Of a DNA stretch of 39,991 nt, positions 1 through 39,991 are shown piece after piece; the stretch's first letter is position 1; each line of letters opens with the position of its first letter. Source of the DNA: Candidatus Uhrbacteria bacterium (GTDB lineage Bacteria; Patescibacteriota; Patescibacteriia; 2-12-FULL-60-25). Where the stretch lies: contig JADZEJ010000005.1 in the NCBI GenBank assembly GCA_020850575.1, positions 1-39,991 of the forward strand. The letters run 5' to 3'. Position numbers and translations under genes: made by a program. The notes beneath the pieces were generated by a model, which made no database searches, was not told where the DNA came from, and was given only the letters and a program-made list of their open reading frames with translations.

Positions 1-207
1 AATGGCTGAGGGCTTAGAAGAAAATACTTCTTCTTTTTTACGAGCCGTAAACTGAGCAGCTTTCACAACGTCTGGCTCAGTATGAAGAGTGCTGTATACC
101 TTTTTAAGAAATGGGTTTTCTGCCATAGAGCCATGTAAGAGTTGCCGTAAATATATTAATGTATCTTTGATCAAAAGAATACTCCACTCGATATTTTCAG
201 GAAACAA
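1..207 (-). CDS. N-terminal part of a hypothetical protein (runs off window)
   Basis: An open minus-strand frame with no stop codon runs off the left edge of the window. The proposed start is the TTG at 207-205, which lies one base after the stop codon of the upstream gene. A Shine-Dalgarno-like GGAAGG sits about nine bases before it, inside the end of that gene. The 69 visible codons begin Leu/Met-Phe-Pro-Glu-Asn and contain a fairly hydrophobic helix followed by a basic stretch. No family is recognised. Tight spacing makes it the third gene of the operon led by the SpoIID-like protein. An internal ATG at 126-124 is an alternative start. Confidence 0.5.
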   Translation of the reverse strand, partial: MFPENIEWSILLIKDTLIYLRQLLHGSMAENPFLKKVYSTLHTEPDVVKAAQFTARKKEEVFSSKPSAI

Positions 208-208
208 A

Positions 209-796
209 TTAACGATCCTTCCGTAAGAAGTTTTCAAAGTGAGCCAAAATCTGTTTCTTTCTTGCAATCTGTTTCCATTGATCTAATAGATATGGATCTG
301 CTGAAGTGCGTCTACTCGCTTCAAATGCGTCTTTTTCTTGTTTTTCTGTTTGAATGAAACTCATATGGACTTGCTCATAAAAAGCATCATCAGGTTTTTG
401 ATTTTTTCCTAACGCCTGCATGCCATTCCAAATAATTTGTTGTGCCAACTCATATTCCGCTTGAAGCCTGGCACGCTCAATACGTTGCGCCTCTATTTCT
501 AATTCTGCTTCCGGCGAACGATACGTAAAAGCGGCAGGACTCTTCTGTTTTTGTTCGAATCGTTTTACTCCCTCATGGCAGGATTCAGCGAACTGTCGAT
601 ATTCTTCGTGCAGCTGCCACATTAAATGACGATAATCTTCAACATTTATTGGGCTTTCCACAAACTGTTGTGCAAGCGCACGTCTTTCGGCGATCGAATC
701 TTGTTGGTTAGGTGTGGAAGAACGATCATAAAACATGACTTTAGAGAATTCATGTTTTTTAACCAAATGATCAGGTTTTTTAAATTTCTCAGACAT
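209..796 (-). CDS. Hypothetical charged helical protein
   Basis: About 195 residues, rich in Glu, Gln, Lys and Arg, with long predicted helices (roughly residues 60-150) and no signal peptide or membrane segment, so probably cytoplasmic. The ATG at 796 is preferred over the TTG at 826. It starts four bases after the stop of the SpoIID-like gene, whereas the TTG would overlap that gene and has a badly spaced purine run. No clear Shine-Dalgarno precedes the ATG, which suggests translational coupling. It belongs to the same minus-strand operon as the SpoIID-like gene upstream and the partial gene downstream. Function unknown. Confidence 0.6.
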   Translation of the reverse strand: MSEKFKKPDHLVKKHEFSKVMFYDRSSTPNQQDSIAERRALAQQFVESPINVEDYRHLMWQLHEEYRQFAESCHEGVKRFEQKQKSPAAFTYRSPEAELEIEAQRIERARLQAEYELAQQIIWNGMQALGKNQKPDDAFYEQVHMSFIQTEKQEKDAFEASRRTSADPYLLDQWKQIARKKQILAHFENFLRKDR

Positions 797-800
797 ACGA

Positions 801-3263
801 TTATTTATATATCTGACGCAAATCAATTCCTGTATAAAAGTGCTTCAAGATTTCTTGATAATTCCTTCCTTCATTTGCCATTCCCAAAGCACCTGAAGCA
901 CTCATACCAACACCATGCCCCCACAAAGTTTTTCCATTGTCCTGAGGAACCGGAACTGTCATAAGCCAAGCATATGAACCTCCCCAAACTTCACTCCACG
1001 AACGTGTTCTACCATCAGATCGTGAAAAATATGGTGTAATTGCAAGCTTCTCTTGATAAGTCACAATCTGACCTCGTGTTGCATCCACACCGGCTACAAT
1101 TTTTGGACTACGCGCTTCAGCACCATATCCTCGATACACCTGATCATATTTGGCATCCACTGTATAAAATTCATCCGCATGTTTCGTTCCCCGTTGAACA
1201 TGGTACATCGCATAAGTTCGTGCCGCGGTTAACAATGCTTTTTGAAACTCAATCGGACTCACATCCGACGTTTCTGCTAAACCTTTTATATATGATTCAA
1301 CCAAAAGTTCATTGATAATCCAAACCCCATCCGTTGCCGGCGTATATCTAAGCTCCAACTTCGAACGGAATGTATTATCATTCGCACCCGGTAACCACGA
1401 AACCGGACGAGAAAAATCTGCTAATTCAAGTGGAGATATACCATCATCAACCACCGTCACATAATACTTTGATGATTGAGTTGTACAACGTGGTCCGTTC
1501 GCAGTATAAACCATATGAACCCTATCATACTTAACCGTCACCAACTCGCCCTGAGAAAAACGACAAACAATAGTTCCATCTTGCTGAAGTGAAAATCCTG
1601 TTTTTACTCCACGCACCTGCATTTGATCATCCGTAGTACGAAATAGTCCAACACGAATAATCGGTTCATTTGGTAAACGAGAGGTATCTCCTCCTAATGG
1701 CACAACCGGGACACTTGGCGACGATGGTCCACTACCTTGTTGCACAGTCGAATTTACTGAACCAGGTACAGAATTTTGAGCATTTGAACTCACTTCAGGT
1801 TCAATAGCGCCATCTGCTGTCACTGTAATTGGAATATCAATCAAACCATCTTCAATTGGTTGCTCATCGGCATACAAACGAAAACTTGCCGTGTACTTTC
1901 CTTTCAAGGTAGGAGCCTTTATTTTAAACTGCACAAATCCGATCTGCCCGGGAGCAGTCACTTGTTGCCCACGTACCGGTTCGACACTATTAACCCATGA
2001 TTCATCACGAACGGCACTTAACTTACCACTCAAAGTAGGTGTCACTTCTTGAAATTTCAATGACAATGTATTCCAAGTCGAAAGACCTGTATTTTTAAAA
2101 CCAAAAGTCAATTGTTGACGACCATTACCCATAAGTTGAAGCGCTTGCGTTGAACGCAACATAAGCAATGTTCGATATTGACCAGATGTAGGCGTTCCTT
2201 GTATAGCCAATCCGGAACCGGCATCTTTCGTCGCTACATATTGGTTTGGAGTTGAAACCAGAAATGGCAAAGAAACTGAACTGTTTCCTCCCATCCAAGC
2301 CGTATCTTCACTTGCTAGCTGAAACGTTTCTGTGTATGAACCTGGCGTTTCAGGCGCGCGCAATTCTAGAACAAAATGTCCTATTTGACCCGGTGTAACC
2401 GTCATTTCTTTTAAACGAGCGGCTTGAACCTCTGTTTTCCAAGAAAAATCTTTAAAAGGACTCTTTCGATTATCGGTCCCGGTGTATAAAGAAACATACG
2501 ATGTTCCATCACGTTTCCATGTTTTTATACCGGTATTTTTAAATGAAAGAGTAACCATCACATGTCCGCCTGGCTCGGTTTGCCATTCAATTCCACCCTT
2601 ATCAACTAAATCAGCTTTCCAATCAGAAGAAAAAGTAACGGGTGGCGCTGCCGGAATCGACACGCTTGTCCCAACATTCTTATCATTTGTTGTTGTGGTC
2701 TGAGAAGTATTTTCGACAATAAAATCGATTTGCGTAACAGAACCTTTAACCCAAACATTTTTACCGGCTGATAATAAAAATCGTTCACGATATTTTCCCG
2801 CTTTACTTGGCGCCTTAATCCAAAAAGAAGCCGTAGCCACCTTTCCGGGTCCAACTGATGCTTGATCGATCAAAGCTGGAACATCATCTTTTAACCAAGA
2901 TGGATGACCAAATATCGAAGAATTTCCGTATAAGTAAACCGCTGTTCCATTCAAACCAGCCGTCCATGTCTTTGTACCAACATTGGTAAAACTCACAAAA
3001 ATCTTCTTACTCTCTCCAGCCTCCAAACGAATTGTTGCTCCGGATGTCTTTGCTTCCAAAGTAGTAGCCGCAGAAACCATATTCGGTAAACTCAAAACGC
3101 CTGAACTAAGGATAGTAACGATCAAAAAAGCTTTACATGTAACAAAAAAGGATTCGCACGTCGATTTGACAAGACAAATCAACGAGCGAATCCCGCTTTG
3201 TTGTTTCTTCTCGGTTTTTCGCCAATCCAAAACAAAGGCTTGACGGTGAACCCGCTGTGGCAT
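801..3263 (-). CDS. Secreted SpoIID/LytB-domain protein with NBR1-like Ig domains
   Basis: 820 residues. A basic N-terminus is followed by a hydrophobic signal segment at about 39-66. Then come three Ig-like repeats (roughly 68-170, 205-330, 365-480). Each has the pattern N-T/V-G-x-K/S-T-W ... P-G-x-x-G/V ... A-P-x-x-x-G-x-Y, as in the NBR1-type Ig domain of bacterial surface proteins. The last ~200 residues match the SpoIID family: an N-E-L-L-V-E-S-Y-I-K-G segment, an A-A-R-T-Y-A motif, Q-V-Y-R-G, T-R-G-Q-I-V-T-Y, V-W-G-G-S-Y, and a closing G-H-G-V-G-M-S-A-S-G-A-L-G-M-A. SpoIID proteins are lytic transglycosylases acting on peptidoglycan (family knowledge). Here it is presumably an exported wall-remodelling enzyme unrelated to sporulation. 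It is the first gene of its operon, behind a good promoter at 3322-3350. Confidence 0.88.
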   Translation of the reverse strand: MPQRVHRQAFVLDWRKTEKKQQSGIRSLICLVKSTCESFFVTCKAFLIVTILSSGVLSLPNMVSAATTLEAKTSGATIRLEAGESKKIFVSFTNVGTKTWTAGLNGTAVYLYGNSSIFGHPSWLKDDVPALIDQASVGPGKVATASFWIKAPSKAGKYRERFLLSAGKNVWVKGSVTQIDFIVENTSQTTTTNDKNVGTSVSIPAAPPVTFSSDWKADLVDKGGIEWQTEPGGHVMVTLSFKNTGIKTWKRDGTSYVSLYTGTDNRKSPFKDFSWKTEVQAARLKEMTVTPGQIGHFVLELRAPETPGSYTETFQLASEDTAWMGGNSSVSLPFLVSTPNQYVATKDAGSGLAIQGTPTSGQYRTLLMLRSTQALQLMGNGRQQLTFGFKNTGLSTWNTLSLKFQEVTPTLSGKLSAVRDESWVNSVEPVRGQQVTAPGQIGFVQFKIKAPTLKGKYTASFRLYADEQPIEDGLIDIPITVTADGAIEPEVSSNAQNSVPGSVNSTVQQGSGPSSPSVPVVPLGGDTSRLPNEPIIRVGLFRTTDDQMQVRGVKTGFSLQQDGTIVCRFSQGELVTVKYDRVHMVYTANGPRCTTQSSKYYVTVVDDGISPLELADFSRPVSWLPGANDNTFRSKLELRYTPATDGVWIINELLVESYIKGLAETSDVSPIEFQKALLTAARTYAMYHVQRGTKHADEFYTVDAKYDQVYRGYGAEARSPKIVAGVDATRGQIVTYQEKLAITPYFSRSDGRTRSWSEVWGGSYAWLMTVPVPQDNGKTLWGHGVGMSASGALGMANEGRNYQEILKHFYTGIDLRQIYK

Positions 3264-3321
3264 AGAACTTTCTTGAATTATTTTTTGTTTTTAAATCGCT
3301 TTGTTGAGCAATCTATCAAGA

Positions 3322-3350
3322 AATATAGCATTTTTTTTACGAAAAGTCAA
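3322..3350 (-). promoter_or_regulatory. Promoter for the SpoIID-like operon
   Basis: On the minus strand TTGACT (3350-3345) is separated by exactly 17 bases from TATATT (3327-3322), with a TGC extended -10. The expected start near 3315 leaves a leader of about 50 bases before the ATG at 3263. Confidence 0.7.
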
Positions 3351-3384
3351 TGACAAAAAGAAGCTTTTCTGAGAAACTACGCAT

Positions 3385-4839
3385 ATGAATACCACCAAAG
3401 CACTGGCTTGGAATACCGGCGTCCAAATCGCCGGTAAAATTATCTCGACTGCTATCGGTGTTATTGTCGTCAGTTTAATGACACGATATCTCGGTACCAC
3501 CGGCTTCGGACTGTACTCAACCGCTAATTCATATTTCCAAATTTTTGCCATCATTCTCGATTTTGGTTTAAACATAACCTTGGTACAAATGCTTGGCGAA
3601 AAAGCAGGCAACGCAATTTTTGAAAATAAATTAACCAGTGCGATTTACACTCTCCGCATTATTAGCGCAGGATTTCTCCTAACAGCTGCCGCTTTCCTCG
3701 GTTTAATTTTACCCTATCCTTGGGAATTAAAACTAGCTTTTTTTGGAATCTGGGGTTCATTCTTTTTCACTGCATTAAATCAAATCGTAATCGGTGTACA
3801 ACAACGTCATCTTAAAATGCATGTCGTCGCTTTAGGTGAAGTCATCGGTCGCTTCATCTTACTTGGAGGCGTTATCTGCGCCATGCTCAATGGTTGGGGT
3901 TTGGTGGCTATCGTAAGCATTGTATCCATTGGCAGCACTGCAAATTTCCTTGTAAACATTCTAATTGCAAAAAAATACGCTTCTTTCGCATGGAATTGGG
4001 ATCCGGAATTATGGAAAATAGTTCTACACCGTTCCTGGCCAATAGGTATCTCCATTATTTTTAATTTACTTTATTACAAAGCAGACTCACTCATCTTGTC
4101 CTATGTTCGTCCGTTCAGTGAAGTTGGGGTTTATAGTGCCGCATATCGAGTGCTTGAAATACTCGTCACGCTACCGTTTATGTACTGCGGTGTTCTTTTA
4201 CCGATGATTTCAAATGCATGGGCAAATAAAAACACGAAACAATTTCAAGAACTACTTTCAAATTCATTCACCACCATGTTTTTATTAGCCGCACCGATGG
4301 TTGCCGGCACAGTCATAATCGGCGATCGTATTATGTCCTTTGTCGCAGGAAATGATTTCATAGCTTCTGGAGATATCCTTAAAATCCTCATGTTGGCCGT
4401 CGGCATGATTTTTATTGGAACTGTTTCATCTCACGCCATCGTTGCTCTCAATAAACAAAAGTACATGCTGCGCTGGTACATTATGATCGCTGTCGTTACC
4501 TGCGCAGGGTATTTACTCTTTATTCCAATTTACGGTATGTATGCAGCTGCTTGGCTAACTGTTTTTGCCGAAACCTGCGTCACCCTCGTTACAACCTTCA
4601 TCGCGCTCAAAACATCAAATACGCATATTAATCTCAATCAAACTGTAAAAATTAGTGTATGTGCAATAATCATGGCTCTCATTATCTTACCGTTTAAACA
4701 AAATCATCTCATAATCCCAATTCTTATTGGTAGTATCGTCTACGGCATTCTTATTCTTATTGCTGGAGTAATTTCCAAGGATACCATTCGTGCGATTTTT
4801 TCAATCCGTAAAGGTATCCCAACAGCGGACAATACGTAA
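3385..4839 (+). CDS. Polysaccharide biosynthesis flippase (Wzx/MOP family)
   Basis: 484 residues with about 12-14 hydrophobic helices spread over the whole length. This is the size and topology of the polysaccharide-transport (PST/Wzx) branch of the MOP exporters. The N-terminus (N-T-K-A-L-A-W-N-T-G-V-Q-I-A-G-K) and the segment T-R-Y-L-G-T-T-G-F-G-L-Y-S-T-A are typical of this family. Wzx proteins flip lipid-linked glycan repeat units across the cytoplasmic membrane. The next gene, an O-antigen ligase/polymerase, starts on the base after this stop codon, so the two are co-translated and probably act in one surface-glycan pathway. It starts divergently from the SpoIID-like operon. No clear plus-strand promoter was found in the 120 bp between them. 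Confidence 0.85.
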   Translation: MNTTKALAWNTGVQIAGKIISTAIGVIVVSLMTRYLGTTGFGLYSTANSYFQIFAIILDFGLNITLVQMLGEKAGNAIFENKLTSAIYTLRIISAGFLLTAAAFLGLILPYPWELKLAFFGIWGSFFFTALNQIVIGVQQRHLKMHVVALGEVIGRFILLGGVICAMLNGWGLVAIVSIVSIGSTANFLVNILIAKKYASFAWNWDPELWKIVLHRSWPIGISIIFNLLYYKADSLILSYVRPFSEVGVYSAAYRVLEILVTLPFMYCGVLLPMISNAWANKNTKQFQELLSNSFTTMFLLAAPMVAGTVIIGDRIMSFVAGNDFIASGDILKILMLAVGMIFIGTVSSHAIVALNKQKYMLRWYIMIAVVTCAGYLLFIPIYGMYAAAWLTVFAETCVTLVTTFIALKTSNTHINLNQTVKISVCAIIMALIILPFKQNHLIIPILIGSIVYGILILIAGVISKDTIRAIFSIRKGIPTADNT

Positions 4840-6036
4840 ATGTTCACAAAATTAATTCGATTTTTTCCATTCATCATTCCATTATATGTAATACGTTTTC
4901 AGTTTGGCCCATTTCCAACAACGTTTATTGAAATAATTCTCGGAGCTATTTTTCTTTTTTCACTAACTCCTAAACAAAAAATACTTTGGAAACAAGGTTG
5001 GATTAAAACCATCGGCTGGAGACTCCCCGTAGGACTCTGGATCATCGCTACCATTGTAGCTGTATGTATTGCAACAAATCATGTAGCAGCCTTTGGTCTA
5101 TGGCGTGCTTTTGTCCTTGAACCAATTCTGTACGTCATTCTCTTGTCCGGGTGCATCAATTCCAACGAAGAAAAAAATGAAACGCTATTCGCCCTCATCG
5201 CCAGCTCTATCTGGATCGCTATTTGGTGCATCATACAATTCACGTTCAATCTTGGCATACCGTATCCCTGGAATACCGATATCCTTCATCGTCGTGCAAC
5301 AGGACCTTTTCCTTTTCCAAATGCCGTTGCTTTATACTGTGCGCCGATTGCGGCACTTTGCATCTCCCATTTTTATATCAATAAAAAAACAAAATTCGAA
5401 ACTTATTTTTTTTCTCTTGGTTTCATTTTTTCCACCATCGCAACCATCCTTGCAAAAAGCGTTGGTGGTTTTATAGCAATTGGTACTTGTCTTTTAGTAA
5501 CTCTGCTTATCAAGCAAAAAACCAGAACTTGGACTATCAGTAGCATTGTTGTTTTAAGTCTCATTATTCTCTTAACTCCAAGCTTACGAATACCGATCAT
5601 ACGCAACCTTTCTTTTGGAGATTGGTCTGGTAAAGTCCGGCTTATTATCTGGAAAGAAACCGGAAACATGCTCGCAGATCGACCTATTCAAGGAGCGGGT
5701 TTTGGTGCCTATCCTACAGTGATTGCTCCCTATCATACAGCCAAGTGGATGGAAATTTTTCAATATCCTCACAATATAATTTTAAATGTCTGGTCAGAAA
5801 CCGGACTCCTCGGACTCTTTGCATATTCTTTCATCTGTTTCACCTGGATAAAACAATCAAAGCAAAACACTGGATATCAAGTGCTCTCCCTCTTACCACT
5901 CCTCGCCATCTTAATCCACGGCCTCGTCGATGTTCCATATTTCAAAAACGATCTCGCCTTAGTTTTCTTCGTTCTAATCATCCTAACAACATCAAATTTC
6001 AAAACATTGTTACCCTCTAAAAAAGAGCTAAGATAA
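4840..6036 (+). CDS. O-antigen ligase/polymerase (Wzy_C) family membrane protein
   Basis: 398 residues, about 10-12 membrane helices. The C-terminal half has the Wzy_C signature: a large loop with R-P-I-Q-G-A-G-F-G-A-Y, then Y-P-H-N-I-I-L-N-V-W-S-E-T-G-L-L-G-L and a final pair of helices. In this family the conserved Arg and His of the big periplasmic loop take part in transferring undecaprenyl-linked glycan to an acceptor. The ATG directly abuts the stop codon of the flippase gene (zero spacing). Its own stop codon lies inside the left arm of the inverted repeat at 6031-6140. Whether it is a ligase or a polymerase cannot be told from sequence. Confidence 0.83.
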   Translation: MFTKLIRFFPFIIPLYVIRFQFGPFPTTFIEIILGAIFLFSLTPKQKILWKQGWIKTIGWRLPVGLWIIATIVAVCIATNHVAAFGLWRAFVLEPILYVILLSGCINSNEEKNETLFALIASSIWIAIWCIIQFTFNLGIPYPWNTDILHRRATGPFPFPNAVALYCAPIAALCISHFYINKKTKFETYFFSLGFIFSTIATILAKSVGGFIAIGTCLLVTLLIKQKTRTWTISSIVVLSLIILLTPSLRIPIIRNLSFGDWSGKVRLIIWKETGNMLADRPIQGAGFGAYPTVIAPYHTAKWMEIFQYPHNIILNVWSETGLLGLFAYSFICFTWIKQSKQNTGYQVLSLLPLLAILIHGLVDVPYFKNDLALVFFVLIILTTSNFKTLLPSKKELR

Positions 6037-6140
6037 TAGGAGGAAGATTTTTTCTTTCTACGATTGTCCGAGCAAATCCAAAAAAAACAAAAAAGATGAT
6101 TGCGAGTTTCGTAGAAAGAAAAATCTTCCTAATATTATCT
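6031..6140. repeat. Long near-perfect inverted repeat (~32-bp arms)
   Basis: The left arm 6031-6063 and right arm 6109-6140 are reverse complements over about 30 of 32 positions. The left arm begins A-G-A-T-A-A-T-A and includes G-G-A-A-G-A followed by a T-tract and C-T-T-T-C-T-A-C-G-A. The ~45-base centre is A-rich. The left arm contains the stop codon of the ligase gene and the right arm ends two bases before the next ATG, so the repeat fills the whole intergenic space. It could fold as a long RNA hairpin (attenuator or processing site) or be a MITE-like insertion. Confidence 0.75.
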
Positions 6141-6142
6141 TT

Positions 6143-6610
6143 ATGCTCCCCACCATTCTCACCTTTATCGTCTCCCTCTTCACACTCTTCGGTATCCCAT
6201 GGATCGCAGATCAATCTGGATTCAAAAAAATGACTTCACGTACCTGGCTAATCATCGCCTGTTGTTTATACGCGATTTCATGGTATCTCCCACAACCACT
6301 CATTCAAGGTCAAAATACCATGTTCATGACCCATTTCATCGGCGGTGGTTTTTTTACCACGTGCATCTGGATTCACCTCTTTCATCACTGGACCGGAAAA
6401 AAATCAATCTTACTTGAACTCATCAGTATCTTCGCTCTCATTTCCATGCTTGGTGTTGCCAATGAACTTTTCGAACTTTTCATCAGTCAAATTGGACTCG
6501 TCAATCTCGATCCAAGTGATACATGGTGGGATCTCCTTGCAAATACCCTAGGAGCATATACTCTTTGGTTTTTTTACAGCATTGGAAAATCGCTCAAAGC
6601 AAAAGCTTGA
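6143..6610 (+). CDS. VanZ/DUF2238-like small membrane protein
   Basis: 155 residues with four to five hydrophobic helices. The segment N-E-L-F-E-L-F-I ... D-P-S-D-T-W-W-D-L-L-A-N-T-L-G-A-Y resembles the conserved E-x-x-Q/E ... D-x-x-D-x-x-A-N-x-x-G-A core of VanZ-like and DUF2238 membrane proteins. An H-F-I-G-G-G motif near residue 68 fits the conserved His of the second helix. The role is unknown; VanZ relatives are linked to envelope homeostasis. The stop TGA (6608-6610) overlaps the -35 box of the next gene's promoter. Confidence 0.65.
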   Translation: MLPTILTFIVSLFTLFGIPWIADQSGFKKMTSRTWLIIACCLYAISWYLPQPLIQGQNTMFMTHFIGGGFFTTCIWIHLFHHWTGKKSILLELISIFALISMLGVANELFELFISQIGLVNLDPSDTWWDLLANTLGAYTLWFFYSIGKSLKAKA

Positions 6611-6637
6611 CTATGACGTTACGTCAGCCTTTATGCT
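6607..6637 (+). promoter_or_regulatory. MerR-type promoter with central operator
   Basis: TTGACT (6607-6612) and TATGCT (6632-6637) are separated by 19 bases, the over-long spacer characteristic of MerR-regulated promoters. The spacer holds a perfect dyad TGACGT-T-ACGTCA (6614-6626). MerR-family proteins bind such dyads and realign the two boxes by bending DNA (family knowledge). The promoter drives the TipA-like regulator directly downstream, so autoregulation is likely. The expected start (about 6644-6645) falls close to a GTG at 6645. Confidence 0.8.
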
Positions 6638-6662
6638 ATAGCAGGTGATCCTTCACCTTCAT

Positions 6663-7427
6663 ATGCTTTACTCAATTCACGGTCTCGCCAGCATCGCAAA
6701 AGTCAGTGTACGTACTTTGCATTATTACGATGAAATCGATCTCCTTAAACCTTCAACCGTCACCAAAAATGGTTATCGTAAATACGGTGAAACCGAATTA
6801 TTGCATTTACAACAAATTTTATTTTTTAAAGAACTCGACATCCCTCTAGCAGAAATCCATCGTATTTTACACATGCCTCAATTCAATCTCATCGCGACAC
6901 TCCAAAATCACAAACAAGCTATCGAACAAAAAAAGAAACACCTTCACGAACTCCTAAAAACCATCGAAAGAACAATTAATAAACTCGAACGCCAAACATC
7001 TATGAAAGACACAGAACTATATGAAAGCTTCACGCCGGAACAGCAAGAGTTGTATCAAAAAGAAGCAGAACAACGATGGGGAAATACCGATGCCTTTCGT
7101 TGCTCCACCGAACGCGTCAAAAATATGTCTAAAGAACAGCTACAAGAAATCGGAAAACAAGGCATCGAATGGACGAAAAAACTATCGACCCTGATGGATA
7201 AAGATCCGGCCAGTTCGGAAATTCAAACCATGATCGCCCAACATTACAACGGACTCCGCACCTTCTATGAACCAAATCTTGAGTTATACCGCGGTCTTGC
7301 TGACATGTATGTCACCGATGCTCGATTCACTGCATTTTACGACAAGCATCACCCAGGTCTAGCAACATTCATGCAAAAAGCAATGCATGTTTTTATTAAT
7401 ATTCAACAAAACAAAACAGAAAAATAA
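6663..7427 (+). CDS. TipA-like MerR family transcriptional regulator
   Basis: About 254 residues from the ATG at 6663. The N-terminal winged HTH has the MerR hallmarks V-S-V-R-T-L-H-Y-Y-D-E-I-D-L-L-K-P and G-Y-R-K-Y. A coiled coil follows at ~85-120. A C-terminal TipAS-like ligand domain (roughly 135-250) contains E-Q-Q-E-L-Y, E-A-E-Q-R-W-G and a late H-H-P-G-L-A segment. TipAS domains bind cationic thiopeptides and other drugs (family knowledge). The frame stays open up to a GTG at 6645, but family alignment favours 6663. A leaderless GTG start cannot be excluded, since transcription should begin near 6644. No obvious target gene is attached, so its regulon may lie elsewhere. Confidence 0.85.
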   Translation: MLYSIHGLASIAKVSVRTLHYYDEIDLLKPSTVTKNGYRKYGETELLHLQQILFFKELDIPLAEIHRILHMPQFNLIATLQNHKQAIEQKKKHLHELLKTIERTINKLERQTSMKDTELYESFTPEQQELYQKEAEQRWGNTDAFRCSTERVKNMSKEQLQEIGKQGIEWTKKLSTLMDKDPASSEIQTMIAQHYNGLRTFYEPNLELYRGLADMYVTDARFTAFYDKHHPGLATFMQKAMHVFINIQQNKTEK

Positions 7428-7451
7428 ATATTTCAATAAGGCTCACCCTAC

Positions 7452-7730
7452 TTATTTAAACCATTTTTTCGCATTTGGTCGACGGTGCGGACATCCCGGC
7501 CAACAACAAGGACGACGTTTTCCTTCTAATAATTGTTTACACACTCGCTCAACATGTTCTTTACGCGTCTCTTCTTTTTTTACAGAAAGAGTCCAACAAA
7601 TCCATTCATTGCGAGCCAATGGCGTCAAACTATTCCAAGCAGCAGAAACCGCAGAAGACGCCATCAATCCCTTTCGTAAATCTTCTGGAATTGTATGCAC
7701 CACTCCGGTAGCAAGTGTTTCTTTCACCAT
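7452..7730 (-). CDS. YdeI/OmdA family protein
   Basis: 92 residues. The stretch I-P-E-D-L-R-K-G-L ... A-W-N-S-L-T-P-L-A-R-N-E-W-I-C-W ... K-K-E-E-T-R-K-E-H-V-E-R matches the C-terminal domain of YdeI/OmdA (bacteriocin-protection, OmpD-associated) proteins. A short extra tail, K-R-R-P-C-C-W-P-G-C-P-H-R-R, is Cys- and Arg-rich and could bind metal or nucleic acid. It is shorter than YdeI proteins that also carry an N-terminal domain, so it is a single-domain version. It converges with the MerR gene, with 24 bases between the stops. The biochemical role of the family is not known. Confidence 0.75.
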   Translation of the reverse strand: MVKETLATGVVHTIPEDLRKGLMASSAVSAAWNSLTPLARNEWICWTLSVKKEETRKEHVERVCKQLLEGKRRPCCWPGCPHRRPNAKKWFK

Positions 7731-7863
7731 AACAAAAAGATATCACAGTTTAAAAAAATATTGTAATCAATTTCAATCGTAGTTTCATTTCCCATTACGT
7801 AAATATCTTTTCTTTTTACGCATCTTTAATTCAGATGCAATCAATTAAATAAAATAGAAAACA

Positions 7864-7889
7864 AAAATCGATCACAATGGATCGATTTT
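7864..7889 (-). terminator. Rho-independent terminator of tRNA-Ser
   Basis: The 10-bp perfect stem AAAATCGATC/GATCGATTTT with a six-base loop is followed on the minus strand by a T-rich run. It lies four bases past the tRNA 3' end. Confidence 0.7.
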
Positions 7890-7893
7890 GACA

Positions 7894-7983
7894 TGGCGGA
7901 GAAGGAGGGATTCGAACCCTCGGTAACCTTGCGGCTACGCCAGATTTCGAGTCTGGTGCTTTCGACCACTCAGCCACCTCTCC
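7894..7983 (-). tRNA. tRNA-Ser (anticodon CGA)
   Basis: Minus-strand cloverleaf of 90 bases including an encoded CCA (7896-7894). The acceptor stem GGAGAGG pairs with CTTCTCC with one G-T. The anticodon stem CCAGA/TCTGG encloses loop CTCGAAA, giving CGA, which reads the serine codon TCG. A long variable arm (CGTAGCCGCAAGGTTACC region) and the T-loop GTTCGAATC are present. Confidence 0.95.
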
Positions 7984-7996
7984 AAAATGTGGCATG

Positions 7997-8025
7997 AATG
8001 TACCCAATAAACCCCACGAGGTCAA
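7997..8025 (-). promoter_or_regulatory. Promoter for tRNA-Ser
   Basis: Minus-strand TTGACC (8025-8020), a 17-base spacer, then TACATT (8002-7997). The tRNA 5' end lies 13 bases further on, a normal distance for a tRNA leader. Confidence 0.6.
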
Positions 8026-8099
8026 CCAAACGATAGTTTTTTTTGATTTAATACTTTCTACACAAAAATATCAAAAAAATATATTGAACAATAAAAACA

Positions 8100-8411
8100 A
8101 TGTACCTCAGATTATCCAAAAAACCTATTCCTCTTGTAAGAAATCATCGATTAAGCCATCCTGTGCATCATATGCAAATAACTTCTCTCCCAGATGCTTT
8201 CAAGCCATTCTGCATTGATGAACACGGCGTTCTCAAACCAAAAGAAGAATGTCGAGCTTCTCTCATCAATCATCTCATTTTAGATGACGGAATGGGCGTA
8301 GATGAAGCTGAAGATTTCGCAGACAAATCACTTCGCGATTCTGGACTCTGGCCAGTTCCTGATTTTACCTGGGATACTGAAGAAGACCAGGAAGAGAAAA
8401 ATATAAAATAA
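8100..8411 (+). CDS. Small hypothetical acidic protein
   Basis: 103 codons from the ATG at 8100; an ATG at 8172 would give a 79-residue version. From residue 25 on the protein looks compact and acidic (P-D-A-F-K-P-F-C, then D-D-G-M-G-V-D-E-A-E-D-F and a D-T-E-E-D-Q-E-E end). The first 24 residues are basic and may be untranslated. Neither start has a good Shine-Dalgarno. No family recognised, and no membrane or signal segment. Moderate confidence that it is real, from the protein-like composition of the second half. Confidence 0.45.
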   Translation: MYLRLSKKPIPLVRNHRLSHPVHHMQITSLPDAFKPFCIDEHGVLKPKEECRASLINHLILDDGMGVDEAEDFADKSLRDSGLWPVPDFTWDTEEDQEEKNIK

Positions 8412-8429
8412 GTTATCCACTGTTTTTAC

Positions 8430-8622
8430 TTGACGCTGTTGTTGCAACATGAGAAAAATCCCATGTTGCAATGTTCATACGGCTACGGACACATATGAGG
8501 AAAGTGTCCGCGGCCTGGTGAACGCACAGAGTTTATCAAGCCCATTTTTTTGTCATCATTCCCATGCTTGATGATAACAAAAAAAGTAGGAGGAGACTCC
8601 CCGATTCATTCGGGGAGTTTTC
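8430..8622 (+). other. Structured non-coding stretch (candidate small RNA or 3' UTR)
   Basis: No convincing ORF. Four successive hairpins are visible: TTGCAACATG/CATGTTGCAA (8442-8451 with 8462-8471, perfect); GGACAC/GTGTCC (8487-8492 with 8504-8509); a 15-bp arm pair with one mismatch (8545-8559 with 8571-8585); and a GC-rich terminator hairpin (8596-8618) followed by TTTTCT. It may be the 3' UTR of the 8100 gene or an independent small RNA. No strong promoter was found upstream. Confidence 0.4.
8596..8622 (+). terminator. Rho-independent terminator
   Basis: Perfect 9-bp stem ACTCCCCGA/TCGGGGAGT with loop TTCAT, followed by TTTTCT on the plus strand. It ends any transcript coming through the 8100 gene. 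Confidence 0.8.
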
Positions 8623-8627
8623 TGTAT

Positions 8628-8664
8628 AAAAAAACCCCGCACAGATGTAAAAATCCGTACGGGG
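8628..8664 (-). terminator. Rho-independent terminator of the lipoprotein genes
   Basis: Minus-strand stem of about 12 bp (8664-8653 with 8646-8635; CCCC at its base, two G-T pairs) with a six-base loop and a run of seven T. It lies 28 bases past the stop of the 285-residue lipoprotein. Confidence 0.8.
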
Positions 8665-8692
8665 GTTAAGAGATTGTAGCAAACAGAACGTG

Positions 8693-9550
8693 TCAGTGGT
8701 GAAAAACATTCTCCACCAAGATGAGCCGAGTTGCCGTCGGCCCGAACCCCAACTTCCCTGAGATCGCTGATGTCGCGTCCCATTTCCCGATATACTCGGG
8801 AGGAAGACTGGGACCAAGATCACGCCAGGCTTTAATGATAAGCCTCGGTGCGATCGGACACTGTGAAGGTGCGCGAGAACCATTCAAACAACCAACAGGA
8901 ATGGTTGCCATCATAGTCGTCGCACCACCTTCAGGAACTGCGAACGTGGAAACCAGCCGACCACCGATCGGGATCACAACTGGATCCACACGATCGCTCC
9001 AACAAGGTTCGAAGGCCGTAAGTGGCTCAATCGTAACGAAAAAGTTACGAACTTTTTCGTTATCGATGATGAGCATACGATCAGTATTGATCGCACCACC
9101 ACGACCATCAACGCACGGCGGCATGATCCGTGCCGAAGTATAGCCGCCATAGCCACGCATTGGCGTCATCGGAGACGGTGGCCCTTGAAGAGCTGCCGTC
9201 ATGAGCGACGGAACCCCCGCCGAAGGCTGCTGCGTAGCAACGGCTGCAGCAGCAGGTACGGAAAAAAATGAAGGGGGCGCAGGAGCTGCAGTCACAGCAG
9301 GAGCCGCAACAGCAGACGGAGGTGCAACCATTTCCGGCAAAGAGTCAAACTCTGCCGTCTTCCTCGCCTTCGCTCCGTGGTACTCCTTACACTCGTGTTC
9401 CTCACGAATGCCGGAAGCCTTGCACTCGTCCATCTCCTTATCGGAGAGATCGAGCCGAGAGGCACTCTTGACGGACAACTGCTTTTGGCAACCAAGTCCA
9501 CCGACTAGGCACGCCAACAACAACGCAAACAAAAAGAACATGTGCTTCAT
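8693..9550 (-). CDS. Lipoprotein with Ala/Pro-rich linker (unknown function)
   Basis: 285 residues. An export signal with two possible lipobox cysteines: L-L-A-C at 14 (canonical but very early) and G-L-G-C at 21. An acidic region with paired cysteines follows (C-K-A-S-G-I ... H-E-C-K-E-Y, about 43-54). Next is an Ala/Pro/Val linker (~75-125) and a probably beta-rich C-terminal domain (150-285) with four cysteines. An AGGAGAG Shine-Dalgarno sits six bases before the ATG. No promoter was seen in the 110-base gap to the preceding lipoprotein gene, so the two are probably co-transcribed; that gap can fold into a long hairpin. The coding DNA is GC-rich. No family recognised. Confidence 0.7.
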   Translation of the reverse strand: MKHMFFLFALLLACLVGGLGCQKQLSVKSASRLDLSDKEMDECKASGIREEHECKEYHGAKARKTAEFDSLPEMVAPPSAVAAPAVTAAPAPPSFFSVPAAAAVATQQPSAGVPSLMTAALQGPPSPMTPMRGYGGYTSARIMPPCVDGRGGAINTDRMLIIDNEKVRNFFVTIEPLTAFEPCWSDRVDPVVIPIGGRLVSTFAVPEGGATTMMATIPVGCLNGSRAPSQCPIAPRLIIKAWRDLGPSLPPEYIGKWDATSAISGKLGFGPTATRLILVENVFHH

Positions 9551-9660
9551 GAGAATCTCTCCTGTGTTGAAGATGTGTTGAAGAATGGAACTTGTGGTTA
9601 AAGCTCATACTAAAACCATTGGTGATGTGAAGAAAATATTTCATCTCTTCACACCATTGT

Positions 9661-10173
9661 TCACTTCGGCCTTTTTTTGACCGAGCGAAGGCGCTGATCA
9701 CGCTCTTCGGCAATCGCCTGACCAATGCGCTTCTGATCCGCATCGTACTGCTCCCGCGTTACAATGGACGCAGGATCGATGCCGACATCGGTCGGTGTGG
9801 TAGGCATTCCGGATGCATAATCCGGAACCACCATCACATTTCCACGACCGCCACCCGGAATGTAACCCCGAGCACCGGCTCCGTAGTAACCACCAACCAT
9901 ACCCGACATGCTGGTGCCGTTGGTTGAACAGTACTGGTATGCGCTTCTCGCATCCAGCCCCGCACGACCCTGTGAACCCTGCTGCATATAATACATACAG
10001 CGATCAAATTCACGACCGGTAAACGTTTTGGTGGTGTCCGCTGTCGAACCCCAACCAGTGACCTGGTCACGCTCGCTGATCACTTCATTGTTCGGACCCA
10101 TGACCTTAACGGTCTTAGAATTCGAACAAGCGGTACAGAGCAGCAACACACATGACAAGAACATTTTTTTCAT
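9661..10173 (-). CDS. Small lipoprotein, Gly-rich centre (unknown function)
   Basis: 170 residues. Clear lipoprotein signal with the lipobox C-T-A-C (Cys16). The mature part starts with a T-V-K-V-M-G-P-N-N-E-V segment and has a C-x-x-Y ... Y-Q-Y-C arrangement around residues 59-85. A Gly/Tyr/Met-rich stretch (~93-112) follows, then a charged C-terminal helix. The layout parallels the 129-residue lipoprotein upstream, so the two look like distant paralogues. A GAGAGGAA Shine-Dalgarno precedes the ATG. The stop is TGA. Driven by the promoter at 10275-10303. Confidence 0.7.
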   Translation of the reverse strand: MKKMFLSCVLLLCTACSNSKTVKVMGPNNEVISERDQVTGWGSTADTTKTFTGREFDRCMYYMQQGSQGRAGLDARSAYQYCSTNGTSMSGMVGGYYGAGARGYIPGGGRGNVMVVPDYASGMPTTPTDVGIDPASIVTREQYDADQKRIGQAIAEERDQRLRSVKKRPK

Positions 10174-10274
10174 CTCAATTTCCTCTCTTTCGTTTTTGTT
10201 CTTCTTTTAAACTGTAGAGTTTCTTTATTTGTAAAGCTGGCGTCCAGGGAATAATCCACTTATGACGACATATA

Positions 10275-10303
10275 GATATATCATAAATCACTCTTTTTGT
10301 CAA
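10275..10303 (-). promoter_or_regulatory. Promoter of the 170-residue lipoprotein gene
   Basis: Minus-strand TTGACA (10303-10298), 17-base spacer, TATATC (10280-10275), with an extended TGA before the -10. The spacer is nearly the same as that of the promoter at 14142-14170 (14 of 17 positions). Confidence 0.75.
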
Positions 10304-10380
10304 GTAATGTGTTTACACGATAAATGCTTAACCCAGCAAAAAAATAAATTGCAAACACAATGAAAGCTAGCCTAAAAAAC

Positions 10381-10410
10381 AAAAAAACCCCGCTTCAAAA
10401 GAACACGGGG
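10381..10410 (-). terminator. Rho-independent terminator
   Basis: GC-rich stem CCCCG/CGGGG with an inner TTC/GAA pair and AAAA loop, followed on the minus strand by a T-run. It is 11 bases past the stop of the 129-residue lipoprotein and separates it from the next gene's promoter. Confidence 0.75.
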
Positions 10411-10420
10411 CTTAATCAAT

Positions 10421-10810
10421 CTAACGAAGACGTGATTGATAGAAATAATTTCCATATCCGTACATCGAATATGGTGCGGGGCTGACTTGAGTCAATGGTC
10501 GACCGGGACAAGATTCATACATCATCCAACCCTGCCACACCATAATGCAGCGCGGTCCGGGATTATGAATATTCCCCATGTGACGACATTGTTCGGCGGC
10601 ATCCGAACGACCATTCTGCCTAAGTAGGCAGTACTGGTAATCCGAGGCATACTGATTGCTCTCAGAAACCACACTTGTACCCAAGAGCCCAGAACGAGCT
10701 CGCACCAACTCGACTCCACTCGGATCCTTGACGTCATGAGTGTTTCCACACCCAGTCGCAAACAAAACAAAACCAAACATACAACGAAACAGAGAGCGCC
10801 CTGAATACAT
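10421..10810 (-). CDS. Small Cys-containing lipoprotein (unknown function)
   Basis: 129 residues. Signal peptide with the lipobox A-T-G-C (Cys21). The mature protein opens D-V-K-D-P-S-G-V-E-L and has a Y-C-L-L-R-Q-N-G-R ... E-Q-C-R-H-M-G pair of cysteines. This resembles the arrangement in the lipoprotein at 9661-10173. The C-terminus is Tyr/Pro/Gly-rich. An AAGGG Shine-Dalgarno lies six bases before the ATG. Transcribed alone, between its own promoter (10852-10880) and terminator (10381-10410). Confidence 0.7.
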   Translation of the reverse strand: MYSGRSLFRCMFGFVLFATGCGNTHDVKDPSGVELVRARSGLLGTSVVSESNQYASDYQYCLLRQNGRSDAAEQCRHMGNIHNPGPRCIMVWQGWMMYESCPGRPLTQVSPAPYSMYGYGNYFYQSRLR

Positions 10811-10851
10811 AGCGTACCCTTTTCCTTTTCAAAAGATCGAAAACTATAAAA

Positions 10852-10880
10852 CTTCTAACATAAAATAGTAAAAAAGTCAA
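10852..10880 (-). promoter_or_regulatory. Promoter of the 129-residue lipoprotein gene
   Basis: Minus-strand TTGACT (10880-10875), 17-base spacer ending TTATGT, then TAGAAG (10857-10852) with a TGT extended -10. The -10 is weaker than at the sister promoters. Confidence 0.5.
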
Positions 10881-10929
10881 TCCATACTAACAAAAAGTCA
10901 CACAATATCTGGTCAAAAAAATTTCAGAA

Positions 10930-10967
10930 AGAAAAAGCCCCCCAATCAAGTATTGATCAGAGGGCTT
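10930..10967 (-). terminator. Rho-independent terminator
   Basis: Minus-strand AAGCCC...GGGCTT stem extended by TGATCA/TGATT pairing, followed by TTTTTC. It lies 26 bases past the stop of the 621-residue membrane protein. Confidence 0.75.
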
Positions 10968-10992
10968 CGTAAAGATAAGCGTCAAAAGTAAG

Positions 10993-12858
10993 TTACTGCG
11001 CGCTCGGAGTGCAGCCGAACTTTTTGCAATGCTCATCAAGATACGGGTTGCGCTTTGAGGCACTTCCCGCAACTTCGGTCCGACCTTCATCATCCATCGT
11101 CTTACTGAACGACGGAGGTGTAGGAGTAGACCGCGAAATAACAGAGCGAGTTGGCGGCACCTTTGACGGAGATCCCTTAAACAAATCCCGATTGGGAGAA
11201 GAGAAGCCGGTCGCAAGCATGAGCAACGAAAACGCTGCCGCTGCCGCGAACAAGCCAGGGATCAATGACGCACGCTTCAGCCATACATTCTCGAACTTGA
11301 ACAGCCCATAAATGATTGCCGAAGCCACCGCCAAGGTCAAAATAGCTGGCCAAAACGGCAAATGGAACAAATTATACAACCAATCCCACATGCCTTTCGG
11401 AGCAGTAATCGAATCCTGTGCAGCAGACTCGATACCACCGGCCACGCCATCTGTCGCATTCAATGCGACAGACTTAAACGCCTGCTGCATGCGCCAGTAA
11501 GCCACCGGCGCAAAATGCTCGAATGCAATGTCGAGCAAGAACCATACAACCTGAACGACGGTAAAGATTTTAAGGAACAAGAAGTTGCGCTTCCGCGTCG
11601 CTTCCGCATCCTTTACCGCCCAAGAGTAGCCGTACTTATGGTTGTACCACTTCGCACCGATCAACACGCCCCACACGATGAATGCGAGAATCGTCAGGAT
11701 CCCAATGATCCAAGGACTCTCGAACACAAAGGTCGGCGTCACCACCGGTACGATTGAGGCAATCACCAAAAGAAAGACCTCTTTGATCGCAGGATCAAAA
11801 CCATCTTCATTCGCGATCTCAGGCCTTGCAGCCAAACTCTTTCGCAACCCATCCTCACCTTCGGCGATGAAAGCTGCGATCAACTGCCCCAGTTTCTGGA
11901 TTGTATACTCCGATGCGGCAACACCGCTCTTAGCGATGAAACCAACGAAGCGCGCAACCTGACTCAGAGCAGTCAAGAAAAAAAGAATGTAGATGAAACC
12001 GACCACCTTCATGAGACGGCTGCCCGTATGCGTAACATCGACGGACATACCGGACCACTCAAGTCGAGCCGTGTAGGTGGTAACTACACCCACTCCGTAG
12101 GTCACGATCGCCATAATGGCAGCCGTGAACAAGATGCTGAACAACATCTGCTGCAACACCGGCCGACGAGCTTGAGCCACCGCCACCAAAGTGGCAGGGT
12201 CCATTGCCGTCCGCGGACGCCGCACCGTCTCGACCGTAGCCAACGAAGCGGGATCAGTCTGACGACGTTCGCGTTTGACTTTAGTAATAGTCACCAGCGC
12301 AACATCACCCGGCGTACGCTCGCGCCGCACCGTCTCGACCGTAGCCAACGAAGCGGGATCAGTCGAACGACGTTCGCGCCTTTCCTGATGATGCGTCGGG
12401 AGCGCCAAATCAGCCGGCATACGCTCGCGTATCACCCCTGCATCATCGACAATGTCGACGACGACGATCTTTTGCTCCACCAGCTCAACCTCGACGTATT
12501 CCACATCGACAAGTTGGACCACGCGTCCATGCAAGGCGCGCAGCAAGAACCAGGTACAAAAAAGAAGAGTCGCCACCAAAGCGGCGATCTCGCCCTTTCC
12601 GAGCTTGTCGTATTCCACATAGACCATCGCGGCGCCGAACAGCCAATAGCTGAACAACTGCACCATCGCGATCGACGTGAAGATCGGCAAAAACAATCGC
12701 TCGTACACCATAATGAGCGCCGTCCAACCGGAACGGATAGCACTCAAAATATCTCCCTCAGCACCAAGGATGGCAGCCGAAGTCGATGACGAACGTCGCA
12801 TGAAATTCCATGCGAACACACCACCAACGATCACCACAAACAACAATAGGAGAGCCAT
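10993..12858 (-). CDS. Polytopic membrane protein with internal charged repeats (unknown function)
   Basis: 621 residues. Hydrophobic helices are seen at about 2-18, 55-80, 90-108, 235-265, 285-310, a cluster at 370-410, 435-455 and 510-565. A soluble, highly charged block at 143-230 consists of five 17-18-residue repeats (R-x-E-R ... D-P-A-S-L-A-T-V-E-T-V pattern). The C-terminus (~570-621) is polar, Pro/Ser-rich and carries two cysteines (C-K-K-F-G-C). The helix pattern and large loops recall VirB6/TrbL-type channel proteins only loosely; no family match can be claimed. An AAAGG Shine-Dalgarno precedes the ATG. It follows the 363-residue gene in one operon. GC is very high (42 of 60 bases in 12181-12240). 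Confidence 0.75.
   Translation of the reverse strand: MALLLLFVVIVGGVFAWNFMRRSSSTSAAILGAEGDILSAIRSGWTALIMVYERLFLPIFTSIAMVQLFSYWLFGAAMVYVEYDKLGKGEIAALVATLLFCTWFLLRALHGRVVQLVDVEYVEVELVEQKIVVVDIVDDAGVIRERMPADLALPTHHQERRERRSTDPASLATVETVRRERTPGDVALVTITKVKRERRQTDPASLATVETVRRPRTAMDPATLVAVAQARRPVLQQMLFSILFTAAIMAIVTYGVGVVTTYTARLEWSGMSVDVTHTGSRLMKVVGFIYILFFLTALSQVARFVGFIAKSGVAASEYTIQKLGQLIAAFIAEGEDGLRKSLAARPEIANEDGFDPAIKEVFLLVIASIVPVVTPTFVFESPWIIGILTILAFIVWGVLIGAKWYNHKYGYSWAVKDAEATRKRNFLFLKIFTVVQVVWFLLDIAFEHFAPVAYWRMQQAFKSVALNATDGVAGGIESAAQDSITAPKGMWDWLYNLFHLPFWPAILTLAVASAIIYGLFKFENVWLKRASLIPGLFAAAAAFSLLMLATGFSSPNRDLFKGSPSKVPPTRSVISRSTPTPPSFSKTMDDEGRTEVAGSASKRNPYLDEHCKKFGCTPSAQ
12160..12432 (-). repeat. 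Five tandem 17-18-codon repeats inside the membrane protein
   Basis: Residues 143-230 form five units; units 2 and 4 share T-D-P-A-S-L-A-T-V-E-T-V exactly, 35 residues apart. At DNA level the copies starting at 12218 and 12323 (105-bp period) are almost identical for about 50 bases, so the duplication of a two-unit block is recent. Confidence 0.85.
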
Positions 12859-12932
12859 GAGAAACCTTTTCTATCCCTTGTAGGGACATGGAATTTTGGT
12901 TGATCCCCGCCAGAAAATCCAGCGGGGAGAGA

Positions 12933-14024
12933 TCACGGCCCTGGTGCTGCACCACCAGGAGCCGTAGGAGGCGTGGGCGGTGCAGGCGGATCGAAAAAGA
13001 AATTATACAATCGTGTTTTCCGTACCCAATCCATAAAACCGGGTTTACTGAGGAAAACTGGTTGCGAGTCTGCCCAACGTGCATTTGCCACAGCTTGATG
13101 TAGCGGTGTCAAAGACGATGAAGCAGAAACCTCAGTCACCACACCACCCGAAGCCGGCAACATATCCGCTACCGACTTTCCGATGGCACCAAAACGACTA
13201 GCGAATGTCTTCGCAGGAGGTGCCTTGGGCGGAAGCTCTCCACAACGACGCTCAATAAAAGCGATAATATCGTCCGGTGAAACACCTTCAGCCGAAACCT
13301 GCTCTGCCACAAAAGCAATGATCATTTCCAAATCACGCTTTTGCGTCAGCCTTGGACGAAATTGCTCAAACTTTTTTGAGGCATCGGGGTTTTGCTTAAT
13401 CTTCTGGATAATGCGATCGATGATCAAACCCTGACGCACATCCAACTGATTAACCGCATCCTGAAAAGTCGGTTCCTTCAGGGGGTTCGATGTAGTCCGT
13501 GTTTCACCAACAGCATCGTATTCAAGATACGTAGCCTCAAACACATCGTTCAAGGCATCGTTCAAGATATCGATACTATCGTGGGGCAAACCCCAATGTT
13601 GCAACTGAGTCCGAAACGCCGGAGGAATATTTCCGGTGATCTGCAAGAGCGGAATCAAAACATTCTTAACTCCGCCATGACCCAACTTTGAAGCCAAAAC
13701 GGATCGAACCGTTTCAGCTTTTTCGGTTTTCATACCGCGCCTTACCAATGCGGCAACCAACCGTGACATACCAAATCGGATCGTTTCCGGACCCAACGTT
13801 GCGAGCCAAGAAGAACGAAGGTTTTGATCCTTCCAATCCTTCCTTCTGCTCTTGTTTTGTTTTCCTTTCATGGTTTGATGATTCTTTTGAGGATCACCTC
13901 CCGTAAGAGGGTTCTGTCTTTGATCGTATTTCTTCATTTTCCTCTTCTCCTCTTCTTCTTCCTCCTCCTCTTCTTCCCCATCTTCATCATCTTGTTCTTC
14001 AAGATTTTCATCAAAGTCTTCCAT
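12933..14024 (-). CDS. Cytoplasmic protein with poly-Glu N-terminus and Pro-rich tail (unknown)
   Basis: 363 residues from the ATG at 14024, chosen because GAGGAG sits ten bases before it; upstream in-frame starts overlap that site. Residues 2-27 are almost all Asp/Glu. A strongly basic linker (28-65) follows, then a mainly helical domain (75-300) with no membrane helices. The tail ends in a Pro/Ala/Gly-rich stretch after the aromatic segment R-L-Y-N-F-F-F-D. The acidic-then-basic layout suggests interaction with a charged partner, possibly the Arg-rich repeats of the membrane protein encoded next (inference). First gene of a two-gene operon. Confidence 0.7.
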   Translation of the reverse strand: MEDFDENLEEQDDEDGEEEEEEEEEEKRKMKKYDQRQNPLTGGDPQKNHQTMKGKQNKSRRKDWKDQNLRSSWLATLGPETIRFGMSRLVAALVRRGMKTEKAETVRSVLASKLGHGGVKNVLIPLLQITGNIPPAFRTQLQHWGLPHDSIDILNDALNDVFEATYLEYDAVGETRTTSNPLKEPTFQDAVNQLDVRQGLIIDRIIQKIKQNPDASKKFEQFRPRLTQKRDLEMIIAFVAEQVSAEGVSPDDIIAFIERRCGELPPKAPPAKTFASRFGAIGKSVADMLPASGGVVTEVSASSSLTPLHQAVANARWADSQPVFLSKPGFMDWVRKTRLYNFFFDPPAPPTPPTAPGGAAPGP

Positions 14025-14141
14025 GTACACCATTCTCCTCAAATGCAAAACAAAAGGTTTTCTTTAACTCGTTTTATAACATATCTTCTATTGTCAAAAA
14101 AGCGTATCTTAAACCGAATTAACCGGTCATTAAGACGTATT

Positions 14142-14170
14142 TTTATACCATAAGTAACTCTTTTTGTCAA
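14142..14170 (-). promoter_or_regulatory. Promoter of the acidic-protein/membrane-protein operon
   Basis: Minus-strand TTGACA (14170-14165), 17-base spacer, TATAAA (14147-14142), with a TGG extended -10: close to consensus. Spacer sequence is shared with 10275-10303. Confidence 0.8.
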
Positions 14171-14185
14171 TATAAACAATTACAA

Positions 14186-15757
14186 TTATTTTGGCTCTAC
14201 ATAGTCCCATTTTGTAACCTGATAGACTTTACATTTTTCATCTTCGAAAATTGGAGAATATCTATTTTTTTCTGCATCTAAAAGCTGAAAAATAGAAGAA
14301 TATTTTCCTATTTTAGGAATAAAAACAAATCTGGAATGCGTTGTTGAAATCATCCAATTCCAATCATGTATTGTTGTTTTTGAAGGAAATCTCAAACTCG
14401 CATCTATCCGATCCGATAATGCGGGATTAGTAATCAACAAAAAAGTAGGATCTAAGCCGGTTACATAACGAAATCCATCATCTTGCGCAAATAACAATGG
14501 AAATCGACCAAACATTGTATGAAAAATACGATCTCCATTCTTTCCGCCTGCTTGTCGCATAGCTAAAACAGCAACCTGATATTGAGTATCTGAAAAAGAC
14601 ATCGTGCGCAGACTTGAAATCGCTTCTGTATTATGAAAAATTTGCACAAAAAAACAAAAAACAACGGCGAGAATAGACAAAATCCTTTGTTCAAAAAACA
14701 TTTTTTTCAAATCAATAAATTGTAATGCACTGCAAAAAAATAAAATAAAAACAGGAATTGCATATTCAATTGAACGAATGCTCGATAAGCTAAGCGCAAA
14801 AAAAAAGGCAAATAAACTTCCTAATTGTAAAGTTTGAATTGCTTGTTCACGATGAATCTGTGACTTTCTTGCAAAGATGAAACCAACCAACAATAACAAA
14901 CTCAAAAGTAATAGTGGAGCTAATCCGGATATCACGCCACTCATCGGTGGCGGATACCACTCTTTTCCGAGAACAACTCGATCCATTGGAGTTTTGAGCC
15001 CTATAGTCACCAATTGTACCCAGGTAAATTGAATATTTTCAGGAAAATTTGGATGAACAAAAATCCCCAAAGCAGCCCCTAAAAAACTGGCAAAAATCAA
15101 ACGAATTTCAGATAAAAAACGTACTCGTAAAAGCAATTTTTTTTCTTGCAACTGTCCTTCAAAAAAAAATCGACTGACACTGAGTATACCTGCGCTACCT
15201 ACAAGTATCATCCAACCGCCATGTGACAAACTAAAACCAAAAACTGAAAAAGCGAGTACCCATGGCCGTTGTTTCAAACTTGCCGTAATACCAATAACAA
15301 ACCATAACAACGCTAATGCACTTGCTTTGCCTAAAGATAAGCGAATCAATAATGGTGCTGAACTCAAACACACAAACACCCAGAACCAAGAATATCGAAT
15401 GTGTAACCATCGTAAACATCCAGCAAAAACAATTGCCAAACTACCCATTAAAAACAACATGCCATAACGCAAGCCTTGCATCATTCCAAATGTCGACACA
15501 AAGGGTGCCATCAACACATGAAACAAAAAATGTAGATCCGCAAAATGCTGTCCCACTAAACTTAAATCCAACCAAGGGAAGCTATGAATTGGTCCATGTT
15601 GCCATAGAAGCAAAGAAATTTTTGCATGATAAAAAGCATCCGGATCGACAAAACCATGTCCAAACAAAGCTAATATATACAACACGAAGAGTAATCCTAG
15701 ACACAAAATTCCTTGTAACCAAAAACATTCTTTAACGACAGAAAATAACCATTTCAT
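14186..15757 (-). CDS. GT-C-like polytopic membrane glycosyltransferase (STT3/PMT-like)
   Basis: 523 residues from the ATG at 15757; the frame is open to 15817, but those codons overlap a promoter-like TATAAA. About 11-12 hydrophobic helices. The first extracytoplasmic loop has F-V-D-P-D-A-F-Y-H-A-K-I and then W-L-D-L-S ... H-F-A-D-L-H. This is the acidic, His-containing first loop typical of GT-C enzymes such as STT3/AglB, which use lipid-linked sugars. The C-terminal soluble part (~400-523) is small. It is AT-rich (18 GC of 60 in 14641-14700), in sharp contrast to the genes to its left. Substrate unknown. Confidence 0.6.
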   Translation of the reverse strand: MKWLFSVVKECFWLQGILCLGLLFVLYILALFGHGFVDPDAFYHAKISLLLWQHGPIHSFPWLDLSLVGQHFADLHFLFHVLMAPFVSTFGMMQGLRYGMLFLMGSLAIVFAGCLRWLHIRYSWFWVFVCLSSAPLLIRLSLGKASALALLWFVIGITASLKQRPWVLAFSVFGFSLSHGGWMILVGSAGILSVSRFFFEGQLQEKKLLLRVRFLSEIRLIFASFLGAALGIFVHPNFPENIQFTWVQLVTIGLKTPMDRVVLGKEWYPPPMSGVISGLAPLLLLSLLLLVGFIFARKSQIHREQAIQTLQLGSLFAFFFALSLSSIRSIEYAIPVFILFFCSALQFIDLKKMFFEQRILSILAVVFCFFVQIFHNTEAISSLRTMSFSDTQYQVAVLAMRQAGGKNGDRIFHTMFGRFPLLFAQDDGFRYVTGLDPTFLLITNPALSDRIDASLRFPSKTTIHDWNWMISTTHSRFVFIPKIGKYSSIFQLLDAEKNRYSPIFEDEKCKVYQVTKWDYVEPK

Positions 15758-15830
15758 AACATGAAGTATATTAAATATCTTCTTTATAAGACAAGTATAA
15801 ATAAAGTAAATTTTCATCTACAATCCAAAT

Positions 15831-15858
15831 ACAAAACTCCAGATATCTGGAGTTTTGT
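15831..15858 (-). terminator. Perfect 28-nt palindromic terminator of the pilin-like operon
   Basis: ACAAAACTCCAGAT followed by its exact reverse complement. A hairpin with A-run and T-run flanks can work in both directions. It lies 25 bases past the stop of the last pilin-like gene. Confidence 0.8.
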
Positions 15859-15883
15859 GAAATTCGTTGCGCAGCGAATAGTA

Positions 15884-16282
15884 CTACGTACCATTTGCAA
15901 CATTGACCAAATTACCTAAGACAAAATTGGAAATGGCAAAACCTGCCACAATCACAATCAAACCAATAATAGCTTGACGAAGAATTTCTTTTGCCTTGGT
16001 AACACCTTTTTCATCTCCTGCAGCAGTCATCCAAAGGAAACCTGCATACAATACTAAAATCAAAAACACCATACCGAGCAAACTCAGAATGATATTAATG
16101 ATTTGCCCAATAAGCTGAGGTAATGTTTTTTGAGAAGAAATTCCAGCATCTCCAGCAACCTGATTAGCCAAGTTTTGACCTTGAATAAAAGGGTTACTAG
16201 CTGCCAAAACCGAACCAACAGGTAACATCAAACTTGCGCCGATGCTGCATGTAGCAAATACTTTTTTCAAAGTTTGTTTCAT
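15884..16282 (-). CDS. TrbC/VirB2-like two-helix pilin protein
   Basis: 132 residues from the ATG at 16282 (a TTG three codons earlier is less likely). Signal peptide with an A-x-A-like site after S-V-L-A-A. A short mature N-terminus follows, then two membrane helices (~60-85 and 108-128) joined by the loop W-M-T-A-A-G-D-E-K-G-V-T-K-A-K-E. That G-x-x-x-x-x-T-K-A-K-x-x-(L/I) loop is shared by all six paralogues here and resembles the cytoplasmic loop of VirB2/TrbC pilins. Such proteins form conjugative pili in type IV secretion systems. Here no VirB ATPase is in view, so a pilus or surface fibre is inferred. Last gene of the operon. Confidence 0.72.
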   Translation of the reverse strand: MKQTLKKVFATCSIGASLMLPVGSVLAASNPFIQGQNLANQVAGDAGISSQKTLPQLIGQIINIILSLLGMVFLILVLYAGFLWMTAAGDEKGVTKAKEILRQAIIGLIVIVAGFAISNFVLGNLVNVANGT

Positions 16283-16310
16283 AATAATCAATATGGTTAA
16301 ACGTCATCAT

Positions 16311-16739
16311 TTAAATAGGAGGCTGTCCAGGAGCCGGACCGGATTGCACCGCACCCCCACCGCCAGAAGTAACTAATTTATCAAGAACAAAATTAGCTAT
16401 CGCATAAGCCGCAAAAATGATGATAAGCCCAACCACTGCATCTCTAATGATCCCTTTTGCTTTATCAACTTGCTTTGGTTCGCCTTGTGCCGTCATCCAA
16501 AGGAATCCGGCATAAATTAGCATGATAAGCAATAATACACCCACCAAAGATAAAGCAGCTTGAATCAAGCCTGCAATAATTGCCGGCAAGTTTGTACTTG
16601 AAGATTTATATTCTTGTGGTGCGGCTGCCTGTAATCCACTCCTAATCGTATTAGTGATTTGAGCGGAAACGGGATTTGTCGTAACAAATAATGCGCCCAC
16701 CAAAAGAAAAACCGGAACAAGTTTGCGAAAAGAATACAT
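16311..16739 (-). CDS. TrbC/VirB2-like two-helix pilin protein
   Basis: 142 residues. Cleavable signal peptide (V-S-A after ~26), short polar region, helices ~52-80 and ~95-118, with linking loop W-M-T-A-Q-G-E-P-K-Q-V-D-K-A-K. The C-terminal tail is Gly/Pro-rich (S-G-G-G-G-A-V-Q-S-G-P), unlike its neighbours. Closest relative in the window is the next gene (15884-16282). It begins ten bases after the upstream paralogue's stop. Confidence 0.72.
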   Translation of the reverse strand: MYSFRKLVPVFLLVGALFVTTNPVSAQITNTIRSGLQAAAPQEYKSSSTNLPAIIAGLIQAALSLVGVLLLIMLIYAGFLWMTAQGEPKQVDKAKGIIRDAVVGLIIIFAAYAIANFVLDKLVTSGGGGAVQSGPAPGQPPI

Positions 16740-16749
16740 AGAATGCGAA

Positions 16750-17148
16750 TTACGCGTCTTGTGTAGCTGAGACTAAACGGGAAATCACGAAACTCGTAAT
16801 TGCCCAAGCGGACAAAATAATGGCCAAACCGATAATACCAGAAACGATCAACTTTCTAGCTTCACTCGTCTTTTCTTCATTACCACCTGCTACCATGTAT
16901 TTAAATCCTCCGAGAAGGACGATAACGACAGCGATGATTCCGAGAAAACCGAGAGCGACATTAATAATACGAGCAGCTGTTTGACGTACGTCACCGGAGC
17001 CGAGTTTAATCGATCCACTGATTGCATCTACACCGAGATCATTCGTCGATAAATCATCAGCGGCACGAGTAACTGTAGGAGCAGCGATAGCCAATCCAGT
17101 TCCGAATGTCGAAATAAATGTTGCGAATTTTTTGGAAATTTGGTTCAT
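16750..17148 (-). CDS. TrbC/VirB2-like two-helix pilin protein (possible major subunit)
   Basis: 132 residues from the ATG at 17148. The frame also offers a GTG at 17160, but that GTG lies inside the Shine-Dalgarno AAGGAGGTGA, so 17148 is chosen. Signal peptide, ~25-residue polar segment, helices ~60-82 and ~100-125, loop G-G-N-E-E-K-T-S-E-A-R-K. It has the best ribosome-binding site of the array, its own extended -10 promoter (17203-17233), and a 5' hairpin (17179-17194) near the expected mRNA start. All three fit high expression, hence the suggestion of a major subunit (inference). Confidence 0.75.
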   Translation of the reverse strand: MNQISKKFATFISTFGTGLAIAAPTVTRAADDLSTNDLGVDAISGSIKLGSGDVRQTAARIINVALGFLGIIAVVIVLLGGFKYMVAGGNEEKTSEARKLIVSGIIGLAIILSAWAITSFVISRLVSATQDA

Positions 17149-17178
17149 GTCATGCGTCACCTCCTTTCAGATTTTGGT

Positions 17179-17233
17179 TCACGGAAAACCCGTGATGCGG
17201 CAAGTATACCATAGTTAACGACCACCGGCTCAA
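17179..17233 (-). promoter_or_regulatory. Internal promoter and 5' mRNA hairpin of the pilin array
   Basis: TATACT (17208-17203) with a TGG extended -10; the -35 is weak (TTGAGC at 17233-17228, 19-base spacer). The transcript would begin near 17196 and start with a TCACGG/CCGTGA hairpin (17194-17179), a common mRNA-stabilising arrangement, then reach the strong Shine-Dalgarno at 17159-17152. Confidence 0.5.
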
Positions 17234-17886
17234 AAAGCGGCATTTCCTATATAACCAATAAGATTCGTCACGATGGCGTATGAAAATACAATCAACATCA
17301 TTCCAATAATTGCATTCGCTAAATAGGTTTTTGCCTTCGTCACCTGCTTCATTTCTCCAGCAGCCGATAGCCATAAAATTCCAGAATAAACGATCATCAA
17401 TAAAAACAAAGAGCCTGTAATCGGCAAAGCCCAAGTAATGACACGATTAACCAACTGTGAAAATTTATTTTTACCTTGTAAATTTAATGGATCCTGAAAT
17501 CCATAATACGATTTAAGCGTATCAAAACTGGCTGGACTTTTTTCATCAAAAGGATTCGGAGCTGATTCTGACGATGATGCTGTAGCAGGAGTAGTTGAAG
17601 CATTAGTAGTTGAAGCATTAGTAGTGGGCGTTGCGGTTGTATTAGGTGTCGTTCCTAAAACACAACAAGGAACTGATTTATTATCAAGTTCACAACCACC
17701 ATCTGGAACTCTTGGTGAAACACAAGAATCAAGACAGAGTCCTTCTTTTGGTTTGCTTTCACATGCTTCTTTTGAATTCGGTGCCGGTGCAGCTTTCAGT
17801 GGAACAATGGGGAAAAAGAAAAATAACAAACAAATACTTAACCAAAAGAGTGGGAATGAAGATTTTCTAAGCAAAGAAAAATGCAT
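17230..17886 (-). CDS. Pilin-like protein with one six-cysteine module
   Basis: 218 residues. Signal peptide (K-A-A-P-A after ~31). One secreted Cys module at 42-75, spacing C-x8-C-x3-C-x9-C-x8-CC. Then a Thr/Asn/Ala/Ser-rich stalk (78-110) and two TrbC/VirB2-like helices (~143-170, 188-212) with loop A-A-G-E-M-K-Q-V-T-K-A-K. The N-terminal 65 codons are almost the same DNA as in the adjacent gene 17894-18628, while the membrane halves differ, so the gene looks like a recombination chimera. The closing CC and spacing recall clip- or knottin-like disulphide folds (inference). Ends with TGA. Confidence 0.72.
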   Translation of the reverse strand: MHFSLLRKSSFPLFWLSICLLFFFFPIVPLKAAPAPNSKEACESKPKEGLCLDSCVSPRVPDGGCELDNKSVPCCVLGTTPNTTATPTTNASTTNASTTPATASSSESAPNPFDEKSPASFDTLKSYYGFQDPLNLQGKNKFSQLVNRVITWALPITGSLFLLMIVYSGILWLSAAGEMKQVTKAKTYLANAIIGMMLIVFSYAIVTNLIGYIGNAAF

Positions 17887-18628
17887 ATGCCGATTAAACC
17901 GCTCTTCCGGCGATACTAGATGCTAAATAATTAACAATTGTCCAAGATCCCATAACGATAATCATTCCAATCGCCGCCCCTGTTAACGCTTTTTTTCCTT
18001 TCCCTACAAATTCTTTACTACCAAAACTCATTAAATACATAAATCCTCCATAAATAAAGGTAGCGAAAAAAGCAGCCGCCGATAACCCAATCAAAAAATT
18101 AGCAAATGCAACTCCGGTACGGACAATATCATCTAATTGACAATTACCAGTTTGCCAACAAGCTTTTGTTTGAGGGGGCAATAAATTATACAAACTCGGT
18201 CCTCCTCCGCTTGATGTATTTTTTTTTGGTGTTGTAGTCGTTGCTGATGTTGGTGTCGATTTTTCAACACAACAATGAACTGATTTATTATCCTTCTCAC
18301 AACCACCTTTTTCTTCTTGAGTCGAAGTACAAGAATCAAGACAAGTTCCTCCTTTTGCTGTACACGCCTGTTCAGAATTTGGTGGAAAAGTAGTTACATT
18401 AACGCAGCAAGCTTGCGTACTATTCTCACCTACACAACCACCATCTGGAACTCTTGGTAAAACACAAGAATCAAGACAAAGTCCATTTTTTGGTTCACTT
18501 TCACATGCTTCTTTTGAATTCGGTGCTGGTGCAGCTTTCAGTGGAACAATGGGGAAAAAGAAAAATAACAAACAAATACTTAACCAAAAGAGTGGGAATG
18601 AAGATTTTCTAAGCAAAGAAAATTGCAT
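17691..18628 (-). repeat. 196-bp direct repeat between two pilin-like genes
   Basis: Blocks 17691-17886 and 18433-18628 have equal length (offset 742 bp). They are nearly identical, with only two differences in their last ~118 bases. They cover the start codon, signal peptide and first Cys module. Downstream sequence diverges sharply. Confidence 0.85.
17894..18628 (-). CDS. Pilin-like protein with two six-cysteine modules
   Basis: 244 residues. Signal peptide like its neighbour's. Two Cys modules follow: 42-75 (C-x8-C-x3-C-x9-C-x8-CC) and 89-120 (C-x6-C-x3-C-x9-C-x8-CC). Then a Thr/Ser/Lys stalk, an extra Cys pair (C147, C153 in A-C-W-Q-T-G-N-C), and two membrane helices (~165-190, 207-235) joined by S-F-G-S-K-E-F-V-G-K-G-K-K. 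Seven bases separate its stop from the next start. Presumably the Cys domains project outside the cell from a membrane- or fibre-anchored pair of helices. Confidence 0.72.
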   Translation of the reverse strand: MQFSLLRKSSFPLFWLSICLLFFFFPIVPLKAAPAPNSKEACESEPKNGLCLDSCVLPRVPDGGCVGENSTQACCVNVTTFPPNSEQACTAKGGTCLDSCTSTQEEKGGCEKDNKSVHCCVEKSTPTSATTTTPKKNTSSGGGPSLYNLLPPQTKACWQTGNCQLDDIVRTGVAFANFLIGLSAAAFFATFIYGGFMYLMSFGSKEFVGKGKKALTGAAIGMIIVMGSWTIVNYLASSIAGRAV

Positions 18629-18702
18629 ATACGGAATGATGTAATATTATTTTTTTTCAATGCACTTTTACAATCAAACGAATAAAATACATATTATTTT
18701 TT

Positions 18703-19479
18703 TTAAGAAGTAAGAGCAATGAAAAACCACTGGGCTATGGAATATGCGAAAAAAATAACTAACAATCCGATAGTCGCATTTACCATGGCTGCTTTTGCCA
18801 TTGTAACGTAATTTTCACCGCCAATCATATACATGACCCCGGCGGTAAAAAAAACCAATAAAGCAACCGCACCAACCAAACCAAGAGCAGTAGAAATAAC
18901 ACGACGAATAATGCCATACAAACCTACCCCACCTAACGGATCAGTTAATTTTGAAGGAGAACCAGCACCAGCTGAAGTAGAGGTAGAGGCAGCAGCGCTT
19001 GTACAACATTTTTGATTGGTCTCAGAACATGAAAAGGCATCATTAACATTCTTTTTTTCTGCAGGACATTCCTTTGATTTTTCAATACAAAGACCAGTTC
19101 CCGGTGCATCTGTACATTTTTTCGTATTCTCAGATTTTTCACAACATTTTTGTGTATTAGAAGGACAAACACCATTCGTTTCTTTTGAAAAATCTGAAGG
19201 ACAGGCATCAGTCTTAAGCTGACATTGACCATTACAAGGCAAAGTAGCCAATGGAACTTTACAACAAACGTTATTAACTGGTTCATCCGTACATGTTCCA
19301 TCTTCTACTCTCGGGGAGCTACATTCAGAATGAGGCAAACAAGTACCACTTTTTTTAGTACATTCTGCTTTGGTAAATTGGGCCAAAGCGCTCCTCGGAA
19401 CAAAAAGAGCTAAAAAAAGAAAACAAGCACTTACACAAATAATCGAATAGAGGGTTTTTGTATGTGGTGAAAAAATCAT
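18703..19479 (-). CDS. Pilin-like protein with three six-cysteine modules
   Basis: 258 residues. Signal peptide (A-L-A-Q after ~33). Three Cys modules at 40-73, 82-113 and 122-159, all ending in CC, spacing C-x(3-8)-C-x(5-6)-C-x(9-12)-C-x(6-8)-CC. A Ser/Ala/Thr/Gly stalk (160-177) follows, then two membrane helices (~184-209, 222-256) with loop I-G-G-E-N-Y-V-T-M-A-K-A. It starts 11 bases after the solute-binding lipoprotein gene and is therefore in its operon. This is the longest ectodomain of the array. Confidence 0.73.
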   Translation of the reverse strand: MIFSPHTKTLYSIICVSACFLFLALFVPRSALAQFTKAECTKKSGTCLPHSECSSPRVEDGTCTDEPVNNVCCKVPLATLPCNGQCQLKTDACPSDFSKETNGVCPSNTQKCCEKSENTKKCTDAPGTGLCIEKSKECPAEKKNVNDAFSCSETNQKCCTSAAASTSTSAGAGSPSKLTDPLGGVGLYGIIRRVISTALGLVGAVALLVFFTAGVMYMIGGENYVTMAKAAMVNATIGLLVIFFAYSIAQWFFIALTS

Positions 19480-19490
19480 ACCTTCGCGTA

Positions 19491-20930
19491 TTATTCAGGA
19501 AGAGGCGGAGCGCGCATCGTCTGATTTACTTTATCAAGCCCAATCTGTAAAGCTTGCGAAAATGCCTCAGGGGTTCCAAGTGCTGCCATGTCGATCATAT
19601 CAATCATTGCGTCATCTGCAGCCCGAGAATTAACCCCACGATACCATGTTTGTGAAGTTAAGACCTGTGCCGCAAACACACCAACCGTTTCATCTTCTAG
19701 TTGAGCAGCAAGTTGGCTACGCAAAGCAGCCGGTCGAGTCGCAGCTTTTAAATACTTCATATTTTCCTCCGGAGTACGCATAAAATTTAACAAATTCCAT
19801 GCTAAATCAGTATTTTTTGATTTTTTAGACACCGTAAATCCCCAATAACTGGCAAAATTTACCACTGGATTGCCTGGAATCTGTGGTAACGGTGCAATCG
19901 CTAAATTTAAACGCGGTCCTCGTGCGCGAATAATGGGCAAATGATAATTGTACCCAAAAAACATTGCTACTTTTCCTTGAGTAAATGCATCTAAAGAATT
20001 CGGTTGTTTGGCATTCCAGGTATAAACTTCTTTTCCTGGATTCGCAAAATCACTATAAAAATTCAAGGCTTGTAACGCAGGCGGCTCATCTCGCAAACCA
20101 TCTAATTTTTCTGGAATTGTATTAAAAATCGGCGTACCGTCATCCATACTCATTTCAGCTCCATTTTGCATCATCAATGCTGCTAATATATCGGGCGCAC
20201 GTTCGACATTATTCCCAGTTCCCAACGCCGCACCAGCCTGAACTAAATCACCTTGTGTATCCTGTTTCGTCAATTTTTTAACAGCTTCTTGAACTTGATC
20301 CCAAGTCGTCGGTATAGTCAAAACACCTGCTGCATTCAATAAATCTTTATTGACATACATCGCCAACGTATCAACGGACATCGGAATTGCCATCACTCTT
20401 TGTTGAATATCTCTTTTATCTGGCACCGTCGATACGTTTATTGACCGAATAAAATCTTTTGTAACTGAATCAGGATAATCTAATTTATATTGACGAATTG
20501 AAACCGAAGGTTCATTTTGAACGACATACACCACTTCTTTTTTCAAAGTTCCCTCAACTGTTTGTACGGCAACTTTTGTACTCAAAGGCATCGGATATAT
20601 CTTTCGTTGATATTTTCCAAGCCATGTATTATGAATCAAAAAAATATCCGGACCTCGATCTTCTGCCAACGCATTCAAGAGTTCATTTTCATATTCCTCC
20701 AAACGAAATCGACGAAACTCGATATCAACATATGGATGCAATTTACGGTAATCATTCAGTATTTCTTCATATACATCACGATCATCAACGACACTCCAAA
20801 TTTTAAGCGTCGTACGCTTTGACGCCTTAACCGCCTCAGCACTCGGTCCCTTGGTACAACCGGCACCAAGAACTGCCAATGACAATACTGCGATCCCAAT
20901 CCGTGCGATAAATGAACGAGCCTGCGGCAT
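19491..20930 (-). CDS. Family 1 extracellular solute-binding lipoprotein
   Basis: 479 residues. Signal peptide with the lipobox L-G-A-G-C (Cys25). The body matches family 1 ABC sugar-binding proteins: L-K-I-W-S-V-V-D-D near the start, P-D-I-F-L-I-H-N-T-W-L, I-P-M-S-V-D-T-L-A-M-Y-V-N-K-D-L-L, then G-K-V-A-M-F-F-G-Y-N and F-T-V-S-K-K-S-K-N-T-D-L-A-W-N-L-L-N-F-M. Such proteins bind oligosaccharides for ABC importers. No permease or ATPase gene adjoins it; instead it leads the pilin-like array. So it may serve a distant transporter or act as a surface binding protein. First gene of the operon 20930-15884. Confidence 0.85.
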   Translation of the reverse strand: MPQARSFIARIGIAVLSLAVLGAGCTKGPSAEAVKASKRTTLKIWSVVDDRDVYEEILNDYRKLHPYVDIEFRRFRLEEYENELLNALAEDRGPDIFLIHNTWLGKYQRKIYPMPLSTKVAVQTVEGTLKKEVVYVVQNEPSVSIRQYKLDYPDSVTKDFIRSINVSTVPDKRDIQQRVMAIPMSVDTLAMYVNKDLLNAAGVLTIPTTWDQVQEAVKKLTKQDTQGDLVQAGAALGTGNNVERAPDILAALMMQNGAEMSMDDGTPIFNTIPEKLDGLRDEPPALQALNFYSDFANPGKEVYTWNAKQPNSLDAFTQGKVAMFFGYNYHLPIIRARGPRLNLAIAPLPQIPGNPVVNFASYWGFTVSKKSKNTDLAWNLLNFMRTPEENMKYLKAATRPAALRSQLAAQLEDETVGVFAAQVLTSQTWYRGVNSRAADDAMIDMIDMAALGTPEAFSQALQIGLDKVNQTMRAPPLPE

Positions 20931-21011
20931 ATTGTCACTAGTTTACACGATTACATAAAAATCGACGAATATAAAAAATATACCCAAAAAAACGAACAGG
21001 TTCACGCAAGC

Positions 21012-22106
21012 CTACACTCCGACCCGAAAATGGCACACGTCGCCATCTTTCATGACGTAATCCTTCCCCTCAATCCGTAGCAATCCCTTGTCACGACAAG
21101 CGGACTCGCTCCCCTCTCGTATCAAATCCTCAGCCGAAATCACTTCAGCGCGAATAAATGTTTTTTCAAAATCCGAATGAATCACACCCGCCGCTTGTGG
21201 AGCCTTTGCGCCCTTAAGTACCGTCCAAGCGCGCGTCTCAACTTCACCCGTAGTCAAAAACGTATACAAACCTAAAACATCGTAGGAAACCTTAATAAGT
21301 TTATCCAAACCACTTTCTTCAAGTCCCATCGTTTCCATATATTCCTTTTTTTCTTCATCACTCATCGAGGCTAATTCAGCTTCCATCTTCACACAAACCG
21401 GCACCACACGAATATCCATTCTTTGAACCAAATTTGGTAATTTTGATTTCCACGAACCATTCATCATCTGACCCTCATCAACATTAACCACATACAACAT
21501 GGGTTTCATCGTCAAAAATTGTAATTGCCTCAATTCTTTCTGTTCATCATCTGTCCATTCTAATTCACGCAAATGTTTTCCGTCACTCAACGCAATTTTC
21601 GCTTTTTCCAAAGCAACCTTTAAAATTTCAAGTTCTTTCGTTTTTCCACTTTTCATTTGACGCGACAAAGACTCGATACGCTTGCTCACCGTTTCCAAAT
21701 CCGCTAAAGCAAGTTCAATTCCAATCGTTTCCGCATCACGTTCTGGATTAATGCTTCCATCCACATGAATCACATTTTCATCATCAAATGCGCGCAACAC
21801 CTGCGCGATTGCATCACATTCACGAATATGCGACAAAAATTTATTTCCCAAACCCTGCCCCTCAGAAGCACCTTTTACCAAACCTGCAATATCGACAAAC
21901 TCTATCGTTGTCGGAACAATCTTCTGTGATTTTGATATCGCAGAAAGCTTCGCCAAACGCTCGTCCGGAACCTCAACCACGCCCACATTCGGGTCAATGG
22001 TACAAAAAGGGAAATTAGCGCAATCAACTGCTTTTTTTGTAATAGCCGAAAAAAGCGTTGATTTGCCAACATTTGGTAATCCGACAATTCCAATTTGGAG
22101 AGGCAT
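21012..22106 (-). CDS. ychF: Ribosome-binding ATPase YchF
   Basis: 364 residues, the usual YchF length. P-loop G-L-P-N-V-G-K-S-T (8-16), switch region D-I-A-G-L-V-K-G-A, and N-V-D-E in place of the N-K-x-D guanine motif, which explains ATP rather than GTP preference in this family. Coiled-coil helix in the middle and a C-terminal TGS domain (~280-364). YchF binds ribosomes and is involved in stress and translation quality responses. Monocistronic, with a promoter at 22119-22147, divergent from the ABC-F gene. Confidence 0.97.
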   Translation of the reverse strand: MPLQIGIVGLPNVGKSTLFSAITKKAVDCANFPFCTIDPNVGVVEVPDERLAKLSAISKSQKIVPTTIEFVDIAGLVKGASEGQGLGNKFLSHIRECDAIAQVLRAFDDENVIHVDGSINPERDAETIGIELALADLETVSKRIESLSRQMKSGKTKELEILKVALEKAKIALSDGKHLRELEWTDDEQKELRQLQFLTMKPMLYVVNVDEGQMMNGSWKSKLPNLVQRMDIRVVPVCVKMEAELASMSDEEKKEYMETMGLEESGLDKLIKVSYDVLGLYTFLTTGEVETRAWTVLKGAKAPQAAGVIHSDFEKTFIRAEVISAEDLIREGSESACRDKGLLRIEGKDYVMKDGDVCHFRVGV

Positions 22107-22118
22107 AAGAATTCTTGC

Positions 22119-22147
22119 ATCCTATCGACTTTATCTCATCGGGTCAA
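22119..22147 (-). promoter_or_regulatory. Promoter of ychF
   Basis: Minus-strand TTGACC (22147-22142), 17-base spacer, TAGGAT (22124-22119), 12 bases before the ychF ATG. The leader would be only a few bases long. Confidence 0.6.
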
Positions 22148-22227
22148 TCAATCACCATATTATAAACTATGAAAACGTTTAAACTATTGTGGTTTTACTT
22201 TTACTCATAAACCTGTACATTTCTTGT

Positions 22228-24018
22228 ATGTCGATTTCTTTACTCGCTGTACAAAATCTCAAAAAAGCGTATGGGTCACGCAACTTGTTAAACGGAGTGA
22301 CTTTTAATATTAACAACGGCGAACATATCGGATTAATTGGTCGTAACGGCGCCGGAAAATCCACCATCATCCGTATAATTTCAGGTATAGAAGAATGCGA
22401 TAGCGGAGAAGTTACCTACATGCCGCAACTTCGTCTCGGATATCTCGAACAACATGAAGATTTTCTTAGCGAAGATACTGTCATGAGTTATCTCAAACGT
22501 AAAAGCGACAAACCCGATTGGATGTGCGCCAAAATGGCTGGCACATTTCAACTGAAAAAAGAAATACTCGAAAAACGCATCCTCACTCTTTCAGGCGGCT
22601 ATCGCATGCGTGTAAAGTTGAGTGCATTACTTCTACAAGATCCGAATCTTTTACTACTCGATGAACCAACCAATTATCTCGATCTGCAAACCGTTTTATT
22701 GTTGGAACATTTTCTTGCATCCTTTCACGGGAGTTTCATTATTATCTCGCATGATCGTGAATTTTTGAAAAACACATGCAAAATCACATTAGAGATTGAA
22801 CGCGGCACGATTGAACGCTACGAAGGCGATGTTGAAGAGTGGTTATCATACAAAGAAGAACGTCGGATTGAAATCGAACGTCATAATAAAAATATCGAAA
22901 GTCAACGCAAGCACATGCAAGAATTTGTTGATCGCTTTCGTGCTAAAGCGAGCAAAGCCACTCAAGCTCAAGACCGTTTAAAGCGTTTAGCTAAATTAGA
23001 AAAAATCGACATTAAACAACCACTCAAAACTGCGCGTATTCATATTCCTCAATCAAATACCCGCAAAGGAACAGTACTTCGACTGCAAAATCTTGCAATT
23101 GGTTACAATGAACATACCATCGCTGAACATATTGAAATGGAATTTAACCGTGGTGATCATGTCGCGGTTTTAGGTGAAAATGGACAAGGTAAATCCACCT
23201 TACTTAAAACGCTCTCCGGTCGAATACCCTTGCTCCACGGTCATGTTCGTTGGGCACATAAATTAAACATCGCAGAATACGCACAACACGTTCACGAAGC
23301 CTTAGACGGTACCGAAACGGTTGGTAACTATCTCTCACGTCATGGCGATGGTCTTCTACAAGAAGACGTCTTACGCATGGCTGGAAATTTTCTCTTCTCA
23401 ATCGAAGATTTGGATAAAACGTGCCATATGCTTTCCGGTGGTGAAAAAGCGCGTTTATGCTTGGCTGGAATACTTCTACAAAAACCGGATGTTCTTTTAC
23501 TCGACGAACCGTCCAATCACCTCGACATGGAAACCGTCGAAGCTCTCGGTCAAGCGCTCACCGAGTGGCATGGCACATTATTTTTTGTAAGTCATAGTCG
23601 TACATTTGTGAACCTTCTCGCTTCTTCAATTATCGATATCAATAACGGAAACGTCTATCGCTATCCAGGAAACTATGAAGAATATGTTTGGGAGTTAAAA
23701 CGGAAACTCGAACTGTATCCTTCAAGCGAAGAAGTACATAATCAATATAGATCACTCGAAGCATCACCAAAAAAATCCGCACGTGCCGAACGGTACGAAG
23801 AACTCAAACGCAAACGTCAACAAGCGACAAAACTTGAAAAACAACTCACGGAATTAGGTATCGAAAAACGGAAACTTATGGATGAAGTTATTGCAAACCC
23901 AAACGATTTTTCTGTGGAACGTAATCGTCGTCTTTCCACCATCGATACCATAATCCATCACACCGAAGATGAATGGCTCAAATTACAAGATGCTATGTGG
24001 AAAAGTGAATTGGAATAA
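22228..24018 (+). CDS. ABC-F family ATPase (ribosomal/translation factor type)
   Basis: 596 residues from the ATG at 22228; the frame is open to 22189, but the family start is M-S-I-S-L-L-A-V-Q-N-L. Two ABC domains in one chain without membrane helices. Walker A motifs are G-R-N-G-A-G-K-S-T and G-E-N-G-Q-G-K-S-T, signatures L-S-G-G-Y-R-M-R-V and L-S-G-G-E-K-A-R-L, and Walker B L-L-L-L-D-E-P-T-N-Y-L-D and V-L-L-L-D-E-P-S-N-H-L-D. The linker (~225-290) is charged and helical, and a C-terminal coiled coil (~510-590) follows. ABC-F proteins act on ribosomes (EttA, Uup, YheS, antibiotic-resistance types). The subfamily cannot be fixed here; the C-terminal coiled coil resembles Uup/YheS. Confidence 0.9.
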   Translation: MSISLLAVQNLKKAYGSRNLLNGVTFNINNGEHIGLIGRNGAGKSTIIRIISGIEECDSGEVTYMPQLRLGYLEQHEDFLSEDTVMSYLKRKSDKPDWMCAKMAGTFQLKKEILEKRILTLSGGYRMRVKLSALLLQDPNLLLLDEPTNYLDLQTVLLLEHFLASFHGSFIIISHDREFLKNTCKITLEIERGTIERYEGDVEEWLSYKEERRIEIERHNKNIESQRKHMQEFVDRFRAKASKATQAQDRLKRLAKLEKIDIKQPLKTARIHIPQSNTRKGTVLRLQNLAIGYNEHTIAEHIEMEFNRGDHVAVLGENGQGKSTLLKTLSGRIPLLHGHVRWAHKLNIAEYAQHVHEALDGTETVGNYLSRHGDGLLQEDVLRMAGNFLFSIEDLDKTCHMLSGGEKARLCLAGILLQKPDVLLLDEPSNHLDMETVEALGQALTEWHGTLFFVSHSRTFVNLLASSIIDINNGNVYRYPGNYEEYVWELKRKLELYPSSEEVHNQYRSLEASPKKSARAERYEELKRKRQQATKLEKQLTELGIEKRKLMDEVIANPNDFSVERNRRLSTIDTIIHHTEDEWLKLQDAMWKSELE

Positions 24019-24045
24019 AAAAGACCTCAAGATAAATTGAGGTCT
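24017..24045 (-). terminator. Rho-independent terminator (bidirectional shape)
   Basis: Perfect stem AGACCTCAA/TTGAGGTCT with six-base loop, then six T on the minus strand. It follows the broken lipoprotein gene and also lies just past the ABC-F stop. Confidence 0.75.
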
Positions 24046-24055
24046 ATATTATTAG

Positions 24056-24950
24056 TCAATGTTCAATTTTCACCTTCCACCACACTCCTTGTTGCGGTTG
24101 TAGGTTGTTGTAGAAAATCTGAACTTTTGGCTCGACTGCGAAGTTCAAAAGCCAAACCAAATATTCTTTTTTGGTCATGTCACCGGATGTTGTTTGTCGA
24201 ATATCCGAATCGACAACAAATCTCCGTTTGGAATGAGCCAAAATCTGCATCCCTTGTGAATCAGGATAGATCTTGAAATCGAGCAACGCTTGAATATCAG
24301 TCTGCAAATTCACCTTTTGATCTTGCAAATACATGACATGCCAATTACCTGGTTGATGAAATACACTCGGAAAAATTGGACCAAGCAACCATTGTCCGGT
24401 TTCCGCATCGCCAAAAAACAAACGTGGAAAATTCCAACTATCGGCAGTCATGCAACCATTTGTATCAAAAGAACACAAATTACTCCTATCATCCCAAGAC
24501 TGCCCAATTACAGCGAAATAAAATTGCAACCAATCGAGTGTAACTGGGGTATCGGTTGCATTTTCAATCATCAAATCAGCTAGGATTGCCGCATCATCTC
24601 CAATCTTCACAGTTCATTTGATTTGTTGATTCGTCAAACAAATCGCTTGATTGCAACTGTTCATTGAACCAGCAGAACCACTCGAACCAGCTGAACCTGC
24701 AAAAGAGCCACCCATACCGGCTCCACCTTGATTCAGTGACGAACCAGAACTTCCACTCATTCCGGCATTAGCATTCATTCCACCACCCCCGGCACCACCA
24801 TTCGACATACTATCAGGAACGGGCAAAACTTCAGCCGGTTCCGGAACCATCGTCGGAGGTGAATATGATGAGGTTTCATCAACCTGAATATCATGCACTC
24901 CACAACCAAAAATCCAAAAAATCACCCAAAAAAAAAGAACATTTTCGCAT
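24056..24950 (-). pseudogene. Lipoprotein gene with homopolymer frameshift and in-frame TGA
   Basis: Two minus-strand pieces in the same frame, 24970-24614 and 24613-24056, are separated only by a TGA (24616-24614). The first encodes a lipobox-like I-F-G-C, a Pro/Glu stretch and a long Gly/Ser/Ala/Asn linker (~55-105). The second (~185 residues) looks like a beta-rich extracellular domain, with I-E-N-A-T-D-T-P-V-T-L faintly recalling CBM3-like modules. The only good start, ATG 24950 behind GGAGG, is out of frame by one base. Removing one T from the nine-T run (24936-24928) would join it to the lipobox, giving M-R-K-C-S-F-F-W-V-I-F-W-I-F-G-C. Either a decayed gene, a phase-variable one, or sequence errors. 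Confidence 0.6.
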
Positions 24951-25088
24951 TCCCTAAACCTCCTCCACAAAAAAAACGTAGATTATCCCACTCTGTCAAG
25001 GACATAACCGGTATACGGTAATCAAAAAATACCTTGCAAGTTTTAAATAAAACGGTAAGGTAAAGTTGTTAGCAGGGAGAAAGACCTC

Positions 25089-25562
25089 ATGCCCCTTGTA
25101 TACAAAGCTCTTTCCGAAATGCAATTGATCAACATGTTGATTTTGCTCAAACACAAAAAACAAGTTACTCACTTGTCTGGAACGATCGAAATTCAACAAA
25201 CGCTAAAACGGACCATCGAAGCACGCAACCTGATTGAAGAACAAATACTCATCCTCAAAGCGTTGCTAAATATAGAAGATACTCATTTTCAGGGAATTAT
25301 TTTCAAGGAACCTGCAAAAAAATATTTCTCGAGCAAACAAATTGATGCCATTTGGTCTTCAACGCCTCTCAGTAAACGAAATAATCGTGATCTTCCCGTG
25401 CCTATTCAATATTTTAGACAAAAACCAATGAAAGATCGGGCACCGGCTGTCTTGATGCGCATCCTTGGAACGATCGGTTATCAAGGAAAACCACATCTCA
25501 TGTGTACTGATGATGAAGGTCAAAATAGACAACTAACTATCAGCATTCATCAAATCAAGTAA
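25089..25562 (+). CDS. Hypothetical protein
   Basis: 157 residues, GGGAG Shine-Dalgarno about ten bases before the ATG. The N-terminal ~70 residues are helical and hydrophobic/basic without a clear membrane span. The rest is mixed and basic, with a segment K-R-N-N-R-D-L-P-V-P-I and a final compact beta-like stretch. No family recognised. Single gene with its own terminator (25565-25592), directly before the tRNA-Ala. Confidence 0.6.
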   Translation: MPLVYKALSEMQLINMLILLKHKKQVTHLSGTIEIQQTLKRTIEARNLIEEQILILKALLNIEDTHFQGIIFKEPAKKYFSSKQIDAIWSSTPLSKRNNRDLPVPIQYFRQKPMKDRAPAVLMRILGTIGYQGKPHLMCTDDEGQNRQLTISIHQIK

Positions 25563-25564
25563 AT

Positions 25565-25592
25565 ATCCACGTCTAATCATGTGGATTTTTTG
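25565..25592 (+). terminator. Rho-independent terminator
   Basis: ATCCAC/GTGGAT stem with a ten-base loop, then a run of T (25586-25591), three bases past the stop of the 157-residue gene. Confidence 0.65.
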
Positions 25593-25657
25593 TATCTCAG
25601 TTGTATTGACGAATTATGTAAAAAATGACACCATTCCACAATAAATAACAAAGACAC

Positions 25658-25733
25658 GGGCCTTTAGCTCAGCTGGTAGAGCGCTTCCATGGCATGGAAG
25701 AGGTCAACGGTTCGATCCCGTTAAGGTCCACCA
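25658..25733 (+). tRNA. tRNA-Ala (anticodon GGC), integration target
   Basis: 76 bases with encoded CCA (25731-25733). Acceptor GGGCCTT/AAGGTCC (one G-T), D-arm AGCTCAGCTGGTAGAGC, anticodon stem CTTCC/GGAAG with loop ATGGCAT giving GGC, T-arm with GTTCGATCC. Its last eight bases belong to the 12-bp core repeat of the integrated element, and the gene stays intact after integration. Confidence 0.96.
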
Positions 25734-27303
25734 TACAGGGTACCGCGTCACATGGCGCGGTATTTTGTTGCAAAAAGTCCTGAAAAAGTGAAGAAAATGG
25801 CACTGCTTCGGCGGTTCGATAGCCGCTTTCTCGGCTGTATGCAATTCTTTGGTCGAAAATGAAGTAATAAAGCCGGTGTTTTTCAATAGCGGATACTTTT
25901 TCCCAAACAGAATGGGGATTTTTTAGTAAGGTGGTAGCCTTGTCGAGAGCGGTTCGATAAGGAATCGTGAGGTCAATGTCTTGATTTCCACTAGGAGACT
26001 TCTCATCCTCTGTCATCAATTCCTCGATCTGCGCTTCGTAGGTTTTGCGTACTTTGAGTGAAGAGGTTTCGCTTGCGGCGTCAGCGAGCTGTTTGATCTT
26101 CTTTTTTCTTTCTTCCGCCTGACGCGCGATCTGCTCCTGTCGTTTGTGGAACTCTACGACCTCTCCACTCCATACTCGATCAAACATGAGGTTCACAAGC
26201 TGACCGGCTTCCTGCTTCAACGTATTCTCTTTCAGTACCGTATCGAATTGAGATTCAATATCTGCCTTTTTGATAGATTTTCCATAGACACGGCAGGTCT
26301 TACTGTGACAAACATAAAGCGGATATTTTTTACTACGACCCTTCGACCAGGCTGCTCTCAAGGGCTCCTTGCAATTCGCGCACAAAACAAGCCCCCTCAA
26401 AGGAAAGTCCTCTGACACATCAACGCGTATTCTTTTGTTGCGTCCATCATTCTTCAAGCGTTTCTGAATCAGATTGAACGTTTCTTCTGAAATGAGGGCT
26501 TGATGATGACCAACCCGCCGCGACACCTCCCATGGCGCATATTCAACGAAGCCAGCATAAAACGAACTTCTTAGTATGTTATCAAACTCCACAATTCTCT
26601 TTTCAGCAGAGTTGTTCCAAAAGCCCTTTTCAACAAGAAAACGACAAGCATCCATTTTTCGTACAAAGGTGCCATCCGCAAAACCATTTAATGCAGCGAT
26701 TAAAACGTCTTTATCTTTCTCGTCAGGAATAGCTAACTTTCCGTGAGCAGGATGCTTCACCATCTTGTAGCCTCTTTTTGCCACAAACGGCCAATAGCCA
26801 AGCTCAAGGCGGGCTTTTTGCTTTTGGATAACCTGCCTACGGTTCTTCTTTCGTTCAAGTTGAGCACCGGCTGCCAAGATAATCTCCGCGTATTCGCCCT
26901 CTTCGGTTTCGTCGAGATTGAAGTTGAGGCAGATCGGTTCCACGCTGCGGAGCTTGAAGGCCGCTCTTAGTTTGATATGAGATACGACTTCTCGAGCTAA
27001 TCGCGAAAGATCATCAAAAACCACCAAATACTTTTTATGCGGGTTGGCGTCTATATGGGCTAACAACTGCCTCATAGCCGGCCTTTCCATGAAGTCACCT
27101 CCGCCGCTAGCGGTATCAGGAAATGTCATTTCATGTGGCACGTTCAGTAAGCGTAACCTTGAAATACAACGCTCTTCCTGTGTGAGCAGACCAGATCCCT
27201 CTATTTCCTGTTTCTTGCTCGATACCCGAGCATATACAAGACCAATCCGACCCTCATAAGGGTTGATCGTGGGGTTTGGGATTGAGCTTTTTGGTATCGA
27301 CAT
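25669..27303 (-). CDS. Large serine recombinase (integrase of the element)
   Basis: 544 residues. N-terminal resolvase domain (~18-165) with catalytic Ser28 in Y-A-R-V-S-S and later D-D-L-S-R-L-A-R. Recombinase domain (~190-290). Zinc ribbon near 325-355 with C-A-N-C and C-H-S-K-T-C. Coiled coil (~370-440). This is the domain order of large serine integrases, which recombine att sites through short cores. The last 18 residues after the core are read from the antisense strand of tRNA-Ala (L-N-G-I-E-P-L-T-S-S), so they are a product of integration. In a circular form the frame would continue into DNA now at 31536-31432 and give 560 residues. Third gene of the MerR/66-codon/recombinase operon. 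Confidence 0.93.
   Translation of the reverse strand: MSIPKSSIPNPTINPYEGRIGLVYARVSSKKQEIEGSGLLTQEERCISRLRLLNVPHEMTFPDTASGGGDFMERPAMRQLLAHIDANPHKKYLVVFDDLSRLAREVVSHIKLRAAFKLRSVEPICLNFNLDETEEGEYAEIILAAGAQLERKKNRRQVIQKQKARLELGYWPFVAKRGYKMVKHPAHGKLAIPDEKDKDVLIAALNGFADGTFVRKMDACRFLVEKGFWNNSAEKRIVEFDNILRSSFYAGFVEYAPWEVSRRVGHHQALISEETFNLIQKRLKNDGRNKRIRVDVSEDFPLRGLVLCANCKEPLRAAWSKGRSKKYPLYVCHSKTCRVYGKSIKKADIESQFDTVLKENTLKQEAGQLVNLMFDRVWSGEVVEFHKRQEQIARQAEERKKKIKQLADAASETSSLKVRKTYEAQIEELMTEDEKSPSGNQDIDLTIPYRTALDKATTLLKNPHSVWEKVSAIEKHRLYYFIFDQRIAYSRESGYRTAEAVPFSSLFQDFLQQNTAPCDAVPCMVDLNGIEPLTSSMPWKRSTS
25726..25737 (+). other. attL core (12-bp direct repeat)
   Basis: GTCCACCATACA, spanning the last eight bases of tRNA-Ala and four bases beyond. 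Repeated exactly at 31537-31548; flanking bases differ on both sides. Confidence 0.8.
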
Positions 27304-27324
27304 AGGCCTGCAACTCCGCTTTTA

Positions 27325-27525
27325 TTATGTTCCTGCAAAATCCCTCAAGGTAATCCAGTCGTGCTTTGATTTGTTCGTCCGAGCTCGTCCGGTCATTGAG
27401 CATCTTGCGACACTCCTCGATGGTAACCATGGCATTTCATGGTTGCGATAGAGTTTCAGTTTTTCCTGATAACGCATATCTGCTTTCGTAAAGGCTTCGG
27501 TTTTCTCCCGATAGCCCATTATCAT
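27325..27525 (-). CDS. Small basic protein coupled to the recombinase (unknown)
   Basis: 66 residues. The ATG (27525-27523) overlaps the TGA of the MerR-like gene (ATGA), and the recombinase starts 21 bases after its stop, so it is translated as the middle gene of three. Basic and helical in its first half. The second half, S-R-S-V-A-R-C-S-M-T-G-R-A-R ... L-R-D-F-A-G, shows a faint likeness to the R-C-x-x-T-G-R-x-R ... L-R-x-x-A core of ribosomal protein uS14, but without the usual C-terminus. A role in recombination directionality is possible from position only. Confidence 0.5.
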   Translation of the reverse strand: MIMGYREKTEAFTKADMRYQEKLKLYRNHEMPWLPSRSVARCSMTGRARTNKSKHDWITLRDFAGT

Positions 27526-28334
27526 TTCAATCTTTTACGTGTCGTCACCTGTACCGATTTCGGTACACCGTTCTCGTACTTGGTAACGACCTGGCCGTAC
27601 ATTTTTTCCTGCTCCACTTGATTCTTGAGTCTGTGTGGTGCCAATGGGGATGTGGTGGTTTCGGTGCTTTCGATTTCCGTAATTTCTCCCTGATCGTCGA
27701 TTTTAACTTTGATGTCGTTGTTATTTCCCATATGGATACTAGTCAACAATTCAATATCCTTTTCTGAAAGCGCGAACAGGGTTTTGACTGCGGGAGTGTG
27801 GAGACCCATGCCTTTTAGGATCGCTTTCAGCGAAATTAACAATACGTCAAAACTATCCAAAAATAATTTCGCCGCTTCTATTTGAGCCACTGTCGCAACC
27901 TCTGCTTCTCCGTCGCTCATTACTAAAATGTATGTGTCTGCATCACTGAGCCACGCCTTTGCAAGATAGTACTCAAAACATGGATACCTCTCGCGTTGTT
28001 TATTCCACGACATAGCACCCTTTCTTGCATATGCAATTTTTTCAAGAGGAAGCCCAAAGTCTCTCATGCGAACTACGGCCTTAAGCCAGACCATCTCGGG
28101 CAACGTGAATTTACGCCAGCTGCCATCACCCCTCACGCCATCGGGGAGAAGGCCGGATTGATCCCAATGGTTGATAACCCGATAGGCCACATCGGTTTCT
28201 CCAACGGTAAAACGCCGATCATTCATCAACTCTCTGACTTTCTGGAACTTGTCATTAAATTGATAATCGGCAAGATCAAAAGCGAAGGCGTCGCTTCGGG
28301 GTATAAACAACTTGCTCAAGGTTTTTTTAGCCAT
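27522..28334 (-). CDS. MerR-like HTH regulator of the element
   Basis: 270 residues from the ATG at 28334. Residues ~45-105 form a MerR-type winged helix: Y-R-V-I-N-H-W-D-Q-S-G-L-L-P-D, W-R-K-F-T-L-P-E-M-V-W-L-K-A-V-V-R-M-R-D-F-G-L-P-L-E-K-I. A ~100-residue helical/beta middle domain follows, then a polar tail ending in basic residues (T-T-R-K-R-L-K). The tail may add DNA contacts. The start is fixed by the promoter: the expected transcription start coincides with the ATG, so the mRNA seems leaderless. First gene of the recombinase operon; likely excision regulator or repressor (inference). Confidence 0.78.
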   Translation of the reverse strand: MAKKTLSKLFIPRSDAFAFDLADYQFNDKFQKVRELMNDRRFTVGETDVAYRVINHWDQSGLLPDGVRGDGSWRKFTLPEMVWLKAVVRMRDFGLPLEKIAYARKGAMSWNKQRERYPCFEYYLAKAWLSDADTYILVMSDGEAEVATVAQIEAAKLFLDSFDVLLISLKAILKGMGLHTPAVKTLFALSEKDIELLTSIHMGNNNDIKVKIDDQGEITEIESTETTTSPLAPHRLKNQVEQEKMYGQVVTKYENGVPKSVQVTTRKRLK

Positions 28335-28340
28335 GGATAA

Positions 28341-28368
28341 ATTATACATCAATGTATATTTATGCCAA
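28341..28368 (-). promoter_or_regulatory. Leaderless promoter with palindromic operator for the MerR gene
   Basis: Minus-strand TTGGCA (28368-28363), 16-base spacer, perfect TATAAT (28346-28341). Only six bases separate the -10 from the ATG, placing the start point on the A of the ATG. The spacer and -10 include the inverted repeat ATACAT-TG-ATGTAT (28357-28344), a likely binding site for the encoded regulator. Confidence 0.7.
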
Positions 28369-28629
28369 GCCCTTAAAGTCGGGCTTTCCTAAATGTGGCA
28401 AATACGGCAATATATGACCACAACTAAACCCGCCTAAACCTTTGGTTTGCCAAGGGCATGGCACGAAATCCACGCAAATACTAACGGTCTCCTGACCGGC
28501 ACTATTTGCGTGGTCCACATCTGAAAGGGTGTGGGGCAGCTCCGAAAGGGGTTGTCGCTCGGCTCGGGGGACCCTTTGTGTTTCTCCGAATCGAGGCCTA
28601 ATTATTCAATACCTCTATTTTATTTTTCT
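28367..28629. other. Hairpin-rich intergenic region of the element
   Basis: About 260 bases without a gene. Visible dyads: AAGCCC/GGGCTT (28367-28386); CCTTTGG/CCAAGGG (28439-28456, one mismatch); CCACGCAAATA/TATTTGCGTGG (28470-28480 with 28503-28513) enclosing CGGTC/GACCG; and CCACA/TGTGG (28515-28534), followed by a G-rich stretch to ~28575. It separates the divergent MerR operon and the two-helix protein gene. Candidates: structured 5' UTR RNA, replication or transfer origin, or recombinase accessory sites. Confidence 0.5.
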
Positions 28630-29082
28630 ATGGCTCAAACAAATCCACATTGGCTCATTGAAAAAGCCCCCGCCGATATCAAAGCCCAAGTCAGGATTGC
28701 TGTTCAGCATGGCTATCAGGTGGTCAGTCAAACGCATTCCACCGCACAACTGATGCGAAAGAAGCGGTTCAGCTGTTTGATCGCAACTGTGCTCTTTCTC
28801 TGTTTTGCACTCCCATTTTTCATTTATCTTTTCTACTATCTCGCCAAGAAAGATGACCTTATTTACCTTGATTTGGAAACACAACCATCCAAGGCCGAAT
28901 TAGAGAAACAGATAGCATCCGGCGTCACGAGTTCATCTGAAAGAAACAAAAAGATTCTCTACGGTGTCCTGATTTTCTTCGGGGTGATGATGGTTATTGG
29001 GATCATCGGTAACGCGCTGGATGGAAATAAGACTTCAAACGGCAGTACCGGAAGTGTTACGAGTTCGACAACCGCTAAATAG
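28630..29082 (+). CDS. Two-helix membrane protein (unknown)
   Basis: 150 residues from the ATG at 28630; the frame is open upstream to 28531, but those codons lie in the structured region and look non-coding. Cytoplasmic N-terminus A-Q-T-N-P-H-W-L-I-E-K, then G-Y-Q-V-V-S-Q-T-H-S-T-A-Q-L-M-R-K-K-R-F-S, a segment type seen just before membrane helices in many actinobacterial and phage-borne small proteins. Helices at ~52-75 and ~115-135, Ser/Thr/Gly-rich tail. Only plus-strand gene in the left half of the element; may be cargo or a surface/immunity protein. Confidence 0.65.
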   Translation: MAQTNPHWLIEKAPADIKAQVRIAVQHGYQVVSQTHSTAQLMRKKRFSCLIATVLFLCFALPFFIYLFYYLAKKDDLIYLDLETQPSKAELEKQIASGVTSSSERNKKILYGVLIFFGVMMVIGIIGNALDGNKTSNGSTGSVTSSTTAK

Positions 29083-29121
29083 CAACAAATGACGTAAACT
29101 GGTAAAGAAACAGTAAAGAAA

Positions 29122-29149
29122 ATGACAGGTTTTATACCTGCCATTTTTT
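29122..29149 (+). terminator. Rho-independent terminator of the two-helix protein gene
   Basis: ATGACAGGT/ACCTGCCAT (one mismatch) with loop TTTAT and six T. The hairpin overlaps the stop of the convergent HTH gene. Confidence 0.65.
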
Positions 29150-29539
29150 GATGCTGGAAAAAGCGTCTTCGAGAGGATCGAACGATACCGCTTGTAGCTC
29201 AAGAGGCTTTTGCTCTCCGCGCAATTCTCGAATCAACTTGAAGAAAATCCCATACAGTTTATCCGTGGAAACATCTTCCAAGGTTCTTTTTTCGAGTTCA
29301 TTCTTAACCTCCCCAAGTCTCTGAGAGAGTAGCGATAGCTCGTGCTCTTTTGTAATGCGTAAACGTTCACGCATTGCCTCTTGATTGATAGCTGTGAGAT
29401 TACTCACGTCCTCACTTCTCTCACGGCTCCACTCAATGAGAGTTGGCTTTGATACGCCCAAGGCTTCAGAAATAGAGGCAAAGCTTTTGCCTTGCGCTCT
29501 CAATTCAACAAACTGATTTCTTGTCTCCATATCGTACAT
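29132..29539 (-). CDS. HTH-domain protein (resolvase/terminase-small-subunit-like helix)
   Basis: 135 residues from the ATG at 29539 (alternatives: GTG 29563, ATG 29530). N-terminal HTH: E-L-R-A-Q-G-K-S-F-A-S-I-S-E-A-L-G-V-S-K-P-T-L-I-E-W-S. A long charged coiled-coil helix (~45-95) and a short C-terminal domain follow. The HTH is of the Hin/IS-transposase/terminase-small-subunit style used to bind DNA repeats. Monocistronic on the minus strand. It could be an element-specific DNA-binding or partition factor. Confidence 0.6.
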   Translation of the reverse strand: MYDMETRNQFVELRAQGKSFASISEALGVSKPTLIEWSRERSEDVSNLTAINQEAMRERLRITKEHELSLLSQRLGEVKNELEKRTLEDVSTDKLYGIFFKLIRELRGEQKPLELQAVSFDPLEDAFSSIKKWQV

Positions 29540-29758
29540 AGTTCGTGAAAATGTATTCCCCACCCCTTAGCATTAGCCTACTCTAACGCTTTGAATAAGT
29601 GTCTTCAAGGTTGTTTCGCTAAATTTTCACCCCAGAACTCTCTCGCATGCCTCTGTCCCAAATGACATTTGGGGAAAACATCATGCAGTGAAGATCTTTT
29701 TATTCGATCAACAGATTCGTATGTTCTAAAATATAAAAGACGCCCAATTGGGCGTCTT
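29540..29758. other. Intergenic region with an extended hairpin
   Basis: Apart from the palindromic terminator at its right end, a nested dyad is seen: GCATG ... CCCAAAT-GAC-ATTTGGG ... CATGC (29645-29686). No ORF was supported. It lies upstream of the minus-strand HTH gene, so it may be its control region. Confidence 0.35.
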
Positions 29759-29760
29759 TT
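29735..29760 (-). terminator. Perfect 26-nt palindromic terminator of the XRE-ImmA operon
   Basis: AAAAGACGCCCAA followed by its exact reverse complement, with A/T runs on both flanks. It overlaps the last codons of the ImmA-like gene. Confidence 0.8.
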
Positions 29761-30316
29761 ATTTTACTTTATTGAGACGTAACGTCATGGCAGACTGGCT
29801 AACCTCGTACTGTTCAGATAGCTCTTCTATAATTTCGGAAATGCCCTTTCCTTGGGTGCGAAGCATATTCACGTCTCTTAGAATCATGCTTTCCGGCATT
29901 AGTAGCTCAGAGGCGAATTGATTAGCTTCAATTTCTCTTAGGTGAGTAGCCTGAGAAGAAGTCCCATTTCGATAATGAACTAGCTCCGCCGTATCATGAT
30001 CGTCTACATGGACCGACTGTGATGGATGCAATATGAAATGGCCTATTTCGTGTGCGATCGTGAATCTTTGGCGCTTAGGAACATTGTTTCTATTAACCAT
30101 TATCAGATTCTGACCTTGCTTTATTCTGATATAGCCAGCGAGACTTCGATCCTCAAAAGAGGCTTCCTTTGTTTCAATTCCTAATTCGTTGGCTAATCCT
30201 TCAACATCCACTTTGCCATTCTTGATAATCTGAGGGTATTGAGCAAGAAGTGTTCGTGCGCGCTCTCTGGCGTTCTGGATGACATCTGAGAAGTTTGTCA
30301 TATGTAATGTCACCAT
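29759..30316 (-). CDS. ImmA/IrrE family metallo-endopeptidase
   Basis: 185 residues. Zinc-binding motif H-E-I-G-H-F-I-L-H (~91-99) and a downstream R-E-I-E-A-N-Q-F-A-S-E-L-L-M-P that supplies the third ligand, both hallmarks of the ImmA/IrrE (DUF955) family. In ICEBs1 the ImmA protease cleaves the XRE repressor ImmR to induce excision (family knowledge). The start ATG overlaps the XRE gene's stop as TAATG; an ATG five codons in is an alternative. The C-terminal helices end near S-Q-S-A-M-T-L-R-L. Confidence 0.9.
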   Translation of the reverse strand: MVTLHMTNFSDVIQNARERARTLLAQYPQIIKNGKVDVEGLANELGIETKEASFEDRSLAGYIRIKQGQNLIMVNRNNVPKRQRFTIAHEIGHFILHPSQSVHVDDHDTAELVHYRNGTSSQATHLREIEANQFASELLMPESMILRDVNMLRTQGKGISEIIEELSEQYEVSQSAMTLRLNKVK

Positions 30317-30585
30317 TAAAATTTAATAGAGTATTTCTCGGATAGCAGATCTTGGTTAATTTTGTCCATCAAGGCGTCCAGGCTGAATCCGTAGATTTTG
30401 GAAAGACCATAAAGTTCCCAGGCCGAGATTCCTTGATTACCGTTTTCTATCGCCGATAGGCTACTTCTGGATATATCCAAACCTGCGGCTTCGACAACGT
30501 TGTCTAAAGTAAAGCCCTTCTCTTGTCTGTATTCCTGCAGGCGCTTTCCAAGCGCCGATCTTAGGGATTGTTCATCGAAAACCAT
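30316..30585 (-). CDS. XRE-family HTH regulator (putative ImmA substrate)
   Basis: 89 residues from the ATG at 30585. The frame is open to 30690, but a promoter -10 (30626-30621) and the operator lie inside that extension, so the shorter start is chosen. HTH: L-G-K-R-L-Q-E-Y-R-Q-E-K-G-F-T-L-D-N-V-V-E-A-A-G-L-D-I-S-R-S-S-L-S-A-I-E-N-G, then the usual Y-G-L-S-K-I-Y-G-F-S helix pair. Coupled to the ImmA-like protease by overlapping stop and start, as in repressor/anti-repressor pairs of integrative elements. Confidence 0.85.
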   Translation of the reverse strand: MVFDEQSLRSALGKRLQEYRQEKGFTLDNVVEAAGLDISRSSLSAIENGNQGISAWELYGLSKIYGFSLDALMDKINQDLLSEKYSIKF

Positions 30586-30620
30586 ATGGACATTTTTACC
30601 ACACTTGACACATCCTGTCC

Positions 30621-30653
30621 AGTATACATATCCCATCCAGGATTCCTGGATGG
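30621..30653 (-). promoter_or_regulatory. XRE promoter with 21-bp palindromic operator
   Basis: The perfect dyad CCATCCAGGA-T-TCCTGGATGG (30633-30653) covers the -35/spacer of a minus-strand promoter whose -10 is TATACT (30626-30621). The -35 is poor. The dyad is the natural binding site for the dimeric XRE protein encoded just downstream. Confidence 0.7.
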
Positions 30654-30691
30654 ATATTGTCTTGCATGTTCCATCTAGGCCTGATACCATA

Positions 30692-30743
30692 GAGGCACCG
30701 GGTTTTAATTCCGGTGCCTCAGCTCGAGCCTGTGCAGGTCGAG
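30692..30743 (+). other. Two adjacent strong hairpins in a divergent control region
   Basis: GAGGCACCGG/CCGGTGCCTC (30692-30701 with 30711-30720, perfect) is followed three bases later by CTCGA-g-CCTG/CAGG-TCGAG (30723-30743). They sit between the leftward XRE genes and the rightward DUF3892 gene. No T-run follows on the plus strand, so they are not ordinary terminators. Possible operator, small RNA or leader structure. Confidence 0.5.
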
Positions 30744-30825
30744 TAACTGATTCTGTAGCAAGATCATGTTACCACAGGTTCGGAGAGGCAACAATTTTTA
30801 AGCCCTCTGGGCAATTTCAGAATCT

Positions 30826-31113
30826 ATGATTCAGGTCACCTGTGTTAACAAAGACGGCGGTAACCATTTCAACCGTCATGAGGGTATCACTAACTTCGGT
30901 TGGACTGACACCGCTAATGGTCAACGTGGAAATTCAGGGCGCGATCAAATGATCGCTTTCTTGGAGAAGGGTGGGCAGGCCTTCACTCGCGATGTTTATA
31001 ACAATGTTGCGTGGTTGGTCGTTCGCATGGGTCAAGCACGTAAATACGTGCAGACTGTTGCCGACAACAAATTTACGGACAACTTGCTCAGCTTGAATGA
31101 ATGCCGCATCTAG
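30826..31113 (+). CDS. DUF3892 domain protein
   Basis: 95 residues. I-Q-V-T-C-V-N-K-D at the start, His-containing N-terminal part, and the closing K-Y-V-Q-T-V-A-D-N-K-F-T-D-N-L-L-S-L-N-E-C match DUF3892, a short family of unknown function that often sits beside DUF2188-like genes. No membrane helix. First gene of a two-gene plus-strand operon on the right arm of the element; likely cargo. Confidence 0.75.
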   Translation: MIQVTCVNKDGGNHFNRHEGITNFGWTDTANGQRGNSGRDQMIAFLEKGGQAFTRDVYNNVAWLVVRMGQARKYVQTVADNKFTDNLLSLNECRI

Positions 31114-31114
31114 T

Positions 31115-31345
31115 ATGAAAAATGGCCAACATGTTGTTCCTCATGATGGTGAATGGGCCGTGCGTCGTGAAGGAGCTGAGCGTGTAACGTCGGTCCACTC
31201 CACTCAGGCTGAGGCGGAAGCAGCGGCTCGTGAAATCGCCCGCAACCAAGGCGTTGAGCTGTTCATCCATGGACGCGACGGACGCATTCGCGATCGTGAT
31301 AGCTTTGGGAACGATCCGTATCCTCCAAAGGACACTCGTCATTAA
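31115..31345 (+). CDS. DUF2188 domain protein
   Basis: 76 residues from the ATG at 31115, one base after the DUF3892 stop; an ATG at 31097 would overlap that gene. G-Q-H-V-V-P-H-D-G-E-W-A-V-R-R-E-G, T-Q-A-E-A-E-A-A-A-R-E-I-A and I-H-G-R-D-G-R-I-R-D-R-D-S-F-G-N-D-P-Y-P-P are the conserved segments of DUF2188. This family of small proteins has unknown function and is widespread on bacterial chromosomes and mobile DNA. Confidence 0.88.
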   Translation: MKNGQHVVPHDGEWAVRREGAERVTSVHSTQAEAEAAAREIARNQGVELFIHGRDGRIRDRDSFGNDPYPPKDTRH

Positions 31346-31358
31346 GAGCATGCGGGCA

Positions 31359-31395
31359 AGAGATCGCTTCGTCGGGAGGCGGTCTCTTTTCTTTA
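31359..31395 (+). terminator. Rho-independent terminator of the DUF3892-DUF2188 operon
   Basis: AGAGATCGC/GCGGTCTCT (one T-G pair) with an 11-base loop, followed by TTTTCTTT. It separates the operon from the leftward recombinase tail remnant. Confidence 0.75.
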
Positions 31396-31431
31396 GTTCA
31401 ATTCAAGAGATGTGGTAGGAGATGGAGCGAA

Positions 31432-31536
31432 TCATCCAGCAAATTCAAGCGCTTTTTGCAGGCTGACGCTCGTTTGGTAATACTCCCAGAAGCGAAAAAG
31501 GTAGTCTTTTAACTGATTCAATGTATTGCCGCTCAT
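31432..31536 (-). pseudogene. Displaced 3' end of the recombinase gene (34 codons plus stop)
   Basis: When the two 12-bp cores are joined, the recombinase frame passes C-M-V-D and continues through 34 codons (M-S-G-N-T-L-N-Q-L-K-D-Y ... A-L-E-F-A-G) to a TGA at 31434-31432. In the integrated state this segment has no start or promoter of its own. The encoded tail is amphipathic and aromatic-rich, unlike random sequence. It accounts for most of the otherwise gene-free 31388-31536 region. Confidence 0.65.
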
Positions 31537-31548
31537 GTCCACCATACA
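31537..31548 (+). other. attR core (12-bp direct repeat)
   Basis: Exact copy of 25726-25737. Element DNA lies to its left and the presumed original downstream flank of tRNA-Ala to its right. Confidence 0.8.
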
Positions 31549-31577
31549 CTGCACACTCCAGACGGAGTGTGCAGTGT
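31546..31577 (+). terminator. Strong hairpin, probable original terminator of tRNA-Ala
   Basis: Perfect 14-bp stem ACACTGCACACTCC/GGAGTGTGCAGTGT with loop AGAC; a run of T follows about 12 bases later (31589-31596). After excision it would stand 1-2 bases past the tRNA's CCA. Confidence 0.55.
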
Positions 31578-31612
31578 CTTAGAAGAAATTTTTTTTCAAC
31601 TAAAACTACTTT

Positions 31613-32032
31613 ATGCAAAATCCTCTCCACATTTCTGCTATTATTCAAGCCACTCCGGAAACTGTCTGGGAATACTGGAACAATCCGGAGCATATAAAAA
31701 ATTGGGCTTTTGCTTCTGATGACTGGGAAGCCCCAGCAGCCATAAACGATATTAGAGTAAACGGCACGTTCAAAACAACCATGGCGGCAAAAGACGGGAG
31801 CGCTCGTTTTGATTTTGAAGGTGTTTACACCAACATCATTCCACATCAAGTGATTGAATACGTGATGCCCGATGGTCGTGAAGTAACTATAAACTTTTCA
31901 AAAAAACCGGAAGGAACTGAAATTAATGAAAGTTTTAATCCGGAAAATATAAATTCTCTTGAGATGCAACAACAAGGCTGGCAATCAATTCTCAACAACT
32001 TCAAAAAATACGTGGAAAGTCAGACTCAATAA
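31613..32032 (+). CDS. SRPBCC/AHSA1-like protein
   Basis: 139 residues. I-S-A-I-I-Q-A-T-P-E-T-V-W-E-Y-W-N-N-P-E-H-I-K-N-W is the standard N-terminal strand-helix of the START/SRPBCC fold (AHSA1 branch). It is followed by G-T-F-K-T-T-M-A-A-K-D-G-S-A-R-F-D-F-E-G-V-Y and the final helix G-W-Q-S-I-L-N-N-F-K-K-Y-V-E. Members bind hydrophobic ligands or Hsp90-like partners; the ligand is unknown. Monocistronic, ends at a clear terminator. Host gene just outside the element. Confidence 0.88.
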   Translation: MQNPLHISAIIQATPETVWEYWNNPEHIKNWAFASDDWEAPAAINDIRVNGTFKTTMAAKDGSARFDFEGVYTNIIPHQVIEYVMPDGREVTINFSKKPEGTEINESFNPENINSLEMQQQGWQSILNNFKKYVESQTQ

Positions 32033-32037
32033 TATAT

Positions 32038-32068
32038 AAAAAATTCCCAAAATAATGGGAATTTTTTT
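32038..32068 (+). terminator. Bidirectional Rho-independent terminator
   Basis: AAATTCCCA/TGGGAATTT with six-base loop, T-run to the right and A-run to the left, between convergent genes ending at 32032 and 32067. Confidence 0.8.
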
Positions 32069-32876
32069 ATATATGCATATCAGGCCAATACACACTCCTA
32101 TCTCTTCGTATTCCTTTTTGTAAATCTAAGCGTTTTAAAATTCCATGTAAATATTTTAATTGCCTTACTTGATCAACCGCATCCTGTGTAAATTCAGTAT
32201 TTTCTTTCGCATGCCATCGATTAGTTTCACGTACCGCATCACGTATCGCTGCAATTAACTGGTTTTCATCTGGATACCTAACGGGATCAACGTGATGCAC
32301 CTGAATATGCAACATCTCAGTTGCTGTATTGGGTATCGAGTTCAATATCTGTTCGGAATCAGTATTTTTTTCGATATCTAAATCCTCATGTTTATAGCCA
32401 ACATGATTCATGCTCAAGTGAGCTCGTTCAGTTTTTTGTTTACGCAATCTTTCTTCATCGCGAAGAATTAGTTCTGAACGTGCTATTTCAGCTCGTACAA
32501 GAGGATGATCTGCAAGCAAAGCACCCTCATCTTGTGGATGCCCATCCCATCCATCCAACTCTTGATCTAAATCGGTTGTTGATTTTAAACCAGCCTGAAA
32601 ACGACGAATAATGCGACGCAAACTATCTTGTGATTGACGAATAGATTCTGTTTCACGAGCTAAATCAGCTTCACTCAATGAGTTAACACGTTGTGCGAGT
32701 GACATTAATCGTGAATCATACGCACGAAACATTTCTTCTATTTCTTCACCTAAACGTGCTTGATCGGTCGCCAATTTCGATCTTACACTCGCATCATTCA
32801 CATCATAAGAGGTAACCAAACCCGCATCTACTGTAATAGACTTTTTACCTAATAATTTTTTAAACCAGGCATTCAT
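32067..32876 (-). CDS. Hypothetical cytoplasmic coiled-coil protein
   Basis: 269 residues. Short basic N-terminus (A-W-F-K-K-L-L-G-K-K), then long Glu/Arg-rich helices (~35-100 and 125-155) likely to form coiled coil. The C-terminal region has several His (V-H-H-V-D-P-V-R-Y-P) and ends in D-R-S-V-Y-W-P-D-M-H-I. No signal peptide. It starts 22 bases after the O-antigen-ligase/TPR gene stop and shares its transcript. No family recognised. Confidence 0.65.
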   Translation of the reverse strand: MNAWFKKLLGKKSITVDAGLVTSYDVNDASVRSKLATDQARLGEEIEEMFRAYDSRLMSLAQRVNSLSEADLARETESIRQSQDSLRRIIRRFQAGLKSTTDLDQELDGWDGHPQDEGALLADHPLVRAEIARSELILRDEERLRKQKTERAHLSMNHVGYKHEDLDIEKNTDSEQILNSIPNTATEMLHIQVHHVDPVRYPDENQLIAAIRDAVRETNRWHAKENTEFTQDAVDQVRQLKYLHGILKRLDLQKGIRRDRSVYWPDMHI

Positions 32877-32898
32877 TCTTTTTCAAACAATTCACCTA

Positions 32899-35364
32899 TT
32901 AATTACTCTTTACTTCATTTAAAGGTGCTGGACCTTTAATTTCTTCTTTCAATGGTTCAGGAAGTTTCTTTTCAACGGGTGTTGGTTTTTTCTGATCACG
33001 TAGTGACGTGAGCATATTTAAACGTTGTTGAACTTCTTGACTTCCTGCATTTGTTTCTGCAATTTTCTGAACTTGAGCGATTGCATCATCATAACGACCT
33101 CGCTCTTCGTACATCGCGGATAAAAACCAACGTGCATTAGCATATTCTGGTTGCAAAGCCACAATTTGTTGAAAAATATCCAATGCTTTGTCCTTATCAT
33201 TGTTGCGATAGTACAAGATACCCAACTGAAAACCAACACCTATATCCTTATTATTTATGCTTAGTACCTGTTCTAACTTGGTTATCGCATCCTTAATTCG
33301 ACCCTGACGTTCATACAAAATACCAAGATTATAATGAGCTTGCGCAAAATCTGGTTTAACTTGTATCGATTGATTTAATTGTTCAGCCGCTTTGTCTAAT
33401 TCAGTTTTGAGATTATTTTGAGCTTCTGTTTTTACTTTTTCATCAGTTGACGACAAAAGTGTACGGTAAGCATCAGCACGTAATATATATATCTTACCTA
33501 TTTCATTATAAAATACTGGATTATTTGGTTCAAGATTTAAAGCTTCTTGAAAATTTTTCAAGGCAAATTCATCCGCACCTCGTGTAAACGAGGTAATAGC
33601 CTGATAAATAACCGCTAAGTTAGACCAATTATCGACATTAGAAGGCGATAAATCTACAGCATGACGACCATTATCAATTGCTTTAGAAATTGATTCATTC
33701 ACCGTTTTTGCTCGATCTGATTCCGGAACAGTTTGTAATTGTTGACTTGCTTGAATCAAATAAGCCTGAGACAAATTACGATAATAAACATCATTTAATT
33801 TATTCAAAATTATAGCAGATTCCAATGCTTGAATAGAGTCTTTAATAGGTTTACCGGCACGATATGATTCAACAGAATCTGAATATTCGGCATCGGCAAC
33901 TAAACGCTGACCTGCTAACCAGACTGTCGAAATACCGGCCACAGAAAGCAAAATAAATACAATTGAAACACCGGTTAAAACAAATGGCGACTTTCTTCCA
34001 TCAACCTGGATTTTGCCACTCGCAACCAATGAACCTAATAATGCTAACAACAACCAAAAAACAAAGTGATGTGCTACGTTGAAATTTGAAACGAATGCCG
34101 TAAATGTTACAGAAATCCACCCGGCAAAAATCGTTAAATATGCCTGCCAACGATCATCATTTTTTTCACCCACTAAGTGCATCGCACTTTTCGTTACGGC
34201 CGACAATAACAAAATGAGCCACAATGAAACGCCAACCAAACCCAACATTGCGATCAACGTAAAGAAGCTTGAAATACCACGTTCAAAACGATACGTCCAA
34301 AACGGTGACATGTTCACAGCAGGAATCCGATAACGTGAGTAATCATAAATCCATGTTCCCGGACCGGAACCTACTAATGAACGATCTCGCAAAACATCAC
34401 GCGCAATTTGCCAGGAATGACTTGCTGAAGGTGAAACTTCTGCAGGCAAATTAAGCGTGAGTGGCGTTGGCCAAATCAACAACACAATCGATAAAACACA
34501 CAAAATACCCGGAATAACCAACTGAACCGGACGACCGATTGAGCGACGTCGGATCATTGTGATCACCACTGTAACTAAAGTACCAAATAAAATTGTTGCC
34601 CAAGCCGCCCAAAAATCAACCATCGTGATCGTAAGAGTCGAGATGGCTAACGTAATCCAAACTAAAATCTTCGCAGCTAAAGAACTTTTACCACTCCCAC
34701 CTAAAACACATGTCTGATCCTTACAACCGTATACAGTGAGCGAAGCAGCGAGCACCAACGGCACTGTCATAAACATGGCTAATGAATTTGCAGATCCGAT
34801 CGTATTGAATCCGACTTCACCCAAACTTGGTGATAGCCACTTCAATAACGATAAACCAAACATTTGAAAAATAGCGAAAATACCCACAACACTTGACGAT
34901 CCCAAAAAAGACAATACCAAATGATACAATTTTGCTGTTGTATTTACTGTATTAACAATCAATAAGTACAAAATAACAAATGCAACGATGGTTGAAAAAG
35001 CCCATTGCATTTGACCAAAGTTCCCCACGAACGACAAGTATCGATCAACTGAAAAATAACTGGTAACAAGATACCCGCCACCAAAAAAAACCACAACCAA
35101 ATGTAACCATGATCGACTGAGACTGAATTTTTTCTCTACCAAAGCTTTCGCAAGCCAGGCAACCAAAGCCAACATTGTAACAACAACTAATAAAGTCTGT
35201 TTGTTCAATTCTAAAACATCAAGTGTCTTTGTCATGAACCACAGCGGCAGTAAAAATGTAAGCCCCAAAAGCGACCAGTCAATAAAACAACCAAGAATGC
35301 GTGCTACAGCTTTCCCTTCTTGAAAGGATTCTGAAGAAGCTTGTGTCAATGTGCTATTTTCCAT
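32899..35364 (-). CDS. O-antigen ligase-like membrane protein with C-terminal TPR repeats
   Basis: 821 residues. N-terminal ~490 residues contain about 12-13 membrane helices. The Wzy_C-type loop has G-S-G-P-G-T-W-I-Y-D-Y-S-R-Y-R, after D-V-L-R-D-R-S-L. From ~510 to 780 there are tetratricopeptide repeats (A-x-x-Y-N-x-G-x-x-Y-x-x-x-G-x-x-x-x-A-x pattern, e.g. A-Q-A-H-Y-N-L-G-I-L-Y-E-R-Q-G-R). The tail is Lys/Pro/Glu-rich. The same ligase-TPR layout is common in Patescibacteria and is thought to act in glycosylation of surface proteins or lipids (inference). Second ligase-type gene in the window, unlike the TPR-less 4840-6036 gene. Confidence 0.82.
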   Translation of the reverse strand: MENSTLTQASSESFQEGKAVARILGCFIDWSLLGLTFLLPLWFMTKTLDVLELNKQTLLVVVTMLALVAWLAKALVEKKFSLSRSWLHLVVVFFGGGYLVTSYFSVDRYLSFVGNFGQMQWAFSTIVAFVILYLLIVNTVNTTAKLYHLVLSFLGSSSVVGIFAIFQMFGLSLLKWLSPSLGEVGFNTIGSANSLAMFMTVPLVLAASLTVYGCKDQTCVLGGSGKSSLAAKILVWITLAISTLTITMVDFWAAWATILFGTLVTVVITMIRRRSIGRPVQLVIPGILCVLSIVLLIWPTPLTLNLPAEVSPSASHSWQIARDVLRDRSLVGSGPGTWIYDYSRYRIPAVNMSPFWTYRFERGISSFFTLIAMLGLVGVSLWLILLLSAVTKSAMHLVGEKNDDRWQAYLTIFAGWISVTFTAFVSNFNVAHHFVFWLLLALLGSLVASGKIQVDGRKSPFVLTGVSIVFILLSVAGISTVWLAGQRLVADAEYSDSVESYRAGKPIKDSIQALESAIILNKLNDVYYRNLSQAYLIQASQQLQTVPESDRAKTVNESISKAIDNGRHAVDLSPSNVDNWSNLAVIYQAITSFTRGADEFALKNFQEALNLEPNNPVFYNEIGKIYILRADAYRTLLSSTDEKVKTEAQNNLKTELDKAAEQLNQSIQVKPDFAQAHYNLGILYERQGRIKDAITKLEQVLSINNKDIGVGFQLGILYYRNNDKDKALDIFQQIVALQPEYANARWFLSAMYEERGRYDDAIAQVQKIAETNAGSQEVQQRLNMLTSLRDQKKPTPVEKKLPEPLKEEIKGPAPLNEVKSN

Positions 35365-35386
35365 AATAAAAATAAAATTCTGACTA

Positions 35387-35395
35387 AGTATAACA
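35387..35395 (-). promoter_or_regulatory. Extended -10 promoter of the ligase/TPR operon
   Basis: Minus-strand TGT followed by TATACT (35392-35387), 22 bases before the ATG. No recognisable -35. Confidence 0.4.
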
Positions 35396-35424
35396 CATCT
35401 GTTTTTTAAGTCATGAACAACAGT

Positions 35425-35450
35425 AAAACAGCTGTTGCAACAGCTGTTTT
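35425..35450 (-). terminator. Perfect 26-nt palindromic terminator of the giant surface protein gene
   Basis: AAAACAGCTGTTG followed by its exact reverse complement; the hairpin ends in a T-run on either strand and lies 33 bases past the stop codon. Confidence 0.75.
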
Positions 35451-35483
35451 AATGAAGCCTTTTTCTCTCAAATATTTTTGTAT

Positions 35484-38400
35484 TTACGGTGTTTGGGTAC
35501 TCGATGTGCTGGAAGGGCTCCCGCCGCCACTATCCTGCACCTGAGGAATTCCATTCCCGCTAAGCAGGTCCACCGTTTCATTCGTGTTATCGCTCTTAAA
35601 TCTCATAACTCCCATTTGAAGAGGGCGAGCCAACCAAGAGAATTCAACATCATGCATCTGAGGTTTTTCAAGAACGATTGTAAATCCAGTATCCGTCTTC
35701 GAAGCAATCCACCAACCGCCATCAACCGAAGCTCCGGGAGCAGCATAAACTGTCGGTAATGCTTTCAAACTATCAAAACGTATTGTAACTTCTTGTTGAC
35801 CGGCGGCAATCAAAGCCAATCCTTCAACTTCAACCGGTTTAATTGCAGCATTTTGTGGTTCATAATTGACAACACCTGCAGCATCAACAGTACCACCAAA
35901 ATATCCGGTTTTTACAAAGACCTCTATTAACCCGGTTTCCGGTAAATCAAAGTTTGCTAAAGCATAACCTACGATAATGCCAGGCTGAGTCGCCTTCATT
36001 GCCACACCAGGAATATTTGAAGCCGTAAGAGCATCACCGGTCTTAATCGAACCGTTTGAAGCCGTTACTTTGGTTGGAACTCGACCAGCTAATGCAATTG
36101 GATATGTTCCTTTTACATAAGCTCCAGTTAAGAATCCAGGTTTAGTCGATACGATTCCAGAAACTGCATCCTTTACAGAAGTTGTCCGTTTCATGCTAAG
36201 CGCAGGTCCGGTCGGATCAAACGTAACCAAATCACCGGGCTCTAAGTTTTCCTGTGATGGATATCTTTCAGCATAGTCAAACGATGTTTGTGCTTGAAAA
36301 CCGTCAGCATTTGTCGAAACCATCGTTGACGAAGGAGTCGTATCATCAATAAACAGATATGTAGAGGTTGAGCCAATACCTGTCGATTTATTAGCTAAAT
36401 AAAGTTTTCCATGAACCGTTAAGTCTCCTTCATTCGATAAATCAAGCAATGACGTTCCGCTCGCATTTACAATAGAGAACAATGAAGTTGTAGGCGAAAT
36501 GGCATCAGCAAAGAGTTTAAAGGAATGTGTCACTTCTGTACTCGATACAGCATCCCAAGCCTTACTCATAAAAGTAAAATATGGAGAATCAACCAAGCTC
36601 GAAGTAGTAGAAGCAACAGTCGAAGACGCCACCGTAATATCATCAACAAGTAATGCATTACCCGAATTATCCGTTGTAAATAACTCACCTGCCCACCAGT
36701 GAGGCTGTACATATACTTGAATCGTACTGGTTCCTGATGCTAATGGCTCGAGAGCACGACCAATTACCATACCTGGACCACGTGCTTTGATAATCACTCC
36801 CCCATCTCCAACCATAACATCATCACCGGCTTTAATCGCAGCCGCGGTTGCATCTGCTTTAGCAGGCACTTGTCCCATCAATGCTACGACTTTCCATTGT
36901 GGATCTTGTTCGCGTCCTTCAGCGCCATTAGCCACAAAACCTGGCTGCGTTGAAATAATACCCAAAGTTTTTGCACGCAAATCTGAATCACCTTTCAAAA
37001 TATGTGCTCTACTGGTTGATGCATAAGCGAGAATGTCCGTATTTAAAACCACTGCATCACCCGCAACCAAATCAGAAGATGATGCAAAGAAATATTCAGC
37101 ATAATCCGCTGGAGTTGAAATCGTTCCATTATCAGCATAAATCTGACCATCACAACGTATTGACACTTTTCGCGAATCTGCTCGTGTACCAAATAAAGCC
37201 AAATCTCTTGTACTCGTAGTACCACAACCACCTCGAACTTCCAAAACCGCATCTAAACTATTATATGATTCGTTAACCAAACTCATCACAGTTCCTGATG
37301 TTGTAGATGCATACACCGAAATTGAACCATAACTTTGATTGGAATGAAGTGAGCCAACCGTTAATCCACCCTCGATTCGTGCATCTTGAAAAACGTCCAG
37401 ACTATCACGCACCAATAGTCGTGTCATCTCAGCCGTGTACGCTTTCAAAGCATTTACTTCAATTCCTCCTACATCCATCGAACCGATTGTGTTTAATCCA
37501 GAAGTATACAGTGTTTTACCAACCAAAATCATATTTCCAGGATCTATATTTGCATCAGCAATAGTCTGAATAAAAATCGGATTTGTAGAACTTGAAATAT
37601 CATAAATATCAATTCCTTCCGGTGCCAATGAACCAAGATACATGTATTTTCCGGCAACAATAATCTGATCCGCACGATTTGTACCATCCGGAGTAATCGT
37701 TTTTACAATTTTCGGATTTTTTCTGTCTTTAATATCAACAATTTCAATTTCATTATATGCTGGTCCTTCAACAATATAGGCATAATCATCCTGAACAACC
37801 AGTTTTGTAATAGCGCTCAAGCCTGTAGTAATACGTGAAATTAATATTGGACGTGTAGGTATCTTTAAATCGTAAATTTCCATTGATGGCGTTGAAGCAT
37901 TTGCAACATATAAATACCTCCCATCCGTCTTCATATCATAAATAGCATCAGAAGCGTTATTAGTTGAAGTCGTAAATAATTCTACCGGATTGAGTGGATC
38001 AATCATGTCCGTCACATTAATTCCATCTAAACCATTTGTAGTATAGACATACCTTCCATTCGGGTGAGGTACCGAATGCTGTCTATTCGTCCCTCCTCCA
38101 TTTCCCCATTGTGTAAGAGCAATTGGATTCGTTGAACTACTGACATCAACCACCACCGTATAGCCATCGCTCGATGATAATAAAATATATCCGTTAAAGT
38201 ATGTAATATCATTATAATTTCCTCCACTATAGTAATTTGTTGCTGCTGTAACCATCTTTGGCGATTCTTTTCCTGACTGACCAAGATCATATATCACCAA
38301 ACCTGAACTTTCAGCTTGATATAAGTATCTTCCGTGTACCGTAATCGGACCGCTATATCCAGAAAGGTAATTAGTTGTTGTCGCCTTAAACTGCTGTCCT

Positions 38401-39991
38401 ACACCCAATTCGGCATCAATATTTCCTCGTACCGCTAATCCATTCAACGCACCAACCGTACCGCCAACTAATAAATCATTCCCATCCATCACATATCCCG
38501 ATAAACCGGTTATATTGTTAAAACTCGTTGTGTTTACTCCAAAAACGATATTCGTATTCGTTGTTGCGCCTACAAATAATGTCGACGTTCCATTCACATC
38601 CTTGTCCCAAATAAACCCAGCTGTATCTGTTGTATTTCCACCCATGAGCACATCTCGACTTACCGTGGCTAAAGAAACTGTATTATTTGTTGCATTTTCG
38701 GTCCAACTTCCTCCAGCTGCTGGACAATTTGTCCCATCACTTAAACACACATTCACTCCTCCAACCGTCAAATCACCACCTACATCCATATTTCCTTGAA
38801 CCATCATATCTTGAAGCACCTGCAATCCACCAATCAACGCATTTGCAGCCGTCAAGCTCGATACCTCTGTTCCTAACAAATCAATAATACTAATTGTTGT
38901 TGCGCCAGAATTTGGAACATATAAATAACGACCAGCAACCGACAATCCCCGTGGAGTCGAGCCAACAGTAACCGTTCGAACCAAATTTGGTGCCGTAGAA
39001 CTTGAAACATCAACCACGGAAATCGATGAACCGCTTTCATTTGAGATATAAAGATAACGACCATCCACCGTCGAACGATTTGAATTTGTACCGATCACCA
39101 ATGAACCCAAAGCAATTGGTCTGGTTGAACTTGCAATATCAACCACTTGTACGCCACCGGAACTCAATGTCACGTATGCAAAGCGTCCTTGCACCGACAA
39201 TCCTTGAGCACCCGTAATCGATAACTCGGATTTTAATAACGGCGTTGTGGCACTTGCATCATAAATTTGTAATGTTGGGGTATAATTATCAACCGCATAC
39301 AAGTATCGTCCTTGCACTTCAACATCCAACCAACTATGAGTACCACTGGTTATCTGTACAACACTCGTCATTGCTGTCGGGTTTGAAATATCAAATTTTT
39401 CAATCGATCCTGTATCATAGCTGGAAACATAAGCATATTGACCACTGACATCAATATCTCGAACATTCGTATCGATAATCGCAACCGACGAAAGCACCAC
39501 CGGACGGGCACGATCAGAAAGGTCAATTGCATAGAGTAATGACGGTGATTCCGTAATAACATAAGCTCTGTTTCCAACAATCGACATTCTTTCAGGCGTT
39601 CCACTGGAAATGGATAATGTACCAACCACGGTCGAAGAAGCCGGATTTGATACATCAAAAATTTTAAAATTATTTGCGGCAGTGTTCTTGTTAATCAAAT
39701 GAAGATAATTACCACGAACAACAACTTGATTGGGTGTTGAACCCACACCAGTAATATTACGATACAAAGACAAAGTTTGACCGGAGCGCAAAATATTACT
39801 TACAGAACCGGCAACATCTAATGTCGTTTGTGGCGTACTAGTGCCAATACCAACAAAAGTCGTCGTCACTCCACCAAGTAATATCGTATTGGTAGCTGTA
39901 CCCGTATTTCCACGATAATCTACTACAAATAACGCGGAAGAAGTGGTATTTCCACCACCCATGAGTACATCCTGAGTAGATGTCGTTAAGA
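35484..39991 (-). CDS. Giant surface protein with LVIVD propellers and tail-fibre-like domains (partial)
   Basis: At least 1,501 codons; the frame is open through the right window edge (T-S-T-Q-D-V-L precedes Met at 39962), so the N-terminus is missing. Two long blocks of LVIVD-type repeats (~55-370 and ~545-850, counted from 39962) follow the pattern V-x-G-x-Y-A/L-Y-V-x ... D-I/V-S-x-P ... P-x-x-V, expected to form beta-propellers. Each block is preceded by a D-V-L-M-G-G-x-N-T-T segment with G-N/V-G-T repeats typical of phage tail-fibre/adhesin stalks. The C-terminal third has two related D-Y-A-E-x-(F/Y) ... G-D-x-V ... K-P-G-F/Q-P-G-F ... V-G-x-A-L domains. Probably an exported adhesin or fibre. 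Confidence 0.8.
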   Translation of the reverse strand, partial: LTTSTQDVLMGGGNTTSSALFVVDYRGNTGTATNTILLGGVTTTFVGIGTSTPQTTLDVAGSVSNILRSGQTLSLYRNITGVGSTPNQVVVRGNYLHLINKNTAANNFKIFDVSNPASSTVVGTLSISSGTPERMSIVGNRAYVITESPSLLYAIDLSDRARPVVLSSVAIIDTNVRDIDVSGQYAYVSSYDTGSIEKFDISNPTAMTSVVQITSGTHSWLDVEVQGRYLYAVDNYTPTLQIYDASATTPLLKSELSITGAQGLSVQGRFAYVTLSSGGVQVVDIASSTRPIALGSLVIGTNSNRSTVDGRYLYISNESGSSISVVDVSSSTAPNLVRTVTVGSTPRGLSVAGRYLYVPNSGATTISIIDLLGTEVSSLTAANALIGGLQVLQDMMVQGNMDVGGDLTVGGVNVCLSDGTNCPAAGGSWTENATNNTVSLATVSRDVLMGGNTTDTAGFIWDKDVNGTSTLFVGATTNTNIVFGVNTTSFNNITGLSGYVMDGNDLLVGGTVGALNGLAVRGNIDAELGVGQQFKATTTNYLSGYSGPITVHGRYLYQAESSGLVIYDLGQSGKESPKMVTAATNYYSGGNYNDITYFNGYILLSSSDGYTVVVDVSSSTNPIALTQWGNGGGTNRQHSVPHPNGRYVYTTNGLDGINVTDMIDPLNPVELFTTSTNNASDAIYDMKTDGRYLYVANASTPSMEIYDLKIPTRPILISRITTGLSAITKLVVQDDYAYIVEGPAYNEIEIVDIKDRKNPKIVKTITPDGTNRADQIIVAGKYMYLGSLAPEGIDIYDISSSTNPIFIQTIADANIDPGNMILVGKTLYTSGLNTIGSMDVGGIEVNALKAYTAEMTRLLVRDSLDVFQDARIEGGLTVGSLHSNQSYGSISVYASTTSGTVMSLVNESYNSLDAVLEVRGGCGTTSTRDLALFGTRADSRKVSIRCDGQIYADNGTISTPADYAEYFFASSSDLVAGDAVVLNTDILAYASTSRAHILKGDSDLRAKTLGIISTQPGFVANGAEGREQDPQWKVVALMGQVPAKADATAAAIKAGDDVMVGDGGVIIKARGPGMVIGRALEPLASGTSTIQVYVQPHWWAGELFTTDNSGNALLVDDITVASSTVASTTSSLVDSPYFTFMSKAWDAVSSTEVTHSFKLFADAISPTTSLFSIVNASGTSLLDLSNEGDLTVHGKLYLANKSTGIGSTSTYLFIDDTTPSSTMVSTNADGFQAQTSFDYAERYPSQENLEPGDLVTFDPTGPALSMKRTTSVKDAVSGIVSTKPGFLTGAYVKGTYPIALAGRVPTKVTASNGSIKTGDALTASNIPGVAMKATQPGIIVGYALANFDLPETGLIEVFVKTGYFGGTVDAAGVVNYEPQNAAIKPVEVEGLALIAAGQQEVTIRFDSLKALPTVYAAPGASVDGGWWIASKTDTGFTIVLEKPQMHDVEFSWLARPLQMGVMRFKSDNTNETVDLLSGNGIPQVQDSGGGSPSSTSSTQTP

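Follow-up and report, generated by a model that had tools for sequence, protein, structure and literature searches.

In this work, we provide evidence that a small integrative element of an ultra-small bacterium, Candidatus Uhrbacteria, carries its attP site inside the gene for its own large serine recombinase, such that integration removes a conserved helix from the C-terminus of the enzyme. We conclude this because the removed tails are homologous between elements, their junctions with the recombinase are in frame, the tail is selected, and the att sites show the 5-bp offset known for such integrases. That the split is real and selected is very likely. The best explanation of the data as a whole, an element with attP in the 3′ portion of the recombinase gene whose helix exon is severed on integration, is in our opinion the probable one.

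The recombinase gene in the integrated and circular forms

The element (Table 1) lies in a window, i.e., the whole stretch of DNA analysed, of 39,991 nt (positions 1 to 39,991 of the forward strand of contig JADZEJ010000005.1, assembly GCA_020850575.1). The two GTCCACCATACA cores (TGTATGGTGGAC on the recombinase strand) are spaced by 5811 bp, and a script comparing the tRNA end region with the DNA upstream of the recombinase returned GTCCACCATACA as the sole exact repeat of at least 10 bp. The recombinase possesses the domain set of large serine recombinases, comprising the Resolvase catalytic N-terminal domain (Pfam, 4.9e-15), the Recombinase domain (1.1e-04) and a zinc ribbon with a coiled coil (Zn_ribbon_recom, 7.9e-07). 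By its domains and att geometry it is a large serine integrase, for which catalysis of the attP x attB reaction is predicted. A Pfam scan of the element ORFs revealed no second serine recombinase, and a search with the flanking genes found no usable empty insertion site.

Just as an earlier, sequence-only reading of this DNA had claimed, the recombinase ORF crosses the left 12-bp core and terminates at a TGA 18 codons further on, in the antisense of tRNA-Ala. The gene overlaps attL and its stop lies beyond the tRNA-Ala 3′ end, a layout like that of DsiB discussed below. When the cores were fused in a reconstructed circle, the frame read CMVD/MSGNTLNQLKDYLFRFWEYYQTSVSLQKALEFAG followed by a stop, in agreement with the proposed 34-codon continuation and a protein of 560 rather than 544 residues; the predicted circle junction for this 560-aa frame is CCCTGTATGGTGGACATGAGCGGC. 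The tail ends with ALEFAG, which is not an LAA-type tag, and its helix is amphipathic, as had been proposed. A structure model built from five sequences (pLDDT 62) placed long helices at residues 346-435 with low confidence and was unreliable for residues 490-544, while a single-sequence model (pLDDT 38) was useless. The suggestion that in the circle the recombinase and the DUF2188 gene converge on a shared terminator held only in part: the two genes are convergent, but the hairpin has a T-run on the + strand only and serves DUF2188.

Table 1. Features of the Uhrbacteria element and its insertion site (window coordinates).
Feature	Position	Strand	Remarks
Host tRNA-Ala(GGC)	25658..25733	+	ARAGORN; target of integration, which the element restores
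Large serine recombinase, integrated form, 544 aa	25669..27303	-	Resolvase, Recombinase, Zn_ribbon_recom
C-terminus specific to the integrated state	25669..25725	-	18 codons + TGA, antisense tRNA-Ala
attB-side zinc-domain motif TCGAACCG	25708..25715	-	antisense T-loop; 17-24 nt from G of GTGGA
attL core	25726..25737		12 bp, at the tRNA-Ala 3′ end
Element body	25738..31536		about 5.8 kb, bounded by the two cores
MerR-type HTH protein	27522..28352	-	Pfam; upstream of the recombinase
Small protein	29132..29563	-	weak HTH_Tnp_1/HTH_23 matches below Pfam cut-offs
IrrE/ImmA-like peptidase (Peptidase_M78)	29759..30316	-	Pfam
XRE-type HTH regulator	30316..30690	-	Pfam; paired with the IrrE/ImmA-like peptidase
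DUF3892 protein	30826..31113	+	Pfam
DUF2188 protein	31097..31345	+	Pfam; convergent with the recombinase in the circle
Terminator-like hairpin	31358..31388	+	this orientation only
Severed recombinase 3′ exon	31432..31536	-	34 codons + TGA; joined in frame in the circle only
attP-side zinc-domain motif TTGAATCA	31514..31521	-	22-29 nt from G of GTGGA
attR core	31537..31548		12 bp, identical to the attL core; repeat search

Homologous tails in related elements

Taken on its own, the open stretch of 34 codons is weak evidence, since by codon arithmetic it is expected by chance at ~20%, about one time in five. Its reality follows from the homologous tails and in-frame junctions described here and from the pN/pS of 0.37 given below. 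About 24 homologous tails, one of them on a Tritonibacter plasmid, were detected at the far end of elements with other targets (ssrA and other tRNAs), and the linked tails lie on the same strand as the recombinase. For instance, in L036, whose recombinase is 55% identical and which uses an ssrA target with a different core, the rebuilt circle gives KRLNQLKSYLSKFWEFYQTCPNLQKALESAK followed by a stop, and this tail is homologous to that of the Uhrbacteria element (tblastn E about 1e-12). Tail profiles also found tails outside their own seed in L033 (twice), L049, L052, L037, G246, G201, G191, G156, L035, L123 (twice), L122 (a third) and L118, as well as on a Tritonibacter plasmid. The recombinase and tail frames match at the attL/attR junction in all nine pairs tested, in which the identity at the cores extends over 5-13 bp; the frames also match in Tritonibacter. 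Furthermore, the recombinase C-terminus and the tail are contiguous in L037, L040, L113 and L115, and in the tandem arrays of L115, L040 and L037 the neighbouring copy supplies the upstream recombinase with a tail once more. Such homologous tails in many independent elements refute the idea that the 34-codon frame arose fortuitously beside the repeat, the probability of which we regard as negligible even though open stretches of this length are common.

Among the 39 homologues that have a tRNA or tmRNA on the recombinase side, 38 bore out the expectation that integrated copies end in the antisense of their target, in that their ORF runs in frame into the tRNA/tmRNA. The expectation failed for L032, the nearest relative (63% identity), which ends before the core at an in-frame TAG and therefore has no tail in either state; hence, the tail can be lost. 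This one homologue of the 39 shows the pattern that the sequence-only reading had named as contradicting its proposal. The free copies with which these were to be compared did not turn up: no free or viral copies were found when viral contigs with single recombinases were scanned, and plasmid and phage collections yielded only distant relatives. Loci without an ARAGORN tRNA were considered as possible free circles and rejected, as their targets proved to be ssrA. The tail profile gave no match in a more distant, mostly tRNA-Glu group (L059-L061, L066, L069), the rebuilt circles of the tRNA-Glu and tRNA-Met group (L059-L061, L069) have no common tail, and no tail was present within 50 kb in Paracoccus (L131).

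att site geometry and selection on the tail

In large serine integrases, the zinc-domain motif of attP lies 5 bp farther from the core than that of attB (PMC3783163). The same offset was observed for the T-loop-like motif of the Uhrbacteria element and in seven of the nine pairs, this element included. The motif covaries with the T-loop of the target, being TTAAACCC in L052 and L040.

The conserved W-N codons of the tail fall in the motif GGAAC/TGAAT, which is part of attP. This would fit the view that only attP DNA is conserved there and that the open frame is meaningless as protein, and conservation in the first nine tail codons indeed says nothing for the protein, since they are also attP DNA. 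Beyond roughly 30 bp from the core, however, the codons show third-position divergence (30/26/50), and pN/pS for codons 10-27 after the core is 0.37 (bootstrap 0.27-0.48) in the tail frame vs. 1.00 and 0.98 for the two alternative frames; moreover, the frame is kept in the contiguous copies. These data make a purely DNA-level explanation very improbable. As judged from codon substitutions, the tail past the attP site is under purifying selection as protein. Taken together with the homology, the in-frame junctions and the contiguous copies, this upholds the initial claim that integration swaps the recombinase C-terminus, the lost tail being a conserved protein segment.

Possible role of the split

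Under the explanation we favour, the element would use a large serine recombinase that it encodes itself to integrate at the tRNA-Ala 3′ end, and attP would lie inside the 3′ portion of the gene for this enzyme. The circle would contain the gene in full, encoding the 560-residue enzyme with the conserved amphipathic C-terminal helix. Integration would cut the gene at the core, such that the catalytic part would stay at the tRNA followed by 18 meaningless antisense-tRNA codons, and the helix exon would end up at the opposite end of the element. The tailed enzyme may then represent the complete form, which attP x attB integration requires or favours, while the enzyme of the integrated state may recombine less or with another bias after the loss of the tail, and integration would thereby limit itself. 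That the tail acts as a functional switch in this manner has, to our mind, close to an even chance. More tentatively, the family may sense its integration state by the C-terminus, the tailed enzyme being set for integration and the removal of the tail blocking or reversing the reaction with no separate integrase repressor. The lack of a tail in any state of L032 counts against a strict requirement for it.

The helix may instead simply be the natural C-terminus, contributing to stability or the general fold. The swap would then be a tolerated side effect of housing attP within the end of the gene; the two forms would act alike, and a separate directionality factor would set the direction. We consider this plausible at somewhat below even chances, given that excision by large serine integrases depends on a separate factor (PMC3783163), that L032 has dropped the tail, and that in 38 of the 39 homologues the ORF continues into the tRNA without a stop, so that a nearly full-length enzyme exists in the integrated state. 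Yet the tail is selected beyond the attP DNA despite always being removed by integration, and this purifying selection implies that the tail has some importance while the element is circular. By analogy with archaeal integrases (PMC8371274), which have the same gene architecture, the untailed enzyme might even be inactive, and the element locked in place until a complete copy is provided in trans; the tandem arrays in which an upstream recombinase gets its tail from a neighbour would agree with this. We find such a suicidal enzyme unlikely, as the loss covers only about 34 C-terminal residues and the catalytic, recombinase and zinc-ribbon domains remain intact, unlike in the archaeal split.

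Comparison with known systems

In the A118/phiC31/Bxb1-type large serine integrases, to our knowledge, attP lies beside the integrase gene, not inside it, and the integrase protein is unchanged by integration. The Uhrbacteria recombinase resembles them in its domain set, short att sites and 5-bp motif shift (PMC3783163). The sequence-only reading knew of no described serine integrase controlled in this way, but the overlap had already been described for DsiB of the Dehalococcoides ssrA genomic islands, a serine recombinase of ~540 residues whose 3′ end always overlaps attL (McMurdie et al. 2011, PMC3146451). There, no stop precedes the ssrA target, the stop position was left unclear with tails seen only as divergent, and DsiB was suggested to be fully functional perhaps only on the circle or when another island follows (PMC3146451). 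Compared by description, the two recombinases are alike in size, in the attL overlap at a tRNA-like target and in the absence of a stop before the target; the Uhrbacteria family differs in its conserved, selected tail exon at the far end, and no DsiA-like small serine recombinase accompanies its recombinase among the scanned ORFs of the element.

The archaeal tyrosine integrases of SSV, pTN3 and pT26-2 likewise have attP inside the gene, which integration splits to the element ends, separating Int(N) from the catalytic Int(C) in these suicidal enzymes; in a review, self-disrupting integrases are termed exclusively archaeal and of tyrosine type (PMC8371274). In contrast, the Uhrbacteria enzyme is a serine recombinase, not of the Phage_integr_3 tyrosine type, and loses a C-terminal helix only. 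In mycobacteriophage integration-dependent immunity, integration into a tRNA gene strips a C-terminal segment from the repressor and changes its behaviour; a tyrosine integrase acts there, and what the repressor loses is an ssrA-like degradation tag (PMC9262239, Broussard 2013). In our case, attP lies in the recombinase gene rather than in a repressor gene, and the tail does not end in an LAA-type tag. In engineered integrase-RDF fusions, the fused moiety acts within the subunit and reverses direction (PMC5737554); these are artificial and carry a directionality factor as the moiety. The Uhrbacteria tail has no known relation to such a factor. Thus, the idea is already known in kind, from the DsiB overlap and its suggested circle-only function (PMC3146451), and the archaeal and mycobacteriophage systems use related logic.

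Judging from the genomes compared, the self-split layout of the serine recombinase is real and widespread. The layout of self-splitting integrases recurs, in a mild form with a C-terminal split and a conserved exon, in a serine family that is common among Patescibacteria and has at least one relative in the Alphaproteobacteria. This turns a passing remark on DsiB into a testable rule, namely that the true C-terminus of such recombinases is encoded across the island, and that database copies of the integrated form bear the antisense-tRNA tail, not the selected one. A tail that controlled direction would be a very simple switch. When serine integrases are mined for genome engineering, expressing the protein of the integrated form may be the wrong choice.

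Recombinase Frame and Target in the Window and Its Relatives

The window represents one entire contig of a 1.04 Mb source genome. Its recombinase bears the Resolvase, Recombinase and Zn_ribbon_recom domains, i.e., the large serine recombinase set. At attL (the core copy at the recombinase/tRNA end), the frame reads CMVD followed by LNGIEPLTSSMPWKRSTS* via the antisense tRNA; joined in the rebuilt circle, it reads CMVD followed by MSGNTLNQLKDYLFRFWEYYQTSVSLQKALEFAG*, 560 residues in total. Re-checking the window gave the same coordinates and lengths as the sequence-only reading (544/560 aa, a 34-codon tail, the cores). Thirty-four open codons are not remarkable in themselves, and therefore the deciding question is whether the tail is common to relatives. 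Immediately past attR, an inverted repeat (31549-31580, TGCACACTCC-AGAC-GGAGTGTGCA) is probably the terminator of the tRNA-Ala gene, moved away by the element. A strong local GC skew (-0.39) was seen at 21001-22000, shortly before an ABC-F type ATPase gene.

Features of the window and of loci bearing recombinase relatives (L-numbers)
Feature	Locus	Position	Strand	Remark
tRNA-Ala(GGC)	window	25658-25733		
Recombinase ORF	window	25669-27303	minus	544 aa
12-bp core GTCCACCATACA	window	25726-25737, 31537-31548		identical copies
Putative tandem array	L115 (G213:C24)	1441 + 6150		
Putative tandem array	L040	6637 + 16456		
Putative tandem array	L037			
Serial tail exons	L122 (G026:C5)	13393, 14094, 15160		
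Serial tail exons	L033	4086, 5008		
Serial tail exons	L123	167, 2592		

Relatives were sought in 380 genomes of the phylum and in genome contigs; the matches, mostly from metagenome assemblies, were 24-63% identical. Of the 39 relatives in which the recombinase end carries a tRNA or tmRNA, 38 fit the expectation that integrated copies read into the target antisense: the recombinase continues in frame through the target 3′ end. The overlap is thus characteristic of the family, and the targets comprise tRNA-Ala, Glu, Lys, Tyr, Met, Ile, Arg, His and ssrA. The one relative that departs from it, L032 (63%, tRNA-Ala), is also the nearest; there, an in-frame TAG at 3725-3727 ends the protein just before the core: either the tail was lost or the copy may be decaying. 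Because of this apparent loss, the tail would not be strictly required, unless the copy has decayed.

The genome of the window bears a second, distant serine recombinase (L075, G000:C4:40500-60400, ~24% identity), whose C-terminus is likewise read from a target antisense, here tRNA-His. Its 10-bp core is repeated 9.4 kb off beside a hairpin, and the tail in the rebuilt circle of L075 is unrelated to that of the window recombinase. Unannotated recombinase C-termini of the family also occur on alphaproteobacterial megaplasmids of Tritonibacter (L076/L130) and Paracoccus (L077/L131), ending in antisense tRNA-Thr and tRNA-Ala.

Homologous Tails

In L036 (55% identity, ssrA target), the core TGGAGATGGCGGG has copies 8 kb apart, and the rebuilt circle reads LEMAG followed by KRLNQLKSYLSKFWEFYQTCPNLQKALESAK*, homologous to the window tail (tblastn E ~1e-12). 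A five-tail profile recovered unseeded tails in L033 (two), L049, L052 and L037 (E 9e-8 to 3e-3), a genome-scale search added those in genomes G246 (E 1.7e-5) and G201, G191 and G156 (E 5e-4 to 6e-4), and a third round those in L035 (E 6e-10), L123 (two), L122 (a third) and L118. On a Tritonibacter mobilis plasmid (tRNA-Thr target), the tail MVQLQRDSLNSLFDVLLEWETHL lies in frame 18 kb from attL (E 8.5e-4). Since later profiles contain earlier matches, only E-values of non-seed sequences are cited as evidence. The profile had no match in Paracoccus or among the more distant relatives that target tRNA-Glu/Met.

Every linked tail is on the same strand as its recombinase. The nine attL/attR pairs tested share 5-13 bp, always with GTGGA or TGGAG (antisense of the target 3′ end), and the recombinase and tail frames agree at all nine. 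The C-terminus swap upon integration, with a genuine alternative tail, as proposed from the sequence alone, is thus supported by homologous tails and matching frames. An empty target site was sought, and none was found. Each circle was inferred by joining the ends of integrated copies. The data indicate that the tail is a real, conserved C-terminal segment.

Constraint on the Tail as DNA and as Protein

Counted from the G of GTGGA, the antisense T-loop (TCGAACC) at attL begins at 17 nt, and in the tails, a related motif (TTGGAACC, TTGAATC) begins at 22; this 5-bp displacement, found in 7/9 pairs, matches that of the zinc-domain motif between attP (the circle junction) and attB (the empty target) of the Listeria integrase (PMC3783163). 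The motif also covaries with the target: the tmRNA of L052 and L040 reads TTAAACCC, and their tails have TTAAAC-like motifs. By this shift and covariation, the att sites are good serine-integrase sites, and tail codons 1-9, which include the conserved W-N, are under constraint at the DNA level.

For codons 10-27, pN/pS was 0.37 in the tail frame (bootstrap 0.27-0.48; seven independent pairs), against 1.00 and 0.98 in the two alternative frames; differences by codon position were 30/26/50. This frame specificity and the codon-position differences indicate that the tail is under selection as protein. The amphipathic helix proposed earlier is also borne out: the window tail has a moment of 0.46, a level that 2.5% of shuffles attain, and among the other tails the moments range from significant to borderline, whereas the tail read from antisense tRNA lacks amphipathicity (0.06). 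In the structure model, the recombinase C-terminus is poorly predicted.

Possible Mechanism and Known Systems

The sequences show that attP lies inside the recombinase gene, and integration severs the conserved C-terminal exon, leaving it at the far end. The complete, selected enzyme would be the circle-encoded form. Because a C-terminal coiled coil governs serine integrase direction (PMC3783163), which a moiety fused to the integrase can reverse (PMC5737554), the C-terminal helix is a plausible candidate regulator of direction, and its loss would make integration self-limiting. Nearly as likely, the tail is simply the natural C-terminus and the swap is merely tolerated.

The sequence-only reading knew of no serine integrase so controlled; however, DsiB of Dehalococcoides has the same recombinase-target overlap, and its authors suggested full function only on the circle (PMC3146451). 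They found no conserved tail, in contrast to the present family. Archaeal suicidal integrases, split upon integration, were called exclusively archaeal (PMC8371274), and mycobacteriophage repressors have their C-terminus altered upon integration (PMC9262239). What appears new here is a family of bacterial serine recombinases whose C-terminal exon is both conserved and severed.

Putative Arrays and Serial Tails

In L040, a truncated recombinase (398 open codons) continues stop-free into a tail, and L037, L113 and L115 show similar continuity. The L115 frame crosses the core in a different register (NGG, not VD); the tail beyond it is nevertheless in frame. L115, L040 and L037 have a second recombinase downstream, ending in a tRNA or tmRNA, and we read them as tandem arrays where the upstream recombinase is joined in frame to its neighbour's tail, resulting in hybrid attP sites and chimeric proteins. 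McMurdie et al. anticipated such joining to a neighbouring island for DsiB (PMC3146451). In L122, L033 and L123, successive tail exons lie 0.7-2.5 kb apart, apparently without an intervening recombinase, as if small recombinase-less elements, or remnants, had accumulated at one target.
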